Of a stretch of DNA of 64,000 nucleotides, positions 1 through 64,000 are shown one piece after another. Source of the DNA: Roseobacter sp. GTDB taxonomy: Bacteria; Pseudomonadota; Alphaproteobacteria; Rhodobacterales; Rhodobacteraceae. The DNA lies in contig JADFAE010000016.1 in assembly GCA_015665415.1 (NCBI GenBank), positions 62,001-126,000 on the forward strand, read 5' to 3'. The notes beneath the pieces are model-generated. The model had not been told where the DNA came from and ran no database searches. It saw nothing but the letters and a program-made list of their open reading frames with translations. Position 1 is the first letter of the stretch; every line of letters begins with the position of its first letter. The translations under genes were made by a program, and so were the position numbers.

Positions 1-750
1 CACGACCTCCACCCCCTCGGGGGGCCGGACCTCCGCCGGGCCCGTGATAAACACCACCTCCGCACCCTGATCGCGCAGAGCACGGGCAATTGCGGTGCCC
101 TGCGCCCCGGATGAGCGGTTGGCGATGTAGCGCACCGGATCAATCGGTTCATGCGTCGGCCCGGAGGTGACCAGGATACGCCGCCCGCTCAGCGCTCCGG
201 CTTTGAATGTCCCGGCAATGGCCGCCACCAATTCATCCGGTTCCGCCATACGCCCAGGGCCATATTCACCGCAGGCCATGCCGCCCTCGTTGGGGCCGAC
301 AAACTGCACCCCATCGCCACGCAAAGTTGCAACATTTCGCTGTGTGGCGGCATGCTCCCACATCCGTACATTCATGGCTGGGGCCAGCAACACCGGAGTA
401 TCGGTTGCCAGCAGCAGGGTTGTGGCCAGATCATTGGCATGGCCTTGCGCCATCTTGGCCATCAAATCGGCCGTAGCAGGTGCCACCACCACCAGATCGG
501 CGCTGCGCGACAGCTGGATATGCCCCATCTCGGCCTCAGCCGTCAGATCAAAAAGATCCCGGTGCACCGCCTGCCCGGCCAGCGCCGAAACCGACAGCGG
601 GGTCACAAACTCTTCCCCGGCCCGCGTCAACACCGGGGTGACAGCGGCCCCCTGATCCTGCAGACGCCGGATCAGCTCCAGTGACTTATAGGCCGCTATG
701 CCGCCGCCAATGATCAGTAGAATCTGTTTTCCAGCCAGCATCTTGCCCAT
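1..750 (-). CDS. coaBC: CoaBC, phosphopantothenoylcysteine decarboxylase / phosphopantothenate-cysteine ligase (3' end outside window)
   Basis: Bifunctional coenzyme A biosynthesis enzyme. The CoaB domain joins cysteine to 4'-phosphopantothenate and the CoaC domain decarboxylates the product to 4'-phosphopantetheine. The reverse strand starts at an ATG (750-748) and reads MGKMLAGKQILLIIGGGIAA, the flavoprotein nucleotide-binding start of CoaC. Further on come the CoaC motif APAMNVRMWEH (the N of PxMNxxMW) and FVGPNEGGMACGE with the catalytic cysteine. The start of the CoaB domain follows (RRILVTSGPTHEPIDPVRYI). About 250 residues are visible; the rest of the CoaB domain lies beyond base 1. 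Transcription is leftward, away from the chaN-like gene. Family assignment is very secure. Confidence 0.95.
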   Translation of the reverse strand, partial: MGKMLAGKQILLIIGGGIAAYKSLELIRRLQDQGAAVTPVLTRAGEEFVTPLSVSALAGQAVHRDLFDLTAEAEMGHIQLSRSADLVVVAPATADLMAKMAQGHANDLATTLLLATDTPVLLAPAMNVRMWEHAATQRNVATLRGDGVQFVGPNEGGMACGEYGPGRMAEPDELVAAIAGTFKAGALSGRRILVTSGPTHEPIDPVRYIANRSSGAQGTAIARALRDQGAEVVFITGPAEVRPPEGVEVV

Positions 751-871
751 TCCTTTGCGGTCTCAAACCTCGGGCAACCCTACTGCCATCCCGACAAAGA
801 GGGAATGGCCTTTGCACAGCAAGGGCAGCGTTGCAGACAAGGCCAGACACAGGCAGCCACCGCCGACCAGA

Positions 872-1768
872 CTAGTCCGATGTGCGAAAGGCCAGACAGG
901 GATCCGGGCGCACCACGGCGGGGCTGGAATAGGTGACATCAAAGTCGCCCTCGATTTGCTCCGCTTCCATCTGTCCCAAAGTCAGCACCCTCAGCTCCGG
1001 AGCCGCCCGATGCAGATAGACCACCAACCCGCGATCCCTGCGGGCATGGCCATTGCCGGTGATCACCACCACCGGACCGCCAGTCTGGCGCCAGGCCTGT
1101 TCTGCCGCTGCGGCAAGACTGGCATCCCGCAGGCGCTGAAAATCAACCAGCATCGGCAACATCTCATCCGGCATGGCGTTGCAGTGATTGGCCTTCTGGT
1201 CCGCTTCTCGCTGCGCCTGCTCGGCCTGTGGCAAGGCTTGATCCAGACCGAAGCGCGCGGCATCCGCACCAAAATGGCGGGCCACCCCGGTCGCCAAGGC
1301 GGCCTGTGCCTCGGCACGCGGCACCAAGGCGCCAAACTGCTGCGCCAGGGCTGCGGCCTCAAACACCGGCGCGTAAAGCGCAAACTCTGGCCAGCCCGAA
1401 CCCTCCCAATCCAGCGCTTTGGCCGTGGCTTCGGGGCTTTGCAACAAATCTGAGCTGAGGGTCTCGGCCTGCGCATGGGTCATCATCTCCCAGACCACGG
1501 CCCTGGGCGACAGCGCCTTGATCAGCTCCGCCTGGATTTGGTGATGCGCGCCATTGTCGTGCAATTCCCCGAGGACAATCACATCCGCCCCGGACAACAG
1601 CCCAGCGAGATTCTCCGGTTTCTGTGCCTCAACGGATGTCACCGTGCTCGCATTTGTCACTGCGCCCGCATTGGCTGCAGGCGCCGGTACTGCAAATGGG
1701 ATCACCGCCAATGCAGCTGCAATAACAGGGGCAATCAAATACCTTACTAAAAAACTATGCCTGTTCAT
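872..1768 (-). CDS. ChaN-family (haem-binding uptake/Tiki-like) exported protein
   Basis: 298-residue protein of the ChaN/DUF399 family, whose characterised member (Campylobacter ChaN) binds haem at the cell surface. An N-terminal hydrophobic segment (about residues 9-33) looks like a signal peptide. The family motif VLGELHDNGAHHQIQ, with its Glu and two His, follows at about residue 70, and GNGHARRDRG lies near residue 230. Its ATG overlaps the stop of the upstream sigma-factor gene (ATGA, 1765-1768), so translation of the two is probably coupled. From memory, the same pair (rpoH(II) plus this protein) occurs in Rhodobacter, where the sigma factor serves the singlet-oxygen response; a haem or iron role during oxidative stress is an inference. 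Confidence 0.8.
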   Translation of the reverse strand: MNRHSFLVRYLIAPVIAAALAVIPFAVPAPAANAGAVTNASTVTSVEAQKPENLAGLLSGADVIVLGELHDNGAHHQIQAELIKALSPRAVVWEMMTHAQAETLSSDLLQSPEATAKALDWEGSGWPEFALYAPVFEAAALAQQFGALVPRAEAQAALATGVARHFGADAARFGLDQALPQAEQAQREADQKANHCNAMPDEMLPMLVDFQRLRDASLAAAAEQAWRQTGGPVVVITGNGHARRDRGLVVYLHRAAPELRVLTLGQMEAEQIEGDFDVTYSSPAVVRPDPCLAFRTSD

Positions 1769-2643
1769 GAAAGCAGCTTTTGCACTTCCCGTGAGCGTCT
1801 TTCAAGCGCCTTTCGCATTTTCAAAAAGGCCCCGGCCTCGAGCTGACGCACCCGCTCTTTTGACAGCTGCAGCTCGCGCCCCAGGTCCTCCAGCGTGCGT
1901 GGCGTGTCTTTCAATTTACGCGCCACAACAATCAGTCTTTCGCGCTCAGTCAGATCCTGCATCGCCTCGACCAACCATTTCCGCAATTGGCGGCGATCAT
2001 GGCTGCCCTCGACCACCTCGGCGGCCTGGGCGCTGTCATCCTGCAGCGCATCAATCCACTCGCGCCCCTCTGCCTCGCTGGACTGCACCGCATTAAGCGA
2101 AAAATCAGCCCCTGCAAGTCGGCCATCCATCATCTGAACATCCCTGAGAGGCACGCCGATTTCGGACGCGATCTTTTGATGCAGTTGGTGTTTGTCCAGA
2201 CGCTCGCCCGCAACATTTGCCTCGCGCTCGAGCTGCGCCTGGACCCGGCGCATGTTGAAGAACAGCGATTTCTGCGAGGAAGTAGACCCCGTCCGCACCA
2301 TCGACCAATTGCGCATCACATAGTCCTGGATCGAGGCCTTGATCCACCAGACGGCATAGGTGGAAAACCGCACGCCACGGTCGGGGTCGAATTTATCCGC
2401 CGCCTTCATCAGCCCCAGACCTGCCTCCTGGATGAGATCATTCATCGGCGCGCCATAGCGTTTGAACTTGGCCGCCATGGAAATCGCCAGGCGCATATAG
2501 GCATTGATCAACCGGTGCAGCGCCTGCACGTCGCGCTCATCCCGCCAGGCATAGGCAAGACTTCGTTCCGTCTCTGCATCAAGCAGTTCGGCCTTCATCG
2601 CCTGTTTCGGCAATGGGTTTGCATCGATATAGTCAAGCGCCAT
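1765..2643 (-). CDS. rpoH: RNA polymerase sigma-32 factor, RpoH(II) type
   Basis: 292-residue group 3 sigma factor. Region 2 is clear (LINAYMRLAISMAAKFKRYG, then FSTYAVWWIKASIQDYV). It is followed by the RpoH box QKSLFFNMRR, the signature of heat-shock sigma factors, and a C-terminal region 4 helix-turn-helix (TLEDLGRELQLSKERVRQLE). The start at 2643 is chosen because GGGGGGAAACT sits just upstream; a longer frame to 2718 adds 25 basic/aromatic residues without support. The N-terminus (MALDYIDAN) differs from the RpoH(I) type I recall, and the downstream chaN-like gene also fits RpoH(II), which is involved in photo-oxidative stress in Rhodobacter. I found no convincing RpoE-type promoter upstream. 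Confidence 0.9.
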   Translation of the reverse strand: MALDYIDANPLPKQAMKAELLDAETERSLAYAWRDERDVQALHRLINAYMRLAISMAAKFKRYGAPMNDLIQEAGLGLMKAADKFDPDRGVRFSTYAVWWIKASIQDYVMRNWSMVRTGSTSSQKSLFFNMRRVQAQLEREANVAGERLDKHQLHQKIASEIGVPLRDVQMMDGRLAGADFSLNAVQSSEAEGREWIDALQDDSAQAAEVVEGSHDRRQLRKWLVEAMQDLTERERLIVVARKLKDTPRTLEDLGRELQLSKERVRQLEAGAFLKMRKALERRSREVQKLLS

Positions 2644-2990
2644 AGTTTCCCCCCGAAGTCTGATCGACTTGAAAAACGGAGCAAACCGGCTGGTCTTAAG
2701 ACTTTGGAACAATAGCAAGCGGCCGGCTGTCCGCTAGTCCGCAGCGCAAGGCAACGGTACAGTCTCGCCGGAACTGAAGCTCCCGTTCTGGGAGGTTGGC
2801 ACGCATCTTGCGCCCTGGTTCAATGCATTCGGCAAATTGACCGACCACCCCGCATCCCCAGTGAGATATTGCAGGAATTATGCCTGCGCTCAGAGGACGG
2901 GTTGGACCCTGACCTGTCTTCACCCTTGTTTTGGGCGCATCCAGCGGGTACGCACAATGGCGAAACCGTTCATAACTAAGGGTAAAGAAC
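2644..2990. other. 347-base divergent intergenic region
   Basis: Lies between the divergently read rpoH and cobP. It should hold both promoters, but I could not identify a good -35/-10 pair, an RpoE-type site or a cobalamin riboswitch. Short open frames here have no family resemblance and no good ribosome binding site. Confidence 0.5.
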
Positions 2991-3509
2991 TTGTCGGCAC
3001 CTGTCACATTCATTCTGGGCGGCGCCGCATCAGGCAAGTCAAAATTCGCCGAAGAAATTTGTTTAAAATCTTCTAAATCAAGAGCTTACCTTGCCACATC
3101 ACAAATATTTGATGACGAAATGCGAGACAAGGTAAAACGTCATATTTTGCAGCGCGGTAGCGGTTGGGTGACCCATGAGGAGCCGCTGAAGGCGGCAGAG
3201 ATTCTGCGCCAGCTGCCGCCTGATCAGATCTGCCTGCTGGACTGCGCCACCATGTGGCTGACCAATCACCTGCTGGCCGACAGCGATCTTGCGGCGGCCC
3301 AAGCAGAGCTGCTGCAGGCCATAGAGAGCTGCGCTGGCGAGCTGGTGGTGGTCTCCAATGAGACCGGCCTGGGCATCGTGCCAGACAATGCCCTCGCCCG
3401 CCGGTTTCGCGAAGCCCAGGGTCGATTGAACATTGACCTAGCCGCCCAGGCTGACACCGTGGTTCAGGTCACTGCCGGGCTGCCCTTGGTTTTGAAAGGC
3501 AGCCTATGA
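2991..3509 (+). CDS. cobP: Bifunctional adenosylcobinamide kinase / adenosylcobinamide-phosphate guanylyltransferase
   Basis: Cobalamin nucleotide-loop assembly enzyme (CobP/CobU). It phosphorylates adenosylcobinamide and then transfers GMP. The P-loop GGAASGKSKFAEE lies at residues 10-22. The motifs LLDCATMWLTNHLL and VVVSNETGLGIVPDN are typical of the family, and 172 residues is normal length. The start is a TTG at 2991 preceded by AAGGGTAAAGAAC. The stop overlaps the next start (ATGA, 3506-3509), so it is coupled to the cobC-like phosphatase. Other cobalamin genes are not in the window. Confidence 0.92.
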   Translation: MSAPVTFILGGAASGKSKFAEEICLKSSKSRAYLATSQIFDDEMRDKVKRHILQRGSGWVTHEEPLKAAEILRQLPPDQICLLDCATMWLTNHLLADSDLAAAQAELLQAIESCAGELVVVSNETGLGIVPDNALARRFREAQGRLNIDLAAQADTVVQVTAGLPLVLKGSL

Positions 3510-4087
3510 CCACGCGCCTGTTCCTGATCCGGCATGGCCCCACCCATGCAAAAACCATGGTGGGATGGTCCGACCTGCCCGCGGATCTGTCCGACCATGC
3601 CGCTCTGGCCCGGCTGGAGGCCGCCCTGCCGTCCGAAGCTCTGGTGGTTTCATCTGATCTGATCCGCGCCGCCGATACCGCCAGTGCCATTCAGGGGAAC
3701 CGCCACCGCCTGCCGCATATGCCCGGCCTGCGCGAAATCCATTTCGGAGCCTGGGAGCTGCGCAGCTGGAAAGACATCGACGCCGAAGACCCCAGCCACA
3801 TCCGCGCCTATTGGGAGACCCCCGGTGATGTCACCCCCCCGGGCGGCGAAAGCTGGAACCAGGTCTGCGCCCGGGTCAACGATGCGGTCGATAGTTTGCT
3901 AGCGTCCCATGCGGGCCGGGATCTGGTAATAGTCGGCCATTTCGGCCAGATCCTGACGCAGATCCAGCGGGCGGAAGGTCTCAGCGCTGAGGCGGCCTTT
4001 TCCCACAAGATCGACAATCTCTCGCTGAGCGAGCTGCATGTCGGGCCTGAGGGTTGGAAGAGTTTAGAAATAAATCAAAATATGTGA
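3506..4087 (+). CDS. cobC: Histidine phosphatase, probable alpha-ribazole phosphatase (CobC-like)
   Basis: 193-residue phosphoglycerate-mutase-type phosphatase. The catalytic RHG lies at residues 9-11 (LIRHGPTHAKT) and the second His in IVGHFGQILTQ near residue 142. WSDLPADLSD replaces the usual G..D.PLT segment. Translational coupling to cobP points to removal of the 5'-phosphate of alpha-ribazole phosphate in cobalamin lower-ligand assembly. The histidine-phosphatase call is secure; the alpha-ribazole specificity rests mainly on the neighbour. Confidence 0.75.
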   Translation: MTTRLFLIRHGPTHAKTMVGWSDLPADLSDHAALARLEAALPSEALVVSSDLIRAADTASAIQGNRHRLPHMPGLREIHFGAWELRSWKDIDAEDPSHIRAYWETPGDVTPPGGESWNQVCARVNDAVDSLLASHAGRDLVIVGHFGQILTQIQRAEGLSAEAAFSHKIDNLSLSELHVGPEGWKSLEINQNM

Positions 4088-4145
4088 TATGTAACGTCAC
4101 AAATATTCGATTTATTGATGTGAGTTTCGCGCCTAGACTCGCCCC

Positions 4146-4829
4146 ATGACATATGAACTCTACATTGGTGATCGCATGTATTCCAGTTGGTCGTTGCGCG
4201 GCTGGCTCATGCTCGAAAAATTTGCAATCCCGCATCAGGTCCACATGGTAGGCCTTTATACCGGCACCATGGGGGATGACCTGGCACATCTGGCCCCAGC
4301 GCGTTTGGTTCCAGCCCTGAAGACCGATCAGGGACTGGTGGTGGGCGAAAGCCTGGCCATGGCAGAGACCCTGGCGGAACAGTTTCCCACCGCAGGCCTA
4401 TGGCCAGTCGATGCCGATCAACGCGCCACTGCCCGCTGGTTGGTGACGGAGATGGTCACCGGGTTTTCCGCGCTTCGGGGCGATTGTGCGATGCAACTCT
4501 CCCATGTCTGGCAGGGGTTTACCCCTTCTGCAGCGGTGCAAAAGGATCTCGCCCGCATTGAGACCCTGTTTGACCACGCCCGCAAAATCTCTGGCGCGAC
4601 TGAGGGCTTTCTCTTTGGCAGCTACAGCCTGGCAGATGTTTTTTACACGCCGGTCGCGGCCCGGATCATCGGCTATGATCTGCCGGTCTGCGCCGCGACC
4701 CGCGCCTATTGCGAGCTGTTGATGTCGGATCCGGCGGTGCTGAACTGGCAGCAACTGGCCCGCGAGGTCAGCTATGACCCGGAACCCTACCAGCTGGGGC
4801 TGCCCCGCCTGCCGTGGCCAATCAGCTAA
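4146..4829 (+). CDS. Glutathione S-transferase family protein
   Basis: 227-residue two-domain GST. The thioredoxin-like half starts MTYELYIGDRMYSSWSLRGW, with the SSW/Ser placement of the catalytic site seen in zeta/beta-like bacterial GSTs. It is followed by the substrate-contact segment RLVPALKTDQGLVVGESLAM (cis-Pro in VPAL, Glu-Ser in GES). The helical half contains GSYSLADVFYTPVAAR, the N-capping/hydrophobic-staple region. No substrate can be inferred. The 58-base gap from the cobC-like gene contains a TGTGA...TCACA arrangement (4083-4101) of unclear meaning. Confidence 0.85.
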   Translation: MTYELYIGDRMYSSWSLRGWLMLEKFAIPHQVHMVGLYTGTMGDDLAHLAPARLVPALKTDQGLVVGESLAMAETLAEQFPTAGLWPVDADQRATARWLVTEMVTGFSALRGDCAMQLSHVWQGFTPSAAVQKDLARIETLFDHARKISGATEGFLFGSYSLADVFYTPVAARIIGYDLPVCAATRAYCELLMSDPAVLNWQQLAREVSYDPEPYQLGLPRLPWPIS

Positions 4830-4985
4830 GCCGCTCATGCCCCGCAAGTTTGAGGCAAAGCCACCAGCGGCGCGTCAAGCTTGCGGGAAATCTGCACAAA
4901 ATCCCCTGCTCCCTGAATTCTGTTAACGACTCCAATACCACGGTCTTTATGATTTTCCCTTGTTTGATCAAGGGAGTGGAGCGGC

Positions 4986-6497
4986 ATGATCTCTCGCGCC
5001 AATACGGTCGCCTTTCAGGGCATCGACGCCCGCCCCGTCGAGGTGCAATGCGCGGTGGTGGCCGGGCTGCCCGCCTTTGCCATTGTCGGCCTCCCCGACA
5101 AAGCGGTCTCCGAGGCTCGGGAACGGGTGCGCGCCGCCTTTGCGGCCATGTCGATCGCGCTGCCGGCCAAGCGCATCACGGTCAATCTCTCGCCCGCAGA
5201 TCTGCCCAAGGAAGGCAGCCATTTTGATTTGCCCATCGCCCTGTCGCTGCTGGCCGCCATTGGCATCATCCCCCCCGAACCCGTGGCAGAGACCATCGCC
5301 CTGGGGGAATTGTCACTCGACGGGATCCTGATGCCGGTCACCGGGGCCCTGCCCGCCGCCATGGGGGCGGCCGCTGCCGACCGGGCCTTGCTCTGCCCCA
5401 AACCCTCCGCCGCAGAGGCCGCCTGGGCCGGGGAAGCCCTGGTGATTGGGGCCACCGATCTAACCGAGGTAGTGCGCCATTTCACCGGCGAGATGCCCCT
5501 GCCCCCGGCCCGCCCCGGCGAGGTCACCTCTGCGGCGGGTCTGCGCGATCTGCGCGATATCAAGGGCCAGGAACACGCCAAACGCGCCCTGGAGATCGCG
5601 GCGGCCGGGCGTCACCATCTCCTATTGGTGGGCCCGCCCGGATCGGGCAAATCCATGCTGGCCGCGCGACTGCCCTCGATTTTACCACCGCTTTCCCCGG
5701 CTGAGGCCTTGGAAACCTCGATGATCCAGTCCCTGTGTGGGCTGATCGAAGGCGGCGGCATCAATCGCAGCCGCCCCTTTCGCGAACCACATCACACCGC
5801 CTCGATGGCGGCCATTGTCGGGGGGGGACGCCGGGCGCAACCGGGCGAGATCAGCCTGGCCCACAATGGCGTGTTGTTCATGGATGAATTGCCAGAGTTC
5901 AACCGCGTGGTGCTGGAAACTCTGCGCCAGCCGCTGGAAAGCGGCGAGGTGATGATTGCTCGGGCCAATGCCCATATCCGCTACCCCAGCCGGTTCATGC
6001 TGGTGGCAGCGGCCAACCCCTGCAAATGTGGCTATCTGGCCGATGCCTCCCGCGCCTGCGGCCGGGCGCCAACCTGCGGCGAGGATTATCTGGGTCGCAT
6101 ATCAGGCCCCATGCTGGACCGCTTTGATCTGCGCATCGAAGTGCCGCCAGTGGATTTTCGTGATCTCGATCTGCCCAGCGCCAGCGAAGGCTCTGCTGAG
6201 GTCGCCCAGCGCATCGCCATTGCCCGCGAGATCCAGGATGCGCGCTACCGGGAGGCCCCCGAAGTCTGGCTCAATGCTGATGCCGAAGGCGACATTCTGG
6301 AGCAAGCGGTGACGCTGACGCCCGACAGCCGCGACTTGTTGTTGCGTGCCGCCGAACGGTTTGGCCTGAGTGCACGCGGCTATCACCGGGTCATGCGGGT
6401 GGCGCGCACCATTGCCGATCTGGCCTGCGAACAACAGGTGCAGCGCGCCCATCTGGCCGAGGCGCTAGGCTTTCGCCTCAGCACTTCGGCCATGTAA
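4986..6497 (+). CDS. comM: YifB/ComM-family Mg-chelatase-like AAA+ ATPase
   Basis: 503-residue AAA+ protein. In naturally competent bacteria ComM is a hexameric helicase that drives branch migration of incoming DNA during transformation. The N-terminal S5/LonC-like domain (residues 1 to about 170) opens with ISRANTVAFQGIDARPVEVQ. Walker A is GPPGSGKSMLAARLPSILP (about residue 216) and Walker B is GVLFMDELPEFN. NPCKCGYL and CGRAPTC carry the cysteines typical of YifB. An upstream AAGGGAGTGGAG supports the start. It stands alone, convergent with gshB. Confidence 0.93.
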   Translation: MISRANTVAFQGIDARPVEVQCAVVAGLPAFAIVGLPDKAVSEARERVRAAFAAMSIALPAKRITVNLSPADLPKEGSHFDLPIALSLLAAIGIIPPEPVAETIALGELSLDGILMPVTGALPAAMGAAAADRALLCPKPSAAEAAWAGEALVIGATDLTEVVRHFTGEMPLPPARPGEVTSAAGLRDLRDIKGQEHAKRALEIAAAGRHHLLLVGPPGSGKSMLAARLPSILPPLSPAEALETSMIQSLCGLIEGGGINRSRPFREPHHTASMAAIVGGGRRAQPGEISLAHNGVLFMDELPEFNRVVLETLRQPLESGEVMIARANAHIRYPSRFMLVAAANPCKCGYLADASRACGRAPTCGEDYLGRISGPMLDRFDLRIEVPPVDFRDLDLPSASEGSAEVAQRIAIAREIQDARYREAPEVWLNADAEGDILEQAVTLTPDSRDLLLRAAERFGLSARGYHRVMRVARTIADLACEQQVQRAHLAEALGFRLSTSAM

Positions 6498-6507
6498 CAC
6501 GCCATCT

Positions 6508-7443
6508 TTAGCCTGCGCGAGCTTCGATTGCCTGCCAGATTTTTTCGGCGATATTCACCCCGTCAAAACGCTCCAGCTCCTGAATGCCGGTGGGCGAGGT
6601 CACGTTGATTTCGGTCAGATAATCGCCAATCACATCGATGCCGACAAAGACCTGGCCCTTTTCCTTCAAGAGCGGACCGATGGCGGCGCAAATTTCCAGA
6701 TCGCGCTCCGTCAGGCCAACCTTTTCGGGACGCCCGCCCACATGCATATTGGAGCGGGTCTCGCCTGCGGCTGGCACCCGATTGATCGCGCCAACCGGCT
6801 CGCCATCCACCAGGATCACCCGCTTGTCGCCATTGCTGACGTCGGGCAGGAATTTCTGCACGATCAGCGGCTCGCGGCTGAAACCAGTAAACAGCTCATG
6901 CAGCGAGGTCAGGTTGCGGTCATTGGCATCGAGCCGGAACACGCCCGCACCGCCATTGCCATAGAGCGGCTTGAGGATGATGTCGCCGTGGCGCGCCTTG
7001 AAGTCCTTGATCGTGTCGAGATCGCGGGCAATCGCGGTGGGCGGAGTCAAATCAGGGAAATCCAGAACCAGCAGTTTTTCCGGGTAATTGCGCACCCAGA
7101 ACGGATCATTCACCACCAGGCACTGGTCCTTGAGGCGGTCCAGCAGATGGGTTGAGGTGATGTAATGCATATCGAACGGCGGGTCCTGACGCAGCCAGAC
7201 CACATCAAAATCCGCCAGGTCCACTTCGCGCATCTCGCCCAATACCGCTGGGGTGCCTGCAACGCGCTGGACTGTCATGTCCTGACCGCGCGCGGTGATC
7301 TTGCCTTCCTGATACGCCAGCTGATCTGGCAGATAGAAAAACAGCTCATGCCCCCGCGCCTGCGCCTCTTCCGCCAGGCGGAAGCTGCTGTCGGCGTTGA
7401 TGTCGACACCCATGATCGGGTCCATCTGAAAGGCGATTTTCAT
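6508..7443 (-). CDS. gshB: Glutathione synthase
   Basis: Joins gamma-glutamylcysteine and glycine using ATP (ATP-grasp family). The start at 7443 ([20 protein letters not shown]) matches the GshB N-terminus and follows AAGGGAATGTGCC; a further 18 codons upstream lack support. Visible motifs are [20 protein letters not shown], the ATP-grasp [16 protein letters not shown], and [20 protein letters not shown] for metal and substrate binding. 311 residues is normal. It is last in a leftward set rsmI-yraN-gshB, an arrangement I recall from other alphaproteobacteria. Confidence 0.96.
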
Positions 7444-7527
7444 GGCACATTCCCTTTTGCTTTGGCCATAGATGGCGCAGCCGGGACCCAGGTTCAATAT
7501 GCCTTGTTCAATTAGCCTCCTCTGCGG

Positions 7528-7920
7528 TCACCCCTGACCATAGGCATTCTCCAGGATTTCGACCTGACCAGAGCCGATCACCAGCACCACATCAATGCGG
7601 GCCTCACTCAGGCTGCCCTGCGCCTGTTGGTCGAGAAACAGCGCGGCAGAGGTCTGAATTCGACCCATTTGGCGCGGGTTGATCCGGGCAATTGCCGCCT
7701 CATAGCTGGGTCCGGTCTTGACCTCGGCAAAGACAAAGACGTCCCCGTGACGCAGGATCAGGTCAATCTCGCCGCCCGCGCCGCGCCAGCAGCGCTCCAG
7801 CACCTCATAGCCGAGATCCTCATAGGCGCGGGCCGCCTGATCCTCAGCGGCATGGCCCGCCAGATGGGACCGCAAACCTCGCGACACAGGCGGTTTGGGC
7901 TCTACTGGCGGTTTGGGCAT
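7528..7920 (-). CDS. yraN: YraN family protein (UPF0102, nuclease-like fold)
   Basis: 130-residue YraN/UPF0102 protein with a restriction-endonuclease-like fold. Motifs are LAGHAAEDQAARAYEDLGYEVLERCWRGAGGEIDLILR (E...GEIDLI) and VFAEVKT (the E-x-K of the nuclease core). Function is not established in any species. It is only one base downstream of rsmI and sits beside the LpoA-like gene, the same association seen in E. coli (rsmI, lpoA, yraN). Confidence 0.9.
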   Translation of the reverse strand: MPKPPVEPKPPVSRGLRSHLAGHAAEDQAARAYEDLGYEVLERCWRGAGGEIDLILRHGDVFVFAEVKTGPSYEAAIARINPRQMGRIQTSAALFLDQQAQGSLSEARIDVVLVIGSGQVEILENAYGQG

Positions 7921-7921
7921 T

Positions 7922-8779
7922 TTAGCCCTCCTTGGCCAGTTTCAATGCCAATTGGTAAACCTTGCGGCGCGGCATCTCATGGGCCTCGGCAACGATTGAG
8001 GCCGCGTCCTTGACCGAGTTTTCAATCAGGGCGGCGCGCAGATCGCTTTCGATGTCGCCATCGCTGGCCGCCACCTGCGTTGCGCGATCCACCAAGACCA
8101 CGATCTCACCTTTGACCGGGCTGTCCTCAAGACTTGCAGCCAGTTCTTCCAGTGGCAGACGGCGCACCTCTTCGAATTTCTTGGTCAACTCGCGGCATAG
8201 CGCAGCAGGCCGGTTGCCCAGAACCGCCGCCATATCCGCCACCGAAGCCGCCACCCGTTTGGGCGATTCATAAAAGGCCAAGGTGCCGGGAATGGCGCTC
8301 ACCTCCTGAAGGCGTTTGCGCCGTGCACCACTGGCATTGGGCAGAAACCCGGCAAAGAAAAACGCATCCGTCGGCAAGCCGGCCAGCGCTAGCGCAGTTG
8401 TCACCGCCGTCGCGCCTGGGGCTGATGTCACCAGATGGCCGGCCTCGGCAGCCGCTTTCGACAGCCCATAGCCGGGATCCGCGATCAGCGGCATGCCGGC
8501 CTCAGAGGCATAGGCCACAGATTGCCCCGCCTCCAAAGCCGCCAGGACCTTGCCCCGCGCGCCGGCACCGCTGTGGTCGTGATAGGCAATCACCTGACGC
8601 GTCCCCAGGGGCACCCCATGGATTTCCAGCAACCGGCGCAGCGAGCGGGTGTCTTCGGCGGCGATCAAATCCGCCGAGGCCAGCACATCCAGCGCCCGCA
8701 GGGTGATGTCGCGGGCGGTGCCCAGGGGTGTTGCCACAAAATAAAGTCCCGGCAACAAATTGACGATCTGGTGATTCAC
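7922..8779 (-). CDS. rsmI: 16S rRNA (cytidine1402-2'-O)-methyltransferase RsmI
   Basis: SAM-dependent methyltransferase of the tetrapyrrole-methylase fold that modifies C1402 in the ribosomal P site. It begins LLPGLYFVATPLGTARDITL, followed by ASADLIAAEDTR (strand-helix signature) and SEAGMPLIADPGY. I place the start at the GTG at 8779, preceded by AAAGGCGGG, giving 285 residues, the usual RsmI length. The frame is open to 9085, but that extension would run into the divergent lipoprotein gene and has no RsmI similarity. Confidence 0.93.
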   Translation of the reverse strand: MNHQIVNLLPGLYFVATPLGTARDITLRALDVLASADLIAAEDTRSLRRLLEIHGVPLGTRQVIAYHDHSGAGARGKVLAALEAGQSVAYASEAGMPLIADPGYGLSKAAAEAGHLVTSAPGATAVTTALALAGLPTDAFFFAGFLPNASGARRKRLQEVSAIPGTLAFYESPKRVAASVADMAAVLGNRPAALCRELTKKFEEVRRLPLEELAASLEDSPVKGEIVVLVDRATQVAASDGDIESDLRAALIENSVKDAASIVAEAHEMPRRKVYQLALKLAKEG

Positions 8780-8864
8780 GCTGGACCCGCCTTTTTGGTC
8801 GTTTATTATCCCCCCAGAACCAACACGGCGCAAAGCGCCGGACAAGGGGAGTTTCAAGTCCATT

Positions 8865-10031
8865 ATGTTTGCTGTTTTCAAACGGGCCCGCAAGGCGACA
8901 TTGTCCGCCGTGGCCGCGATTTCTACATTTGCTCTGGCCGCCTGCGATCCGATTGCCATTGGTGGCGGCCCCACTATCAATACCTCCAAACCCGTTCCCG
9001 TCGCGCTTTTGGTGCCACGCGGTTCAGCCCAGTCCGGCGATAGCGTCCTGGCGCAAAGCCTGGAGAATGCCGCTCGTCTGGCCATTGCGGATCTTCAGGG
9101 CGTGCAGATTGACCTGCGCATCTATGACACCGCAGGCGATCCCACCCGCGCGGCCGCCGCCGCCACCGAAGCGGTAAAGGGCGGTGCCCGGATCATTCTC
9201 GGCCCGGTCTATGCCGAAGCGGCCAATGCCGCCGGCATTGCTGCCGCGCAAAAAGGCGTCAATGTTCTGGCCTTTTCCAACACCACCTCGATTGCCGGGG
9301 GCAATGTCTTTATCCTGGGACCAACCTTCGACAATACGGCCCGTCGCCTGACCTCCTATGCCAAGGCACAGGGCAAGGGCCGGATCGTGATTGCCGGGGG
9401 CAGCAATGCCGCAGGCCTAGCCGGCCAAGCGGCGATCCGCAATGCCGCCGCCGGTTCGGGATCCAGCATCACCGACAGCATCGGCTATGAGCTGTCGCAG
9501 CAAGGCGTGATCAACGCCATCCCGCAAATTCGCGCCGCCACCAGCGGCGCTGATGCGCTGTTTCTCACCGCCACAACCGCAGGCGCATTGCCGCTGCTGA
9601 CCCAACTGCTGCCAGAGGCCGGCGTCAAGCCTGAAGACGTCCAATACATTGGCCTAACCCGCTGGGATGTGCCCGCGCAAACCCTGGCTTTGCCCGGCGT
9701 TCAGGGCGGGTGGTTTGCCATGCCCGATCCGGGCCAGGCGCAGCGGTTCCGCGATCGCTACCAATCCACCTACGGCAGCACCCCCCATGCGATTGGCGGG
9801 CTGGCCTATGACGGCATTGCCGCGATCGGCGCTTTGGTGGGGGCAGGCAAGGCCGACGCGCTGACAGCGGCCGCACTGACCCAGGGTGCAGGCTTTCAGG
9901 GCACCGGAGGTATCTTCCGCCTGCGCCCCGATGGCACCAACGACCGCGGGCTTGCCATTGCAACGATCCAAGAACAGAAGGTAGTCGTCATTGACCCAGC
10001 CCCCAGCAGCTTCTCGGGAGCTGGATTCTGA
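8865..10031 (+). CDS. LpoA-like penicillin-binding-protein activator lipoprotein
   Basis: 388-residue outer-envelope lipoprotein with a type I periplasmic-binding fold. A signal sequence ends in a lipobox, LAAC at residues 24-27. VPVALLVPRGS, ARIILGPVYAEAANAAG, and GGLAYDGIAAIGALV follow, as in LpoA/Peripla_BP_6 proteins. In E. coli LpoA stimulates PBP1A from the outer membrane. Divergent rsmI-yraN neighbours match the E. coli lpoA locus and strengthen the call over an amino-acid ABC-transporter binding protein. The N-terminal TPR domain of gammaproteobacterial LpoA is absent. Its last 41 bases overlap glnD. Confidence 0.75.
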   Translation: MFAVFKRARKATLSAVAAISTFALAACDPIAIGGGPTINTSKPVPVALLVPRGSAQSGDSVLAQSLENAARLAIADLQGVQIDLRIYDTAGDPTRAAAAATEAVKGGARIILGPVYAEAANAAGIAAAQKGVNVLAFSNTTSIAGGNVFILGPTFDNTARRLTSYAKAQGKGRIVIAGGSNAAGLAGQAAIRNAAAGSGSSITDSIGYELSQQGVINAIPQIRAATSGADALFLTATTAGALPLLTQLLPEAGVKPEDVQYIGLTRWDVPAQTLALPGVQGGWFAMPDPGQAQRFRDRYQSTYGSTPHAIGGLAYDGIAAIGALVGAGKADALTAAALTQGAGFQGTGGIFRLRPDGTNDRGLAIATIQEQKVVVIDPAPSSFSGAGF

Positions 10032-12831
10032 TCCAGCCCTGACAGCCGATCCTGATCAGCCCAGCTCTGAAGAGTTTCAGAAATCCGGGCTGATCTGTGA
10101 TGCGCTTGCCATTTTCGACCGCGCCGCAATCCAAACCCAGATCGCGGCGCTGGCAGCCGAAGTCGAAACCGGTGCCCTGCGTGGTGAAACCGTCAAGCTG
10201 CTGCGTGCGGCCAACAAGGCCGGGCGCGCCACCATTGCCGAGGCCTTTGCCAAGGCCCCGTTTTCGGCGCGGGCGCTGACCCAGTCCTACAGCTATCTGA
10301 CCGATGGGCTGGTGATGAGTGCCTTTCATGTCGCCACCACCTATCTGCACCCCGCCGGGGCCCCCACCTCCAGCGAGCGCATCGCCTTGATTGCGGTGGG
10401 CGGCTATGGGCGGGGAGAGATGGCGCCGGCCTCTGACGTCGACCTGATGTTCCTGACCCCCTACAAGATCACCGCCTGGGCCGAGAGTGTCATTGAATCG
10501 ATGCTCTACATCCTGTGGGATCTGCGCCTCAAGGTTGGCCATTCCAGCCGCACTATCAAGGATTGCCTGCGCCTTGGCGCCGAGGATTACACCATCCGCA
10601 CCGCCATGCTGGAACATCGCTTTCTGACCGGTGACGCCGGGCTGGCGCAGGAGTTGGACGAAAAACTGCGCAGCGATCTGTTCTCGCGCGACATCCCCGA
10701 TTTCATCGAGGCCAAACTGGCGGAACGCGACGCACGCCACCTGAAGCAGGGCCAGCGCTACATGGTCGAGCCCAACGTCAAAGAGGGCAAGGGAGGCCTG
10801 CGCGATCTGCAATCGCTCTACTGGATCGCCAAATACGTCTACCAGGTGCAGGATGTCGCCGAACTGGTGCCCATCGGGCTGTTCTCTCCGGAAGAGCTCG
10901 ACACCTTTACCAAGGCCGCCAACTTTCTCTGGGCGGTGCGGGCGCATCTGCATCTGGCCACCGGCCGCGCCACCGAGCAACTCAGCTTTGATCTGCAGGT
11001 CGAAGTGGCCAGCCGTATTGGCTATGAGGACCGCGCCGGGCGACGCGCCGTCGAATTCTTCATGCAGGACTATTTCCGTCATGCCACCACGGTGGGCGAT
11101 CTCACCCGGATTCTGCTGACCAAATTGGAGGCCAGCCAGCAGAAGAGCGCGCCGCTGCTGGAGCGGATCTTTCGCCGCCGCCCCCGGGTCAAACCCGGTT
11201 ATACCGTTATTCACAACCGCCTGGATGTGGCTGACCCGGACAGCTTTCTCGCAGACAAGCTGAACCTGCTGCGGATCTTCGAGGAAGCCCTGCGTACCGG
11301 CATGCTGATCCATCCGGACGCGATGCGGCTGCTCACCGCCAACCTGCACCTGATCGACGATGGGATGCGCGCCGACAAGGAAGCGCGCCGGATCTTCCTC
11401 GACCTCTTGCTGAAACACGGCAATCCAGAGCGCGCGCTGCGGCGGATGAATGAACTGGGCGTGCTGTCGGCCTTTATACCTGAGTTTGAGCCCATCGTGG
11501 CGATGATGCAGTTCAACATGTATCACTCCTACACCGTGGATGAGCATACCATTCAGGTAATCTCGAACCTCACCGCCATCGAAAAGGGCGAGCTGGAAGA
11601 TGAGCTGCCGCTGTCCTCCGAGGTGATCCGCAAGGGGCTCAATCGCAAGGTTCTGCTGGTGGCGATGCTGCTGCATGACATTGGCAAGGGGCGCGAACAG
11701 GATCACTCGATTCTGGGGGCCCAGATCGCCCGCAAGGTGGCCCCCCGGCTGGGGCTGAACAAAGCCGACTGCGAGACGGTGGAATGGCTGGTGCGCTATC
11801 ATCTGCTGATGTCCGATATGGCGCAGAAACGCGATATCGCCGATCCGCGTACCGTGCGGGGCTTTGCCAAAGCCGTGCAATCGGTCAAGCGACTGGACCT
11901 TCTGTTGGTGCTGACGGTGTGCGACATTCGCGGTGTTGGCCCGGACACCTGGAACAACTGGAAGGCAGCTTTGCTGCGCGCACTCTACAATCAAACCCGC
12001 GAGGCGCTGGAAAACGGCATGGAGGCGCTCAACCGCGAGCACCGTGGGGCCGCTGGCAAAAAGGCCCTACGCGAGGCGCTGCCGGACTGGTCAAAGGCTG
12101 ATCTCAAACGCGAGACCGCCCGCCATTACGATCCCTATTGGCAGGGTCTGCATGTCACCGCCCATGTCGATTTTGCCGAGATGCTGCGCGAGCTGGAGGC
12201 CAAAAACGATCCCGGCGAAGTGGTCATTCGTCTGTATCCGGATGATGACCGCGACGCCACTCGCGCCTGTTTTGTGATGGCGGATCACCCCGGCATCTTT
12301 GCCCGTGTATCCGGTGCCCTGGCCTTGGTGGGGGCCAATGTGGTGGATGCCCGCAGCTACACCACCAAAGACGGCTATGTGACGGATGCCTTCTGGATTC
12401 AGGACGCCGAGGGCCACCCCTTCGAGGCCTCTCGCCTGCCGCGACTGAACCAGATGATCCTGAAAACCCTCAAGGGCGAGGTGATCACCCGCGACGCCCT
12501 GGAATCGCGCGATAAGATCAAAAAGCGTGAAAAGGCCTTCAAGGTGCCCACCCATATCACCTTTGATAACGAGGGCTCGGAGATCTACACCATCATTGAG
12601 GTCGACACCCGCGACCGCGCCGGATTGCTCTATGATCTGGCCCGTACCCTGGCCAGCGCCAATGTCTATGTTGCCAATGCGGTAATCGCGACCTACGGCG
12701 AACAGGTGGTTGATACCTTCTACGTCAAGGATATGTTTGGCTTGAAATACCACGCCCAGTCGAAACAGGATTTTCTGGAACGCAAACTGCGTGAGGCCAT
12801 TTCCGAAGGGGCAAAGCGGGCGCGCTCATGA
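9991..12831 (+). CDS. glnD: [Protein-PII] uridylyltransferase / uridylyl-removing enzyme
   Basis: 946-residue nitrogen sensor that uridylylates PII under nitrogen limitation and removes UMP when glutamine is high. The nucleotidyltransferase signature GGYGRGEMAPASDVDLMFL lies near residue 130. The HD domain has LLHDIGKGREQDHS near residue 560. Two ACT domains occupy the C-terminus (from about residues 755 and 850), the glutamine sensor. The start is uncertain: the TTG at 9991 overlaps the LpoA-like gene by 41 bases and there is no ATG until well into the conserved part. The stop overlaps murJ (ATGA). Confidence 0.96.
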   Translation: MTQPPAASRELDSDPALTADPDQPSSEEFQKSGLICDALAIFDRAAIQTQIAALAAEVETGALRGETVKLLRAANKAGRATIAEAFAKAPFSARALTQSYSYLTDGLVMSAFHVATTYLHPAGAPTSSERIALIAVGGYGRGEMAPASDVDLMFLTPYKITAWAESVIESMLYILWDLRLKVGHSSRTIKDCLRLGAEDYTIRTAMLEHRFLTGDAGLAQELDEKLRSDLFSRDIPDFIEAKLAERDARHLKQGQRYMVEPNVKEGKGGLRDLQSLYWIAKYVYQVQDVAELVPIGLFSPEELDTFTKAANFLWAVRAHLHLATGRATEQLSFDLQVEVASRIGYEDRAGRRAVEFFMQDYFRHATTVGDLTRILLTKLEASQQKSAPLLERIFRRRPRVKPGYTVIHNRLDVADPDSFLADKLNLLRIFEEALRTGMLIHPDAMRLLTANLHLIDDGMRADKEARRIFLDLLLKHGNPERALRRMNELGVLSAFIPEFEPIVAMMQFNMYHSYTVDEHTIQVISNLTAIEKGELEDELPLSSEVIRKGLNRKVLLVAMLLHDIGKGREQDHSILGAQIARKVAPRLGLNKADCETVEWLVRYHLLMSDMAQKRDIADPRTVRGFAKAVQSVKRLDLLLVLTVCDIRGVGPDTWNNWKAALLRALYNQTREALENGMEALNREHRGAAGKKALREALPDWSKADLKRETARHYDPYWQGLHVTAHVDFAEMLRELEAKNDPGEVVIRLYPDDDRDATRACFVMADHPGIFARVSGALALVGANVVDARSYTTKDGYVTDAFWIQDAEGHPFEASRLPRLNQMILKTLKGEVITRDALESRDKIKKREKAFKVPTHITFDNEGSEIYTIIEVDTRDRAGLLYDLARTLASANVYVANAVIATYGEQVVDTFYVKDMFGLKYHAQSKQDFLERKLREAISEGAKRARS

Positions 12832-14384
12832 AGCCAATCAGATTGCTTTCCGGCTTCATGACCGTTGGGTTCTGGACCTTGGCCAGCCGCATCCTGGGGT
12901 TTCTGCGCGAAATCCTGATCGCCGCCTTCATAGGCCCCGGGCCTCTGCTTGATGCCTTTGTGGTGGCCTTTCGTTTGCCCAACCTGTTTCGCCGCTTCTT
13001 TGCCGAAGGCGCATTCAACGCCGCCTTTGTGCCGCAGTTTTCCAAACGTCTGGAAAGCGGTGAAGATCCCCAGGGCTTTGCCCAGGAAGCCTTCAATCTT
13101 CTGGGGGCCGCGGTTCTGGCTTTGGTGGCTTTGGGGATGATCTTCATGCCCGCCTTGGTCTGGGCCACGGCATCGGGGTTTCAGGGCACCGAGCGCTTCG
13201 ATCTTGCGGTTGGTTTTGGCTATATCGTCTTTCCCTATATCCTGTGCATGTCGCTGGCGGCCCTGTTTTCCGGCGTATTGAACTCCACCGGGCGCTTTGC
13301 CGCCGCCGCGGCGGCACCGGTGCTGCTCAATATCTTTGCCTGCTCTGCCATGGTGCTGGGCGCGGCCCTGGGCGGAGAGGTGACCCTCTGGCTGGTCTGG
13401 ACCATTCCCTTTGCCGGGGTGGCGCAGCTGGCCCTGGTCTGGCGCGCCACCAGTCGGGCCGGGTTTCATCTGCGCCCCGGCTTGCCGCGCCTCAGCCCGG
13501 CCATGGGCCATCTGATGCGGGTGGCGCTGCCTGCTGCCCTGGCCATGGGGGTGACCCAGGTCAATCTGGTGGTCGGGCAGCTGGTGGCCTCGGATATCGA
13601 AAACGCGGTCAGCTGGCTGTTCATCGCCGACCGGCTGTACCAGCTGCCGCTTGGGGTCATCGGTATCGCCGTTGGTATCGTGCTGCTGCCCGATCTGACC
13701 CGGCGGTTGCGCAGCGGCGATGACAGTGGCGCGCGCCAGGCGCTATCGCGGGCCGGTGAGTTCTCGCTGCTGTTCACCCTGCCCTCGGCAGTCGCCTTTA
13801 TGGTGGTGCCAGTGCCGCTGATCTCGGTGCTTTATGAACGCGGCGCCACCGGAGCAGAGGATGTCGCCGCCATCGCCCTGGCAGTGGCAATCTATGGGGC
13901 CGGACTGCCGGCCTTCATCCTGCAAAAAGTGCTGCAGCCGCTGTATTTTGCCCGCGAAGACACCCGCAGCCCCTTTCGCTATGCGCTGGTGGCCATGGTG
14001 GTGAACGCAGCTCTCGCCTTTGGCCTCAAGCCTGTCTTTGGCTGGATCGCCCCCGCCATCGCCGCCTCCGCCGCCGGCTGGGCCATGGTGGCGCTCTTGT
14101 GGCTCGGCGCGGGCCGCATGGGCGATGCTGCCCGCTTTGACAGCCGGTTCTATTCCCGGGTGCTACGCATTGGCCTCGCCTCCCTCGTGATGGGTGCTTT
14201 ACTCTATCTGGGATATGGCGCAACCACCTGGCTCTTCACCCTGCCCAGTTGGCGCTACCTCGCCCTTTTCGGCCTCATCCTGAGCGGCGGCGTAATCTTC
14301 TTTGCGGCCGGGCAGGTCTTTGGTGCCTTTTATCTGTCAGAGCTGAAATCCAGCCTGCGTCGCAGCGCAGACAACAGCGGCTGA
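12828..14384 (+). CDS. murJ: Lipid II flippase MurJ
   Basis: 518-residue inner-membrane MOP-superfamily flippase that moves lipid II to the periplasm for peptidoglycan synthesis. It begins FMTVGFWTLASRILGFLREILIAAFIG and continues RLPNLFRRFFAEGAFNAAFVPQFS, both highly characteristic of MurJ/MviN. About 14 hydrophobic segments are visible. The ATG overlaps the glnD stop, so the two are co-translated. The glnD-murJ order recurs in Rhodobacterales. Confidence 0.95.
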   Translation: MKPIRLLSGFMTVGFWTLASRILGFLREILIAAFIGPGPLLDAFVVAFRLPNLFRRFFAEGAFNAAFVPQFSKRLESGEDPQGFAQEAFNLLGAAVLALVALGMIFMPALVWATASGFQGTERFDLAVGFGYIVFPYILCMSLAALFSGVLNSTGRFAAAAAAPVLLNIFACSAMVLGAALGGEVTLWLVWTIPFAGVAQLALVWRATSRAGFHLRPGLPRLSPAMGHLMRVALPAALAMGVTQVNLVVGQLVASDIENAVSWLFIADRLYQLPLGVIGIAVGIVLLPDLTRRLRSGDDSGARQALSRAGEFSLLFTLPSAVAFMVVPVPLISVLYERGATGAEDVAAIALAVAIYGAGLPAFILQKVLQPLYFAREDTRSPFRYALVAMVVNAALAFGLKPVFGWIAPAIAASAAGWAMVALLWLGAGRMGDAARFDSRFYSRVLRIGLASLVMGALLYLGYGATTWLFTLPSWRYLALFGLILSGGVIFFAAGQVFGAFYLSELKSSLRRSADNSG

Positions 14385-14414
14385 TCTACCTGCAACAAGG
14401 GCTTCAGACGCCAA

Positions 14415-14436
14415 GCGCCGCGCGTCAGCGCGGCGC
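14415..14436. terminator. Strong hairpin downstream of murJ
   Basis: GCGCCGCGC and GCGCGGCGC form a perfect 9-base-pair stem around GTCA. No T-run follows on either strand, so it may be a Rho-dependent end or a dispersed palindromic repeat rather than a classical intrinsic terminator. It lies in the convergent gap between murJ and the rhomboid gene. Confidence 0.5.
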
Positions 14437-14497
14437 CATGCCCAACGGCTGAGCCCCTTCTTTGAAGGGGGTGACGCGGGCGGGAGCCCCCCCCCTT

Positions 14498-14531
14498 GCC
14501 CGATTAGTCCCGGCGCCCGATTAGTCCCGGC
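14498..14531. repeat. 17-base tandem duplication at the rhomboid stop codon
   Basis: The unit GCCCGATTAGTCCCGGC occurs twice head to tail. The right copy contains the TAA stop (14521-14523, reverse strand) and last codons of the rhomboid gene; the left copy lies just outside. It probably arose by recent slippage and does not change the protein. Confidence 0.8.
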
Positions 14532-15207
14532 GAATGTTGCCGCGAATACGGGCCCAGCCTCCGGGCGCCAGAAAGAACGACAGGGTAAATCCAGTGGCAA
14601 AGCCGCAGAGATCCGCCACCCAGTCCTTTTGCCCCCCAAAGAGCAGCCCAAACACAAGCTGCGCTACCATCAGAAAGGCAATCAGCGAAAAGGCGCGGCT
14701 TTGCTGCGCGCCGACCAGCGCCAATGACCGCCAAAGAATATAGGTAAAAGCCCCGATCAGGCCGTAGACCGCTGGAAAGCCGCCAATCAGCGGCACCGAG
14801 GCCCCCAACAACAGCGCATAGCCCAATGCCCCGCCGAGGGCTGACATCATGAAGATGAGAACCATGGCCAGATCGCCCATGACCTCGCCCACCATCTTGC
14901 CCATGGCCAGCACAAAAACACAGACAAACAGCGCATGGGTAAAGGCCCCATGCACAAAGGCATAAGACAAAAACCGGATCAGATGTTCAGCCGGCCATTG
15001 CCCGGTCTCCACCATCCACCAGAAAATCTCTGGCGAAAACGCATAGGACTGAAACGCCTCAAGCCGCCAGCCAATCGCCTCCGGCCCGCCAATGATGCCG
15101 CGCATACCAAGGGAGAACATCGCCTCAATCCCCATGATCACCAGCACCAGTGCCACCACTGCAGGTGGCAGCGGGTTGACCGGAGAGGGGTTTTCTTCAC
15201 TGCTCAT
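14521..15207 (-). CDS. Rhomboid-family membrane protein lacking the catalytic Ser/His
   Basis: 228-residue polytopic membrane protein with the rhomboid layout of about six hydrophobic segments. The first loop HGAFTH (H86, H91) is kept. The Asn three residues after the second His, used for the oxyanion hole, is Val95. The catalytic GxSG of the fourth segment reads [12 protein letters not shown], so Ser and Gly are Phe144 and Pro145. The catalytic His of the last segment (AHxxG) is Asp199 ([11 protein letters not shown]). It is therefore predicted to be proteolytically dead, perhaps a client-binding pseudoprotease. Reading is convergent with murJ and divergent from trpS. Confidence 0.82.
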
Positions 15208-15320
15208 GTCTTGATGCTCCTAAGTCTCATTTCGGGTCTCAGGTGGCTGCCCTGTTGACCCTGCGCTGGCCCATGGGTAAGCGACTAGGGATCATAATTC
15301 CAGACGGGAGTTTCGCCCTC

Positions 15321-16349
15321 ATGAGCGATACGACATTTACGCCGCGCGTCTTCTCCGGCATTCAGCCTTCCGGCAACCTGCACCTGGGCAACTACCTGGG
15401 TGCCCTGAAGCGCTTTGTCGACTGGCAGGACCGCGATGTCGAAAGCATCTACTGCATGGTTGACCTGCACGCGATCACCGTCTGGCAAAATCCGCAGGAT
15501 CTGATGAAATCCACCCGCGAGCTCTGCGCCGGTTTCATCGCCGCGGGCCTGGATCCTGAAAACTCGATCCTGATCAACCAAAGCCAGGTGCCCGAGCACG
15601 CGCAACTGGCCTGGATCTTCAACTGCGTCGCCCGTATGGGCTGGATGCAGCGAATGACCCAGTTCAAGGACAAGGCGGGCAAGAATGCGCAGAATGCCTC
15701 GTTGGGGCTTTTTGCCTATCCCGCCCTGATGGCCGCCGACATTCTGACCTATCACGCCACCCATGTGCCGGTGGGCGAGGATCAGAAACAACATCTGGAG
15801 CTGACCCGCGACATCGCCACCAAGTTCAACCACGACTATGGCGTCGATTTCTTCCCCATCACCGAACCGGTGATCGAAGGCGCGGCAACCCGAGTGATGT
15901 CCCTGCGCGACGGCTCCAAGAAGATGTCGAAATCCGATGCCTCGGATGCCAGCCGCATCAACATGACCGATGATGCAGAGGCCATCGCCAAGAAGATCCG
16001 CAAGGCCAAGACCGACCCCGACGCCCTGCCCTCCGAGGCCAAGGGCCTGGAAGAGCGCCCCGAGGCCCGCAACCTGGTCAATATCTTTGCCGCTCTGAAC
16101 GAGCAATCGGTGGATCAGGTGCTGGCAGATGTCGGCGGCAAGCAGTTCTCTGAGTTCAAACCGATGCTGGTAGATCTCGCGGTGGCAAAACTGGCACCGA
16201 TCTCTGCCGAGATGGCGCGGCTGATGCAGCATCAGGATGAGATCGACAAGATCCTCACCCGGGGCTCTGAGCGCGCCCGCGCCATCACCGCGCCGATCCT
16301 GCGCCAGACCTATGAGATCGTCGGTATGGTGCCCCCGGTCGAAGTCTGA
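15321..16349 (+). CDS. trpS: Tryptophanyl-tRNA synthetase
   Basis: 342-residue class I aminoacyl-tRNA synthetase charging tRNA-Trp. The HIGH-type motif appears in [20 protein letters not shown]. The KMSKS loop is [29 protein letters not shown] is typical of TrpRS. The ATG at 15321 is chosen because it gives the family N-terminus ([15 protein letters not shown]) behind a GGGAG; 26 extra upstream codons are unlike TrpRS. An intrinsic terminator follows 20 bases after the stop. Confidence 0.97.
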
Positions 16350-16369
16350 GCCAGACAACAGATCCCCAG

Positions 16370-16405
16370 AAAAAGGCCGCCCAAGTCAACTTGGGCGGCC
16401 TTTTT
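16370..16405 (+). terminator. Intrinsic terminator of trpS, probably bidirectional
   Basis: AAAAAGGCCGCCCAAG and CTTGGGCGGCCTTTTT form a long perfect stem with a TCAA loop, ending in a T-run on the + strand and, by symmetry, on the - strand. It serves trpS and possibly the leftward tmpA-tmpB unit. Confidence 0.93.
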
Positions 16406-16444
16406 CTGTCCCGTGAGTGGGCTGATTATTAGCCTAGACTTCTA

Positions 16445-17041
16445 TCAAGCTGTGGCTGCGATGTGGCGATCCACCATACGCTGCACCATCGGGGCAAAAT
16501 GCCAATAATCCGGGGTCTCCATGTCGGCACGTTTGCCCGCCTCATCGAGATAGCGCACCGCGATGATTTCCTTCAGGTTCGGATTGGCCTCAAATTCCGC
16601 CACCTCGTCGGCATTCATCGGGCCGCCCTGCAGCTCTAGCGTATGTACCGAAGCTGGCGAAAGCCGTTTGAAATACTCAGGCTTGGTGGCACAGAGATAG
16701 CGTTTGGCTGCAACGTGATAGCGACAGCAATCGGTGATCACGCTGGGAAAGAACTGCTCCAGCACCTCAGCACCTGCATCCTCGTGGTGGCGATCCTCGG
16801 TGTCATCGGGATGATAGGTGCCAAACTCCGAGGTGAAATGGCCGATGTCATGCAGCAGCGCCCCAATGATGATCTCCTCCGGCTGGCCATTTTGTTCGGC
16901 AATGGTCGCCCCCTGCAACATATGCTCGCCCATGGTCACGGGTTCGCCCAGGTATTCCTCACCGCCGCGGCGTTCAAAGATCGATCCCAGGAACGCGACG
17001 ATATTGCTGTGATCGAGGCTGGCGATATCCGGCTTGCTCAT
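16445..17041 (-). CDS. tmpB: TmpB-like HD-domain mixed-valent diiron oxygenase
   Basis: 198-residue PhnZ-type HD oxygenase. In the characterised Leisingera system TmpB cleaves the C-P bond of 1-hydroxy-2-(trimethylamino)ethylphosphonate, giving glycine betaine and phosphate. H40, H64-D65 (ALLHDIGHF) and the His of HHEDAGAE fit the diiron ligands. Y30 and E33 of YLGE correspond to the mobile Tyr/Glu pair of PhnZ (YIGE in the recalled sequence). The start at 17041 follows GGAAGGATGATCAG, which overlaps the tmpA stop, so the two are co-translated four bases apart. It would commonly be annotated only as an HD-domain protein. Confidence 0.85.
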   Translation of the reverse strand: MSKPDIASLDHSNIVAFLGSIFERRGGEEYLGEPVTMGEHMLQGATIAEQNGQPEEIIIGALLHDIGHFTSEFGTYHPDDTEDRHHEDAGAEVLEQFFPSVITDCCRYHVAAKRYLCATKPEYFKRLSPASVHTLELQGGPMNADEVAEFEANPNLKEIIAVRYLDEAGKRADMETPDYWHFAPMVQRMVDRHIAATA

Positions 17042-17045
17042 CTGA

Positions 17046-18179
17046 TCATCCTTCCTGTTGCGCCGAGAGCGCCGCAAATTTTGAATTCAGCCCGTCCTTG
17101 TCAGCGTAGCATCCCTGCAGCCAACGCGTGCCGGTTCCGGAGTAGGCCTTGCGCGCATGCAGCACCCGGGTGTTGTCGACCACAAAACCTTCGCCGGGCT
17201 CCAGGCGGAAGGTTACTTCCATTGCCTCGTCGTCGATGATCTCGCCCAGGCGACGATAGGCCGCGTAATAGGTGTCCATGTCACCAAAGGGCACATCCTT
17301 GACAGCTGCCAGCGAGCGGTTGTTGAACCGCACCCCGATCAGCTCGCCATCGGGGGCCAGCTCGATCATCGGGCGGCGCGAACGCAGGCAGGTCTCTGCG
17401 TCACCGGCATATTCAAACCGGGCGCAGTATTTGGCCAGCACGTCAAAATACTCTTCATTCTCGGCGCGCAGACGCAGCGCGGCCGCAAACCCATCCACCA
17501 CCATGTTTTCACCACCGGCAGCAGAACTTTCGAGACAGTAAAGCACCTGGATCGAGGGCACCGGATCGCGGTAGGGATTGTCGGTATGGGCCTGTAGCCC
17601 CAGCCCGGTAAAGGCCAGATTGGTTGGGTTCACCTCGGTGCGGACCTCAAAGTGGCGGCCATAGTTGGTTTCGCGCACATAGCCAAAGAGATCGACCACC
17701 TTGAACAGCGACCCATCTTCAAGCGGGCCATTCTCGATCTTGCCAAAGCCATATCGGGTCACCTTGCCGAGCCAATCGCGCAGGGCATCGCCGCCCTTGG
17801 CCAGCTGTTGGAAATCGCCGATTGGCACATCCGACATCAGGCTGCTGTTCCACGGTGTGGTCTCATCGGGCAGCCAGCCCGCCTCTGCGCGCGCAACCTT
17901 GTCATATGCGTTGGCCGCCAGCCAGCTGAGGTCAAACTCGACGGTCTTGTCTTCGGGCGCAAAGCTGACGCGCAGCGTCTCTCCTGACAGCTCAACCGCT
18001 GCCAGCTTGGTTTCTGCCGGAATATCCCGCAGTGCAACCAGACGCTGGCCATTGCCCGGCGCACGGGTCTGATCGTCCTGGGCATTGTCACGCAGCCAGA
18101 TGGCATGGAACCGGCGTGGCTGCCCTTCAAGGTCAAGGGTCAGAAAGTCGCCATTCGGGGAGAGGGATACGGAAGTCAT
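17046..18179 (-). CDS. tmpA: TmpA-like 2-(trimethylamino)ethylphosphonate dioxygenase
   Basis: 377-residue Fe(II)/2-oxoglutarate oxygenase of the gamma-butyrobetaine hydroxylase family. The N-terminal GBBH domain is present (RFHAIWLRDNAQDDQTR, residues 23-39). The iron triad is H198-x-D200 (AHTDNPYRDPVPS) and probably H341 (DNTRVLHARKA). Adjacency to the PhnZ-like TmpB, rather than to carnitine genes, favours hydroxylation of 2-(trimethylamino)ethylphosphonate at C1 over gamma-butyrobetaine hydroxylation. The alternative cannot be excluded by reading alone. It is the first gene of a two-gene unit divergent from a LysR regulator. Confidence 0.83.
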   Translation of the reverse strand: MTSVSLSPNGDFLTLDLEGQPRRFHAIWLRDNAQDDQTRAPGNGQRLVALRDIPAETKLAAVELSGETLRVSFAPEDKTVEFDLSWLAANAYDKVARAEAGWLPDETTPWNSSLMSDVPIGDFQQLAKGGDALRDWLGKVTRYGFGKIENGPLEDGSLFKVVDLFGYVRETNYGRHFEVRTEVNPTNLAFTGLGLQAHTDNPYRDPVPSIQVLYCLESSAAGGENMVVDGFAAALRLRAENEEYFDVLAKYCARFEYAGDAETCLRSRRPMIELAPDGELIGVRFNNRSLAAVKDVPFGDMDTYYAAYRRLGEIIDDEAMEVTFRLEPGEGFVVDNTRVLHARKAYSGTGTRWLQGCYADKDGLNSKFAALSAQQEG

Positions 18180-18279
18180 CGCTTGAAAGTCCTAGCTGAT
18201 CTGTTCACAGGTGACAGTCTCTGCCCTCTCGCCTATAAAATCAAATCAGCAAAATGGTGAATGAGACTCAGGTTTCCTT

Positions 18280-19152
18280 ATGCATAACTCCAAGATGGGT
18301 GACTCCAAATTCGACAGCATTCCGCTGGAATGGGTGCGCGCCTTTGAAACCACCGCGCGGCTGGGCAGCTTTACCGCCGCCGCCCGCGAAACCGGGTTGA
18401 CCCAGCCCGCAATCAGCCAGCGCATCGCCAATCTGGAACACCAGTTGGGGGCACAACTGTTTGTGCGCAAAACCCGTGCCATTCACCTCACCACCGAAGG
18501 CGAAGCCTGGTTGCCGCATGTGCAGGCGTCGCTGAACGCGCTGCGCGACAGTTCAGAAGCGCTGTTCGGGGTCGGGCGCAACAAGATCGTGATTTCCGCC
18601 TCCTCCTCTATCGTGCAGCACTGGATCACGCCGCGTCTGCCCGCGCTGCTGGCGCAAAGCGGCGCTGAGATCAGTATCAACACCATGGTTCTGGCCGGGG
18701 ATGCGGCCGAAGACGACGGCACCGTCAAGATCCGCTATGGTGCGGGCGATTGGCCGGGGCTATACAAGGCCCCACTGTTTGAAGAGCGCATTGCCCCCTT
18801 GGCCTCCCCAGCCTTGCTGAAAACCACTGCAGATTGGCGTACATTGCCGCGTCTGTCCGTATCCGGCCCCCGCCCCAGCTGGCGCGATTGGCGCGAGTTC
18901 AGCGGTCAGGTCACCACCTCCCCCACCGCGCTGCGCTTTGATACTTTTGCCTCAGCCCTCGCGGCGGCGCGTGCCGGGTTGGGCGTGTTGCTTGGCTCCC
19001 TGCCGCTGTGTCAACAGGATCTGGACAGTGGCGCGTTGGAGCGGATCAGCGAGGCCGTGATGCCCCATCACGAGAGCTATTGGCTGCTGGCCTCCAAAGA
19101 CCGCATCTCACGGCGGCAATGGGACGTGCTGCGCGCATCTTTGGCTGGATAG
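18280..19152 (+). CDS. LysR-type regulator, probable regulator of tmpAB
   Basis: 290-residue LTTR. The winged helix-turn-helix (LEWVRAFETTARLGSFTAAA, then ISQRIANLEHQLG) lies at about residues 13-70, and the rest is a GcvA-like effector domain. It is transcribed away from tmpA across a 100-base gap, the usual arrangement for an LTTR and its target. The ATG at 18280 is embedded in a perfect palindrome TTATGCATAA (18278-18287), which might serve autoregulation. The effector (phosphonate or glycine betaine) is unknown. Confidence 0.85.
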   Translation: MHNSKMGDSKFDSIPLEWVRAFETTARLGSFTAAARETGLTQPAISQRIANLEHQLGAQLFVRKTRAIHLTTEGEAWLPHVQASLNALRDSSEALFGVGRNKIVISASSSIVQHWITPRLPALLAQSGAEISINTMVLAGDAAEDDGTVKIRYGAGDWPGLYKAPLFEERIAPLASPALLKTTADWRTLPRLSVSGPRPSWRDWREFSGQVTTSPTALRFDTFASALAAARAGLGVLLGSLPLCQQDLDSGALERISEAVMPHHESYWLLASKDRISRRQWDVLRASLAG

Positions 19153-19291
19153 CACTTCTAAGCTCGCCCTAAGGCAAGCAAACAGGGTGACGACAAAACC
19201 AGCTCATTGCCAAGGTCCACTATGCGGACTGTGCTGCTTTTGACCCCATTTCAGAGAGGCCACCGCGTCCGAACCGAAGGGTGGGAAGCGA

Positions 19292-19343
19292 AGCGCCCGC
19301 CCCGTGGGGGCGGTTCGGGCGCTGCCAAGGCGACGCTTTGGCA
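19292..19343. repeat. Double-hairpin palindromic repeat, copy 1
   Basis: First hairpin: AGCGCCCG...CGGGCGCT enclosing CCCCGTGGGGG. Second hairpin: TGCCAAGGCG/GCTTTGGCA. The first hairpin shares the string CGCCCGCCCCGTGGGGG and the downstream CGGGCGCTGC with copy 2 at 56600-56654. The second hairpin differs in sequence but keeps its pairing. Confidence 0.7.
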
Positions 19344-19397
19344 ATTTGTGCAAGACCAGGTTGTTGCGATCTTTGAAAGTCCGCTGTGCGGGCAAAA

Positions 19398-19428
19398 CGG
19401 CCATTCGACATCATTGTTCGAATGGCCG
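19398..19428 (-). terminator. Hairpin terminator of the leftward oxoprolinase operon
   Basis: CGGCCATTCGA and TCGAATGGCCG form a perfect 11-base-pair stem with a 9-base loop, about 60 bases past the oxoprolinase stop. On the minus strand it is followed by TTTTGCC, a short T-run. Confidence 0.6.
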
Positions 19429-19489
19429 CATAATGTAGGAAGCGGCGGGCTTCCCCACAAATTATTTCCTGACAAAGTGCGTCACGCGT

Positions 19490-22400
19490 CTAGTTTTTTG
19501 TTTGAGCTCCAAACCCACCACCTCCAGGAGTCTTAATGATGAAGGTATCACCCGAAACCAGCTCCACTTGATCGTTCCCCTGCAATAACTCAACTCGACC
19601 ATCCGCACGTAGAACAGAGTTTTCACCTGTTGATCCAGACGCGCCGCCATGGGCCCCTTGTGGAGGAACCATTCGATGCGAACTCAAGGTGGTGACGGTC
19701 ATCGCATCATTGAAATACAAGCGCCGTACGATGCCATTGCCACCAATGAATTGACCGTCACCACCCGAACCTTGGCGAATGGAAAATTCCTCCACCCTAA
19801 CGGGAAACCGCGTCTCAAGTACTTCGGGGTCCGTCATACGGGTATTTGTCATATGGCTATGAACGGCGCTGGTCCCGTCGAAGCCATCACCGGCTCCAGT
19901 CCCACCACAAATCGTCTCGTAGTTTTGGTAAGTTTCATTTCCATAGACAAAGTTGTTCATGGTCCCTTGGCTGCCCGCTATCACGCCGAGGGCGCCATAC
20001 AGCGCGTCAGCAATGGATTGGCTGACTTCTGTATTGCCCGAGATGACAGCCGCCGGAGATTTCGGATTGATCATTGTGCCTTCTGGCACAATCAGGTTCA
20101 GCGGCTTCAGACACCCTTCGTTCATAGGGATATCGCGGCCGACCAAAGTACGGAACACGTAAAGAACAACTGCACGGCAAATGGCCATTGGCGCGTTGTA
20201 GTTCAGCGGATTTTGCGCAGATGTTCCGGTGAAATCAATCGTTGCAGAGCGGTTCTCTTTGTCAACGCGGATCTCCGCGACGATCTTTGAGCCACTGTCC
20301 ATCGGATAGCTGAACTTGCCGTTTTTGAGCACATCCAGAACACGGCGCACGCTTTCCTCGGCATTGGCCTGCACATGGCCCATGTAGGCATGCACTGCTT
20401 TGATCCCAAATTGGCGGGTGATCTTTTGGAGCTCGGAAACACCAGTCGCATTGGCCGCTATCTGCGCCGCCAAATCCGCAATGTTCTGGTTGATGTTCCG
20501 GCACGGATAGGACCCAGACCCCAAAAGCGTGCGGGTTTCTGCTTCACGCAGATGCCCTTGGTCCACAAGCAGGAAGTTGTCGATCACCACGCCTTCTTCT
20601 TCAATCGTTCGACTATCTGGCGGCGCCGATCCTGGTGTTTTGCCACCAATATCAGCGTGGTGTCCACGAGAGGCGACGGTAAAGAGAATGCCTTTCCCGT
20701 CTGCATCAAATACTGGAGTGATGACGGTGACGTCTGGCAAATGCGTTCCACCATTAAACGGATTGTTCATCATGAACACGTCACCGGGGCGAATCTTGCC
20801 CTCGTTTTCACGTAGTACCGTGCGCACGCTTTCCGACATGGAGCCCAAATGCACCGGCACATGCGGTGCATTGGCAACCAGATCGCCGTTCTGGTCAAAG
20901 ATTGCACAGGAGAAATCCAGTCGCTCTTTGATGTTCACAGAGTAGGCGGTATTTGCCAGAGTGGCCCCCATTTGTTCGGCGATGGACATGAAGAGGTTGT
21001 TGAAGACCTCAAGCATGACGGGGTCAACCTGGGTGCCAATCGCTTCGGCGCGTTCAAGCGGAACTGTTCTTTCAAGGATCAAGTTGCCGCCTTTGGCGCA
21101 GGTCGCACGCCACCCAGGCTCAACAACGTTTGTTCCTGTTGGCTCTGTTAAAATCGCTGGCCCTTCAACGGCTTGTCCAATGGCAAGGCTTGCGCGGTCA
21201 ACCAGCGGCACGTCCTGCCATTTCCCGCCAAAACAGACCGACACTGGCGTCTCATCGATTGATGTGTCGCCCGGATCATCTAGACTCACACCTTCGCCAG
21301 TTTGACCGATGGCTTCCACGACAAGAACATCAATGATCAGATCACCTGTGTTTGGTGTGAAACCAAACCTCTGAAGATGCGCTGTAACAAAGGCGGCTTC
21401 CATTTCAACAGCGGATCCGAAGTCCACTTCGATACTTTGTTGCGCGTCGCGCGGGCGGATTTGGACCCGTTTGGAAATGACGACTTCGGCCTCATCGATA
21501 CCTTGATCTTTGACCTCATCCCCCGCGATTTGGGCCATCTCGTCCAAAGCCGCGAGCGCGCCTGTATCACTTAAAGGCTTTTCAAATTGCTGCTCGCGCA
21601 TCGCTCTGACATCAGCAAGCCCCATGCCAAAGGCAGACAATACCCCGGCAAAGGGGTGAATAAAGATGCTTTCCATGCCCAAGGCGTCAGCCACGAGACA
21701 CGCGTGCTGCCCGCCGGCACCCCCAAAACAGTTCATGGTGTATTTGGTAACGTCGTAGCCGCGCTGGACGCTGATTTTTTTGATGGCGTTGGCCATGTTC
21801 TCAACAGCGATCCGCAAGAAGCCCTCGGCGAGCTCTTCCGGGGTTTTGCCATCGCCGATCTTGGCGGCAAGCTCCTCGAATTTCTGACGCACAATATCTT
21901 TGTCGAGCGGCTGATCGGCATTTGGGCCGAAAACATGCGGGAAGTGATCCGGGTTCAGTTTGCCCAAGAGCACATTGCAGTCGGTAACAGTCAGTTCGCC
22001 GCCTCGGCGATAGGCCGCCGGACCCGGGTTGGCGCCTGCGCTTTCTGGACCGACCTGCATCCGTCCGTCGCGATAGGACAAAATCGAACCGCCACCTGCT
22101 GCTACTGTGTGGATCGACATCATCGGCGCGCGCATACGTACGCCTGCGACTTCTGTCTCAAATGAACGCTCAAACTCTCCGGCATAATGGCACACGTCGG
22201 TAGACGTGCCGCCCATGTCAAAGCCAATGAGCTTGTCAAAACCCAACTCACTGGCAGATCGAACCATGCCAACCACACCGCCCGCAGGGCCCGATAGGAT
22301 CGCATCACGACCATGGAACAGTCGCGCATCGGTGAGACCACCGTTTGATTGCATGAACATCAACCGCTCACACCCACCTGTATGGGCGCCAAGCGCATTG

Positions 22401-23071
22401 GCGACCTGATCCACATAGCGGCGCAGAATTGGGGACAGATATGCATCCACAACCGCCGTATCACCGCGTCCGACCAGTTTGATCAAGGGGCTGACGAGGT
22501 GACTCAGCGAAATCTGGGAAAACCCGGACTGCTGCGCCATCTGACCCAGTTGTTTTTCATGGTCCGGAAATTTGTAGCTGTGCATCAAAGCGATCGCGAT
22601 GGACCGGTAGCCCTGGTCATAAGCTTTGGACAAAGCCGTACGAGCCGCAGAGGTATCCAGAGTGGCGACCACGTTCCCATCCGCATCAATGCGCTCTTCG
22701 ACCTCGACCACATTTTCATAAAGCAGCTCTGGCAACTCAATGTTCAGATCAAAAAGTTTCGGTCGGTTTTGGTAACCAATGCGAAGAAGGTCTTTCATTC
22801 CTTTGGTAATGAAAAGAACCGTTCGATCGCCTTTGCGTTCCAGCAGGGCGTTGGTCGCAACGGTTGTGCCCATCTTTACCGCTTCGATGAGCCCCCTCGG
22901 CACCGCTGTGTCAGGTTTCAGATCCAGCAGTTCGCGAATACCGTGCACGGCCGCGTCTTTGTAGACTTCCGGGTTTTCTGACAAAAGCTTGCGTGTCTTT
23001 AGCTCTCCGGATGGTGATTTCGCTACGATGTCGGTGAATGTGCCACCGCGATCGACCCAAAACTGCCACAT
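19490..23071 (-). CDS. ATP-dependent 5-oxoprolinase / hydantoinase, fused HyuA-HyuB
   Basis: 1193 residues, the length of full 5-oxoprolinase, which opens 5-oxoproline to glutamate using ATP. The HyuA half (1 to about 680) has [26 protein letters not shown] and [20 protein letters not shown]. The HyuB half has [30 protein letters not shown] and [11 protein letters not shown] hydantoinase acting on hydantoins cannot be ruled out by motif alone. A DUF1445 (D-glutamate cyclase) protein and a TRAP transporter in the same operon make 5-oxoproline the best substrate guess. It is last in a six-gene leftward unit. Base composition is visibly lower in GC than neighbouring core genes. Confidence 0.85.
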
Positions 23072-23145
23072 AGATATAGCTCCTCTGTTTGCAGGCAGGG
23101 CCTGCAGTCATTCAAATTAGGGTGTTGGTGTTTGGCGCGCTGGTC

Positions 23146-24429
23146 TTAGTAGACCAAAGACGGCAGCCACAGTGCGAGTTGCGGGAAGGCAAGCAACAGC
23201 GCCAACATGACGAACATCGTGATAACGAATGGGATCGCGCCTCGGATGACGTCAATCATAGGTCCGCCTTTGCGGATGCCTTGCACCACGTAGAGGTTGA
23301 TCCCAATCGGAGGTGTGATGAGGGCCGTTTCCAGGAGGACCATCAACAGGATACCAAACCAGACAGGATCAAAGCCAAGCGCCACAACGATTGGCGTGAT
23401 CAGCGGCGCCATGGTCAGTAGCATCGACAGCGTTTCCATAAAGCACCCGATTAGGATCAATACAGCAACGATCATGAACATGGTTTGCATCGGGCTCCAC
23501 CCAAGGCCAGTTACAAAATCGGTCAGGGCTTGGGTCAGACCGATGATCGAAAGAACGAAGTTCAGGAAGACAGCCGCAATGATGATCAGCATGATCATGG
23601 CAGTGGTGCGCATGGTGCCTTCGATGGCTTGACGCATCATGTCGATGGACATCTTCCCGTTCATTACCGCAAGCCCCATTGAGGCAACGACACCCAAGGC
23701 GGCGGCCTCTGTTGGCGTCGCCAGGCCGGCATAGATGGACCCAACAACAACTACGAAGATACCCAGCGGTGGGATCAATGCAGGCAGCGCACGCAACCGT
23801 TCTGACCAGGTATGACGCAGCTGTTCGCCGCCCCATTCAGGTTTCAACAGGCAGGCGACAACAACGGTAGCCATGAAGAGCAGTGCCAACAGAAAGCCCG
23901 GCAGGAAACCAGCCAGATAGAGCTCTGGCACGGATGTATTGGTCAGCAGCCCATAGAGGATCAGGTTGATGGATGGCGGAATGAGGATGCCCAATGTACC
24001 GCCCGCTGCGACTGTGCCCAGGAACAGGCTTTCATTGTAGCCCCGTTTCTTGATCTGCGGTACGGCCACGGTTCCGATGGTGGCTGCGGTCGCCACCGAG
24101 GATCCAGAGGTTGCTGCGAACAAAGCGGAGGAGCCGATGTTTGAGTGCATCAACCCGCCTGGCAGCCAGCCCAGCCATTTCACGATTCCGTCGTACATGC
24201 GTTCAGTGATGCCGGCCCGCAAGAGGACCTCACCCATCATCACAAACATCGGGATCGCAACAAGGAGGAAGTCCGTGCTGGTCTGCCAGGCCATGTCGGA
24301 AATCGCGCGATGAAGCGGCATCGCGCTGTCTGTCCACTGAAGGATGAGGCCAAGCCAACCAAGAGACGCAGCGATTGGAACGGCAAGGCCGATCAGCGCC
24401 AGGAGAATGAGAAGTGTCTTGATCAACAT
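23146..24429 (-). CDS. dctM: TRAP transporter large permease, DctM type
   Basis: 427-residue integral membrane subunit of a tripartite ATP-independent periplasmic transporter. It has about 12 hydrophobic segments. GEVLLRAGITERMYD and LFAATSGSSVATAATIG are typical DctM motifs, and GTLGILIPPSINLILYG is the family signature. The start at 24429 (MLIKTLLILLALIG) lies two bases past the dctQ stop; 51 upstream codons overlap dctQ and are rejected. Substrate is inferred from the operon as an acidic amino acid or 5-oxoproline. Confidence 0.93.
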   Translation of the reverse strand: MLIKTLLILLALIGLAVPIAASLGWLGLILQWTDSAMPLHRAISDMAWQTSTDFLLVAIPMFVMMGEVLLRAGITERMYDGIVKWLGWLPGGLMHSNIGSSALFAATSGSSVATAATIGTVAVPQIKKRGYNESLFLGTVAAGGTLGILIPPSINLILYGLLTNTSVPELYLAGFLPGFLLALLFMATVVVACLLKPEWGGEQLRHTWSERLRALPALIPPLGIFVVVVGSIYAGLATPTEAAALGVVASMGLAVMNGKMSIDMMRQAIEGTMRTTAMIMLIIIAAVFLNFVLSIIGLTQALTDFVTGLGWSPMQTMFMIVAVLILIGCFMETLSMLLTMAPLITPIVVALGFDPVWFGILLMVLLETALITPPIGINLYVVQGIRKGGPMIDVIRGAIPFVITMFVMLALLLAFPQLALWLPSLVY

Positions 24430-24431
24430 GG

Positions 24432-24995
24432 TTATACCGTTTCGTCTTCGATTTGTTCGTCGAGGGATTTGACGCCGATGAGGTTTTGCACCCCGGCTTC
24501 GTCGCCTCGGAAGTGCTGGCGAATGGCGACCAAGGCGATCAACACGCCTGAGAACACAAAGAACATCCAACCGAGCAGCCAAGGAATTTGTGGAATTGCA
24601 AGCGGGACACGCATTGGCGTGATGGAGCGAGAGCCATTGTCGAGCGTATCGCCCACCATGCCCCAGACCATGACGACGATCACAAGGGCAAAACCGGTCA
24701 ACAAAAGAAGGCCCAGCAAGTTGATATAGGGGTGCAGCGCCTTGGGGATCGCACCCAGCAGTGCATCAACCCGGATATGCGCCCGCTCAAACAGCGCGAA
24801 AGACAGCGCCAAGGCCGTGGCGACCCCGAAAGCATAGCCTGATATTTCATCCGCGCCGCCAAGCGAAACATTGAACAATTTGCGCAAAAACACTTCGAGC
24901 GTGACCAGGAAGGCTGAGAGCACGATGAGTGCGCCGCCAAGCCAGGTCAGCCAAAGGCTGCATGTGCGGGCGCCGGTGAAAAGCTTATCTAACAT
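24432..24995 (-). CDS. dctQ: TRAP transporter small permease, DctQ type
   Basis: 187-residue subunit with four hydrophobic segments. The family pattern is visible: an early FLVTLEVFLRKLFNVSLGGADEISGYAF segment (R and E/D between helices 1 and 2), then FALFERAHIRVDALLG. It partners DctM in the membrane. The gap to dctP is about 70 bases, the largest internal gap in the transporter genes. Confidence 0.9.
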   Translation of the reverse strand: MLDKLFTGARTCSLWLTWLGGALIVLSAFLVTLEVFLRKLFNVSLGGADEISGYAFGVATALALSFALFERAHIRVDALLGAIPKALHPYINLLGLLLLTGFALVIVVMVWGMVGDTLDNGSRSITPMRVPLAIPQIPWLLGWMFFVFSGVLIALVAIRQHFRGDEAGVQNLIGVKSLDEQIEDETV

Positions 24996-25066
24996 CTCGG
25001 GGACCTCTTAGTCAGTTGCGGTGGGGCGGGTGGTTTCTTCCCGCCCCCCTGTGATGGCTGGGTTGG

Positions 25067-26104
25067 TTATTTTGCTTCGGCAGTCAGACCAAGAATTGGA
25101 CCAACGGTGTTGTTCCAGTTTGCCGCGCATTCTTCACCACAGCGTTCCGCCCACCGTGCGAGAACAACATTGGCGGCAATCTGATCACGCGCGGCAAGGT
25201 CTTCCGCTGTTGGCTCAACCAGAACCATGGAGCCAGGCTCACCGACTTCACATGCACCACCAGTGATGCAGGAAATAGCCACATCGTCTTCCTTCGCGGT
25301 TTCAGCCCACATGGCCTCATTCAACGACGCGATTTCGGACTGGAGCAAAGCTTGCTGATCTGCGGACAGGCTGTTCCACTTGTCCATATTCATCGCGCCA
25401 AAGGCGAGCCCCCAGCCGACACGCAGGGTGTATGCATGCGTCGCGACCTGGCTCCACTTTGCGGTGTAAGCAGACATGGTGCCGGTGATGGCGCAGTCCA
25501 CAACGCCTTTTTCCAGCGCTGGGATCACTTCTGAGAAGGCAACGGTCACTGACGTGCCGCCTACGCCTTCGACAAAGTCACCGAGAGTGGTGGAATATAC
25601 GCGGATTTTCTTGCCATCCAGATCGGCAATGCCATTCACTTCTCCGTTGCACCACAGCGTCTGGCTTGGGAACGGATACAGCATCAAAAGCTTCGCATTG
25701 TAGATATCTGCAAAGGCAGTTTCGAGCGTGCCGAAATAGGCGTCTGAAACTGCGCGTTGTGTGCCGATGTCTTGCGTCAGTGACGACAGGTCAGCCCCTT
25801 CAAAGATCGCGTTTTCAGCGGCTACGTATCCAGGCAGACCAAATGCGAAATCAAAAACGCCATTTTTGACCATTCGCATAATCTCAAAGCCTTTCAGGCC
25901 CAGACCAGATTGCGACTGGATCTTTCCGACGATCTCCCCACCGGACACTTCGTTGAGACGCTGGTTGAAGAATGGCTCTTCGTGTTTCTGATAATTGGTC
26001 AGGCTGGACCAAGTACCAACCGCATTCAGTACAACTGGACCATCCGCCACGGCGGACGTCGCCATTACGGCCAGTGCGCCTATCGCTGTTGTTAGTTTTT
26101 TCAT
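25067..26104 (-). CDS. dctP: TRAP transporter solute-binding protein, DctP type
   Basis: 345-residue periplasmic binding protein. A signal peptide occupies residues 1-20 ([20 protein letters not shown]). The ligand-contact region [19 protein letters not shown] carries the conserved Arg that salt-bridges a substrate carboxylate, so an organic or amino acid is expected. Its ATG overlaps the stop of the DUF1445 gene (ATGA), coupling uptake to the cyclase. Cysteines near the C-terminus ([21 protein letters not shown]) may form periplasmic disulfides. Confidence 0.92.
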
Positions 26105-26946
26105 TGGTTCTCTCCGTGTTGGGTTGGATTTTTGTAAATTGTTGTCTCTGCATCTTCTGCGATGTCAGTGATGAGCATGTGCCCAGGCGCATGTGTGATG
26201 CAGAAGGTTGGGCGCGCGGCTTGGATGACATTTTGCGGCGTGACGCCACAGGCCCAGAAAACCGGTATTTCATCAGGTTTGATGTCCACAGCGTCCCCGT
26301 AGTCAGGGCGGTTGATGTCTGAAATGCCAATTGCGCAAGGGTCGCCGATCGCAATGGGTGCGCCATGCGCTTGGGGGTACTTCGAGCTGATCGAAATTGC
26401 GTCCTCAAGATCACGTTCTTTTAAGGGGCGCATAGACACGACCATCTGGCCAACAAAAGGCCCGGACGGAACGAGGTCAATATTTGTCCGATACATCGGA
26501 ACATTTCGACCTGTCTCAATATGGCGCATCGGGATGCCAGCGCGAATAAAGGCGTTTTCGAAAGTGAACGAACATCCCAGCGCAACCGTGACCAAGGTAT
26601 CGTCCCAATAGTCAGAGATATCGGTGAGCTCTTTGGTTAAAACCCCATCGCGAAAAATTCGGTAACGCGGAACGTCGGTTCGAATGTCGATATCGCGCCC
26701 CAAGGTCGGCAGCATCGGGTCGCCTGTGTCGCTTACCCCGACAATCGGGCAAGGTTTGGGGTTGCGTTGACAAAACCGCAGGAAGTCCAGTGCGAACTCT
26801 TCGGGAATAATGGCAAGATTGCACTGGAGCTTCCCTGGCGCGAGGCCGGCTGTGTTCGCATCGTAGCGACTTGCGCGAATGCGTTTGCGAATGTCTTCAC
26901 TCGACAGGAGCGAAGCATCGACGATTGTCTCATTCTGGGTAGACAT
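26101..26946 (-). CDS. DUF1445 / D-glutamate-cyclase family protein
   Basis: 281-residue protein of the DUF1445 ('putative hydro-lyase') family. The mammalian mitochondrial relative DGLUCY converts D-glutamate to 5-oxo-D-proline. Family segments visible are [33 protein letters not shown], the Gly/Cys-containing [15 protein letters not shown], and [14 protein letters not shown] followed by [12 protein letters not shown]. The start at 26946 follows AAGGGGCCCAAA. It is the first enzyme gene after the regulator and couples to dctP. In Bacillus subtilis a DUF1445 gene (ycsI) also sits among 5-oxoprolinase genes, which supports a role in 5-oxoproline/D-glutamate metabolism. Confidence 0.83.
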
Positions 26947-27007
26947 TTTGGGCCCCTTGTTTGGTTGCAAAAGCATCACACAACAGGAGCAATTCAATCA
27001 AATTATC

Positions 27008-27033
27008 ATTTTCTATCACCTTTGATAGAAAAT
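27008..27033. promoter_or_regulatory. Perfect 11-base inverted repeat, likely LysR operator
   Basis: ATTTTCTATCA and TGATAGAAAAT are separated by CCTT. The site is 62 bases upstream of the DUF1445 start and just past the stop of the LysR gene. Its AT-rich stem with no T-run favours an operator over a terminator. Its core CTATC-N6-GATAG recurs at 58161-58176 beside another LysR gene. Confidence 0.6.
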
Positions 27034-27039
27034 TTGGAA

Positions 27040-27924
27040 TTAATTTTGGTGAGTTCGATGCCAGTCGATCGCAATCTCACGCGCTATTTCTGCACCGTTT
27101 TCAACAAGAAGGCTGCGTGGTTCGGCTAGGTAGGAGGCTGTGAACTCCAGAGGTGGAGGAATAAAGCCCGGATCAAATTCCTCGATTTCATTTGCTTCCA
27201 AGTGTCGTACTGCAAGGACACGGGGGTAAGGTCCAACAGCGATTCCCGCTGCAATCATCTTAAGACTTGCTGACAGGGATGCTGACGAAAACACACGCAA
27301 TTTGGGTCCCACGCGGCGGGCCAATTCTGAGGTGAGCTCTCGATACGGGCGTGTCTGACTGGAGTATGAAATGATCGGTATTTCCGACAGGTCAATCGGC
27401 CCCAGTTGTTTGTCTTTGTACCAGTGAAGGTCAAACTGAGGTAGCGCCACATTTTTCACGGAATATTCTGAAATCGGCCCCATTAGGAAAGCCAAGTCGA
27501 GGCGTCGTTCCAATATTGCAGCGCGCAGATTAAGCGAAATATCAACTGTCAAATCGATATTCACACGTGGAAACTTCACACTGAAAGCTTGCAGGAACAA
27601 CGGGAGCCAAGCTTGGGCGATGGTTTCAGACGCACCGATACGAAAGAGGCCCTCAGTCTCGGCGGGATTGGCGACTCGGTGCTTAATTTCTTCTTCAACA
27701 TAGAGCAGCTGTTCAGCATAGCCCAAAAGCTGCTGGCCCTGTTTCGTGAGCACCAAATCGCCGGGTCCGCGCTCAAACAGCTTTGCATCCAATTCATCTT
27801 CCAGGTTGGATATCCGGGTAGAGACGGCAGGTTGCGAAAGATGCAGGCGGTCAGAGGCTTTGCGAAAGCCTCCCAGCCGGGCAACCCATAGAAATGTGCG
27901 AAGTTGTTCAAAGGTCATGCCCAT
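27040..27924 (-). CDS. LysR-type regulator of the oxoprolinase/TRAP operon
   Basis: 294-residue LTTR with its helix-turn-helix at residues 4-65 (FEQLRTFLWVARLGGFRKAS; VSTRISNLEDELDAKLFERG). Unusually it is not divergent but lies upstream of, and in the same direction as, its presumed targets, separated by 93 bases containing a perfect inverted repeat. It could act on both its own promoter (right of 27924) and an internal promoter before the cyclase gene. Base composition matches the rest of this segment. Confidence 0.88.
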   Translation of the reverse strand: MGMTFEQLRTFLWVARLGGFRKASDRLHLSQPAVSTRISNLEDELDAKLFERGPGDLVLTKQGQQLLGYAEQLLYVEEEIKHRVANPAETEGLFRIGASETIAQAWLPLFLQAFSVKFPRVNIDLTVDISLNLRAAILERRLDLAFLMGPISEYSVKNVALPQFDLHWYKDKQLGPIDLSEIPIISYSSQTRPYRELTSELARRVGPKLRVFSSASLSASLKMIAAGIAVGPYPRVLAVRHLEANEIEEFDPGFIPPPLEFTASYLAEPRSLLVENGAEIAREIAIDWHRTHQN

Positions 27925-28084
27925 TCAAATCATTTATAGACAACCAGGGCAATCCATCAATTTTCTAGAGTATATGTACTTTCTCACCTCGATATAGCTG
28001 ATTAGGCAAACTAGGAGCGCCACCGGAGCGGTCATTCGTGAATCTTGCAGCCTTCAGCGCTTTGGGCTCGAAGCAGACATTGCT

Positions 28085-28681
28085 CTACAAACCCCGCACC
28101 CCGCTCAGGGTCAGGTTTGCCACCAGTTCGGCATAGTCCTCGCGGGCCTTGGGACCGGCGCCGGAGTTCCACATGTAGTACCAGTTCAACATGCCAAAGA
28201 CCGACATGGTGGCGGCGCGCAGCTTGCTTGGGTCTTCGGCAAAGACCTCGGGTGCCACCGCCTGCAATGTGTCGCTGAGGAACTGCACCATCTCACGCTG
28301 ATAGGCGCGCAGCAGTTTCTGCTGCTCCTCCGGCAGCGCGCCCATGGCACCGGACTGGACCTTGTGTTCATAATCCGCGCCCTGATAGGCCAGCAGCACC
28401 TCGGCCACCACCTGACGCAGCGCTTCATCCGGAGCAAGATCCGCAACCGCAACGCCACAGACGCGGTCGCGCAAATCACAGAGATAGGTATCAAGGAGGC
28501 CGAAGAGCACGGCATCCTTGCTGTCGTAATAGTGGTAGATATTGGCCTTGGAGATCCCGCATTCACGCGCCAGCTGGGTCATGGACGCACGGTCATAGCC
28601 GGCCTCGGCAAAGACCTTGGCCGCAGACTTCAGGATCTGGGCGCGCTTTTCGTCATGATCTTTTGCAATGGTGCGGGCCAT
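28085..28681 (-). CDS. TetR-family regulator, probable PaaR-type repressor
   Basis: 198-residue TetR protein. The DNA-binding helix-turn-helix is at residues 14-60 (AQILKSAAKVFAEAGYDRASM; GISKANIYHYYDSKDAVLFG). The C-terminal ligand domain contains MLNWYYMWNSGAG, a motif of TetR repressors linked to acyl-CoA degradation. It is 32 bases downstream of paaK in the same direction. It probably represses the paa genes, with phenylacetyl-CoA as the inducer. A matching dyad lies in the paaG-paaZ promoter region. Confidence 0.85.
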   Translation of the reverse strand: MARTIAKDHDEKRAQILKSAAKVFAEAGYDRASMTQLARECGISKANIYHYYDSKDAVLFGLLDTYLCDLRDRVCGVAVADLAPDEALRQVVAEVLLAYQGADYEHKVQSGAMGALPEEQQKLLRAYQREMVQFLSDTLQAVAPEVFAEDPSKLRAATMSVFGMLNWYYMWNSGAGPKAREDYAELVANLTLSGVRGL

Positions 28682-28713
28682 GGGCTCAGCTCTCTTTTGG
28701 GTCAGTCGCGTTT

Positions 28714-30024
28714 CTAGTCGGGGTCACGGTTGTCGACAACGCGCTTGGCCTTGCCCTGGCTACGTTCCACCTCGCCGGGCTCGCCTACGATGATCTCGGT
28801 GGAGACGCCAACCATATCCTTGATCCGCTTGGTCAGCATCCGCGCCGCTGCGGTCTTGGACAGCTCATCGGTGGCACTGGGATCGGCCTCCACATAGACC
28901 CGCATCGCATCCATGCGACCGGCCTTGTACAGCTCGATCTGGTAATGCGGTGCCAACCCGCCCGTGGCCATCAGCTGCTCTTCGATCTGGCTGGGAAAGA
29001 CATTGACCCCGCGCAGGATGATCATGTCGTCCGACCGGCCTGTGATCTTTTCCATCCGCCGCATCGAGCGCGCGGTGCCGGGCAGCAGGCGGGTCAGGTC
29101 GCGGGTGCGGTAGCGCACCATCGGCAGGCCTTCCTTGGTGAGGGTGGTAAAGACCAGCTCACCCATTTCGCCATCGGGCAGCACCTCGCCGGTCTTGGGG
29201 TCGATGATTTCCGGCAGGAAATGGTCTTCCCAGATCACCGGCCCGTCTTTGGTTTCGACGCATTCGCTGGCCACGCCTGGACCCATGATCTCAGAGAGAC
29301 CGTAGATATCAACCGCATGCATATCAAAAGCGGCCTCGACCTCACGGCGCATGGCATCGGTCCAGGGCTCGGCGCCAAAGATGCCCACCTGCAGCGAGCT
29401 TTCGCGCGGGTCCATGCCAACCTTATGATATTGCTCAAGGATATTGAGCATATAGGAGGGCGTCACCATAATCCCATCGGGTTGGAAGTCGGTGATCAAC
29501 CCGACCTGCTTTTCGGTCTGACCGCCAGACATGGGCACCACGGTCGCGCCCAGACGTTCAATCCCGTAATGCGCGCCCAGACCGCCGGTGAACAGCCCAT
29601 AGCCATAGGCATTGTGCACCATATCGCCCTTGCGCAGCCCGGCCGCCCGCAGAGAGCGCGCCACCAGATCGGCCCAGTTGGAGATGTCATTAGCCGTGTA
29701 ACCAACGACCGTGGGTTTACCCGTGGTGCCAGAGGAGGCATGCAGGCGAATGATTTCCGAGCGCGGCACCGCAAAAAGCCCAAAGGGGTAATTGTCGCGC
29801 AGGTCGTTTTTATAGGTAAACGGGAACTTCGACAGATCCGACAGCTGCTGCAGGTCGTCCGGGTGCACGCCAGCCGCGTCAAAGCGCTCTTTATACATTG
29901 GCACATTGTCATAGGCATGACGCAGCGACCATTTCAGCCGCTCCAGCTGCACGGCGCGGATTTCATCAATCGAGGCAATCTCGATCGCATCGAGGTCTGC
30001 CTTGTTCGGGGTAAGATCTTTCAT
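28714..30024 (-). CDS. paaK: Phenylacetate-CoA ligase
   Basis: 436-residue adenylate-forming ligase that activates phenylacetate to phenylacetyl-CoA, the entry step of the aerobic paa route. The P-loop LHASSGTTGKPTVVGYT lies near residue 95. YGLSEIMGPGVASEC and YRTRDLTRLLPG are further AMP-binding motifs, and GRSDDMIILRGVNVFP is the hinge region. Length is normal for PaaK. It is followed 15 bases upstream by paaI. Confidence 0.96.
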   Translation of the reverse strand: MKDLTPNKADLDAIEIASIDEIRAVQLERLKWSLRHAYDNVPMYKERFDAAGVHPDDLQQLSDLSKFPFTYKNDLRDNYPFGLFAVPRSEIIRLHASSGTTGKPTVVGYTANDISNWADLVARSLRAAGLRKGDMVHNAYGYGLFTGGLGAHYGIERLGATVVPMSGGQTEKQVGLITDFQPDGIMVTPSYMLNILEQYHKVGMDPRESSLQVGIFGAEPWTDAMRREVEAAFDMHAVDIYGLSEIMGPGVASECVETKDGPVIWEDHFLPEIIDPKTGEVLPDGEMGELVFTTLTKEGLPMVRYRTRDLTRLLPGTARSMRRMEKITGRSDDMIILRGVNVFPSQIEEQLMATGGLAPHYQIELYKAGRMDAMRVYVEADPSATDELSKTAAARMLTKRIKDMVGVSTEIIVGEPGEVERSQGKAKRVVDNRDPD

Positions 30025-30039
30025 GGCTTCCTCCGTCGC

Positions 30040-30465
30040 CTATTCGTCAAACAACTGGCCCTTGATGGCACGCGAAAGCCCGCGAAAGGCTGCAATCATC
30101 TGGCCGGTTTGGTTTTCAACTGTCACGTCATAAATACCGCTGCGCCCGGTCAGAGAGACCTCAGTGGCGCGGGCAATCAATCGCTCGCCCAGCTTGCCAG
30201 GGGCGGTAAATGTGATGCTGTTGCTCTGCGCCACCGTTGATTGGTTGCGGCTGTTGCAGGCAAAGGCAAAGGCGCTGTCGGCCAGCATGAAGGTCACGCC
30301 GCCATGGCAGATGCCATGGCCGTTGCAGTGATGCGGCTCCACCGTCAGCTCCAGCTCAGCGGTGCCTTCATCGATGGCCGTGATCTCCATCCCCGCCCAT
30401 TTTGAGGCATTGTCGCTGGCCCACATGGCCTCAGCGGATTTCTTGGCGCGTTCTTTGGGAGTCAT
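30040..30465 (-). CDS. paaI: Hydroxyphenylacetyl-CoA thioesterase PaaI
   Basis: 141-residue hotdog-fold thioesterase that rescues CoA from dead-end ring-hydroxylated intermediates of the phenylacetate pathway. CNGHGICHGGVTFMLADSAF contains the HGG active-site segment, with the catalytic Asp in LADSAF. The ATG at 30465 is preferred over an overlapping GTG at 30471 because AGGGA is spaced correctly for it. The gap from paaG is then two bases. Confidence 0.93.
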   Translation of the reverse strand: MTPKERAKKSAEAMWASDNASKWAGMEITAIDEGTAELELTVEPHHCNGHGICHGGVTFMLADSAFAFACNSRNQSTVAQSNSITFTAPGKLGERLIARATEVSLTGRSGIYDVTVENQTGQMIAAFRGLSRAIKGQLFDE

Positions 30466-30467
30466 GC

Positions 30468-31253
30468 TCACTTTCCCTGAAACTTTGGCGCGCGTTTTTC
30501 CAGAAAGGAAGCAACGCCCTCGGCATAATCCGCGCTTTCGCCACAGGTCTTCATCGCATCGGCCTCTTGCTCCAGATGATCCTGCAGGGTGGCAACGGCG
30601 GCATCCTGAATGCAGTGCTTGCTCAGCCCCAGTCCCAAGGTCGGGCCATTGCCCAGCTGCGTGGCCATGGCGCGGGCGGTCTCCATCAGATCCGCATCTG
30701 GCACCGCTTTCCAGATCAGCCCCCAGTCCTCGGCCTGTTTGGCAGGCAATGGCTGCGCAGTAAAGGCCAGCCCCTTGGCGCGGGCCTCGCCCAGTAGCCG
30801 TGGTAGATGCCAGCTGCCGCCAGTATCAGGGATCAACCCAACCTTGGAGAAGGACTGAATAAATTTTGCGCTCTCGGCGGCAAAGACCATGTCACAGGCC
30901 AGCGCGATATTCGCACCTGCCCCGGCGGCAACGCCATTGACCGCGCAAATCACCGGGAACTCAAGCGAACGGATCAGATTGACCAGCGGCGCATAAAAGG
31001 TGCGCACCGTGTTGCCCAGATCCGGTGGACCATCCATTTTGCTGGGATCGCGGTCGCCCAGATCCTGCCCGGCACAAAAACCACGGCCCGCGCCTGTCAG
31101 CAGGATCGCCCGCGCACCACCATCCCGCGCCGCCTCAATGGCTGCGCGCAGGGCATAGTGCATTTCATCGTTGAAACTGTTGAGCCGATCCGGCCGGTTC
31201 AGGGTGATCTCCACCCAAGCGCCGTGATCCGCGACCAGAATTGAATCGGACAT
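30468..31253 (-). CDS. paaG: 2-(1,2-epoxy-1,2-dihydrophenyl)acetyl-CoA isomerase
   Basis: 261-residue crotonase-fold enzyme that converts the ring epoxide into the oxepin-CoA. AILLTGAGRGFCAGQDLGDRD is the crotonase signature with the oxyanion-hole residues, and VNGVAAGAGANIALACDMV is the second. FIQSFSKVGLIPDTGGSWHLPRLLG carries the Asp of PaaG-type isomerases. The start at 31253 follows GAGGGAGAAAAAG. It is the first gene of the leftward paaG-paaI-paaK-tetR unit and divergent from paaZ. Confidence 0.93.
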   Translation of the reverse strand: MSDSILVADHGAWVEITLNRPDRLNSFNDEMHYALRAAIEAARDGGARAILLTGAGRGFCAGQDLGDRDPSKMDGPPDLGNTVRTFYAPLVNLIRSLEFPVICAVNGVAAGAGANIALACDMVFAAESAKFIQSFSKVGLIPDTGGSWHLPRLLGEARAKGLAFTAQPLPAKQAEDWGLIWKAVPDADLMETARAMATQLGNGPTLGLGLSKHCIQDAAVATLQDHLEQEADAMKTCGESADYAEGVASFLEKRAPKFQGK

Positions 31254-31330
31254 CTTTTTCTCCCTCATGCCGCCCCTGCCTATCTCAAACCAGCGGGCTG
31301 CAAACCTCCGTTGACAAATTCCTTGCATAA

Positions 31331-31344
31331 ACCGACCGGACGGT
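31331..31344. promoter_or_regulatory. TetR-type operator in the paaG-paaZ divergent region
   Basis: ACCGACCGGACGGT is a near-perfect 14-base dyad (12 of 14 positions self-complementary), a form common for TetR repressors of acyl-CoA pathways. It sits 77 bases before paaG and 96 before paaZ, with a TTGACA at 31311-31316 nearby, so one site could control both directions. Confidence 0.6.
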
Positions 31345-31440
31345 CAATATATCATTCAAAGTGAATTTGAGGCCCCAAGGCAGCGAGTCGTCTCACGACC
31401 TGCCGCAGGGGATCGGCCACAGGAATGAAAAGGACAGAGC

Positions 31441-33471
31441 ATGAGCCTTCTATACGTATCGAGTTTCGCCGCGGGTGAATGGATCGCCCCGGGCGCGGGC
31501 GCCCGCAATATCGCCAGCGCCGTCACTGGTGCCCCGCTGGCGCAGGCTGGCAATGACGCGCTGGATGTACAGGCGATGCTCTCCTACGCCCGCGACACCG
31601 GTGGGCCTGCCCTGCGGGCGCTGACCTTTCATGACCGCGCCCGCATGATCAAGGCGCTGGCCGCACATCTGGGCCAGCACAAACAGGCGCTCTATGATCT
31701 CAGCTTTGAGACCGGCGCGACCCAGGCCGACCACATGATCGACATCGACGGTGGCATTGGCACCATGTTTGTCTTTGCGTCCAAGGGTCGTCGCGAGATG
31801 CCCGACGCCAAGGTCTATCTGGATGGCGAGGTTGAGCAGCTGTCGCGCAATGGCACCTTCCTGGGGCAGCACATCTGCACGCCTTTGCAAGGGGTTGCGG
31901 TGCATATCAACGCTTTCAATTTCCCGGTCTGGGGCATGTTGGAAAAGCTTGCCCCGACCCTGCTGGCCGGTGTGCCCGCCATCGTGAAACCGGCCACAGC
32001 CACCTGCTATGTGACCGAGCTGGCGGTGCGGCTGATGCTCGACAGCGGCATCCTGCCCGCCGGTGCCTTGCAACTGGTTTCGGGTGGTTTGGGGGATATG
32101 CTCGATCACCTCACCATGCAGGATGTGGTCAGCTTTACCGGCTCGGCCCAAACCGCGCTGAAACTGCGCCAAAACCCGGTCATTCTGGAAAACTCGATCC
32201 GTTTTGTGGCTGAACAAGACAGCCTGAACGCGTCGATCCTGGGGCCGGACGCTGTGCCCGGAACCACTGAATTTGATCTCTTCATCAAAGAGGTCAGCCG
32301 CGAGATGACCACCAAGGCGGGACAGAAATGTACCGCCGTGCGCCGCATCATCACCCCAGAGGCCCAGAGCGAGGCGGTGATCGAAGCCCTGTCGGCACGC
32401 CTGGCCAAGACACCAATTGGCGATCCGCGCCTTGAAAGCACCCTCATGGGCGCGCTGGTTTCAAACAGTCAAAAGCGGGACGTTCTGGAAAAGGCCGCGA
32501 TCCTGGCCACCGAAGCCACCCGCGTTTATGGCGATCCTGATGATTTTGTGGTTGCGGGTGCCGACAGCGACAAAGGCGCCTTTGTGCCACCAATGTTGTT
32601 TCACTGCGAAAACCCTGATGCCGCCCAAAGGGTGCATGACACAGAGGCCTTTGGCCCTGTCTCCACCGTGATGGGATATCGCGATCTGGACCATGCGGTG
32701 GAACTGGCCAACCGGGGCGAAGGCTCCCTGGTGGCCTCCTGCATCACCAATGATGCACAAGTCGCCCGCGAGGTCGCGCTGGGATCGGGGGCCTATCACG
32801 GGCGGATCTATTTCAACAACCGCGCTTCGATGAAGGAAAGCACCGGCCATGGCTCCCCGCTGCCGCATATGGTGCATGGCGGCCCCGGTCGCGCCGGTGG
32901 TGGCGAAGAACTCGGCGGCATTCGTGGCGTGAAACATTACATGCAGCGCACCGCCATTCAGGGCAGCCCCGATATTCTGGCCGCCATTGGCGAACAATGG
33001 GTTCCCGGCGGCACCGAGATCACAGCCCCGGCGCATCCCTTCACCCGCAAATACGGCGAGCTGGCGATTGGCGAGACCCTCAACAGCCCATCGCGCGAAG
33101 TAACGCTGGAGGATATCGAGCATTTTGCCAATTTCACCGGTGATACCTTCTATGCCCACATGGATGACGACGCCGCCAAGCGAAATCCCTTCTTTCCCGG
33201 TCGTGTGGCGCATGGCTACCTGCTGCTCTCCTTTGCCGCCGGGTTGTTTGTCGAACCCAATGAGGGCCCGGTTCTGGCCAACACCGGTCTTGATAACCTG
33301 CGCTTCATGAAACCGGTTTCGGCCGGCGACAGCATCAAGGTGCGCCTGAGCGTGAAGAAAAAGACCCCCCGCAACGAAGACTATGGCGAGGTGCGCTGGC
33401 ATGTCACCCTGACCAATCAGGAGGATGAAAAGGTCGCCGAGTATGAGCTTTTGACCATGAATGCCTTCTAG
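31441..33471 (+). CDS. paaZ: PaaZ, oxepin-CoA hydrolase / 3-oxo-5,6-dehydrosuberyl-CoA semialdehyde dehydrogenase
   Basis: 676-residue bifunctional ring-opening enzyme. The N-terminal aldehyde dehydrogenase domain (about 1-520) shows [34 protein letters not shown], and the nucleophile region [14 protein letters not shown] with the catalytic Cys. The C-terminal MaoC/hotdog hydratase (about 530-676) shows [15 protein letters not shown] and [13 protein letters not shown]. Both domains are intact, so the route can proceed to beta-oxidation. It is read opposite to paaG from a shared promoter region. The ring-epoxidising paaABCDE genes are not in this window. Confidence 0.96.
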
Positions 33472-33508
33472 GATCCTGACCCTAATACGGGTTTTGATGC
33501 TGCAATTT

Positions 33509-33540
33509 GCGCTCCGGGCTGGTTTAACCGGCCCGGGCGC
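33509..33540. terminator. GC-rich hairpin after paaZ
   Basis: GCGCTCCGGGCTGGT can pair with ACCGGCCCGGGCGC with one bulge. No T-run follows, so it may be a pause or Rho-dependent end that separates paaZ from the PaaX-family gene. Confidence 0.45.
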
Positions 33541-33554
33541 ACTACTCTTGGCGC

Positions 33555-34355
33555 ATGAATACTGCGCCCTCCCAATGGTTTGAAGCGAGCATCGCCGAGC
33601 TTAGCCACCTGCAAAATCTGCGGGTCTGGTCGATTATTGTCTCCCTGTTTGGCGATCTGGCGCAACAGCCCGACGCCCGGATCAGCGGCACCACCCTCAC
33701 CCGTATCATTACCCCGATGGGGATCAAGCCAGAGGCCATCCGGGTTGCCCTGCACCGGCTGCGCAAGGATGGCTGGATCGAAAGCACCCGCTCTGGACGC
33801 GCCTCGGTGCATTTCCTGACTGAGTTTGGCCGCAGCCAATCTGCCGCTGTCACCCCGCGGATCTATGCCCGCGATCCGCAGCCACCGGCCGCCTGGCACC
33901 TGCTGATTGCCGAAGACGGCAGCGGCCAGACCGCACTGGAAGAGGCGCTGTTGTTGCCGCAGTATATCTCTGTCAACCGCAGCACCGCGCTGGGTCAGGG
34001 CGCAGTTCCCGAAGGCGTGGAAGAGCTTTTTGCGGCCAATGTCTCGCAGTTGCAACCGCCACGATGGCTGCAGGCCCGCCTGTTCCCGGATGATCTGATC
34101 GAGACCTGTCAGGCCCTGCTGACGGCGCTGCAGCAGCTGTCGTTCCCCGCCGAGATCTCTGCGGTTGAGATCGCCACCCTGCGCACGCTGATCGTGCATC
34201 ACTGGCGCCGAATTGCCCTGCGTCACCCCGACCTTCCCAGCCATTTTCACCCCGAACACTGGGTCGGGCCAGCCTGTCGCGCCCGCGTGTTTGATCTGCT
34301 TGACCAATTGCCGCAACCAACATTGCAAGAGCTGGACCAATCTGCGTCCAGCTAG
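33555..34355 (+). CDS. PaaX-family transcriptional regulator
   Basis: 266-residue PaaX-type repressor. The N-terminal winged helix contains LRVWSIIVSLFGDLA and IKPEAIRVALHRLRKDGWIESTRSGR. The C-terminal PaaX domain ends in a long helical stretch (LIVHHWRRIALRHPDLPSHFHPEHW). In gammaproteobacteria PaaX represses paa operons and responds to phenylacetyl-CoA. This cluster also has a TetR regulator, so control may be split. It follows paaZ by 83 bases on the same strand. Confidence 0.85.
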   Translation: MNTAPSQWFEASIAELSHLQNLRVWSIIVSLFGDLAQQPDARISGTTLTRIITPMGIKPEAIRVALHRLRKDGWIESTRSGRASVHFLTEFGRSQSAAVTPRIYARDPQPPAAWHLLIAEDGSGQTALEEALLLPQYISVNRSTALGQGAVPEGVEELFAANVSQLQPPRWLQARLFPDDLIETCQALLTALQQLSFPAEISAVEIATLRTLIVHHWRRIALRHPDLPSHFHPEHWVGPACRARVFDLLDQLPQPTLQELDQSASS

Positions 34356-34382
34356 CCACAGCCTCATTTGATTGGAGCCCCC

Positions 34383-35366
34383 ATGTCCGCCCTCAGCAGC
34401 CTTGCCCTTGTGGCGCTTGCCGCCCCCGCAGCCCTGCTGGGGGCCTCGCATCTCAAGACCCGCCGCCTGGCCCGCGAGGCGCGGGCCCTAGTGCCGCCGG
34501 TCGGGCAATACTGTGAGACACCCCAGGGCCGGATCCACTACGTCGACATCGGACCCCGCGACGCCCCGCCCCTGGTGCTGATCCACGGGCTCAGTGGTCA
34601 ATTGCAGCATTTCACCTATGCCCTGGCAGATCGACTGGCCAGGGACCACCGCGTTATCGCGCTGGACCGCCCCGGCTGTGGCTATTCCACCCGCGCGTCT
34701 GACGCCATGGCCCGACTGCCCGAGCAAGCGAAGATCCTGCTGAGTTGCCTGGACCAACTGGGGGTCGACCAACCCGTTCTGGTTGGACACTCGCTGGGGG
34801 GCGCTGTGGCACTGGCCATGGCCCTGCAGGCACCCGGAAAAATTCGCGGGCTGGCGTTACTGGCCCCGCTCACCCATCCCGATGCAGGGGGGGCTGAGGT
34901 CTTCAAGGGGCTGATCGTGCATACCAGCCTGATGCGCCACCTGATGGCACAGACCGTGGCGGTGCCAACTGCCGAGCGCAGCGCTGGGGCGGTGCTGGAT
35001 CAGGTCTTTGCACCGGAGCCATGCCCCGAAGACTTTCTGGTCAAGGGCGGCGGTGTACTTGGGCTCAGACCGCATGGGTTTGTGGCCGCCTCAGCTGATG
35101 CCTCATATCTCTATCCGGCCATCGACACCCAAGCCGCCCGCTACGCCACAGAGCTCAGCACACCGGGGGCGGTGCTGTTTGGCGCTGGCGACGCCGTGCT
35201 CAATCCCGAGACCCAGGGCAAGGCAATGGAGCGCTACGGTTTTGACTACAGGCTCGTCCCCGACCGGGGTCATATGCTGCCGCTCACCGCGCCAGATCTC
35301 TGCGAAGGTTTTATCAGGGACAGCCTGACAAAGTTACCCACAGGGCCACAAGACACTGAAAAGTAA
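34383..35366 (+). CDS. Alpha/beta hydrolase with N-terminal membrane anchor
   Basis: 327-residue alpha/beta hydrolase. The nucleophile elbow is VGHSLGGAVALAM, the oxyanion loop LIHGLSGQLQHF, a likely acid Asp lies in GAGDAVLNP, and the His is in RGHMLPL. The first ~20 residues (ALSSLALVALAAPAALLG) form an uncleaved anchor or signal sequence, suggesting an envelope enzyme. The ATG at 34383 follows GGAGCCCCC. The substrate is unknown; there is no obvious link to phenylacetate although it trails the PaaX gene by 27 bases. Confidence 0.85.
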   Translation: MSALSSLALVALAAPAALLGASHLKTRRLAREARALVPPVGQYCETPQGRIHYVDIGPRDAPPLVLIHGLSGQLQHFTYALADRLARDHRVIALDRPGCGYSTRASDAMARLPEQAKILLSCLDQLGVDQPVLVGHSLGGAVALAMALQAPGKIRGLALLAPLTHPDAGGAEVFKGLIVHTSLMRHLMAQTVAVPTAERSAGAVLDQVFAPEPCPEDFLVKGGGVLGLRPHGFVAASADASYLYPAIDTQAARYATELSTPGAVLFGAGDAVLNPETQGKAMERYGFDYRLVPDRGHMLPLTAPDLCEGFIRDSLTKLPTGPQDTEK

Positions 35367-35427
35367 CGGGATTGGTAGCTTACCTAAAAAAAACCCGCAC
35401 AAAGGCGGATTCTTTTGCATTTCCACC

Positions 35428-35456
35428 TTGACCCCATTGGCACCTTTCCGTAAATC
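35428..35456 (+). promoter_or_regulatory. Promoter of the tRNA gene
   Basis: TTGACC and TAAATC are spaced by 17 bases. Transcription would begin about 10 bases before the tRNA. This is a good sigma-70-type match. Confidence 0.65.
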
Positions 35457-35472
35457 GCCCCTCACAGTAGAT

Positions 35473-35549
35473 GGCGCGGTAGCTCAGTTGGTTAGAGCGA
35501 TCGACTCATAATCGATAGGTCGGGAGTTCAAGTCTCCCCCACGCCACCA
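35473..35549 (+). tRNA. tRNA with CAU anticodon (elongator Met, or Ile2 if lysidine-modified)
   Basis: 77-base tRNA with CCA encoded. Acceptor GGCGCGG/CCACGCC, D-arm GCTC/GAGC, anticodon arm ATCGA-CTCATAA-TCGAT, variable AGGTC, T-arm GGGAG-TTCAAGT-CTCCC. The anticodon CAT reads Met, but an Ile2 tRNA has the same DNA anticodon and cannot be excluded. The acceptor stem has one mismatch, C5 opposite A68, where pairing would require G68. Confidence 0.93.
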
Positions 35550-35589
35550 TTTCCCTCTCTTGCATCGCTAAACACTGCCCTTTTGGCCA

Positions 35590-35637
35590 TTGCAATGCAT
35601 CGCCCTGGCTATGTATCGCCCCTTGCTATGTATCACC
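35590..35637. repeat. Three degenerate ~16-base tandem repeats
   Basis: TTGCAATGCATCGCCC, TGGCTATGTATCGCCCC and TTGCTATGTATCACCC run head to tail. They start 41 bases past the tRNA, and the last covers the stop of the leftward membrane-protein gene. Confidence 0.55.
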
Positions 35638-36297
35638 CAGTGCTGATGTGATGCCAAAGGCCCCGACCAGCACCAGGCTCAGCGCCCAGACCAGATCCAG
35701 GTTGAACCAGCTGCGCGACAGGAACTTGAGACCGAGCCACAGATAGACCCCCAGCGCCACTGCGCCCCCGGCCAGCGTCATTGCGCCCGTATGCAGCAGC
35801 GCCACCCACAGGGCTGTCGACAGATTGCCCGACATCAGGCTTTGCGCGGCCAGATGGCCGGTATCACCTGGATCAATGGCACAAAGCCCGAGAAAGATCG
35901 GCACCAGCATCAGCCCCGCCCCATGGGCCATGGCCGCCAAAAAGGACCACAGCGCCAGCCGCGCCGGATGCACCCGCGCCAGAATGCGGGGATGGCGGCG
36001 ATTGATCAGCAGGTAGAGCCCCATGGCAATGACAGTCACCCCTGCCGCCACCCGGATCTGCAGCTCCCATTGCACCAGAAAAATCATCAGTGAAAAGGGC
36101 AACAAGATCGCCAGCATGGCCAGGAAATGCCCTCCGGCCAACAGGCCAAAGGCCTGCAGCAGAGCCAACCCGCGACGCTCCATCAGCGCGGCAGAAACCG
36201 CCAGCGGCCAGCCCATGCCCGGATTGACCCCATGGTAGATCCCGGACAGGAGAACGGCCCCCCAAAGGGCCGCCTCCGATAGGTTGGAAACATCCAT
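35626..36297 (-). CDS. Unknown polytopic membrane protein next to an SBP56 gene
   Basis: 223-residue protein with about six or seven hydrophobic segments. I do not recognise the family with certainty. GIYHGVNPGMGWPLAV and LLAGGHFLAMLAI place His residues in the first helices, vaguely like the H-x4-D/GH motifs of NicO/HupE-type metal permeases. A further His lies in AAMAHGAGLMLV. It starts 15 bases after the SBP56/methanethiol-oxidase-like gene, so the two form an operon; a role in supplying a metal to that enzyme is only a guess. The ATG at 36297 is preferred to a TTG one codon earlier. Confidence 0.7.
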   Translation of the reverse strand: MDVSNLSEAALWGAVLLSGIYHGVNPGMGWPLAVSAALMERRGLALLQAFGLLAGGHFLAMLAILLPFSLMIFLVQWELQIRVAAGVTVIAMGLYLLINRRHPRILARVHPARLALWSFLAAMAHGAGLMLVPIFLGLCAIDPGDTGHLAAQSLMSGNLSTALWVALLHTGAMTLAGGAVALGVYLWLGLKFLSRSWFNLDLVWALSLVLVGAFGITSALGDT

Positions 36298-36312
36298 CAA
36301 AGCAGGATCCCG

Positions 36313-37713
36313 CTAAGCCGACGGATAGCAGAAACTGTCGGTGGAACAATCGCCGCCTTCTAGCCGGATCTGATGGCTGCGATAGCCCTCGGGGAAATTG
36401 ATGAAAAACCCCTCATCCAGTGTCAGCCCGCCATCCTCACCGACATTAGCCATGACCATCTGACCGCCGCTGTCCTGCGGGTAGAACTGATCATCCCAGG
36501 AGGAATATAGCGAATTGGTCCAATAGACCCGCTTGCCGTCGCGGCTGATCTCCACCATCTGCGGCCCATAGGCAAAATCCTGACCATTGGGATGCTTGGT
36601 GCCCCGGGCAATCCCCCCCAGCTCGACTTTGCCGACCAGTTTCGGGTTCATCGGGTCGGTGACATCATATTGATGCATCTCCCCCAGGCCCCAGCAGGCC
36701 ACGTAGAGAAACCGGTCATCAAGGCTGAGGTCGATATCGGTGACCAAGGGCGGCACCGCGCCAAATCCCTTGAGCAGCTCCGGCAGGTTTTCCGCCTCTT
36801 CGGGGCGAGGATCAATGGTGATGGTCTTTTTCGACTGCCAGGTGCCATCGTCATCGCGCCACCAGGTGAAGATTGCCCCCTGCAGATTGCTGGTGTCCAC
36901 CACCACGCCGCAGAACCCATAGGATTTGGTCGGATCATGGGCCGGACGGATTTCCAGCGCCATCTGGTAGTTCTCGCCAAAATCCATGGTCTGGATGTTC
37001 TTGCGCGCGCGCAGATCCCAGAAATGGATCGAATGGCCGTATTTGTTCGACAGCAGATCCTCGGGCACAATCCCGCCTTCGAACTGCGGTGGCAGCCCCC
37101 ATTCCGAACTGACCATGTAGTCCTGCGGCAGGTTCCACCAGAAATCATAGTGCTTGTCCTGCTTGCCGCGATCCATCTCGTAGCGGCCGATGATCTCGAA
37201 GCTCTCGCAATCCATGATAAAGATACCGGGTGGGCCGTCAGTGCCATCCTCGCCGCCGCCACCCAGGGTCGAGACATAGATGCCTTCGGGGCCGCAATGG
37301 ATGGTATGAGGGCGCGAATATCCCGTCTTTTCAAAGACCTCTTCCGGTTCGATGATCTTGTGAATCTTGGCCTTCAGCGGCTCTTTCACATCAATGATAT
37401 AGATCCGCGAGGAGCGAATACCCGGCACAATCAGATAGCGACGCTCCAGGAACGCATGGCCCGACAGCGGCGACAGCGAAGAGGAACAGGCGTTCCAGCC
37501 AAAATGGTGAAACTCGTCGCCTTTGTAGGGCACGATCACCTGATGCACGATCTCGCCATAGGTTTTGGAGCTGGGGTTGACGTCGATGACCGCAATGCCG
37601 TCGGATTGCGCTCCATCAGGGCTGAGCATCACCGTAAAGGCGTAATTCTCAACCGGGGCCTGCATCGCCAATTTAGGCGAGGCATGGAATGTTGGGTCTG
37701 GTCTCAAGTTCAT
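36313..37713 (-). CDS. SBP56-family protein (selenium-binding protein / methanethiol oxidase)
   Basis: 466-residue seven-bladed beta-propeller protein. In Hyphomicrobium and relatives this family includes MtoX, a copper-dependent methanethiol oxidase making formaldehyde, H2S and H2O2. Conserved segments are FHHFGWNACSSSL, PHTIHCGPEGIYVSTLGG, YDFWWNLPQDYMVSSEWGLP and HQIRLEGGDCSTDSFCYPSA at the C-terminus. His and Cys in these are candidate copper ligands. Unlike periplasmic MtoX, no signal peptide is visible. Roseobacters generate methanethiol from DMSP, which makes the substrate plausible. The start follows AAAGGGAGAAATAG. Confidence 0.8.
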   Translation of the reverse strand: MNLRPDPTFHASPKLAMQAPVENYAFTVMLSPDGAQSDGIAVIDVNPSSKTYGEIVHQVIVPYKGDEFHHFGWNACSSSLSPLSGHAFLERRYLIVPGIRSSRIYIIDVKEPLKAKIHKIIEPEEVFEKTGYSRPHTIHCGPEGIYVSTLGGGGEDGTDGPPGIFIMDCESFEIIGRYEMDRGKQDKHYDFWWNLPQDYMVSSEWGLPPQFEGGIVPEDLLSNKYGHSIHFWDLRARKNIQTMDFGENYQMALEIRPAHDPTKSYGFCGVVVDTSNLQGAIFTWWRDDDGTWQSKKTITIDPRPEEAENLPELLKGFGAVPPLVTDIDLSLDDRFLYVACWGLGEMHQYDVTDPMNPKLVGKVELGGIARGTKHPNGQDFAYGPQMVEISRDGKRVYWTNSLYSSWDDQFYPQDSGGQMVMANVGEDGGLTLDEGFFINFPEGYRSHQIRLEGGDCSTDSFCYPSA

Positions 37714-37766
37714 CTATTTCTCCCTTTGAATTCAATTCGTTTTGAACATCTTTTTGGGCCTGCAAG

Positions 37767-37781
37767 GTCAGGCTTCCTGAC
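37767..37781. promoter_or_regulatory. Perfect inverted repeat between iclR and the SBP56 gene
   Basis: GTCAGG and CCTGAC flank CTT. It is 54 bases upstream of the SBP56 start and downstream of the IclR stop, so it could be the IclR operator or a weak terminator. Confidence 0.4.
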
Positions 37782-37849
37782 AATGCCAAGCCGGTATTCG
37801 GGAATTTCTGTGGCACCTCCGTTTTTCTATCTATCTGATATTGCTAAAT

Positions 37850-38602
37850 TTACGCCACCGTGCAGAGCTGGATCGCACCGCTGATTTTGCCCGCCAACAG
37901 CAACAGATTGCGGCCGATCTCCTGTCGGTTCTCAGTAGTGAAACGGCGGATCGGCCCCACGGCACCAACGCTGAAAGACGCGCCGATATTGCCCACCATG
38001 ATGGGGGCCGCAACGCTGGCCACACCAATGTCAATCTCCTGATCGCAATCGGCAAAACCCTGGGCGCGGATCTGTTCGAATTCGGCCCGCAGCTCTGCCG
38101 ACGTCGATTTGGTATGCTCGGTGTAGGGTTTCATCGCCCGTGTCAGAATGAACTCCTGAAACTCTGGTTCTGCAAAGGCCGCGATTGCCTTGGAGCAAGA
38201 GCAGGCATGCAGGGGCCGCTCTCCCAGGCCGGGATGGATATAGGCTCTTGCCGGATCATTTGGGGTTTCGACATGGATCAGCTCGACCTTGCTGTTGCGA
38301 AACCGGGCCAGAAACACCGTTTCGTTGAACTGACCAGCCGCCACCTGCATCAGCGGGGCCGAGACCTGGCGCACATCGACATCCGATTTGCCCAACAGCG
38401 CAATCCGGATCAACCGGTCGCCAATCACATAGCGCCCTTCAGCCCCTGGCATCTCCAGCAAACGCTGCTCGTGCAGGCTTTGCAACAGACGGTAGCTGGT
38501 CGGTTTGGGGATCTTGGTGGCCTCTTGTACCTCGCGCGCGCTGACCGGGCGGCCAGCCACCGCAACAACCTCCAGTACTTCGATCAAACGACCCAGGTGC
38601 AT
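37850..38602 (-). CDS. IclR-family transcriptional regulator
   Basis: 250-residue IclR regulator. The N-terminal winged helix (LGRLIEVLEVVAVAGRPVSAREVQEATKIPKPTSYRLLQSL) spans about residues 3-45. The effector domain carries the usual LHACSCSKAIAAF and CDQEIDIGVASVAAPI segments; the cysteines in HACSCSK are of interest. The ATG at 38602 with GAGAG upstream is preferred over a GTG five codons earlier. It is upstream of and co-oriented with the SBP56 gene, its probable target. Confidence 0.9.
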   Translation of the reverse strand: MHLGRLIEVLEVVAVAGRPVSAREVQEATKIPKPTSYRLLQSLHEQRLLEMPGAEGRYVIGDRLIRIALLGKSDVDVRQVSAPLMQVAAGQFNETVFLARFRNSKVELIHVETPNDPARAYIHPGLGERPLHACSCSKAIAAFAEPEFQEFILTRAMKPYTEHTKSTSAELRAEFEQIRAQGFADCDQEIDIGVASVAAPIMVGNIGASFSVGAVGPIRRFTTENRQEIGRNLLLLAGKISGAIQLCTVA

Positions 38603-38617
38603 AACAACAACTCTCAC

Positions 38618-38640
38618 AAATTGAGACGATGTCTCGAATT
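38618..38640. promoter_or_regulatory. Dyad overlapping the iclR leader, possible autoregulatory site
   Basis: AATTGAGAC-GAT-GTCTCGAATT is an inverted repeat with one offset, ending 16 bases before the iclR ATG. The rest of the 294-base gap to the kinase gene shows nothing I can name. Confidence 0.4.
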
Positions 38641-38896
38641 ATGAGGGGGATTCCCGCCTTGGATCAAGCCTCGCAAACACAATCAACTAAAAAGAGCAAT
38701 GTTTCGCGCATTTTTAACAGACCGATAGACCAAGCGCACAGACCCGTAGGACCATCAGGACAGGCTGACTAGGCCAGGTTGATTGGGCCAGACCCCACCC
38801 CAAAACCAAGGGCGCAGCACCACCCAAAACCCGCTCCTCAAAGACAAGTCCTAGCACGCTCTTTCAAAGCCTTGATTGGTCTTTTATAGCTATCTC

Positions 38897-39790
38897 ATGA
38901 CACAGACCCGCCCCCCTTATGTACTGGCCGTAGATGGCGGTGGAACCCGGTGCCGTATCGCGTTGGCGCGAGGCAAGGATATCACCAGGGTCGAAACCGG
39001 ATCCGCCAATGTCTCCAGCGATTTTGACCAGGCAATCGCCGAGATCTGTCGCGGCCTGGAACAACTGGCGCTTTGCAGCGATCTGACGCTTGCAGATCTC
39101 TATGACACCCCTGCCTATCTCGGCCTTGCAGGCATGATCAGCCCGGCGATTGCCAAAGACCTGCGCGCCGCACTGCCGCTCAACCACATGCGGATCGAAG
39201 ACGACCGCCCCGCCGCCCTAAAAGGGGCCCTGGGCGATCAGGACGGCGCGATTGCCCATTGCGGCACCGGCTCTTTTTTGGGCTGCCAGATCAACGGCAC
39301 ACGACAGCTGATTGGCGGCTGGGGACCACGATTGGGTGACGCGGCCTCGGCGCAATGGCTGGGGCGTCAGGCCCTGTCATACACGCTGGATGTGGTGGAT
39401 GGGCTGCTACCCGCCTCCCCTCTCAGCGCCGCTATTCTGAAAGACCTGGACAGCGCCGCCGGAATTGTGGCCTTTGCCGGCACCGCCACGCCCAGCGCGT
39501 TTGGCCGGTTTGCCCAGGACGTCACCCGGCAGGCGCACAGAGGCGATCCTTCTGCACAGGCGCTGCTGCAGCGGGGGGCGGATTATGTCTCCCAGAGCCT
39601 CAACAAACTCGGCTGGACGCCTGGCATGCGGCTTTGCCTCACCGGCGGGGTGGCCGCAAACTATGCGCCCTATCTGCCCCAGGCCCTACAACAGGCACTC
39701 ACAGAACCTGCAGGGGATCCCCTGTCCGGGGCATTGGCGCTCGCCGAAGAATTTGCGACGCAGACCTTCGCAGGGGGCAAAGATGACTGA
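38897..39790 (+). CDS. BadF/BadG-type ATPase, probable N-acetylglucosamine kinase
   Basis: 297-residue ASKHA-fold sugar kinase. The phosphate-1 motif is LAVDGGGTRCRIAL, with GTGSFLGCQING and GGWGPRLGDAASAQWLG further on, and LTGGVAANYAPYLPQAL as the adenosine motif. Overlap by 8 bases with nagA makes GlcNAc (or another amino sugar) the likely substrate, feeding GlcNAc-6-phosphate to the deacetylase. The ATG at 38897 has no strong ribosome binding site; an in-frame TTG lies seven codons upstream. Confidence 0.8.
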   Translation: MTQTRPPYVLAVDGGGTRCRIALARGKDITRVETGSANVSSDFDQAIAEICRGLEQLALCSDLTLADLYDTPAYLGLAGMISPAIAKDLRAALPLNHMRIEDDRPAALKGALGDQDGAIAHCGTGSFLGCQINGTRQLIGGWGPRLGDAASAQWLGRQALSYTLDVVDGLLPASPLSAAILKDLDSAAGIVAFAGTATPSAFGRFAQDVTRQAHRGDPSAQALLQRGADYVSQSLNKLGWTPGMRLCLTGGVAANYAPYLPQALQQALTEPAGDPLSGALALAEEFATQTFAGGKDD

Positions 39791-40946
39791 GGTGGATACC
39801 ATATACGGCGGCGGCCCGATCTTTGACGGGCTGAGGTTGCGAACCGATACCGTTGCCCATTTCGCCAAAGGTCGGCTCATCGCTCTGACCTCTCCTGATC
39901 AGGTCAGCTCTGCGGCACCATATGTCGACCTTGAGGGCGACATCCTGAGCCCCGGCTATCTGGATCTGCAGGTCAACGGGGGCGATGGCCTGATGCTGAA
40001 CGAAGCCCCCACGGTCCAGGGGCTGCGTCGGATTGCAGCCGCTCACAGGCGGTTGGGAACCGTGCAGATCCTGCCCACCCTGATCACCGACACCCCGGCC
40101 AAGACCTCCCGGGTGATTGCCTCCGTCACAGAGGCCCTGGCCGAGGGCATCGCGGGCATTGCCGGGCTGCATCTGGAGGGGCCACATCTGTCACAGGCGC
40201 GCAAGGGGGCCCACGATGGCGCCTTGATCCGCGCCATGACGGACAGGGATCTGGCGGAACTGATTGCGGCGGCACAGGTTTTGCCGGTGCTGAAGATCAC
40301 CCTGGCCCCGGAAACTGTCACTCTGGCCCAGGTCAGGGCCCTGTCACAGGCGGGTGCCTTGCTGTCCTTGGGCCACACCGAGGCCAGCTATGAACAGGCC
40401 CGGGACTATGCCGCGGCCGGCGTCAGTTGTGTCACCCATCTGTACAACGCCATGAGCCAGCTGGGCAGCCGCGCGCCCGGCCTGGTGGGGGCGGCCCTGA
40501 CCCTCCCCGATCTGAACGTCGGCGTGATCGCCGATGGTATTCATGTCCATCCCGCCAGCCTGCGCGCGGCCTGGGGTGCCAAAGCGCCACAACAGAGCTC
40601 AACCGGCAGGCTGTTTCTGGTCAGCGATGCTATGGCCCCCGCGGGCACCGACATCTCAGACTTCAGCCTCGAAGGACGGCAGATCCTGCGCCATGAAGGC
40701 CGATTGACCCTGGCGGATGGGACCCTGGCAGGGGCAGACCTCGACCTTACCACAGCAGTTCGGGTACTGACAGAGAGCTGCGATTTACCCTTGGAACAGG
40801 CGCTGTCCGCAGCCGTGACCACGCCGCGCCAGATCATCGGCCAATGGGGCCAGACCCCGGATCCAACCGGCATGGGTTTGCAGGATTTCATCCGCATCCG
40901 CAGGGATCTGACAGCTGTGCGCCCACTTGTGGAGCTGCCGTTCTAG
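39783..40946 (+). CDS. nagA: N-acetylglucosamine-6-phosphate deacetylase
   Basis: 387-residue amidohydrolase that removes acetate from GlcNAc-6-phosphate. Motifs are GYLDLQVNGGDG, GLHLEGPHLSQARKGAH with the metal-binding Glu, SLGHTEASYEQA and VTHLYNAMSQLGSRAPG with the two metal His, DGIHVHP, and the catalytic Asp in LVSDAMAPAGT. The start at 39783 lies inside the end of the kinase gene. No glucosamine-6-phosphate deaminase or transporter is adjacent. Confidence 0.95.
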   Translation: MTEVDTIYGGGPIFDGLRLRTDTVAHFAKGRLIALTSPDQVSSAAPYVDLEGDILSPGYLDLQVNGGDGLMLNEAPTVQGLRRIAAAHRRLGTVQILPTLITDTPAKTSRVIASVTEALAEGIAGIAGLHLEGPHLSQARKGAHDGALIRAMTDRDLAELIAAAQVLPVLKITLAPETVTLAQVRALSQAGALLSLGHTEASYEQARDYAAAGVSCVTHLYNAMSQLGSRAPGLVGAALTLPDLNVGVIADGIHVHPASLRAAWGAKAPQQSSTGRLFLVSDAMAPAGTDISDFSLEGRQILRHEGRLTLADGTLAGADLDLTTAVRVLTESCDLPLEQALSAAVTTPRQIIGQWGQTPDPTGMGLQDFIRIRRDLTAVRPLVELPF

Positions 40947-40950
40947 GGCA

Positions 40951-40986
40951 CCCATTGGCTTTGTTTCGCAGAGTGAAACCAATGGG
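40951..40986 (+). terminator. Hairpin after nagA
   Basis: CCCATTGG and CCAATGGG form an 8-base-pair stem that can extend through TTT/AAA with a bulge. It begins 4 bases past the nagA stop. No T-run, so termination strength is uncertain. Confidence 0.5.
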
Positions 40987-41250
40987 GCAGATGGGTGATC
41001 AGCGCCCGAATGCGCGCACTCAGATGGCGGGCGGGGCACGGCATCACACCAATGATCACCCCTGGGTACAGAACCCGGGGGCGCTCGGCGTCAGCCGCCA
41101 GACGGTCAAACTGTACAACGGGCCTCTGCGATGTTTGCGCGTTGGAGCACCTTCTGCTCCGCCTTAGCAGACGGATAAGAGGCGGAAAAGTTTACCAAAT
41201 AAATTCAACATATTAAATACAGAATTCCAGATGGAAGAAATTCAAACTCT

Positions 41251-41264
41251 TTGACCTAAGACAA
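41251..41264 (+). promoter_or_regulatory. Fnr/NnrR-type box before the nos operon
   Basis: TTGAC-CTAA-GACAA matches the TTGAC-N4-GTCAA pattern of Crp/Fnr-family anaerobic regulators at 9 of 10 positions. Its centre is 67 bases before the first start codon, consistent with activation by an Fnr- or NO-responsive regulator. Confidence 0.6.
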
Positions 41265-41324
41265 ATCACGATCGCTCTCAGCGCACTAGCTTCACCTCAG
41301 ATCCAACACTGATTCTGGTGCCTG

Positions 41325-41786
41325 ATGCTTTTTGAACCTCGACATATCTTCCTGCCTTGCGACGGAGTTTTCCGCCGTCTTGCAGGCTGTGTCGCGGCGC
41401 TGATGCTGACCCTGCAACTGCTGTTGCCTGGCATCGGACAAGCGCAGACCACAGGGTCCTGGATCGAAATCTGCAGCGAGTTCGGCGTCATCGAAATCGA
41501 GGTGCCTGCCGAAGACAGCAACAGCCAGAACGAAGACTGCCCCGACTGCGAAATCTGCCTGATGTGTGCTGCACAAAATACCCAGATGCGCAACAATCCG
41601 GCCCCCGCTTCCACCCTGGTTTTGACAAGAGGTCCAACGGGTCAATTGCGCCCGGTGGAAGCCGCATCGAACCCTGCGCAATTCTGGCACGATGGCCGGG
41701 GTCCTCCGCGCCTGAACACAAATAATATGAAACGCGCATGCGGCGCGTCCATGGCGACCACTCAATTTAAGGGGGAGGCGTCGTGA
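41325..41786 (+). CDS. Small exported Cys-rich protein (DUF2946-like) at the head of the nos operon
   Basis: 153 residues. A hydrophobic stretch at 19-38 ending GQA-QT looks like a signal peptide. WIEICSEFGVIEIEV resembles DUF2946 proteins, which are often found in copper loci. Residues 72-81 read CPDCEICLMC, a regular CxxCxxCxxC, followed by M and H residues further on. The stop overlaps the nosR start (GTGA), so it is part of the nos operon. A metal-binding or redox role in NosZ copper-site assembly is an inference from position. I do not know it from the standard nosRZDFYLX set. Confidence 0.65.
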   Translation: MLFEPRHIFLPCDGVFRRLAGCVAALMLTLQLLLPGIGQAQTTGSWIEICSEFGVIEIEVPAEDSNSQNEDCPDCEICLMCAAQNTQMRNNPAPASTLVLTRGPTGQLRPVEAASNPAQFWHDGRGPPRLNTNNMKRACGASMATTQFKGEAS

Positions 41787-43975
41787 GACCAACGCGCACC
41801 CTTTGTGGCTGGCTCACAGCCCTGATGATTTCTCTCGCGGCTCTTGTTGCCCCGGGTCCGGCCCAGGCAGACAGCCTCGCCTCCTTCCTCACTGATCTCA
41901 GTGCTGACGATCTGTTCCCCGGTGCCGATGCCTTTGGCCCGATCCACGCTGACGTGCCGGTGGCCCCGGTTCTCAGGGGGGGCGAGACCGTAGCCTATGC
42001 CTTTCTGACCTCTGATTTTGTCGGCACCACCGGTTATTCCGGCAAACCGATCCATGTGGTCGCGGCCATCGACAGCGATGCAGTGCTGACCGGCGTCAAG
42101 CTGGTGAAACATTCCGAGCCGATCGTGTTGATCGGCATTCCCAACTCCAAGATGGTCGCCCTGACCGAAAGCTACGCAGGGCTGGACCTCAAGGCCGAGG
42201 CCGCCAGCGGTGGCGACGCCCATGATCTCGACATCATCTCGGGCGCAACCGTGACCATCATGATCATCGACGACTCTCTGGTGCGGGGCGGTATCAAGGT
42301 TGCTCGCGCCTTGGGATTGGGGGGATTGTCCCCCCGGATTGCCGATGGTCCCAAGCGCGAAGTCGACATGACGCAGAGCCAGGTTTTTGACTGGACCACC
42401 CTGTCCGGTGACGGCTCCACCCGCCGCATGACGCTGGATATTGGTCAGATCAACGCCGCCTTCGAGGAAACCGGCGACGCCCGCGCCATCAAACGTCCCG
42501 AGCCGGGCGCGCCTGACGATACCTATATCGACATGCATGTGGCGCTGGTCTCTGTGCCCTCCATTGGCCGCAGCCTGCTGGGGGAGGCCGAATACCAGAA
42601 CTTGACCGACTGGCTGGACGAGGGCGAAGAGGCCATTCTGGTGCTCGGGCGCGGGGCCTATAGTTTCAAAGGTTCCGGCTATGTGCGCGGCGGCATTTTT
42701 GACCGTATCCAGCTGATCCAAGGTGACAATTCGGTACGTTTCTTTGACAAGCAACAGCGCCGTCTGGGCGCGCTGGCCACCGATGACAGCCCCAGCTTCA
42801 GCGAGCTGGACATCTTCAAGATCCCCGCCAATGCCGAATTCAACCCGGCAGAGCCCTTCCGCCTGCAACTGTTGGCGCAGCGCGTTGTCGGGGCCATCGA
42901 CAAAAGCTTTTTGACCTTTGATCTGGGCTACAAGCTGCCCGATCACTACCTGCTGCCCGTGGAGACCGCCCCAGTGGTGATCGACAGCGCCAGCGACGAG
43001 GCCGCCGCCAAATCGGCGCTGTGGCAGCGGATCTGGCGCGACAAGCAGGTCGAGATCGCCATTCTCGGGGCCATGCTCGTGGTGCTGACCGGGGTCTTTT
43101 TCTTCCAGTTCCAGGCCACCATGAATGCGCGCGCCTTCTACTGGTTCCGCATTGGGTACCTCAGCTTTACCCTGGTGTTCCTGGGTTGGTACGCCAATGC
43201 GCAGCTGTCGGTGGTGAACCTGATGGCGCTGGCCGGTAGCTTGCGGTCCGGCTTTACCTGGGATGCCTTCCTGATGGATCCGCTGGTGTTCATCCAGTGG
43301 TTTGCCATCGCCGCCGCCCTGTTGTTCTGGGGCCGTGGGGCCTATTGCGGCTGGCTGTGTCCCTTTGGCGCGCTGCAAGAGCTGACCAACAAGCTGGCCC
43401 GCGCCCTGAAGGTGCCCCAGTGGACCCTGCCCTGGGGGCTGCATGAACGCCTCTGGCCGTTGAAATACATGATTTTCCTCGGATTGTTTGGCCTGTCGAT
43501 GGTGTCGATGCCACTGGCCGAAACCTATGCAGAGGTGGAACCTTTCAAGACCGCGATCATTCTGAAATTCGTGCGCGAGTGGCCCTTTGTGCTCTTTGCT
43601 CTGGTACTTCTGCTGGCCGGTCTCTTTGTGGAGCGTTTCTATTGTCGCTACCTCTGCCCGCTTGGCGGTGCGCTGGCGATCCCGGCGCGGATCCGCATGT
43701 TCGACTGGCTCAAGCGCTACAAGGACTGCGGCAGCCCCTGCCAGACCTGCGCCAATGAATGCCCGGTTCAGGCCATCCACCCCACCGGTGAAATCAACCC
43801 AAATGAATGCGTCAACTGTCTGCACTGTCAGGTGCTCTACCAGTCGACCACGAAATGCCCGGTGGTGATCAAACAGATCAAACGCCGCGCCAAGACCGGA
43901 TCCCCCGGTCCTGACCTCCACATTGGCCGCCCCCCGGCCAATCACCCCAACGCGAACAAGACACCTGTTTCCTAA
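41783..43975 (+). CDS. nosR: NosR, polytopic FMN/iron-sulfur regulator-electron donor of N2O reductase
   Basis: 730 residues. A signal sequence (1-29) precedes a periplasmic FMN-binding domain with SGATVT, whose Thr carries covalent FMN (about residue 155). Several membrane helices follow, then [13 protein letters not shown] (a CxxxCP motif), [10 protein letters not shown], and two 4Fe-4S binding motifs CQTCANECP and [12 protein letters not shown]. NosR is needed for nosZ expression and electron supply. The start is GTG at 41783, coupled to the upstream gene. Confidence 0.96.
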
Positions 43976-43986
43976 AGGAGGACATC

Positions 43987-45900
43987 ATGTCTGAAGAAAC
44001 AAAAACCAACCTGTCTGTCACCCGCCGTGGCCTGCTGGGTGCAACCGCCACTGGTGCCGCCCTTGCCGCCACCGGCGTCGGCACCTCGATGATGGGCGCC
44101 AGCCCGGCCAAGGCATCTGCTGGTGAAGCCAGCCTCGCCCCCGGTGAACTGGATGAATATTATGGCTTCTGGTCCTCGGGCCAGACCGGCGAGCTGCGCA
44201 TCCTTGGCGTGCCTTCGATGCGTGAATTCATGCGCGTGCCCGTGTTCAACCGCTGCTCTGCCACCGGTTGGGGCCAGACCAATGAATCACTGAAGATCCT
44301 GACCGAAGGCCTGTTGCCCGAAACCAAGGAGTTCCTGGCGGCCAATGGCAAAGTCACCTACGACAACGGCGATTTGCACCACCCGCATATGTCCTTCACT
44401 GATGGTGTCTATGACGGCCGTTTCCTGTTCATGAACGACAAGGCCAACACCCGTGTGGCCCGTGTCCGTGGCGACGTGATGAAATGCGACAAGATCATCG
44501 AGATCCCCAACGCCCATGACATCCACGGCTTGCGCCCGCAGAAATTCCCGCGCACCGGCTATGTCTTTGCCAATGGCGAGCACGAAGCGCCACTGGTCAA
44601 CGACGGCAAAGTGCTGGATGAGCCATCGGAATATGTGAACATCTTCACCGCCATCGACGGCGACGAGATGGAAGTGGCCTGGCAGGTGATTGTCTCCGGC
44701 AACCTCGACAACACCGATTGTGACTATCAGGGCAAATATGCCTTCTCGACTTCCTACAACTCGGAAATGGGCATGAACCTGGCCGAGATGACCGAAGCGG
44801 AGATGGACCACGTTGTTGTCTTCAACCTGGCCGAAATCGAAAAGGGCATCGCCGCCGGTGACTTCCAAGAGCTGAAGGGCGTCAAGGTTGTGGATGGCCG
44901 CAAGGGCACAAACAACAAATACACCCGCTACATCCCGATCCCCAACTCACCCCACGGTGTGAACGCCGCGCCTGACAAACGCCACATCATGATCAACGGC
45001 AAGCTGTCGCCCACCGTCTCGGTGATTGACGTCGAAAAGCTGGACGATCTGTTCAACAACGATGCGGATCCGCGCTCCGCCATCGTGGCAGAGCCCGAGC
45101 TGGGTCTGGGTCCGCTCCACACTGCGTTCGACAACAAGGGTCGTGCCTATACCACCCTGTTCCTCGACAGCCAGGTGGTGAAATGGGATATTGCCAAGGC
45201 GATTGAGGCCTATGCCGGTGGCGACGCCGATCCGATCCTCGAGAAGATCGACGTGCACTATCAGCCAGGCCACAACTCCACTTCCATGGGGGAAACCGCT
45301 GAGGCAGATGGCAAATGGCTGATTTCGATGAACAAGTTCTCGAAAGACCGCTTTTTGAACGTAGGCCCGCTGAAGCCCGAGAACGAGCAGCTGATCGACA
45401 TTTCTGGCGACAAGATGAAGGTGGTCCACGATGGCCCAACCTTTGCTGAACCCCATGACAGCATCATCGTACACCGCTCCAAGGTGAACCCGGTCAACAT
45501 CTGGGATCGTAACGACCCCACATGGGCTGATGCCCGCGCCCAGGCTGAGGCCGATGGGGTTGATCTGGATGACTACCAGGAAGAGATCATCCGCGATGGC
45601 AACAAGGTCCGCGTCTACATGTCGAGCCAGGCGCCGAACTTCAGCCTTGAGAAGTTCACCGTCAAACAGGGCGATGAGGTCACTGTTTATGTCACCAACC
45701 TAGATGACATCGACGACCTGACCCACGGCTTCTGCATGGCCAACTTTGGGGTCGCCATGGAAGTTGGGCCCCAGGCCACCGCCTCGGTCACCTTCGTCGC
45801 CGAACGTCCTGGCGTCCATTGGTACTATTGCCAATGGTTCTGCCATGCGCTGCACATGGAAATGCGCGGCCGTATGTTCGTCGAACCTCGCGAGGCCTAA
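43987..45900 (+). CDS. nosZ: Nitrous oxide reductase, clade I (TAT-exported)
   Basis: 637-residue periplasmic copper enzyme reducing N2O to N2. The twin-arginine signal [13 protein letters not shown] at residues 11-23 marks clade I. Seven-bladed propeller His ligands for CuZ include LHHPHMSF. The C-terminal cupredoxin CuA site reads HGFCMANFG then [33 protein letters not shown] provides a near-perfect ribosome binding site. All copper motifs appear intact. Confidence 0.98.
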
Positions 45901-45901
45901 G

Positions 45902-47161
45902 ATGCGCTGGTTCCTGCTCACAGCAGCTCTGTTGATCGGTGGAGGCGCAAGCGCCGCCGATTGGCAGGTGCCCAATCAGGCGGGGGCCATTGCTGAAACT
46001 CTGGCTCAGGCGGCGGATGGGGATACCCTCCGTCTGGCGCCTGGCATCTACTATGAGACCGTGATCCTAGACCGCCCCATCACGCTGGACGGTCAGGGCC
46101 AGGCCACCATCGACGGTGGCAATCAGGGCAGCACCATCACCGTGACCGGCCCCGGCGTGATCGTTCAGGGGCTGACCGTCATCGGATCGGGCTCTGACCA
46201 TGGCACCATCGACAGTGGTATTCAGCTGACCAAAACCGCCCGCGCGCCAGTGATCCGCAACAATACCCTGCTGGGCAATCTCTACGGCATTGATGTCCAC
46301 GGGGCCCGCGACGCGCTGGTTGCAGGCAATGTGATCGAGGGCCGTCAGGACCATCACATGAACATGCGCGGCAACGGGGTTTACGTCTGGAATGCCCCCG
46401 GTGCCGTGGTCGAAGGCAACGACATTCGATGGGGTCGCGATGGCGTCTTTGTAAATTCCTCGAAGCGCAACATCTTTCGCGACAACCTGTTTCGCGATCT
46501 GCGCTTTGCCGTCCACTACATGTATGCCGACAATTCCGAAGTTTCCGGCAATGTCTCAATCGGCAACCACCTGGGCTATGCGGTGATGTTTTCCACCCGG
46601 GTCAAGGTCACCGACAATGTCTCGCTGAATGACCGCGATCACGGCGTGATGCTGAACTACACCAACAAGGGGGTGATCCGTGGCAACTACGTCAAAGGCG
46701 CCAGGAACAAATGCACCTTCCTGTATAATTCGCACAAGAATGATTTCTCCGACAATTGGTTCCAGGGCTGCGGCATCGGCATTCATTTCACCGCCGGTAG
46801 CGAAGGCAACCGGATGGTCGGAAATGCCTTTGTCGGGAACCGCCACCAGGTGAAATATGTCGCCTCGAAATGGGTGGAATGGTCCGAAGACGGTCGCGGC
46901 AACTACTGGTCCGACAATGCCGGCTTTGACGTCGATGGCGACGGCATCGCGGATGCGCCCTACCGACCCAATGACAGCATGGATCACGTACTTTGGACCC
47001 AGCCCGCTGCGAAACTGCTGATGGGGTCTCCCGCCGTGCAACTTGTGCGCTGGTCGCAATCCACCTTTCCGGCGCTGCTGCCCGGCGGCGTGATCGACAG
47101 CAGCCCCCTGATGCGACCGGTAAAGCCCGCAGTCGCCAACAAGGTTGAAGACAATGGATAA
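45902..47161 (+). CDS. nosD: NosD, periplasmic copper-site maturation protein
   Basis: 419-residue right-handed beta-helix protein with a signal peptide (1-18, ending ASA). Repeated turns of the type GNxxxG/VxDNVSLND (CASH/NosD repeats) fill the middle. It works with NosF and NosY to supply sulfide or copper for CuZ. The ATG at 45902 is one base after the nosZ stop. The last codons overlap nosF. Confidence 0.96.
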   Translation: MRWFLLTAALLIGGGASAADWQVPNQAGAIAETLAQAADGDTLRLAPGIYYETVILDRPITLDGQGQATIDGGNQGSTITVTGPGVIVQGLTVIGSGSDHGTIDSGIQLTKTARAPVIRNNTLLGNLYGIDVHGARDALVAGNVIEGRQDHHMNMRGNGVYVWNAPGAVVEGNDIRWGRDGVFVNSSKRNIFRDNLFRDLRFAVHYMYADNSEVSGNVSIGNHLGYAVMFSTRVKVTDNVSLNDRDHGVMLNYTNKGVIRGNYVKGARNKCTFLYNSHKNDFSDNWFQGCGIGIHFTAGSEGNRMVGNAFVGNRHQVKYVASKWVEWSEDGRGNYWSDNAGFDVDGDGIADAPYRPNDSMDHVLWTQPAAKLLMGSPAVQLVRWSQSTFPALLPGGVIDSSPLMRPVKPAVANKVEDNG

Positions 47162-48062
47162 CACAGATCGCAACCCGGTCCTGGAGATCAAGAGCCTCGA
47201 CAAGTTTCGCGGCAAGACCCAGGTCCTGCATGGAATTGATCTATGCGTGAGGGCAGGCGAACGTCTGGCGCTTTTGGGTCACAACGGGGCCGGAAAATCC
47301 ACCCTGATCAAGGCCGTTCTGGGCCTGATCCAGACTGAGGGCGGCAGCATCCGCATCTGTGGTGCCCAGCCCGGCAGCGCCTCTGCCCGCGCGGACACCG
47401 CGTTTCTGCCCGAAGCGGTGAGCTTTCACCCCGCCCTCACAGGCCGGGAACAGCTCGCCACTTTTGCGCGTCTCATTGGAGAGAAGGCAGATGTTCCCGG
47501 CCTGTTGCAACGCGTTGGATTGGGGGAGGCCATGGACCGTCGCGTCGGCGCCTACTCAAAGGGTATGCGCCAGCGTCTGGGTCTTGCACAGGTGCTGCTG
47601 GGTCGTCCCAAGCTGGCGCTTCTGGATGAGCCGACCAGTGGGCTGGACCCGATCTCGCGGCAGGATCTCTATGCCATCATCGACGAGCTGGCAGGCAATG
47701 GCACCGCCGTGCTGATCGCCAGCCATGCCCTGACCGAAGTTGAGGCCCGCACTGATCGCATCGCCATCCTGCGCAAAGGCGTGAAAGTGGCCGACGACAC
47801 CCTTGCGGATCTGTCAACCAAGGCCGGGTTGCCGGTGAAGCTCAGGGTAAAGGCGCAAGGGATCCAAGCCGACCACATCGCACAGCAGACCGGCGGACGT
47901 CGCGTCAATGGCGCCTCGGTCGAGATCCTTTGTGCGCCACAAGACAAGATGACAGAGCTGCGCCGCATCGCCGCCCTTGGCGACGTGGTTGTCGATATCG
48001 ACATGGTGCCGCCGCGCCTGGAGGACCTTTATCGCCATTATTCCCAACAGGAGCAGAGCTGA
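47154..48062 (+). CDS. nosF: NosF, ABC transporter ATPase for N2O-reductase maturation
   Basis: 302-residue ABC ATPase. Walker A is LGHNGAGKSTLIKAV, the signature YSKGMRQRLGLAQ, Walker B KLALLDEPTSGLDP, and the H-loop IASHALTEVE. The ATG at 47154 overlaps the nosD end by 8 bases; a TTG three codons earlier is less likely. Confidence 0.96.
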   Translation: MDNTDRNPVLEIKSLDKFRGKTQVLHGIDLCVRAGERLALLGHNGAGKSTLIKAVLGLIQTEGGSIRICGAQPGSASARADTAFLPEAVSFHPALTGREQLATFARLIGEKADVPGLLQRVGLGEAMDRRVGAYSKGMRQRLGLAQVLLGRPKLALLDEPTSGLDPISRQDLYAIIDELAGNGTAVLIASHALTEVEARTDRIAILRKGVKVADDTLADLSTKAGLPVKLRVKAQGIQADHIAQQTGGRRVNGASVEILCAPQDKMTELRRIAALGDVVVDIDMVPPRLEDLYRHYSQQEQS

Positions 48063-48880
48063 TGCGTATCCTCGCCATTTTCCGCGCCGAAATGCTGATC
48101 CTGCGGCGCAATCTCTGGATCTTCATGGCCACGCTGATCATGCTGGCCTTTGCGCTGGCGCTCTCCTTTGCGGGCTCGGCCCCCACCGGGACCCTGGGTG
48201 TTGACATGCTCACCATCTCGGTGGCCTCGATGACTACGTTATCGGTCTATCTCGCGCCGCTGCTGGCGCTGATGATGGGGTTTGATGCCATCTCCGGGGA
48301 CCGTGATCGCGGCTCACTGGCCTTGCTGCTGACCTACCCTGCCGGGCGCGGAGAGATCCTGGCAGGCAAGTTCCTGGCTCATCTGACAGCGCTGAGCATT
48401 GCCATGGGGATCGGGTTTGGCACGGCCGGGGCCATTGCCGCCTGGTTTGGAGGTGCTGGATCCGAAAGCCTCGCAGCACTGTTGCGGCTGGTGCTGACCT
48501 CGATCCTGCTGGGGGCCGCTTTTCTGGTACTTGGCTACGCCATCTCGGCGTTGGCCGGCAGTACCACCGCCGCCGCAGGCCTGTCGGCCGGGCTCTGGCT
48601 GGTCTTTGTTGTGCTCTATGATCTGGCGCTGCTCGGCGCGGTGGTGATGGATGGCGACGGTGCCTTTACCCAGAGCATCTTTCCCTGGGTGATGGTGGCC
48701 AATCCGGCGGATGCCTTCCGTCTGTGGAACATCGCCGCCTCTGATGCAATCGCGCTGTCCAGCGGCATGGCGGGCGCCGCCTCTGCCCTGCCTGTCTGGG
48801 CGGCCCCTCTGTCCCTGCTTGGCTGGCCGCTAATCGGCTTTGTCCTTGCCCGCGCCGCGTTCCGAAAGGTGGAACCATGA
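48062..48880 (+). CDS. nosY: NosY, ABC permease for N2O-reductase maturation
   Basis: 272-residue membrane protein with six hydrophobic segments, partner of NosF and NosD. GFDAISGDRDRGSLALLLTYPAGRGEILAGKF is typical of NosY/ABC-2 permeases. The start at 48062 overlaps the nosF stop (TGATG); an in-frame extension upstream is antisense-like and rejected. Confidence 0.94.
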   Translation: MRILAIFRAEMLILRRNLWIFMATLIMLAFALALSFAGSAPTGTLGVDMLTISVASMTTLSVYLAPLLALMMGFDAISGDRDRGSLALLLTYPAGRGEILAGKFLAHLTALSIAMGIGFGTAGAIAAWFGGAGSESLAALLRLVLTSILLGAAFLVLGYAISALAGSTTAAAGLSAGLWLVFVVLYDLALLGAVVMDGDGAFTQSIFPWVMVANPADAFRLWNIAASDAIALSSGMAGAASALPVWAAPLSLLGWPLIGFVLARAAFRKVEP

Positions 48881-49410
48881 CACGTCTTGCCCTGCTGCCG
48901 CTGCTGGCAGCCCTCGCCCTGCCGCTCGCTGGTTGCCAGGAGGAAGAGGCCAAGCTGCCGCCAGTTCCTGTGGAGCTGACCCAGACTGCGCTTAGCTATT
49001 TCTGCCAGATGAATATCGCCGAGCACGGCGGCCCCAAGGGGCAGATCCACCTCGAAGGTTACCCGGCGCCGCTGTTCTTTGCTCAGGTCCGCGATCTGCT
49101 GGCCTATCTCAAGGGTCCAGAGCGCGAGGCCGATATCACCGCCATCTACGTCAGTGACATGGGCCTGGCCCCCAGCTGGGCCCAGCCCGGCATCGACAAC
49201 TGGATCGCGGCAAGCGACGCATATTTTGTCATCGACAGCAATGTGGCAGGAGGCATGGGCGCGCCCGAAGTGGTGCCCTTTGCAAGCGCCAAAGCCGCGG
49301 CGGAATTTGCCGCCCGCTATGGCGGCACCGTCACCACGCTGGAGACCATCCCCGCCGAGACCGTGCTTGGTCCGGTGGATCTCGATCTGAAACTGGAGAC
49401 CCCGTCATGA
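48877..49410 (+). CDS. nosL: NosL, outer-membrane-anchored copper chaperone
   Basis: 177-residue lipoprotein. The lipobox LAGC ends at residue 20 and is followed by an acidic stretch. The NosL domain shows YFCQMNIAEHGGPKGQIHL, whose Cys/Met and His are the Cu(I) ligands seen in NosL. It delivers copper for NosZ. The start overlaps the nosY stop (ATGA) and the stop overlaps nosX. Confidence 0.94.
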   Translation: MTRLALLPLLAALALPLAGCQEEEAKLPPVPVELTQTALSYFCQMNIAEHGGPKGQIHLEGYPAPLFFAQVRDLLAYLKGPEREADITAIYVSDMGLAPSWAQPGIDNWIAASDAYFVIDSNVAGGMGAPEVVPFASAKAAAEFAARYGGTVTTLETIPAETVLGPVDLDLKLETPS

Positions 49411-50303
49411 CCGCGCCCCTCTCTCGTCGCCGGTTCCTCAGCATTTGCGCCGCAACTGTCGCTGCAGGTCCTGCCGCAGCCGCCAGTCAAACCTCAGCCA
49501 AGTGGCAAAGGCGTGCCATGGGGGCCCCGGCCCAGATGGTGATTTCCGGCCTTGATACGCAGTCCGCCGCACCGATTTTTGCCCGTCTGGAGGCAGAGAT
49601 TGATCGGCTGGAACAGATCTTCAGCCTGTTTCACCCGCAGTCGCAGCTGAGCCTGCTCAATACCCAAGGCAGGCTGGTGGCCCCGGCACCAGAACTGCTG
49701 GATGTGCTCAGCCTGTCTGCCAGTCTGAACGCTGCCAGCGGCGGCGCATTTGATCCAACGGTGCAACCTCTGTGGCGGGCGCTGGCGCTTGGCAGCAAGA
49801 CCCGTCCCCTGCCGATCGGCTGGCGACATGTCAGCTTTGACAGTGCCGAGGTGCACCTGCTGCGCCCGGGCATGGCGCTGACCCTCAATGGTATCGCTCA
49901 GGGCTATATCACCGACCAGATTGCCGATTTGCTGCGCGCCGAAGGGCTGCGGGACGTGCTGTTGGACATGGGCGAGGTTGCGGCCCGTGGTCAACGCTCA
50001 GATGGCAGCGCCTGGCACGTTGGTGTTGCCGCACCGGACGGGGAACTACGCGCAAAGCTGTCCCTGTCGGATCGCGCCCTGGCCACATCCGCTGCGACGG
50101 GCACCCAGGTTGGGGACGGACAAAGCCATATCCTTGATCCGCGCTCTGGCACCGGCGCGGAGCTGTCGCGCCTTGCCTCGGTCAGTGCCCCGCGCGCGGC
50201 CCTGGCCGACGGTCTGTCAACCGCGCTCTGTCTGATACCCGCAACACAGGCCCCCGCTTTAATCCGCCAGTTCTCAGGGGCCCGGCTGGAATATCTTGCC
50301 TGA
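49407..50303 (+). CDS. nosX: NosX, ApbE-type FAD:protein FMN transferase
   Basis: 298-residue periplasmic flavin transferase. A twin-arginine signal SRRRFLSICAATVAAG lies at residues 6-21. The ApbE fold shows GAPAQMVISG, ASGGAFDPTVQPLW, NGIAQGYITDQIADLL and LLDMGEVAARG. It is expected to attach FMN to the SGAT threonine of NosR. Last gene of the nos operon; all junctions from the first gene on are overlapping or nearly so. Confidence 0.94.
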   Translation: MTAPLSRRRFLSICAATVAAGPAAAASQTSAKWQRRAMGAPAQMVISGLDTQSAAPIFARLEAEIDRLEQIFSLFHPQSQLSLLNTQGRLVAPAPELLDVLSLSASLNAASGGAFDPTVQPLWRALALGSKTRPLPIGWRHVSFDSAEVHLLRPGMALTLNGIAQGYITDQIADLLRAEGLRDVLLDMGEVAARGQRSDGSAWHVGVAAPDGELRAKLSLSDRALATSAATGTQVGDGQSHILDPRSGTGAELSRLASVSAPRAALADGLSTALCLIPATQAPALIRQFSGARLEYLA

Positions 50304-50325
50304 TCCCTAGCTGTGATCTTCACCT

Positions 50326-50364
50326 CAAAAAACGCCGCGCTAACCCTAGGGGCTGCGCGGCGTT
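50326..50364. terminator. Bidirectional terminator between nosX and the Ldh-family gene
   Basis: AACGCCGCGC and GCGCGGCGTT form a perfect 10-base-pair stem. A run of six T follows on the minus strand (AAAAAA before it on the plus strand), so it ends the leftward Ldh gene best and can also stop nos transcription. Confidence 0.85.
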
Positions 50365-50411
50365 GATGTAGGATCGTTGCTCGATCCACCTCAATTCAGC
50401 ATGACAGGCTG

Positions 50412-51419
50412 TTAGAGCAGGGCGCGCACCTTCTCCAGGGTGGCCGCATTCACCGCGACCCCTTCTGTGGCGGCCCGGGCGCGGGCCTTGGCCCGGCCAT
50501 CGCCCGGCAGGCGCGCCCCATCCTGATCTCGGATCGAGGCGACCAGCGTGCTGATCCGCTCAGCAAAGCTGCCGACAGAGGTTGCGCCGGGGTCAATCGC
50601 AATGAAGAACTGTCCGGTCTTGGGGGGGCCACCCACCGGACCCGAAAACGGGCTAGCCTCGGTGCCGAGCGATGCCCCGGTCATGGCCGCAGCCATCATT
50701 TCGACCATCAATGCGATGCCCACACCCTTGTAGCCCCCTGAAGGCACCATCGAGCCTTTGAGCCCCGCATCCGGGTCGGTGGTGGGGTTGCCATCCACAT
50801 CGAGCACCCATCCTTCGGGCACCGCCTTGCCCTCGCGGGAATGCTTCATCACTTCGCTTTTTGCAATCGTGCTGGCAGATTGATCGATCAGCACCAGCGC
50901 ATCGCCATCTGTACCGGGGGCAGCAATGGAAATCGGGTTGGTGCCCAGAACCGGCTTGGCCCCGCCTGAAGGGGCAATCGAGGCGGGCGCATTGGTAAAG
51001 CCAAAGCCCAGAAGCCCGGCCTGGGCCAGCCGCTGGGTATGCACCCCCAATACGCCACAATTGTAGGAGTTCTTGACCGCCAGAACCGCAACACCCTGTT
51101 CACGCGCCAAGGGGATCAGGGTCTCAAACCCCTTGTCGATGGCCGCATGGGCAAAACCGGTGGCCGCATCTACCGCAACCACACCGGGACGCGGCTGGCT
51201 TAGCACCGGTGTGGCGGTGCCATCCACCTTGCCGCACTCCACATGGCCTGCGTAGATCGGCACATAGGCCAGCCCATGCGAGGCCACCCCATCAGCCTCT
51301 GTCATCGCCGTGGCCACAGCCAGGGGACGTGCGCTCTCGGGCGCGGTTCCGGCAGCCACCAGGGCGTCATAGGCGAGGGTTTCGATTTCACTTAGGGTGA
51401 GGGTTTCGGTGGCACTCAT
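50412..51419 (-). CDS. Ldh-family (malate/L-lactate dehydrogenase type) NAD(P)-dependent oxidoreductase
   Basis: 335-residue member of the LDH2/MDG family, which includes malate and ureidoglycolate dehydrogenases and the cyclic-imine reductase DpkA (piperideine/pyrroline-2-carboxylate). ADGVASHGLAYVPIYAGH carries the catalytic His of SHG. NSYNCGVLGVHTQRLA and GTNPISIAAPG are typical, as is PSGGYKGVGIALMVEMMAA. The start at 51419 follows AGGAAACCTCC. As last gene of the amine cluster, reduction of a cyclic imine or a 2-oxo acid is plausible; the substrate is not determined. Confidence 0.85.
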   Translation of the reverse strand: MSATETLTLSEIETLAYDALVAAGTAPESARPLAVATAMTEADGVASHGLAYVPIYAGHVECGKVDGTATPVLSQPRPGVVAVDAATGFAHAAIDKGFETLIPLAREQGVAVLAVKNSYNCGVLGVHTQRLAQAGLLGFGFTNAPASIAPSGGAKPVLGTNPISIAAPGTDGDALVLIDQSASTIAKSEVMKHSREGKAVPEGWVLDVDGNPTTDPDAGLKGSMVPSGGYKGVGIALMVEMMAAAMTGASLGTEASPFSGPVGGPPKTGQFFIAIDPGATSVGSFAERISTLVASIRDQDGARLPGDGRAKARARAATEGVAVNAATLEKVRALL

Positions 51420-51452
51420 CTGGAGGTTTCCTCTTCTTGCAGTTTTGGAACC

Positions 51453-51468
51453 AGGGGGCCTGCCCCCT
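51453..51468. terminator. Short G/C hairpin within the amine cluster
   Basis: AGGGGGC-CT-GCCCCCT lies between the DUF3726 gene and the Ldh gene. It may attenuate transcription into the Ldh gene. No T-run. Confidence 0.4.
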
Positions 51469-51477
51469 CGGTTCGCA

Positions 51478-52125
51478 TCAATCGTTGTCACTGAGACCGG
51501 CTCCGGCCCCCAGCAGACGTGAGCTCTCGGTGGCCGGGGCATAGGTACGATGGGCAAATTCACCCAGTTCCTGCCAGGCGCTCTCATCCACTTCGGCCCG
51601 CATCACCGGCTCACTTTGGCCGGTCATCTCCGCAGGGGCCGCACAGCTGAGCCGCGCGGCATGTGACACCAGTATGGCTTCGCGTTTGCCCTGCACACAC
51701 AGGCGCTGGCCGTCGGTGGTCAGCTTGGCCCCCTCCCAGGAGACCGAAACCGGCACCCCAAGGCGCAGCGCCGCACCACCGGCAAAGGGCACCACCAACA
51801 ACGGAAAGGAGACATTCTCCATCTCGATCACCTGGCCCTGTTCCATGCGCACCGCACAGTCGCTCATGGCGGCCCCCGCAATCAGCGGGCTCATCCGGCC
51901 TGCGGGCGCAGACCAATTGCCATTGAGAGTGGAGGGCGAAAAATCAACCGCAGGCAGGCGATCATTCAGCGCCAGCAGCCCGGCCAGCATTTCCGTGCCC
52001 GGAAAGCTGAAAGCCGAGAGCCAGCGCGTCCCCTTGGCAGCCTCTTCGGCCAGGCCCCAGGCCAGACCCGCACCACGCGCGGCGCGTTTGCTCATGGCTT
52101 CGATTTCGTTCAATGAATGGCTCAT
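51478..52125 (-). CDS. DUF3726 family protein
   Basis: 215 residues. The N-terminus LNEIEAMSKRAARGAGLAWGLAEEAAKG is the DUF3726 signature as I recall it. No signal peptide, membrane segment or catalytic motif is evident. Function is unknown for the family. It begins four bases after the stop of the unknown 573-residue protein and so is probably co-translated; the two may be partners. The in-frame extension to 52461 is antisense-like and rejected. Confidence 0.75.
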   Translation of the reverse strand: MSHSLNEIEAMSKRAARGAGLAWGLAEEAAKGTRWLSAFSFPGTEMLAGLLALNDRLPAVDFSPSTLNGNWSAPAGRMSPLIAGAAMSDCAVRMEQGQVIEMENVSFPLLVVPFAGGAALRLGVPVSVSWEGAKLTTDGQRLCVQGKREAILVSHAARLSCAAPAEMTGQSEPVMRAEVDESAWQELGEFAHRTYAPATESSRLLGAGAGLSDND

Positions 52126-52129
52126 CGTT

Positions 52130-53851
52130 TTAGCCCTCCCCGGCATTTGGTGCGGCATCTCGCGTGGCATCTGGCCCGACATCTGGATAGACCCAGAAGT
52201 CACCATCCCGCAGTGACAGCTCTTCCGGGTAGGGCGCGTTTCCATACATGCAGATCCGGACCCAGCGGTCCGAACGGGGATCAAAATGCATCGCCCCAAA
52301 GAAGGCCAGTTTACAACGCAGCATGTCGATCGGCAGCACATCCTGCGAGATGGTATTGTCGCGGATCTCGGCATAGGGGGCGCGATTGGCAATCTGGGCG
52401 CGGCGCACCGAGTGACGGTGTTCCGGGTGGCGCAACAGGAACTCCGCAATCGGTGTCTCATCCGGCCAATGGGCTAGTGCTGCAAACAGCTGCGTCGCAT
52501 CGCGCCCCGGGGCCAGCGGTTGCTCATATTCCTCGATCGGCTCTTCAAAGCGCTCCCCCAGTCGGGGTTCCAGCTTTTCTTCGGAGACATACCAGGCCCG
52601 TGCCTTGTTGGCTGGCAAAGCCCAATCCGTCGCAAGTGCCCAGCCGTAGACATCCTGCAACACCTCACGCAGGCGGGCCACGGTCATCGCACCGGCAATG
52701 CGGAAGGTGGCTGTATTATCCGCCGACATCGCCTCCGCCAGGTCATCCACCAGATGGCCATAGGGTTCCAGCAACAGCGAGACCAGCCATTCCTGACCTT
52801 CCACGGTCAGGGCCTGCGCGCTCCACTGATAGAGGCTCTCCCAGGGATATCGATCCGCCAGGCCTTCGTCTGCCAGTTTGGCAGCAATCATGTCGACATC
52901 TGCATGCAAGGCCGCCAGTTTCTCCAGTTGGACCGGATGTTCTGAATGCCAATTGGCAACCGACCGGGTGTTGCGGGCAAAAATGTCTTGGAAGATGGCG
53001 ATCTCTTTGGCGCTGGCGGTTTCAACACCACGCACCCGTTGCAGAGCGACTTCGCGTGCGGCCACCCAGTTGCTGAACAGGACTGGATGGTTCAGCAGAA
53101 ATGGCGCCATGCCCAGGCCGGTGGAATTGCCTATGCCCAGGCTGCGGGCCAGTTCTGGGGCCAGGGTAGCGGCGGTTTTTCCAGAGGCCTGCGCCCGGCA
53201 ATCAGCCATGTATTGCACCAGATCGCGTACAAACCAGCGGGTCAGATAGACCGAGAGCATCTCCACTTGGAAGGGAACGCGGAATTCAGGGCGTCCGGCA
53301 ATCATTTCGCGGTCAGCTGCCCCCAGTTTGCCAGAACCATAGACCGCAGTGGTACGCATCAGATAGCCAACCGCATCAAGCTGTGCGGCATCGGGCTGCC
53401 CGCCTGAAGCCAGAGCGCTGACTACATGCTCCCACAGGCGCACCGACCTGTTGGCGCGCGACACCGAGAGCTCTGATCCTGAGACTCGCCCGGCCTCTTG
53501 CACCGGAATATTGTGGGACAAGCGTTCGATGTCATCCGCCGTCGGGATGCCGTCAAACAGGGTAAAGGTCGCGTCCCAGGCTTCGGCAATGACCCGATCC
53601 GAGCGTTTCTCGGCGGGCAGGTCATGGGCATAGGCGATCAGGGAATAGGCGCGCTCGGGCCCAAAGGCGGTATAGACCGCATGGCCGACACCGGTGTCAT
53701 CGATATTGAATTCGGTTTGTTCAAAGCGCCAACCTTCACGTGCCATGCGGCGGGTCAGGATACGCATAAAAGACAGTCGCGATTGGTGGATGGAACCAAG
53801 ACGCGCAAGGCGCATCACCAAATTGGGGTCGCGGCAGGAGACTTGGGTCAT
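52130..53851 (-). CDS. Conserved-looking protein of unknown family, 573 residues
   Basis: I do not recognise a family. The predicted product is a soluble, mostly helical, acidic protein with no signal peptide. It starts MTQVSCRDPNLVMRLARLGS. Notable stretches: MRTTAVYGSGKLGAADREM, ELARSLGIGNSTGLGMAPFLLNHP (Gly/Asn-rich turn), and a C-terminal part with many Trp and Tyr (RWVRICMYGNAPYPEELSLRDGDFWVYPD). It is placed between a BCCT transporter and a DUF3726 protein. Codon use is like its neighbours and the frame is intact over 1.7 kb, so it is a real gene. An enzyme acting on the transported compound is a possibility, not shown. Confidence 0.75.
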   Translation of the reverse strand: MTQVSCRDPNLVMRLARLGSIHQSRLSFMRILTRRMAREGWRFEQTEFNIDDTGVGHAVYTAFGPERAYSLIAYAHDLPAEKRSDRVIAEAWDATFTLFDGIPTADDIERLSHNIPVQEAGRVSGSELSVSRANRSVRLWEHVVSALASGGQPDAAQLDAVGYLMRTTAVYGSGKLGAADREMIAGRPEFRVPFQVEMLSVYLTRWFVRDLVQYMADCRAQASGKTAATLAPELARSLGIGNSTGLGMAPFLLNHPVLFSNWVAAREVALQRVRGVETASAKEIAIFQDIFARNTRSVANWHSEHPVQLEKLAALHADVDMIAAKLADEGLADRYPWESLYQWSAQALTVEGQEWLVSLLLEPYGHLVDDLAEAMSADNTATFRIAGAMTVARLREVLQDVYGWALATDWALPANKARAWYVSEEKLEPRLGERFEEPIEEYEQPLAPGRDATQLFAALAHWPDETPIAEFLLRHPEHRHSVRRAQIANRAPYAEIRDNTISQDVLPIDMLRCKLAFFGAMHFDPRSDRWVRICMYGNAPYPEELSLRDGDFWVYPDVGPDATRDAAPNAGEG

Positions 53852-53956
53852 TCTTGTAAGCCTTTGCAATCTGGATGTTCGCGCGTTTCCATTGCCTGCT
53901 CCGTGCAGGCATCGGATGGGCACCAACTAGCGCCCACCCGAATTTTTCAAGCGTGC

Positions 53957-55501
53957 TTAGCTCTCTTTGCCTTTGGCCAGGGTGATGCGCAGGGCATCCC
54001 ACAGCGAGGGCAAGAGGATCAGAGAAACCGGGACTGCGGTCACCACGATAAAGCTTTGCAGCTTGGAGACACCGCCAGAGCCGACCGAAATCAGGATCAC
54101 CGCCATGACGCCCATGGCGATACCCCAAAAGACGCGGACGGCTGTTGGTGGGTTGTCACCGTCGCTCATGGTAGCCGAAATCACGTAGCTCATCGAATCC
54201 CCGGTTGTGGCCACAAAGATGGTGGTCAGGATCAGGAACAGGATGGAGATGACAAAGCCCATGGGCAGGTTGTTGGTGATCGCCAGCAATGCCGCAGGCA
54301 GGTTGAACCCTTCAAAGGCAGCAGAGATGCTGCCGGGCGCGGCCAGTTCCATCGAGATGCCGGTGCCGCCAATGATGGTGAACCAGAAGTTGGTCACGAT
54401 GGGGGCAATCACCGACAGCATCAGGATGATGGAACGGATCGAGCGACCGCGAGAGACGCGGGCAATGAACATCGCCATCAGCGGGCCATAGCCCATGAAC
54501 CAGCCCCAGAAGAACACGGTCCACCAGCCCAGCCAGCCGGGCTCGCCGAATACGCCTGCATCACCGCGGAACAGCGCCATCTGGAAGAAGTTCCCCAGAT
54601 AGGTGGCAAAGCCCGAGAAGAAGGAGGAGAAGATAAAACCGGTAGGGCCTGCAAGCAGCACAAAAAGCAGCAGCGCCGCTGCCAGGATCACGTTGATCTT
54701 GGACAAAAGCTGAATGCCCTTGGACAGGCCGGTCATCGCCGAAATGGTATAGATCGCAGCCAGTCCGCCGATCACCAACAGCTGGGTAACAAAGACGTCG
54801 GGAATGCCAAACAGATCGTTGAGCCCATAGCTCACCTGCAGCCCGAGGAAACCAATGGGGCCCACGGTACCGGCAACCACAGCGATGATCGAAGAGGCAT
54901 CTGCAATCAAGCCGATGGGGCCATTGATCGCCTTGTCGCCAAACACCGGGTACAGCAGGGTGCGCGGGGCCAGCGGCAGGCCTTTTTCATAGTGGTAATG
55001 CATCAGCATCACGGTGCTCAGCGAACCCAGGATGGCCCAGGCCAGAAAGCCCCAGTGCATAAAACTTTGGGCAATGGCCGGGTTCACCGCTGCCTCGGTC
55101 GCGCCTTCAGCACCGTATAGCGGCGGCGAATAGAGGAAATGGGCAATAGGCTCACCGGCGGCCCAGAACACACCGCCACCCGCAAGCAGGGTACACATGA
55201 TCATCGATCCCCACTGGAACAGCGAGAACTCAGGGGCCGCAAGCCCCCCCATGATGGCGCGGCCACCAGGCAGCACACAGAGCACCAGACCAATCAGGAA
55301 TGTGGCCAGCAACAGCAGCTGCCAATACAGGCCAAAATAGGTCGCTGCAAAATTGAAGCCCCAATCCACCAGGGCTGACAGCCCATCCAGATTGAACAGC
55401 GCCGCTAGGCAGAACAGGGCAATGAAGCCCCCAGAGATCAGAAAGAGCGGCATATTGACCGAACCTTCCTGCCCCTTGGTTTCGTTTGTTACATCAGACA
55501 T
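53957..55501 (-). CDS. BCCT-family transporter with altered substrate motif
   Basis: 514-residue betaine/carnitine/choline-type transporter with 12 hydrophobic segments. FWAAGEPIAHFLYSPP and the motif before IARVSRGRSIRSI (about residues 325-353) identify the family. The aromatic substrate box reads WTVFFWGWFMGYGP where betaine carriers typically have FYWAWWISWSP, so some tryptophans are replaced. The Gly-rich helix reads LLAGGGVFWAAGEP. The carried quaternary amine or sulfonium compound may therefore differ from glycine betaine. The start at 55501 follows GGGGAGGGGAAAAA. Confidence 0.9.
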   Translation of the reverse strand: MSDVTNETKGQEGSVNMPLFLISGGFIALFCLAALFNLDGLSALVDWGFNFAATYFGLYWQLLLLATFLIGLVLCVLPGGRAIMGGLAAPEFSLFQWGSMIMCTLLAGGGVFWAAGEPIAHFLYSPPLYGAEGATEAAVNPAIAQSFMHWGFLAWAILGSLSTVMLMHYHYEKGLPLAPRTLLYPVFGDKAINGPIGLIADASSIIAVVAGTVGPIGFLGLQVSYGLNDLFGIPDVFVTQLLVIGGLAAIYTISAMTGLSKGIQLLSKINVILAAALLLFVLLAGPTGFIFSSFFSGFATYLGNFFQMALFRGDAGVFGEPGWLGWWTVFFWGWFMGYGPLMAMFIARVSRGRSIRSIILMLSVIAPIVTNFWFTIIGGTGISMELAAPGSISAAFEGFNLPAALLAITNNLPMGFVISILFLILTTIFVATTGDSMSYVISATMSDGDNPPTAVRVFWGIAMGVMAVILISVGSGGVSKLQSFIVVTAVPVSLILLPSLWDALRITLAKGKES

Positions 55502-55554
55502 TTTTTCCCCTCCCCGGGAAACGGGTCGCGCGTTCCCGTCACTCACATTTGCAG

Positions 55555-56544
55555 CTACTGATTTGCGGCTGCGCCAAAATTCTCTTGGAAAAAGCGGTAC
55601 CAATTGCCGCCCATGATCCCGGCAACCTCTGCGGCGCTGAGACCCGTGGCCCTGAGGCCGGACTCAATATTGCCAAAGTCGCGATTGTCCTTGAACCAAT
55701 GCGGCATCTGCGGAAAACCGGGGGCGGAGGCCGAGCCTTCGCCATAGTCGATTTCCTTGGTCCAGCGTCCGACCCGCATCCATTCAACAATGCTGTCGGG
55801 CTGGTCCTGACACAGGTCGGTGCCAATCCCGAGATGCTCAGCGCCATATTTGCCCGCGGTATCGGCAATCATCTGGCAAAAACTCTCAAGCGTGCAGTCG
55901 GATTTGCCTTTGAGGTGATGCGGATAGACCGAAAAACCCAACATGCCGCCACCTTCTGTCACCGCGCGGATGACATCATCCTTCTTGTTGCGCAGCGCGG
56001 GCGACCACTCATGGGGATTGGCATGGGTGATGGCGATGGGGCGCTCAGAGATCTCCGCCGCCTCGATGGTGGAGCGGTCGCCCGAGTGGCTCATGTCGAC
56101 CACCAGACCCACCCGGTTCATCTCTTTGATGACCTGGCGGCCCATACGGGTGATGCCGCTGTCGTAGGATTCGTAGCAGCCGGTCGCCAGCAGCGACTGG
56201 TTGTTATAGGTCAGCTGCATAAAGCGCGCGCCCAGCGTGTGCAGAATTTCAACCAGCCCTATGTCATCTTCCATCGGGCTGGGGTTCTGAAAGCCAAAGA
56301 ACACGGCGGTGCGGCCAGTCTCGCGGGCCTTGTCGATGTCAGAGGCCCACTGCCCCTTCATGATCAGATCTGGGTATTGCTCGAACCAACGGTTCCACTG
56401 CTCAAAATTTAGAACCGTTTCGCGAAAACTCTCGTGATAGGCGATGGTGACGTGGATCGCATCCACGCCGCCTTGCCGCAACTGGCGGAAGATCTTTTCC
56501 GACCAATTTGCATATTGCAGACCGTCGATGCGAAAATTGGTCAT
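55555..56544 (-). CDS. M19 membrane-dipeptidase-like protein lacking canonical metal ligands
   Basis: 329-residue amidohydrolase-fold protein of the renal-dipeptidase (M19) family. In active dipeptidases the start is DGHxD and the bridging Glu lies in a G-[LI]-E-G motif. Here they read DGLQYAN (residues 7-13) and GFQN (Q86), so three of the usual zinc ligands are missing. The two later His are kept (DMSHSG, H153; ITHANPH, H174), as is GIGTDLC. I recall a similar variant in Pseudomonas choline/glycine-betaine catabolic regions. It is therefore probably not a dipeptidase; it may bind one metal and act on a small amine. No signal peptide, so cytoplasmic. Confidence 0.82.
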   Translation of the reverse strand: MTNFRIDGLQYANWSEKIFRQLRQGGVDAIHVTIAYHESFRETVLNFEQWNRWFEQYPDLIMKGQWASDIDKARETGRTAVFFGFQNPSPMEDDIGLVEILHTLGARFMQLTYNNQSLLATGCYESYDSGITRMGRQVIKEMNRVGLVVDMSHSGDRSTIEAAEISERPIAITHANPHEWSPALRNKKDDVIRAVTEGGGMLGFSVYPHHLKGKSDCTLESFCQMIADTAGKYGAEHLGIGTDLCQDQPDSIVEWMRVGRWTKEIDYGEGSASAPGFPQMPHWFKDNRDFGNIESGLRATGLSAAEVAGIMGGNWYRFFQENFGAAANQ

Positions 56545-56599
56545 GCCAAAACCTCACAATTGAAAAGCCAGCGCCCGGCCTGGCGAGGAGGGCGAGAAA

Positions 56600-56654
56600 C
56601 GCCCGCCCCGTGGGGGGCGGGACGGGCGCTGCATTCGGCGCAAGCGCCGGATGC
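56600..56654. repeat. Double-hairpin palindromic repeat, copy 2
   Basis: First hairpin CCCGCCCC-GTGG-GGGGCGGG inside CGCCCG...CGGGCG. Second hairpin GCAT-T-CGGCG-CAAG-CGCCG-G-ATGC. Shares its first part with copy 1 at 19292-19343. It lies between the aldehyde dehydrogenase and the dipeptidase-like gene, so it may lower downstream expression. Confidence 0.7.
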
Positions 56655-56680
56655 AAGTGATCTGCGCCCCTGCAGGATCA

Positions 56681-58132
56681 TCAGAGCGGCTTTCCGGCGC
56701 TGATATAGGCGGTCTTGACCGTAGTGTAGAACTCGGCGGCGGTTTTACCCTGCTCGCGCGGGCCATAGGAGCTGTCGCCGCGCCCGCCAAAGGGCACGTG
56801 ATAGTCGGTGCCTGCGGTGGGCAGATTGACGGTGACAACACCGGTGCGCGCGTTGCGGCGGAAATGGGTGGCGCGGGCCAGGTTCTGGGTGACAATGCCG
56901 GAGGTCAGACCAAAGTTGGTGTCATTCACGACGCTCAGCGCTTCCTCGTAGCTGCCGACCTTGATCACCGATGTCAGGGGGGCAAACATCTCTTCGCGGT
57001 TGATGCGCATGTCATTGGAGGTGTTCAGGAACACGCCGGGTGACATGTAGAAACCTTCGGTTGGCATCTCCAGACGCTGACCGCCGCAGGCCAACTCAGC
57101 ACCTTCGGATTTGCCCAGATCGACATAGGCCAGGTTCTCGTTGAGCTGCTGTTCGCTCACCACCGGGCCCATCTGAATACCGGCTTCCAGCGCGTGGCCA
57201 ACCTTCATCGCCTGCGCTCCGGCCACCAGCTTTTCGACAAAGCTGTCGTGGACAGCGGAATGTACCACCAGGCGCGAAGAGGCGGTACATTTCTGACCGG
57301 TACTGCCAAAGGCCCCACCCAGGGCTAGGGTCACAGCCAGATCGATATCGGCATCATCCATCACCGCCAGGGCATTTTTGGAGCCCATTTCCATCTGAAC
57401 CTTGGTGAAGTTCTGGATTGCGGCCGTGGCAATGCCACGACCAACAGGGACCGAACCGGTAAAGGAGATCGCGTCAATCTTTGGGCTTTCCACCAGACGC
57501 TGACCAATGGTGCGACCGGCACCGACGACAAGGCTGAACAGCCCCTTGGGAATGTCCTGACGGTCGATAATTTCGGCCAGGGCCACAGCCGAGGCGGGCG
57601 TCACATTGGCAGGTTTCCAGACCACCGCATTGCCATAACACAGGGCTGGTGCGATCTTCCAAGACGCCGTCGCCGTGGGGAAGTTCCAGGGGCTGATGAT
57701 TGCCACAGTTCCGATTGGCTCGCGGCGCACGTCGATTTCAACGCCGTCGCGCACAGAATCCGCATTCTCACCCAGCTGGCGCAGGCATTCGGCGGCGTAA
57801 TAGGTAAAGAACTGACCCGCGCGATAGACCTCGCCCTTGCCCTCGGCCAGCGGCTTGCCTTCTTCGCGGCTCAGCAATGTGCCCAGCTCTTCGGCGCGGG
57901 CCATCATCTCATTGCCAATGGCGTTCAGCACCGCCTGCTTGCGCTCCAGGCCATAGGCAGCCCATTCGGCCTGGGCCACGCGAGCCTGGTCCAGGGTTGC
58001 CTCCAGCTGATCCGCCGAGGCCTGGGCATAGATACCAACCAAGTCCGACAGATCAGAAGGGTTGCGGTTCTCGATCTCGCTTTCGCCAGCCAGCCATTCG
58101 CCGGCAATCAGGTTTTTGTGAAGTTCGCTCAT
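56681..58132 (-). CDS. NAD(P)-dependent aldehyde dehydrogenase (2-oxoglutarate-semialdehyde-dehydrogenase-like)
   Basis: 483-residue aldehyde dehydrogenase. PIGTVAIISPWNFPTA and FTGSVPVGRGIATAA are cofactor motifs; VQMEMGSKNALAV holds the general-base Glu, and STGQKCTASSRL the nucleophile Cys. SSYGPREQGKTAAEFYTTVKTAY near the C-terminus resembles 2-oxoglutarate-semialdehyde dehydrogenases. It is the first gene of the leftward cluster and would oxidise an aldehyde released from the imported compound. The start at 58132 follows GGGGACCC. Confidence 0.87.
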   Translation of the reverse strand: MSELHKNLIAGEWLAGESEIENRNPSDLSDLVGIYAQASADQLEATLDQARVAQAEWAAYGLERKQAVLNAIGNEMMARAEELGTLLSREEGKPLAEGKGEVYRAGQFFTYYAAECLRQLGENADSVRDGVEIDVRREPIGTVAIISPWNFPTATASWKIAPALCYGNAVVWKPANVTPASAVALAEIIDRQDIPKGLFSLVVGAGRTIGQRLVESPKIDAISFTGSVPVGRGIATAAIQNFTKVQMEMGSKNALAVMDDADIDLAVTLALGGAFGSTGQKCTASSRLVVHSAVHDSFVEKLVAGAQAMKVGHALEAGIQMGPVVSEQQLNENLAYVDLGKSEGAELACGGQRLEMPTEGFYMSPGVFLNTSNDMRINREEMFAPLTSVIKVGSYEEALSVVNDTNFGLTSGIVTQNLARATHFRRNARTGVVTVNLPTAGTDYHVPFGGRGDSSYGPREQGKTAAEFYTTVKTAYISAGKPL

Positions 58133-58160
58133 GAGATGGGTCCCCGTATCAGTCAGCATG

Positions 58161-58176
58161 CTATCGCGTGTGATAG
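58161..58176. promoter_or_regulatory. Dyad CTATC-N6-GATAG in the divergent promoter region
   Basis: Perfect 5-base arms with a 6-base spacer, 29 bases before the aldehyde dehydrogenase start and 66 before the LysR start. Same half-sites and spacing as the core of the 27008-27033 site. Confidence 0.55.
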
Positions 58177-58241
58177 TTATGGACTCTTGCGACCACTTCA
58201 TTCAAATTCAAATTGATTAAGCTAATTTCAGGAAAACTGAA

Positions 58242-59174
58242 GTGTCTATCAAAATCGAAATGCTGCGTTGCTTTGCAATCGTGGCCAGGCGCGGCAAATT
58301 GAGCGAAGCGGCAGCGCAGCTGGGGCGCACGCCTTCGGCGGTTTCGATGATGCTGAAGCAGCTGGAGGGCCACCTGGGAGAACCACTGTTTGAGACGGAC
58401 CGCAAAAACAAGCTGAGCGCTTTGGGAGAGTTTGTCCTGGAACAGGCCGAACATGAGCTGCGCCAGTTCGACAGCACCATTCAGGCCATCGAAGGCTATG
58501 CCAAGGCCCGTCGCGGTCGTGTCCGCATCGCTGCGGTGCCTTCGGTTGCCGGCAGCATTCTGCCGCAGGCAATCCTGAACTATTCCAAAGACTTCCCAGA
58601 TGTGAAGATAGAGCTGCGCGACATGGATTCCGCTTCGGTCTTGCGCGAAGTGATGCGCGAACGGGTCGACCTAGGCATCGCCACAGCCAACCAACATTCT
58701 GGCAGTCTAAACCGGCAGGATCTGCTATCGGATGCCTTTGGTCTGGTTTGTCCTGCGCTCCATCCGCTGGCTCGTCTCGACCGGCCGCTCAGCTGGGAAG
58801 ACCTCCCCCCGCATCACTTCATCGCCAACGATCTTTCGGCGCAAATTCCTGCAGAAGCCTCACGGCAACTACACGAAGGATCCTTGCTCAAAGTTCACAA
58901 CATGACGTCGCTTTTGGCCATGGTTCAAGCCGGTCTTGGAGTTACGATCCTACCGGAAATGACAGCCAAACTCGCCGAATCATATGGATTGATCTTTTGT
59001 CCGCTGGCCGATGCCAGCACGCGACGCCAGATTCACCTGCTGCGCAAGGCCGATACTCCGGCCTCTCCGGCGGCACGTGAATTGGAACGACAAATCATCG
59101 CCACCGTCGCGGATCTGCAGCCGCCCCAACAGCCTGACCAGCCTGACACCCCGCGCCAGACACAGGAGGCATAG
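58242..59174 (+). CDS. LysR-type regulator of the amine cluster
   Basis: 310-residue LTTR. The helix-turn-helix spans residues 4-62 (IEMLRCFAIVARRGKLSEAA; VSMMLKQLEGHLG). The C-terminal tail is Gln/Pro-rich (QPPQQPDQPD). It starts with GTG at 58242 behind AGGAAAACTGAA. It is divergent from the aldehyde dehydrogenase, with a dyad between, and ends directly before the GlxA-type regulator, so two regulators are co-transcribed. Confidence 0.9.
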   Translation: MSIKIEMLRCFAIVARRGKLSEAAAQLGRTPSAVSMMLKQLEGHLGEPLFETDRKNKLSALGEFVLEQAEHELRQFDSTIQAIEGYAKARRGRVRIAAVPSVAGSILPQAILNYSKDFPDVKIELRDMDSASVLREVMRERVDLGIATANQHSGSLNRQDLLSDAFGLVCPALHPLARLDRPLSWEDLPPHHFIANDLSAQIPAEASRQLHEGSLLKVHNMTSLLAMVQAGLGVTILPEMTAKLAESYGLIFCPLADASTRRQIHLLRKADTPASPAARELERQIIATVADLQPPQQPDQPDTPRQTQEA

Positions 59175-60203
59175 ATGAACCGCCACTCCCCCACGCAAGA
59201 GATCCCAAAAGAGCCAATCACCCTTGGGTTTTTGATCTTTCCCGGCTTTCCCATGGCCTGTCTCACCTCAGCCATCGAACCGCTACGCGCCGCCAACGAA
59301 ATCGCAGGTCGCGACGCCTTTGCCTGGAAGATCCTCGCCGACCAGGAGGGGCCCATCGCCTCCTCTGCGGGTGTCTCTTTTGCTCCGGATCACCTGTTGG
59401 GCGAGGCCGGCGAATTGCAGCATCTGTTTTTTGTCTCCAGCCCCAATGGGCAGTTCGACAACCCCACCAAGGCCAATGCCATTTTACACCGTCATCTGCG
59501 CACGGGCGGCAGCCTGGGGGCCTTTAGCGGCGGCATTTTCCCTCTTGCCCGCAGTCGGATCATGGAAGGGCTGCCGATGTCAGTCCACTGGTGCTACGAG
59601 GCCGCCTTTCAGGCTGAATTCCCCGATGTCGAGGCCCATCAGACGGTCCTGAACGACCAGGGTCCTTGCAAGACCGCCTCCGGGTCGGCCGCCGTATTCG
59701 ACCTGATGCTGAATCTGATTGAACAGGAGCTGGGGCCAGAGATCACCACTGAAACCGCCTGCTGGTTCCAGCACCCTTACGTGCGCAGTGCTGACGTTCC
59801 GCAGCGCCTGCCTGTTCTGGGCAATGCCGCTGGAAAGGACATGCTGCCGCCAAAGGTAGCCCAGGCCATCAAACTCTTCGCAGAACACATTGAAGAACCG
59901 ATCCAGATCAGCGCTGTGGCGGAGGCCATCAATATGTCAGCGCGCAGCCTTGAGCGCAGCTTCAAGCGGGCCACCGGCCAAAGCCCGCTGAAATATTACC
60001 GACAGATGCGAATGAACGAAGCCCGCCAACTGGTGCTCTACAGCCGGGACCCGATCACCAGCATTGCCTATATGGTTGGCTATTCCTCGCCCTCAGCCTT
60101 TCAGCGCCACTACCGCGACATCTATGGCATCAGCCCGCTCAAGGACCGGGAGGCCAAGAATTCCTTGCGGGTCACCGATGGCGACTGCCTGCCATCGGTG
60201 TGA
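59175..60203 (+). CDS. GlxA/GbdR-type AraC-family regulator with DJ-1 domain
   Basis: 342 residues. The N-terminal DJ-1/PfpI-like amidotransferase domain (about 17-190) has LGFLIFPGFPMACLTSAIEPLRAANEI. The C-terminal AraC domain (about 240-325) has ISAVAEAINMSARSLERSFKRATGQSPLKYYRQMRMNEA and GYSSPSAFQRHYRDIYG. Proteins of this architecture (GbdR, CdhR) sense glycine betaine, dimethylglycine or carnitine in Pseudomonas. Placement between a BCCT cluster and the sox genes fits that role. Its ATG follows the LysR stop with no gap. Confidence 0.88.
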   Translation: MNRHSPTQEIPKEPITLGFLIFPGFPMACLTSAIEPLRAANEIAGRDAFAWKILADQEGPIASSAGVSFAPDHLLGEAGELQHLFFVSSPNGQFDNPTKANAILHRHLRTGGSLGAFSGGIFPLARSRIMEGLPMSVHWCYEAAFQAEFPDVEAHQTVLNDQGPCKTASGSAAVFDLMLNLIEQELGPEITTETACWFQHPYVRSADVPQRLPVLGNAAGKDMLPPKVAQAIKLFAEHIEEPIQISAVAEAINMSARSLERSFKRATGQSPLKYYRQMRMNEARQLVLYSRDPITSIAYMVGYSSPSAFQRHYRDIYGISPLKDREAKNSLRVTDGDCLPSV

Positions 60204-60224
60204 GGTCGGGCCGATCGCGTGCGA

Positions 60225-60791
60225 TCAAAGGGCTGACCGCGCCGCCGCCACCAAGGCGTGATGCAACGATCCTGCCGAAGACCGTGGCCCCAGAATGGCC
60301 ACTTCAGATCCCGGCTGCAGACACCAGATAAAACAGCCCAGATGCTCCAACCGGCTGCGGCTGACATCGCCAGTTTCCATGGCGGCAAAATCGACATTGC
60401 ACAGCCGTTCCAATACGGCTCCGAGCTGCGCCCCCTTGAGATCAAAACGACACCAGCCGCCACTTTGCTCGCTGACCGAGGCTGTGGCACCAAAGCTCTG
60501 TTTGATCTCAGAGGCCAGATCCTCGTGGTCCGCTTGGTCGGCGCTCACCATCCATTGCTCCGGTCCCATCCAAAAGCAGCTATAGGTCTGTCCCAGATGC
60601 CCTTGCCCCGGTGACGGCAGATCGGCCTGCATCCAGGATTGGGCCGCGGCCATGCAGGCCTCCCCCTGGCCCTGTCGGGCGGCAATGCTGGCCAGCGCCA
60701 GATCGCTGCGTTCTGCAATGGTCAGCCCGGCGATCTGGTCGATCTGCGGCTGTGCGGCGCCAAGCGCGGAAATTGGTTTCAGTTTATGCAC
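60225..60791 (-). CDS. soxG: Sarcosine oxidase gamma subunit
   Basis: 188-residue small subunit of heterotetrameric sarcosine oxidase. The fold relates to GcvT; QTYSCFWMGPEQWMVSADQ and GWCRFDLKGAQLGAVLERLCNVDF are typical, as is LGCFIWCLQPGSEVAILGPRSSAGSLHHAL. A GTG at 60791 behind GGGGAGCGTCTTC overlaps the soxA stop by 8 bases, giving a coupled start; nine further upstream codons are in frame but overlap soxA more. It converges on the GlxA gene, with a short GATCGC-GT-GCGATC hairpin between (60213-60226). Confidence 0.9.
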   Translation of the reverse strand: MHKLKPISALGAAQPQIDQIAGLTIAERSDLALASIAARQGQGEACMAAAQSWMQADLPSPGQGHLGQTYSCFWMGPEQWMVSADQADHEDLASEIKQSFGATASVSEQSGGWCRFDLKGAQLGAVLERLCNVDFAAMETGDVSRSRLEHLGCFIWCLQPGSEVAILGPRSSAGSLHHALVAAARSAL

Positions 60792-63741
60792 GAAGACGCT
60801 CCCCTTCCGGATCAACAAAATGGGCCGAGACCACCTCTACCTGGATCTCGCTGCCCTCCAGCGGGCTGACAGCCCGCAGCCTTTCCCCCATGCGATTGGC
60901 ACCGTCTTTCAGGAAACCAATCCCGATCGCGCTGCCCAGGATGGGCGAATAGCAGGCTGAGGTGACATAGCCCTGATCTGTGCGGGCATTGACCGCACCG
61001 CTGGCATTCATCAGATGCGCCCCTGCCAGGACTGGATCTGTATCCGTCACCGGTTTGAAGCCAACCAGGCGCAACCCGGTCTCGTCGTTCATTCCTTCGC
61101 GTTCGCTCAGGGTATTGCCGATGCAGTCCTTTTTCTTGCTGACCATCCGACCCAGGCCGAGGTTCTGCGCCGTGGTGGTGCCGTTGAGCTCATTGCCGGC
61201 GGCATGGCCCTTTTCGATCCGCATCACGCCCAGCGCTTCGGTGCCATAGGGGGTCACATCGAATTCCTCGCCCGCCGCCATCAAGGCACGGACCAAGGCA
61301 TCGCCATAGCGGGTTGGCACTGCGATCTCGTAGGCCAGCTCTCCGGAGAATGAAATCCGGAACAGACGCGCGCGACACCCACCACAAATGGTGATCTCGC
61401 CGCAGGCCATGAAGGGAAAGCCCTCGTTGGAGATGTCCACATCCGCGTCGACGATCTTTTCCAGCAGTTTACGTGCATTGGGCCCAGCTACGGCGTATTG
61501 CGCCCAGGCCTCGGTGGTGGAGATCAGCTGCACATCGAGATCCGGCCACAGACACTGCCGCGCAAATTCCATATTGCGATAGGCCAGCACCGCGTTGGCG
61601 GTGGTGGTGGTAACCACAAAATGGTCCTCTGCCAGCCGGGCCGCGGTGCCATCGTCATAGGCGATGCCGTCCTCACGCAGCATCAAGCCATAGCGCACCT
61701 TGCCCACTGGCAATTTGGCAAAACCATTGGCGTAGATCTTGTTGAGGAAACTGGCGGCATCGCGGCCCTGCACGTCGATCTTGCCCAGGGTGGTCACGTC
61801 ACACACGCCAACCGATTTACGGGTCTGCAGCACTTCACGGTCCACCGACTGACGCCAGTGGGTCTCTCCCTTGCGCGGGAACCACTGCGCGCGCAGCCAG
61901 TCGCCCACCTCGGTAAAGACGGCACCCTGTTCCTCGGCCCAGACATGCGAGGGCGTTTTGCGGGTGGGGTGGAAATGCTTGCCAGTAGCACGCCCGGCCA
62001 TGGTGCTCATGGGCACGGGCGTATAGGGCGGGCGGAAAATGGTGGTGCCGGTTTCCGGGATCGATTTGCCTGTGAGCTCAGCCATGACCGCCAGGCCCAG
62101 CATGTTCGAGGTTTTGCCCTGGTCAGTGGCCATGCCCAATGTGGTATAGCGCTTCAGGTGCTCGACGGAGACAAAGTTTTCCTGATGCGCCAGCTTCACG
62201 TCCTTGACGGTGACGTCGTTTTGCAAATCGACCCAGGCGCGGGATTTGCCGCCCCTCACATGCCAGAAGGGTTTCAGCGCAATCGGCGCATCTTCGGCCT
62301 GCGGCACCGCGATCGGGCTGGCGGCAACCCCCAGGTCATTCAGCGCCACAACCGCTGCGGTAGCGCCGCCTGATAGGGCCTGCGCGGTTGACAGTTGACC
62401 ATTGGCGGCGCCTGCAACCGTCATCCCAATTGGCAGATCAGGTCCAGGCACAAAGGCGGCAAGCTCCGCGTCCCATTGCGGGCGGCCACGCTGATGACAG
62501 GTGAGATGCACATTGGGATTCCACCCCCCCGAGACCGCAAGCGCCCCGCACATGATCTTGCGGGTCTGCCCATTGGCCAGACGCACCGTGATCGAGGTCA
62601 GTCCCAGACGCCCCTGGGTGCCAATGACCTCTGCGCCCGCCAACAGCTCTGTGCCTGCAACAGCTGGCGCATCGGCGCGCACATCAATCACAGCCGGGAC
62701 ATTGACGCCCTTGGCAATCAGATCCGCAGCGGTGCGATGACCATCGTCATTATTGGTGAAAATCGCGACCTGTTGCGCCGGGGCGGCCGCCCAGCGGTTC
62801 ACGTAAGAGCGCACCGCAGAGGCCAACATCACTCCGGGGCGGTCATTGTCGGCAAAGGCAATGGGACGCTCCATCGCGCCGGCGCAGAGCATGGCGCGAC
62901 GCGAATAGATCCGCCACAAGATCTGGCGTGGTTTTTCTGCCACCGCCTGCGGCAGGTGGTCCTGCACCCGTTCGACCGCACCATAGGTGCCGTGATCGAA
63001 GGCCCCTATGATTGTGGTGCGCGTCATCAGGCGCACATTGTCTAGGCTCGCCAATTCCGCCAGGGTTTCAGTGGCCCAGTCAGCACCGGAGACATCGCCC
63101 AGCGCCAGAGTCTCCGCATTGAGCCGCCCGCCCATGCGGAAATCCTCATCCGCGAGGATCACCCGCGCACCCGCGCGCCCGGCGGTCAGCGCCGCTGCCA
63201 ACCCGGTGGGGCCCGCGCCAATGATCAGCAGATCGCAATGCAGAAAGCCTTTGTCGTAGAGATCCGGGTCTTCTTCGAAGGAAATGCTGCCAAGGCCTGC
63301 CGCCTTGCGAATAATCGGCTCATAGACCTTTTCCCAAAAGGGTTTTGGCCACATGAAGGTCTTGTAATAAAAGCCCGCCGTCAGAAAGTTGCTAAAGCGG
63401 TCATTCACCGCCATGGCATCAAAGCGCAGCGAGGGCCAGGCGTTCTGGGCCTTGGCCTCAAGCCCCTCAAACAGCTCGGCCACGGTGGCGCGGGTGTTGG
63501 GCTCTTGCCGGTTGCCCTGGCGCAGCTCGACCAATGCGTTGGGCTCTTCCGAGCCAGCGGTCAGCACTCCGCGTGGGCGGTGATATTTGAAGGAGCGGCC
63601 CATCAGGCGCTCACCATTGGCCAGCAGGGCGGAGGCCAGGGTGTCGCCCTCAAAGCCTTTGAAGCTGCGGCCATCAAAGCGGAAGTTCAATTCTGTGTTG
63701 CGGTTTACCTGTCCACCGCTGAGGCGATTTACCTGGCTCAT
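60784..63741 (-). CDS. soxA: Sarcosine oxidase alpha subunit
   Basis: 985-residue large subunit. It binds NAD+ and tetrahydrofolate and, with the beta subunit, demethylates sarcosine to glycine, H2O2 and 5,10-methylene-THF. The N-terminal 2Fe-2S-like fold contains FDGRSFKGFEGDTLASALLANG and FKYHRPRGVLTAGSEEPNALV. A dinucleotide-binding motif DLLIIGAGPTGLAAALTAGRAGARVILADED lies near residue 170. The C-terminal GcvT-like half (from about 610) has CDVTTLGKIDVQGRDAASFLNKIY and GYVTSACYSPILGSAIGIGFL. The start overlaps the soxD stop (ATGA). Confidence 0.96.
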   Translation of the reverse strand: MSQVNRLSGGQVNRNTELNFRFDGRSFKGFEGDTLASALLANGERLMGRSFKYHRPRGVLTAGSEEPNALVELRQGNRQEPNTRATVAELFEGLEAKAQNAWPSLRFDAMAVNDRFSNFLTAGFYYKTFMWPKPFWEKVYEPIIRKAAGLGSISFEEDPDLYDKGFLHCDLLIIGAGPTGLAAALTAGRAGARVILADEDFRMGGRLNAETLALGDVSGADWATETLAELASLDNVRLMTRTTIIGAFDHGTYGAVERVQDHLPQAVAEKPRQILWRIYSRRAMLCAGAMERPIAFADNDRPGVMLASAVRSYVNRWAAAPAQQVAIFTNNDDGHRTAADLIAKGVNVPAVIDVRADAPAVAGTELLAGAEVIGTQGRLGLTSITVRLANGQTRKIMCGALAVSGGWNPNVHLTCHQRGRPQWDAELAAFVPGPDLPIGMTVAGAANGQLSTAQALSGGATAAVVALNDLGVAASPIAVPQAEDAPIALKPFWHVRGGKSRAWVDLQNDVTVKDVKLAHQENFVSVEHLKRYTTLGMATDQGKTSNMLGLAVMAELTGKSIPETGTTIFRPPYTPVPMSTMAGRATGKHFHPTRKTPSHVWAEEQGAVFTEVGDWLRAQWFPRKGETHWRQSVDREVLQTRKSVGVCDVTTLGKIDVQGRDAASFLNKIYANGFAKLPVGKVRYGLMLREDGIAYDDGTAARLAEDHFVVTTTTANAVLAYRNMEFARQCLWPDLDVQLISTTEAWAQYAVAGPNARKLLEKIVDADVDISNEGFPFMACGEITICGGCRARLFRISFSGELAYEIAVPTRYGDALVRALMAAGEEFDVTPYGTEALGVMRIEKGHAAGNELNGTTTAQNLGLGRMVSKKKDCIGNTLSEREGMNDETGLRLVGFKPVTDTDPVLAGAHLMNASGAVNARTDQGYVTSACYSPILGSAIGIGFLKDGANRMGERLRAVSPLEGSEIQVEVVSAHFVDPEGERLRA

Positions 63742-64000
63742 GTGCTGCGCCCTCTTGCCCGGGCCACGTCGCGGGCAAGTTCCACCTTGGAGATCTCATG
63801 GGTCAGAGTGTTGCGGGTCACCACCAGCCAGGAGCGATCTCCGGTCTCGTGGAACCACAACTCCCGGTGCTCACCTGCCGGGTTGTCGCGCAGATAAAGG
63901 TAGTCGTGAAACTGGTCCTGGGCGTCCTTTGCCTGCCAGTCAGGGCGGTCAATCAGGCTGGCATCGCCCAGATAGGTGAATTCCTGTGCGTCACGCAGAC
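63738..64000 (-). CDS. soxD: Sarcosine oxidase delta subunit (5' end outside window)
   Basis: The last 87 residues are visible on the reverse strand: they include EFTYLGDASLIDRPD, YLYLRDNPAGEHRELWFHETGDRSWLVVTRNT and the C-terminus ARDVARARGRST. These match SoxD, the small zinc-binding subunit; its N-terminal Cys/His motifs lie beyond base 64000. Order soxD-soxA-soxG implies soxB just outside the window. Confidence 0.93.
   Translation of the reverse strand, partial: LRDAQEFTYLGDASLIDRPDWQAKDAQDQFHDYLYLRDNPAGEHRELWFHETGDRSWLVVTRNTLTHEISKVELARDVARARGRST

Follow-up and report, generated by a model that had tools for sequence, protein, structure and literature searches.

A candidate LysR-controlled operon for 5-oxoproline catabolism in Roseobacter sp., combining a DUF1445 protein, a TRAP transporter and a probable 5-oxoprolinase

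In Bordetella pertussis, the TRAP receptors DctP6 and DctP7 are encoded with a eukaryotic-type 5-oxoprolinase gene nearby, and uptake of 5-oxoproline (pyroglutamate) has been proposed (PMC13274462, PMC5812351, PMC12344293). Both receptors (PDB 2PFZ and 2PFY) were crystallised with 5-oxoproline, and the literature gives a KD of 0.3 µM for DctP7 (PMC13274462). The same source treats PxpABC as an established ATP-dependent 5-oxoprolinase, which forms part of the Corynebacterium glutamicum pxpTABC cluster for uptake, regulation and ATP-driven opening of 5-oxoproline; the Bacillus subtilis pxp operon, which also combines uptake and ATP-driven opening, holds ycsI (PMC10448178). In vertebrates, DUF1445 is fused to DUF4392 (PMC5132392), and the mouse protein with these two domains, DGLUCY, converted D-glutamate to 5-oxo-D-proline in an assay (PMC5339696).

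Here we describe a locus in a 64-kb stretch of Roseobacter sp. DNA (64,000 nucleotides, hereafter the window) that resembles each of these systems in part. It shares a TRAP receptor and a eukaryotic-type oxoprolinase with B. pertussis, but its DctP belongs to a distant subfamily, and a DUF1445 gene and a LysR gene are added in one tight unit. It would match the Corynebacterium and Bacillus systems in uptake and ring opening, and the former also in regulation; however, these employ NRAMP/APC-type transporters, a GntR regulator (in Corynebacterium) and the unrelated PxpABC. With DGLUCY it has in common the DUF1445 domain and, presumably, D-glutamate/5-oxoproline chemistry, whereas DUF4392 has no match in the genome from which the window comes. 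Among the matches listed for open-licence papers, none gives an account of an operon that joins DUF1445, TRAP and OplA. On balance, the locus is best read as an operon for breaking down 5-oxoproline under LysR control, and probably as an acquired one.

The ORF list and profile searches identified six ORFs, all on the minus strand, which bear out the first-pass annotation of six co-directional genes with the same identities. The first gene of the unit encodes a LysR-family regulator (27040..27924; PF00126, 74.9 bits; PF03466, 84.8 bits). It is followed by the DUF1445 gene (26101..26946), whose product scores above cut-off with PF07286 (221.7 bits, cut-off 25) and NCBIfam PRK05463 (409 bits, cut-off 324), and whose structural model matches PDB entries 2PIF and 3DB9. 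The listed frame spans 26101-26997, but translation most likely starts at the ATG at 26946, which has AAGGGG just upstream and gives 281 residues, and not at the TTG at 26997. The TRAP solute receptor DctP (25067..26104; PF03480, 87.3 bits; NCBIfam TRAP_S1 above cut-off), the small permease DctQ (24432..24995; PF04290, 71.2 bits) and the large permease DctM (23146..24429; PF06808, 314.9 bits; TIGR00786, 343.7 bits against a cut-off of 268.45; start read by eye as the ATG at 24429) make up a full transporter, and motif alignment places the conserved receptor arginine at residue 168 of DctP, in the motif KKIRVYS. The last gene (19490..23071) encodes a 1193-residue fused HyuA-HyuB protein, OplA. 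The end of the DUF1445 gene shares an ATGA (26101-26104) with the start of dctP, only 2 nt separate dctQ from dctM, and the genes are therefore read as a single transcription unit.

The unit has a GC content of 54.3%, against 61.3% and 60.7% on its flanks. No other 8.4-kb stretch of the window is as poor in GC, so the operon was probably acquired. GC3 values are 0.51-0.66 for five operon genes (dctQ was left out), whereas most of the longer neighbouring genes have 0.70-0.79. The order LysR-DUF1445-DctPQM recurs widely among loci of the family (Rhodobacteraceae), and TRAP genes lie near DUF1445 in 116 of 160 distinct loci; the arrangement is thus not due to chance.

Between lysR and the DUF1445 gene lies an inverted repeat whose 11-nt arms match perfectly (27008-27033), and which contains the operator-like palindrome TTTTCTATCA-N4-TGATAGAAAA (27009..27032, strand-neutral), a probable LysR site. 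A scan of the window found this 24-bp pattern a single time, and 100 shuffles gave no copy of it. It is well kept (at most three mismatches) in only 3 of 15 other loci, and conservation was counted on the shorter core TATCA-N4-TGATA, which, with one mismatch allowed, is present in the gap of the window and in 12 of the 15 others, 13 of 16 in all, against a mean of 3.1 and a maximum of 9 in approximate dinucleotide shuffles. Several family loci have a LysR relative, 74-89% identical to that of the window, upstream of DUF1445. Judging from this conservation, LysR probably acts at the palindrome before the DUF1445 gene.

OplA, which we take to resemble mammalian OPLAH, carries Hydant_A_N (201.6 bits), Hydantoinase_A (378.8 bits) and Hydantoinase_B (645.7 bits) in one chain. 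In the caprolactamase CapAB, the ATP motifs (D11, D295, GxxPGP) and the metal site (D41, H99, D102, H124) have been tested by mutation and proved important (PMC8453981). Printed alignments, by reading, indicate that OplA keeps the corresponding D7, D285 and GANPGP (at 346), and D719, H777, D780 and H804. The fused domains and the conservation of both sites place OplA in the ATP-dependent lactamase family. CapAB thus shares HyuA and HyuB domains and catalytic residues with OplA, but consists of separate subunits, and the NCBIfam CapA model gives OplA 331.5 against a cut-off of 1000. Taken with its genomic context, OplA is probably a 5-oxoprolinase, which would open 5-oxo-L-proline to L-glutamate with ATP.

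The first-pass annotation had raised a stereochemical puzzle: known oxoprolinases prefer the L form, so that either this enzyme accepts 5-oxo-D-proline or DUF1445 makes another product. The OplA tree narrows this choice. DUF1445-linked OplA proteins form no separate clade and are interleaved with those without DUF1445 nearby, which makes it unlikely that the linked ones are specialised for the D form. The labels change 14 times, at least 9 of these changes being forced, and are nonetheless clustered (shuffled mean 20.8). Partial OplA sequences (L041, L117, L120, L124, L156) and a duplicate (L107) were left out of the tree; L099, where the contig begins, is unlabelled in the change count, yet unlinked in the tree's group table.

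The neighbourhoods of DUF1445 provide the main evidence for the substrate. Above cut-off, 85 family places were found; 83 of them were fetched, which leaves aside that of the window itself and a fragment in genome G008. G274 fell below cut-off, and L106, L107 and L172 are duplicates. Among the 160 distinct loci, an OplA-type gene is nearby in 38 and PxpBC(A) in 41, and the two never occur together (Fisher 2.8e-6, kinship ignored). The figure of 38 is a loose count that includes four proteins 28-32% identical, probably other hydantoinases (L039, L075-L077), as well as a fragment in L063; leaving out all five gives 33. In a strict count of the 83 family loci, 13 carry fused HyuAB/OplA, 30 PxpBC(A) and none both, and 20 of the 30 have PxpB and PxpC without PxpA. 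As predicted, other genomes thus also link DUF1445 to fused HyuAB, and the reported association with PxpABC in Bacillus, seen here in Bacillaceae (L157, L175), extends to these 30 family loci, never with OplA. On the DUF1445 tree the partner changes 10 times, with at least 4 changes forced, against a shuffled mean of 26.6; as the labels are clustered on both trees, the loci are not independent. OplA and PxpBC(A) are interchangeable in the same slot.

Some observations count against 5-oxoproline as the substrate. An oxoprolinase is near DUF1445 in 79 of the 160 loci, but 81 have none within 9.5 kb. Many DUF1445 loci carry DUF2848, with or without an amidase; we found no mention of DUF2848 in the open-licence literature. 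The locus was also described as self-contained, which is fair for the locus itself but not for the genome, which has a complete pxpBCA elsewhere. PxpB was sought in 75 of the 83 family genomes with DUF1445, and all 75 own some oxoprolinase (PxpB in 65, OplA matches in the other 10). A genome-level dependence of DUF1445 on oxoprolinase was nevertheless dropped, since nearly all other genomes have one too: among those chosen because neither DUF1445 nor OplA matched, PxpB is present in 59 of 63, and in 52 of 53 when only near-complete genomes are counted.

A second line of evidence comes from the receptors. Outside the family, ten loci (L120, L131, L140, L145, L158, L159, L162, L170, L173 and L182) have, directly after DUF1445, a receptor with 49-53% identity to 2PFZ or 2PFY, whichever is closer, and OplA is nearby in eight of them. 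Achromobacter loci L114, L117, L121, L122 and L124 carry, within the DUF1445 neighbourhood, a DctP 87-90% identical to 2PFZ. A divergent DctP6/7-type TRAP system also accompanies 11 of 20 OplA loci chosen for having no DUF1445 nearby. The window's DctP was rejected as a DctP6/DctP7 receptor, being only 22-25% identical to 2PFY and 2PFZ and scoring higher with 4N4U. In none of the 83 family loci does a DctP6/7-type receptor follow DUF1445, although L012 and L037 carry one at another position. Both results weaken the case for 5-oxoproline as the ligand of receptors of the window's type. Both types occur together in the Achromobacter loci, which suggests that they have different ligands. TRAP systems like that of the window are found with OplA in L008, L043 and L054 (DctP 85-87%), and with PxpBC in L033, from the same genus (DctP 83%, DctM 89%), and L051 (80%, 89%); one TRAP type thus accompanies both enzymes. 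In Rhizobium (L167) the locus is compact, in the order DUF1445-transporter-OplA, with a transporter that we called MFS by eye.

DUF4392 lies within 9.5 kb of DUF1445 in 10 of the 160 bacterial loci, as a direct neighbour in 8 (L178 is an example of a bacterial DUF1445-DUF4392 pair), and only one of these also has one of the 116 TRAP systems (Fisher 3.7e-5, kinship ignored). The interchange of two unrelated 5-oxoprolinases beside DUF1445, together with this alternation of transporter and DUF4392, points to DUF1445 catalysing a step before 5-oxoproline ring opening. The interchange and the DctP6/7-type receptors in the slot of other families support the 5-oxoproline chemistry first suggested for the locus. 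We infer all substrates: DctPQM would import 5-oxoproline or a very close relative, and DUF1445 would convert an imported form that OplA cannot open into one that it can. Taken on its own, the choice of 5-oxo-D-proline as that form is tentative, albeit the likeliest.

A special case of this explanation makes DUF1445 a cofactor-independent, two-cysteine 5-oxoproline racemase that feeds OplA or PxpABC, DUF4392 being the cyclase of DGLUCY; we regard it as possible, yet on the improbable side. Among 160 aligned DUF1445 proteins, C142 is conserved in 159 and C250 in all (C125 and C233 when numbered from the ATG at 26946), and the structural model places each between a strand and a helix, although the cysteines could also be structural or metal-binding. 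By sequence alignment, the matching cysteines are at chain positions 124 and 232 in 2PIF and 125 and 233 in 3DB9, counts that may differ from the numbering of the entries; in two-cysteine racemases the sulphurs lie roughly 6-8 Å apart across a pocket. A racemase would fit the position of DUF1445 between a source of cyclic substrate, be it TRAP or DUF4392, and an oxoprolinase, as well as the unspecialised OplA. However, mouse DGLUCY, which contains DUF1445, is reported to give 5-oxo-D-proline, and the best 50 of 274 Foldseek matches of the model include no known racemase fold. An internal duplication was rejected, the top half-against-half profile match scoring 15.4 whereas 30 column shuffles reached up to 19.2, even though the cysteine motifs align. 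The terms 'pyroglutamate racemase' and 'oxoproline racemase' are absent from the best 25 of 76 matches in open-licence papers. The broader proposal, that DUF1445 is an unrecognised racemase which lets bacteria use 5-oxo-D-proline through either unrelated L-specific 5-oxoprolinase, with DUF4392 as cyclase both in DUF1445-DUF4392 operons and in DGLUCY, is doubtful; if the racemase reading is true, Pfam would be mistaken in calling DUF1445 'D-glutamate cyclase' (NCBIfam has 'putative hydro-lyase').

It is unlikely that TRAP imports D-glutamate, that DUF1445 alone cyclises it to 5-oxo-D-proline and that a D-tolerant OplA opens the product, much as the first-pass annotation proposed. The assayed reaction of DGLUCY and the association of its two domains, by fusion in vertebrates and by proximity in the ten bacterial loci, speak for such a route. 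Cyclase activity is known only for the two-domain protein, however, and the consulted literature ties it to neither domain; we met no activity for DUF1445 alone in open-licence papers. A profile search for DUF4392 (PF14336) gave no match in the window's own genome, and the domain is absent from 75 of the 79 family genomes searched (of 83 with DUF1445). The interleaving of DUF1445-linked and unlinked OplA also argues against a D-tolerant enzyme, and where the ligand of a receptor in this slot is known, in other families, it is pyroglutamate, which weakens D-glutamate as the import. Moreover, closing a ring and paying ATP to open it would be wasteful given glutamate racemase.

We consider it quite improbable that the operon breaks down a different cyclic amide, for example a hydantoin or a lactam. 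Relatives in the HyuAB family use hydantoins, caprolactam and other lactams as substrates (PMC8453981), the PDB entry that OplA matches best bears the label N-methylhydantoinase, and in Bradyrhizobium (L177) an apparent M20-type hydrolase, identified by eye, adjoins DUF1445. Against this, the PxpBC(A) interchange and the DctP6/7-type receptors point to 5-oxoproline, and the caprolactamase and acetophenone carboxylase models score far below cut-off for OplA.

Nitrogen repressor-like proteins of the MJ0159 kind sense 2-oxoglutarate. MJ0159 (3NEK; E 3.3e-7, TM 0.37 and 0.47) is the only strong structural match of DUF1445 beyond its own family among the best 50 of 274, but a non-enzymatic role for DUF1445, as a ligand sensor or accessory to the oxoprolinase, is very unlikely given its many invariant polar residues besides the two cysteines, a Pfam search that found no other domain and so no DNA-binding part, and a vertebrate DUF1445 that forms part of an enzyme.

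Bacillus subtilis gave a single PF07286 match in a control search, and we take ycsI to be its DUF1445 gene. For the preferred reading, in which DUF1445 prepares 5-oxoproline for ring opening, the unrelated second ring-opening enzyme found beside DUF1445 elsewhere makes the function of the protein directly testable. Separate assays on the operon proteins would also give a hint as to which half of human DGLUCY acts on D-glutamate. The locus is a candidate for 5-oxoproline scavenging in Rhodobacteraceae.

The six genes were confirmed with the identities assigned in the first-pass annotation, all on the minus strand: a LysR regulator (27040–27924), DUF1445 (26101–26946, start taken as ATG), the TRAP importer proteins DctP (25067–26104), DctQ (24432–24995) and DctM (23146–24429), and OplA (19490–23071), a fused HyuA-HyuB protein and probable 5-oxoprolinase. 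The DUF1445 gene and dctP share an ATGA overlap. A TetR gene lies on the upstream side, along with genes that, judged by eye, resemble acyl-CoA ligase, thioesterase and enoyl-CoA hydratase. The downstream flank carries a GcvA-like LysR gene (18280–19152) and, past it, the phosphonate genes TmpB and TmpA (2-trimethylaminoethylphosphonate degradation; 16445–18179, NCBIfam above cut-off).

We compared 9.5-kb neighbourhoods of 160 DUF1445 loci, comprising 83 places above cut-off in Rhodobacteraceae (L002–L084) and the best 80 of at least 593 matches in named genomes, ranked by similarity to the window protein, with three duplicates removed. TRAP genes were found in 116 loci, DUF2848 in 44 and DUF4392 in 10. 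The linkage to HyuAB proposed earlier recurs, with an OplA-type gene in 38/160 loci, as does the proposed association with the unrelated PxpABC (PxpBC(A) in 41/160), an established 5-oxoprolinase according to PMC13274462. The two never occur together (0/160; Fisher 2.8e-6, kinship ignored), and 81 loci carry neither within 9.5 kb. A strict criterion gave 13 loci with OplA, 30 with Pxp and none with both among the 83 family loci. DUF1445 and OplA lie within 10 kb in 14 of the 26 family genomes having both (those with OplA among the matches listed, down to ~1372 bits), against a chance expectation of ~0.13.

A tree built from 160 DUF1445 proteins, including that of the window, requires 10 changes of partner label (39 OplA, 40 Pxp), at least four of them forced by well-supported branches; label shuffles average 26.6. 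Partners are thus clustered by kinship yet repeatedly exchanged, indicating that DUF1445 stays in place while an unrelated ring-opening enzyme is swapped in. In Bacillus subtilis, ycsI is described as part of the pxp operon (PMC10448178).

Individual loci vary. In two family loci (L002, L003) DUF1445 is flanked by PxpA on one side and by a PxpC-type gene on the other, after which comes an apparent biotin carboxylase (by eye). PxpB and PxpC both stand beside DUF1445 in 28 family loci (within L004–L069), and 20 of these show no PxpA in the examined stretch. Locus L063 has an OplA-like fragment (260 aa, 54% identical) beside DUF1445, possibly a decaying copy; a different contig of that genome carries a complete OplA. 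In Bradyrhizobium (L177), the genes beside DUF1445, judged by eye, are LysR, an apparent M20-type hydrolase and an ABC transporter of the branched-chain-amino-acid type, and no oxoprolinase was seen there. DUF2848 (PF11010) loci, such as L004–L007, L009, L010, L025, L031, L114, L141, L161 and L183, include an amidase (PF01425) in part and an M24 peptidase in a few; the name was not found in the open-licence papers searched, and DUF2848 probably belongs to the same pathway as DUF1445 or a related one.

The operon has the lowest GC content of all 8.4-kb stretches of the window (scan in steps of 500), 54.3% versus 61.3% and 60.7% in its flanks, and its genes have lower GC3 than their neighbours. 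Together with the patchy spread of PF07286 (83/394 family genomes), this suggests acquisition. The operon also looks like a mosaic, since a same-genus locus (L033, genome G340) combines the same TRAP type (DctP 83%, DctM 89% identical) with PxpBCA in place of OplA and a LysR just 46% identical.

The gap between lysR and DUF1445 holds a perfect palindrome with 11-nt arms and a 4-nt centre, most naturally read as a putative LysR operator. The window contains this 24-bp pattern a single time, and 100 shuffles did not produce it. TATCA-N4-TGATA (at most one mismatch) is present in 13 of 16 such gaps, namely the window and 15 loci with LysR at least 58% identical (200 approximate dinucleotide shuffles: mean 3.1, maximum 9); the core, derived from the window itself, is kept in 12 of the 15 others.

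The window DctP shares 22–25% identity with two Bordetella receptors, 2PFY and 2PFZ (DctP6/7), reported as crystallised with 5-oxoproline and as having a eukaryotic-type 5-oxoprolinase gene nearby (PMC13274462, PMC5812351). In ten beta- and other alphaproteobacterial loci the DctP directly after DUF1445, the slot it occupies in the window, belongs to the DctP6/7 subfamily (49–53% identity to the closer structure), and OplA is nearby in eight. Five Achromobacter loci have a receptor 87–90% identical to 2PFZ in the DUF1445 neighbourhood, with OplA visible within the examined stretch in three. A divergent DctP6/7-type TRAP also accompanies 11 of 20 OplA loci chosen for having no DUF1445. The DctP6/7 type fills the slot in none of the 83 family loci, and the same Achromobacter loci also carry a window-type DctP, adjoining DUF2848 and amidase; the two types may therefore take different, related ligands. 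5-oxoproline is our best guess for the window operon's substrate.

The name D-glutamate cyclase for DUF1445 derives from vertebrate DGLUCY, which fuses it with DUF4392 (as described in PMC5132392); mouse DGLUCY with both domains is reported to convert D-glutamate to 5-oxo-D-proline, with no glutamate racemase activity (PMC5339696). Neighbouring bacterial genes mirror this fusion: DUF1445 and DUF4392 are directly adjacent in 8 of the 10 loci where they are near (L071, L135, L136, L142, L148, L149, L152, L165, L166, L178). TRAP is near in one of these ten (Fisher 3.7e-5, kinship ignored), and PxpABC is present in three. Of the 79 family genomes with DUF1445 that were searched, 4 contain DUF4392. 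On one reading, DUF4392 would make a cyclic substrate intracellularly, TRAP would fetch one from outside, and DUF1445 would act on it ahead of the oxoprolinase.

Oxoprolinases are thought to require the L form, so a racemase role for DUF1445 would fit. C142 and C250 are conserved in 159/160 and 160/160 DUF1445 proteins, each with a strand on one side and a helix on the other in the structure model (pLDDT 89.2). Against this role speak the mouse product, the lack of a racemase among the 50 fold matches listed, and an internal repeat that is not significant. Outside its own family, the only strong match among those listed is 3NEK, a nitrogen repressor-like protein of a kind that binds 2-oxoglutarate, which would be consistent with a glutamate-sized ligand. 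A D-specific form of OplA beside DUF1445 is unlikely, as linked and unlinked OplA are intermixed on their tree (26 and 40 of 66 proteins; 14 label changes, at least nine forced, shuffled mean 20.8), for instance as the sisters L016 (linked) and L086 (unlinked, with a DctP6/7-type TRAP). Judging from this mixing, the DUF1445-linked OplA is most likely the ordinary enzyme. The window OplA retains all residues mutated in caprolactamase (D7, D285, D719, H777, D780, H804; as given in PMC8453981) and GANPGP at 346, motifs silent on 5-oxoproline preference. Since a complete pxpBCA lies elsewhere in the genome, it would be a second oxoprolinase. The earlier proposal that TRAP imports D-glutamate and DUF1445 alone cyclises it gained no support from these analyses and is a less likely reading. 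The DGLUCY assay used both domains, and a search of this genome gave no DUF4392 match.

The operon is thus a real, recurrent module of known parts in a new arrangement, most likely serving 5-oxoproline, and on one reading the DUF1445 reaction is now bracketed between substrate supply and the oxoprolinase step.
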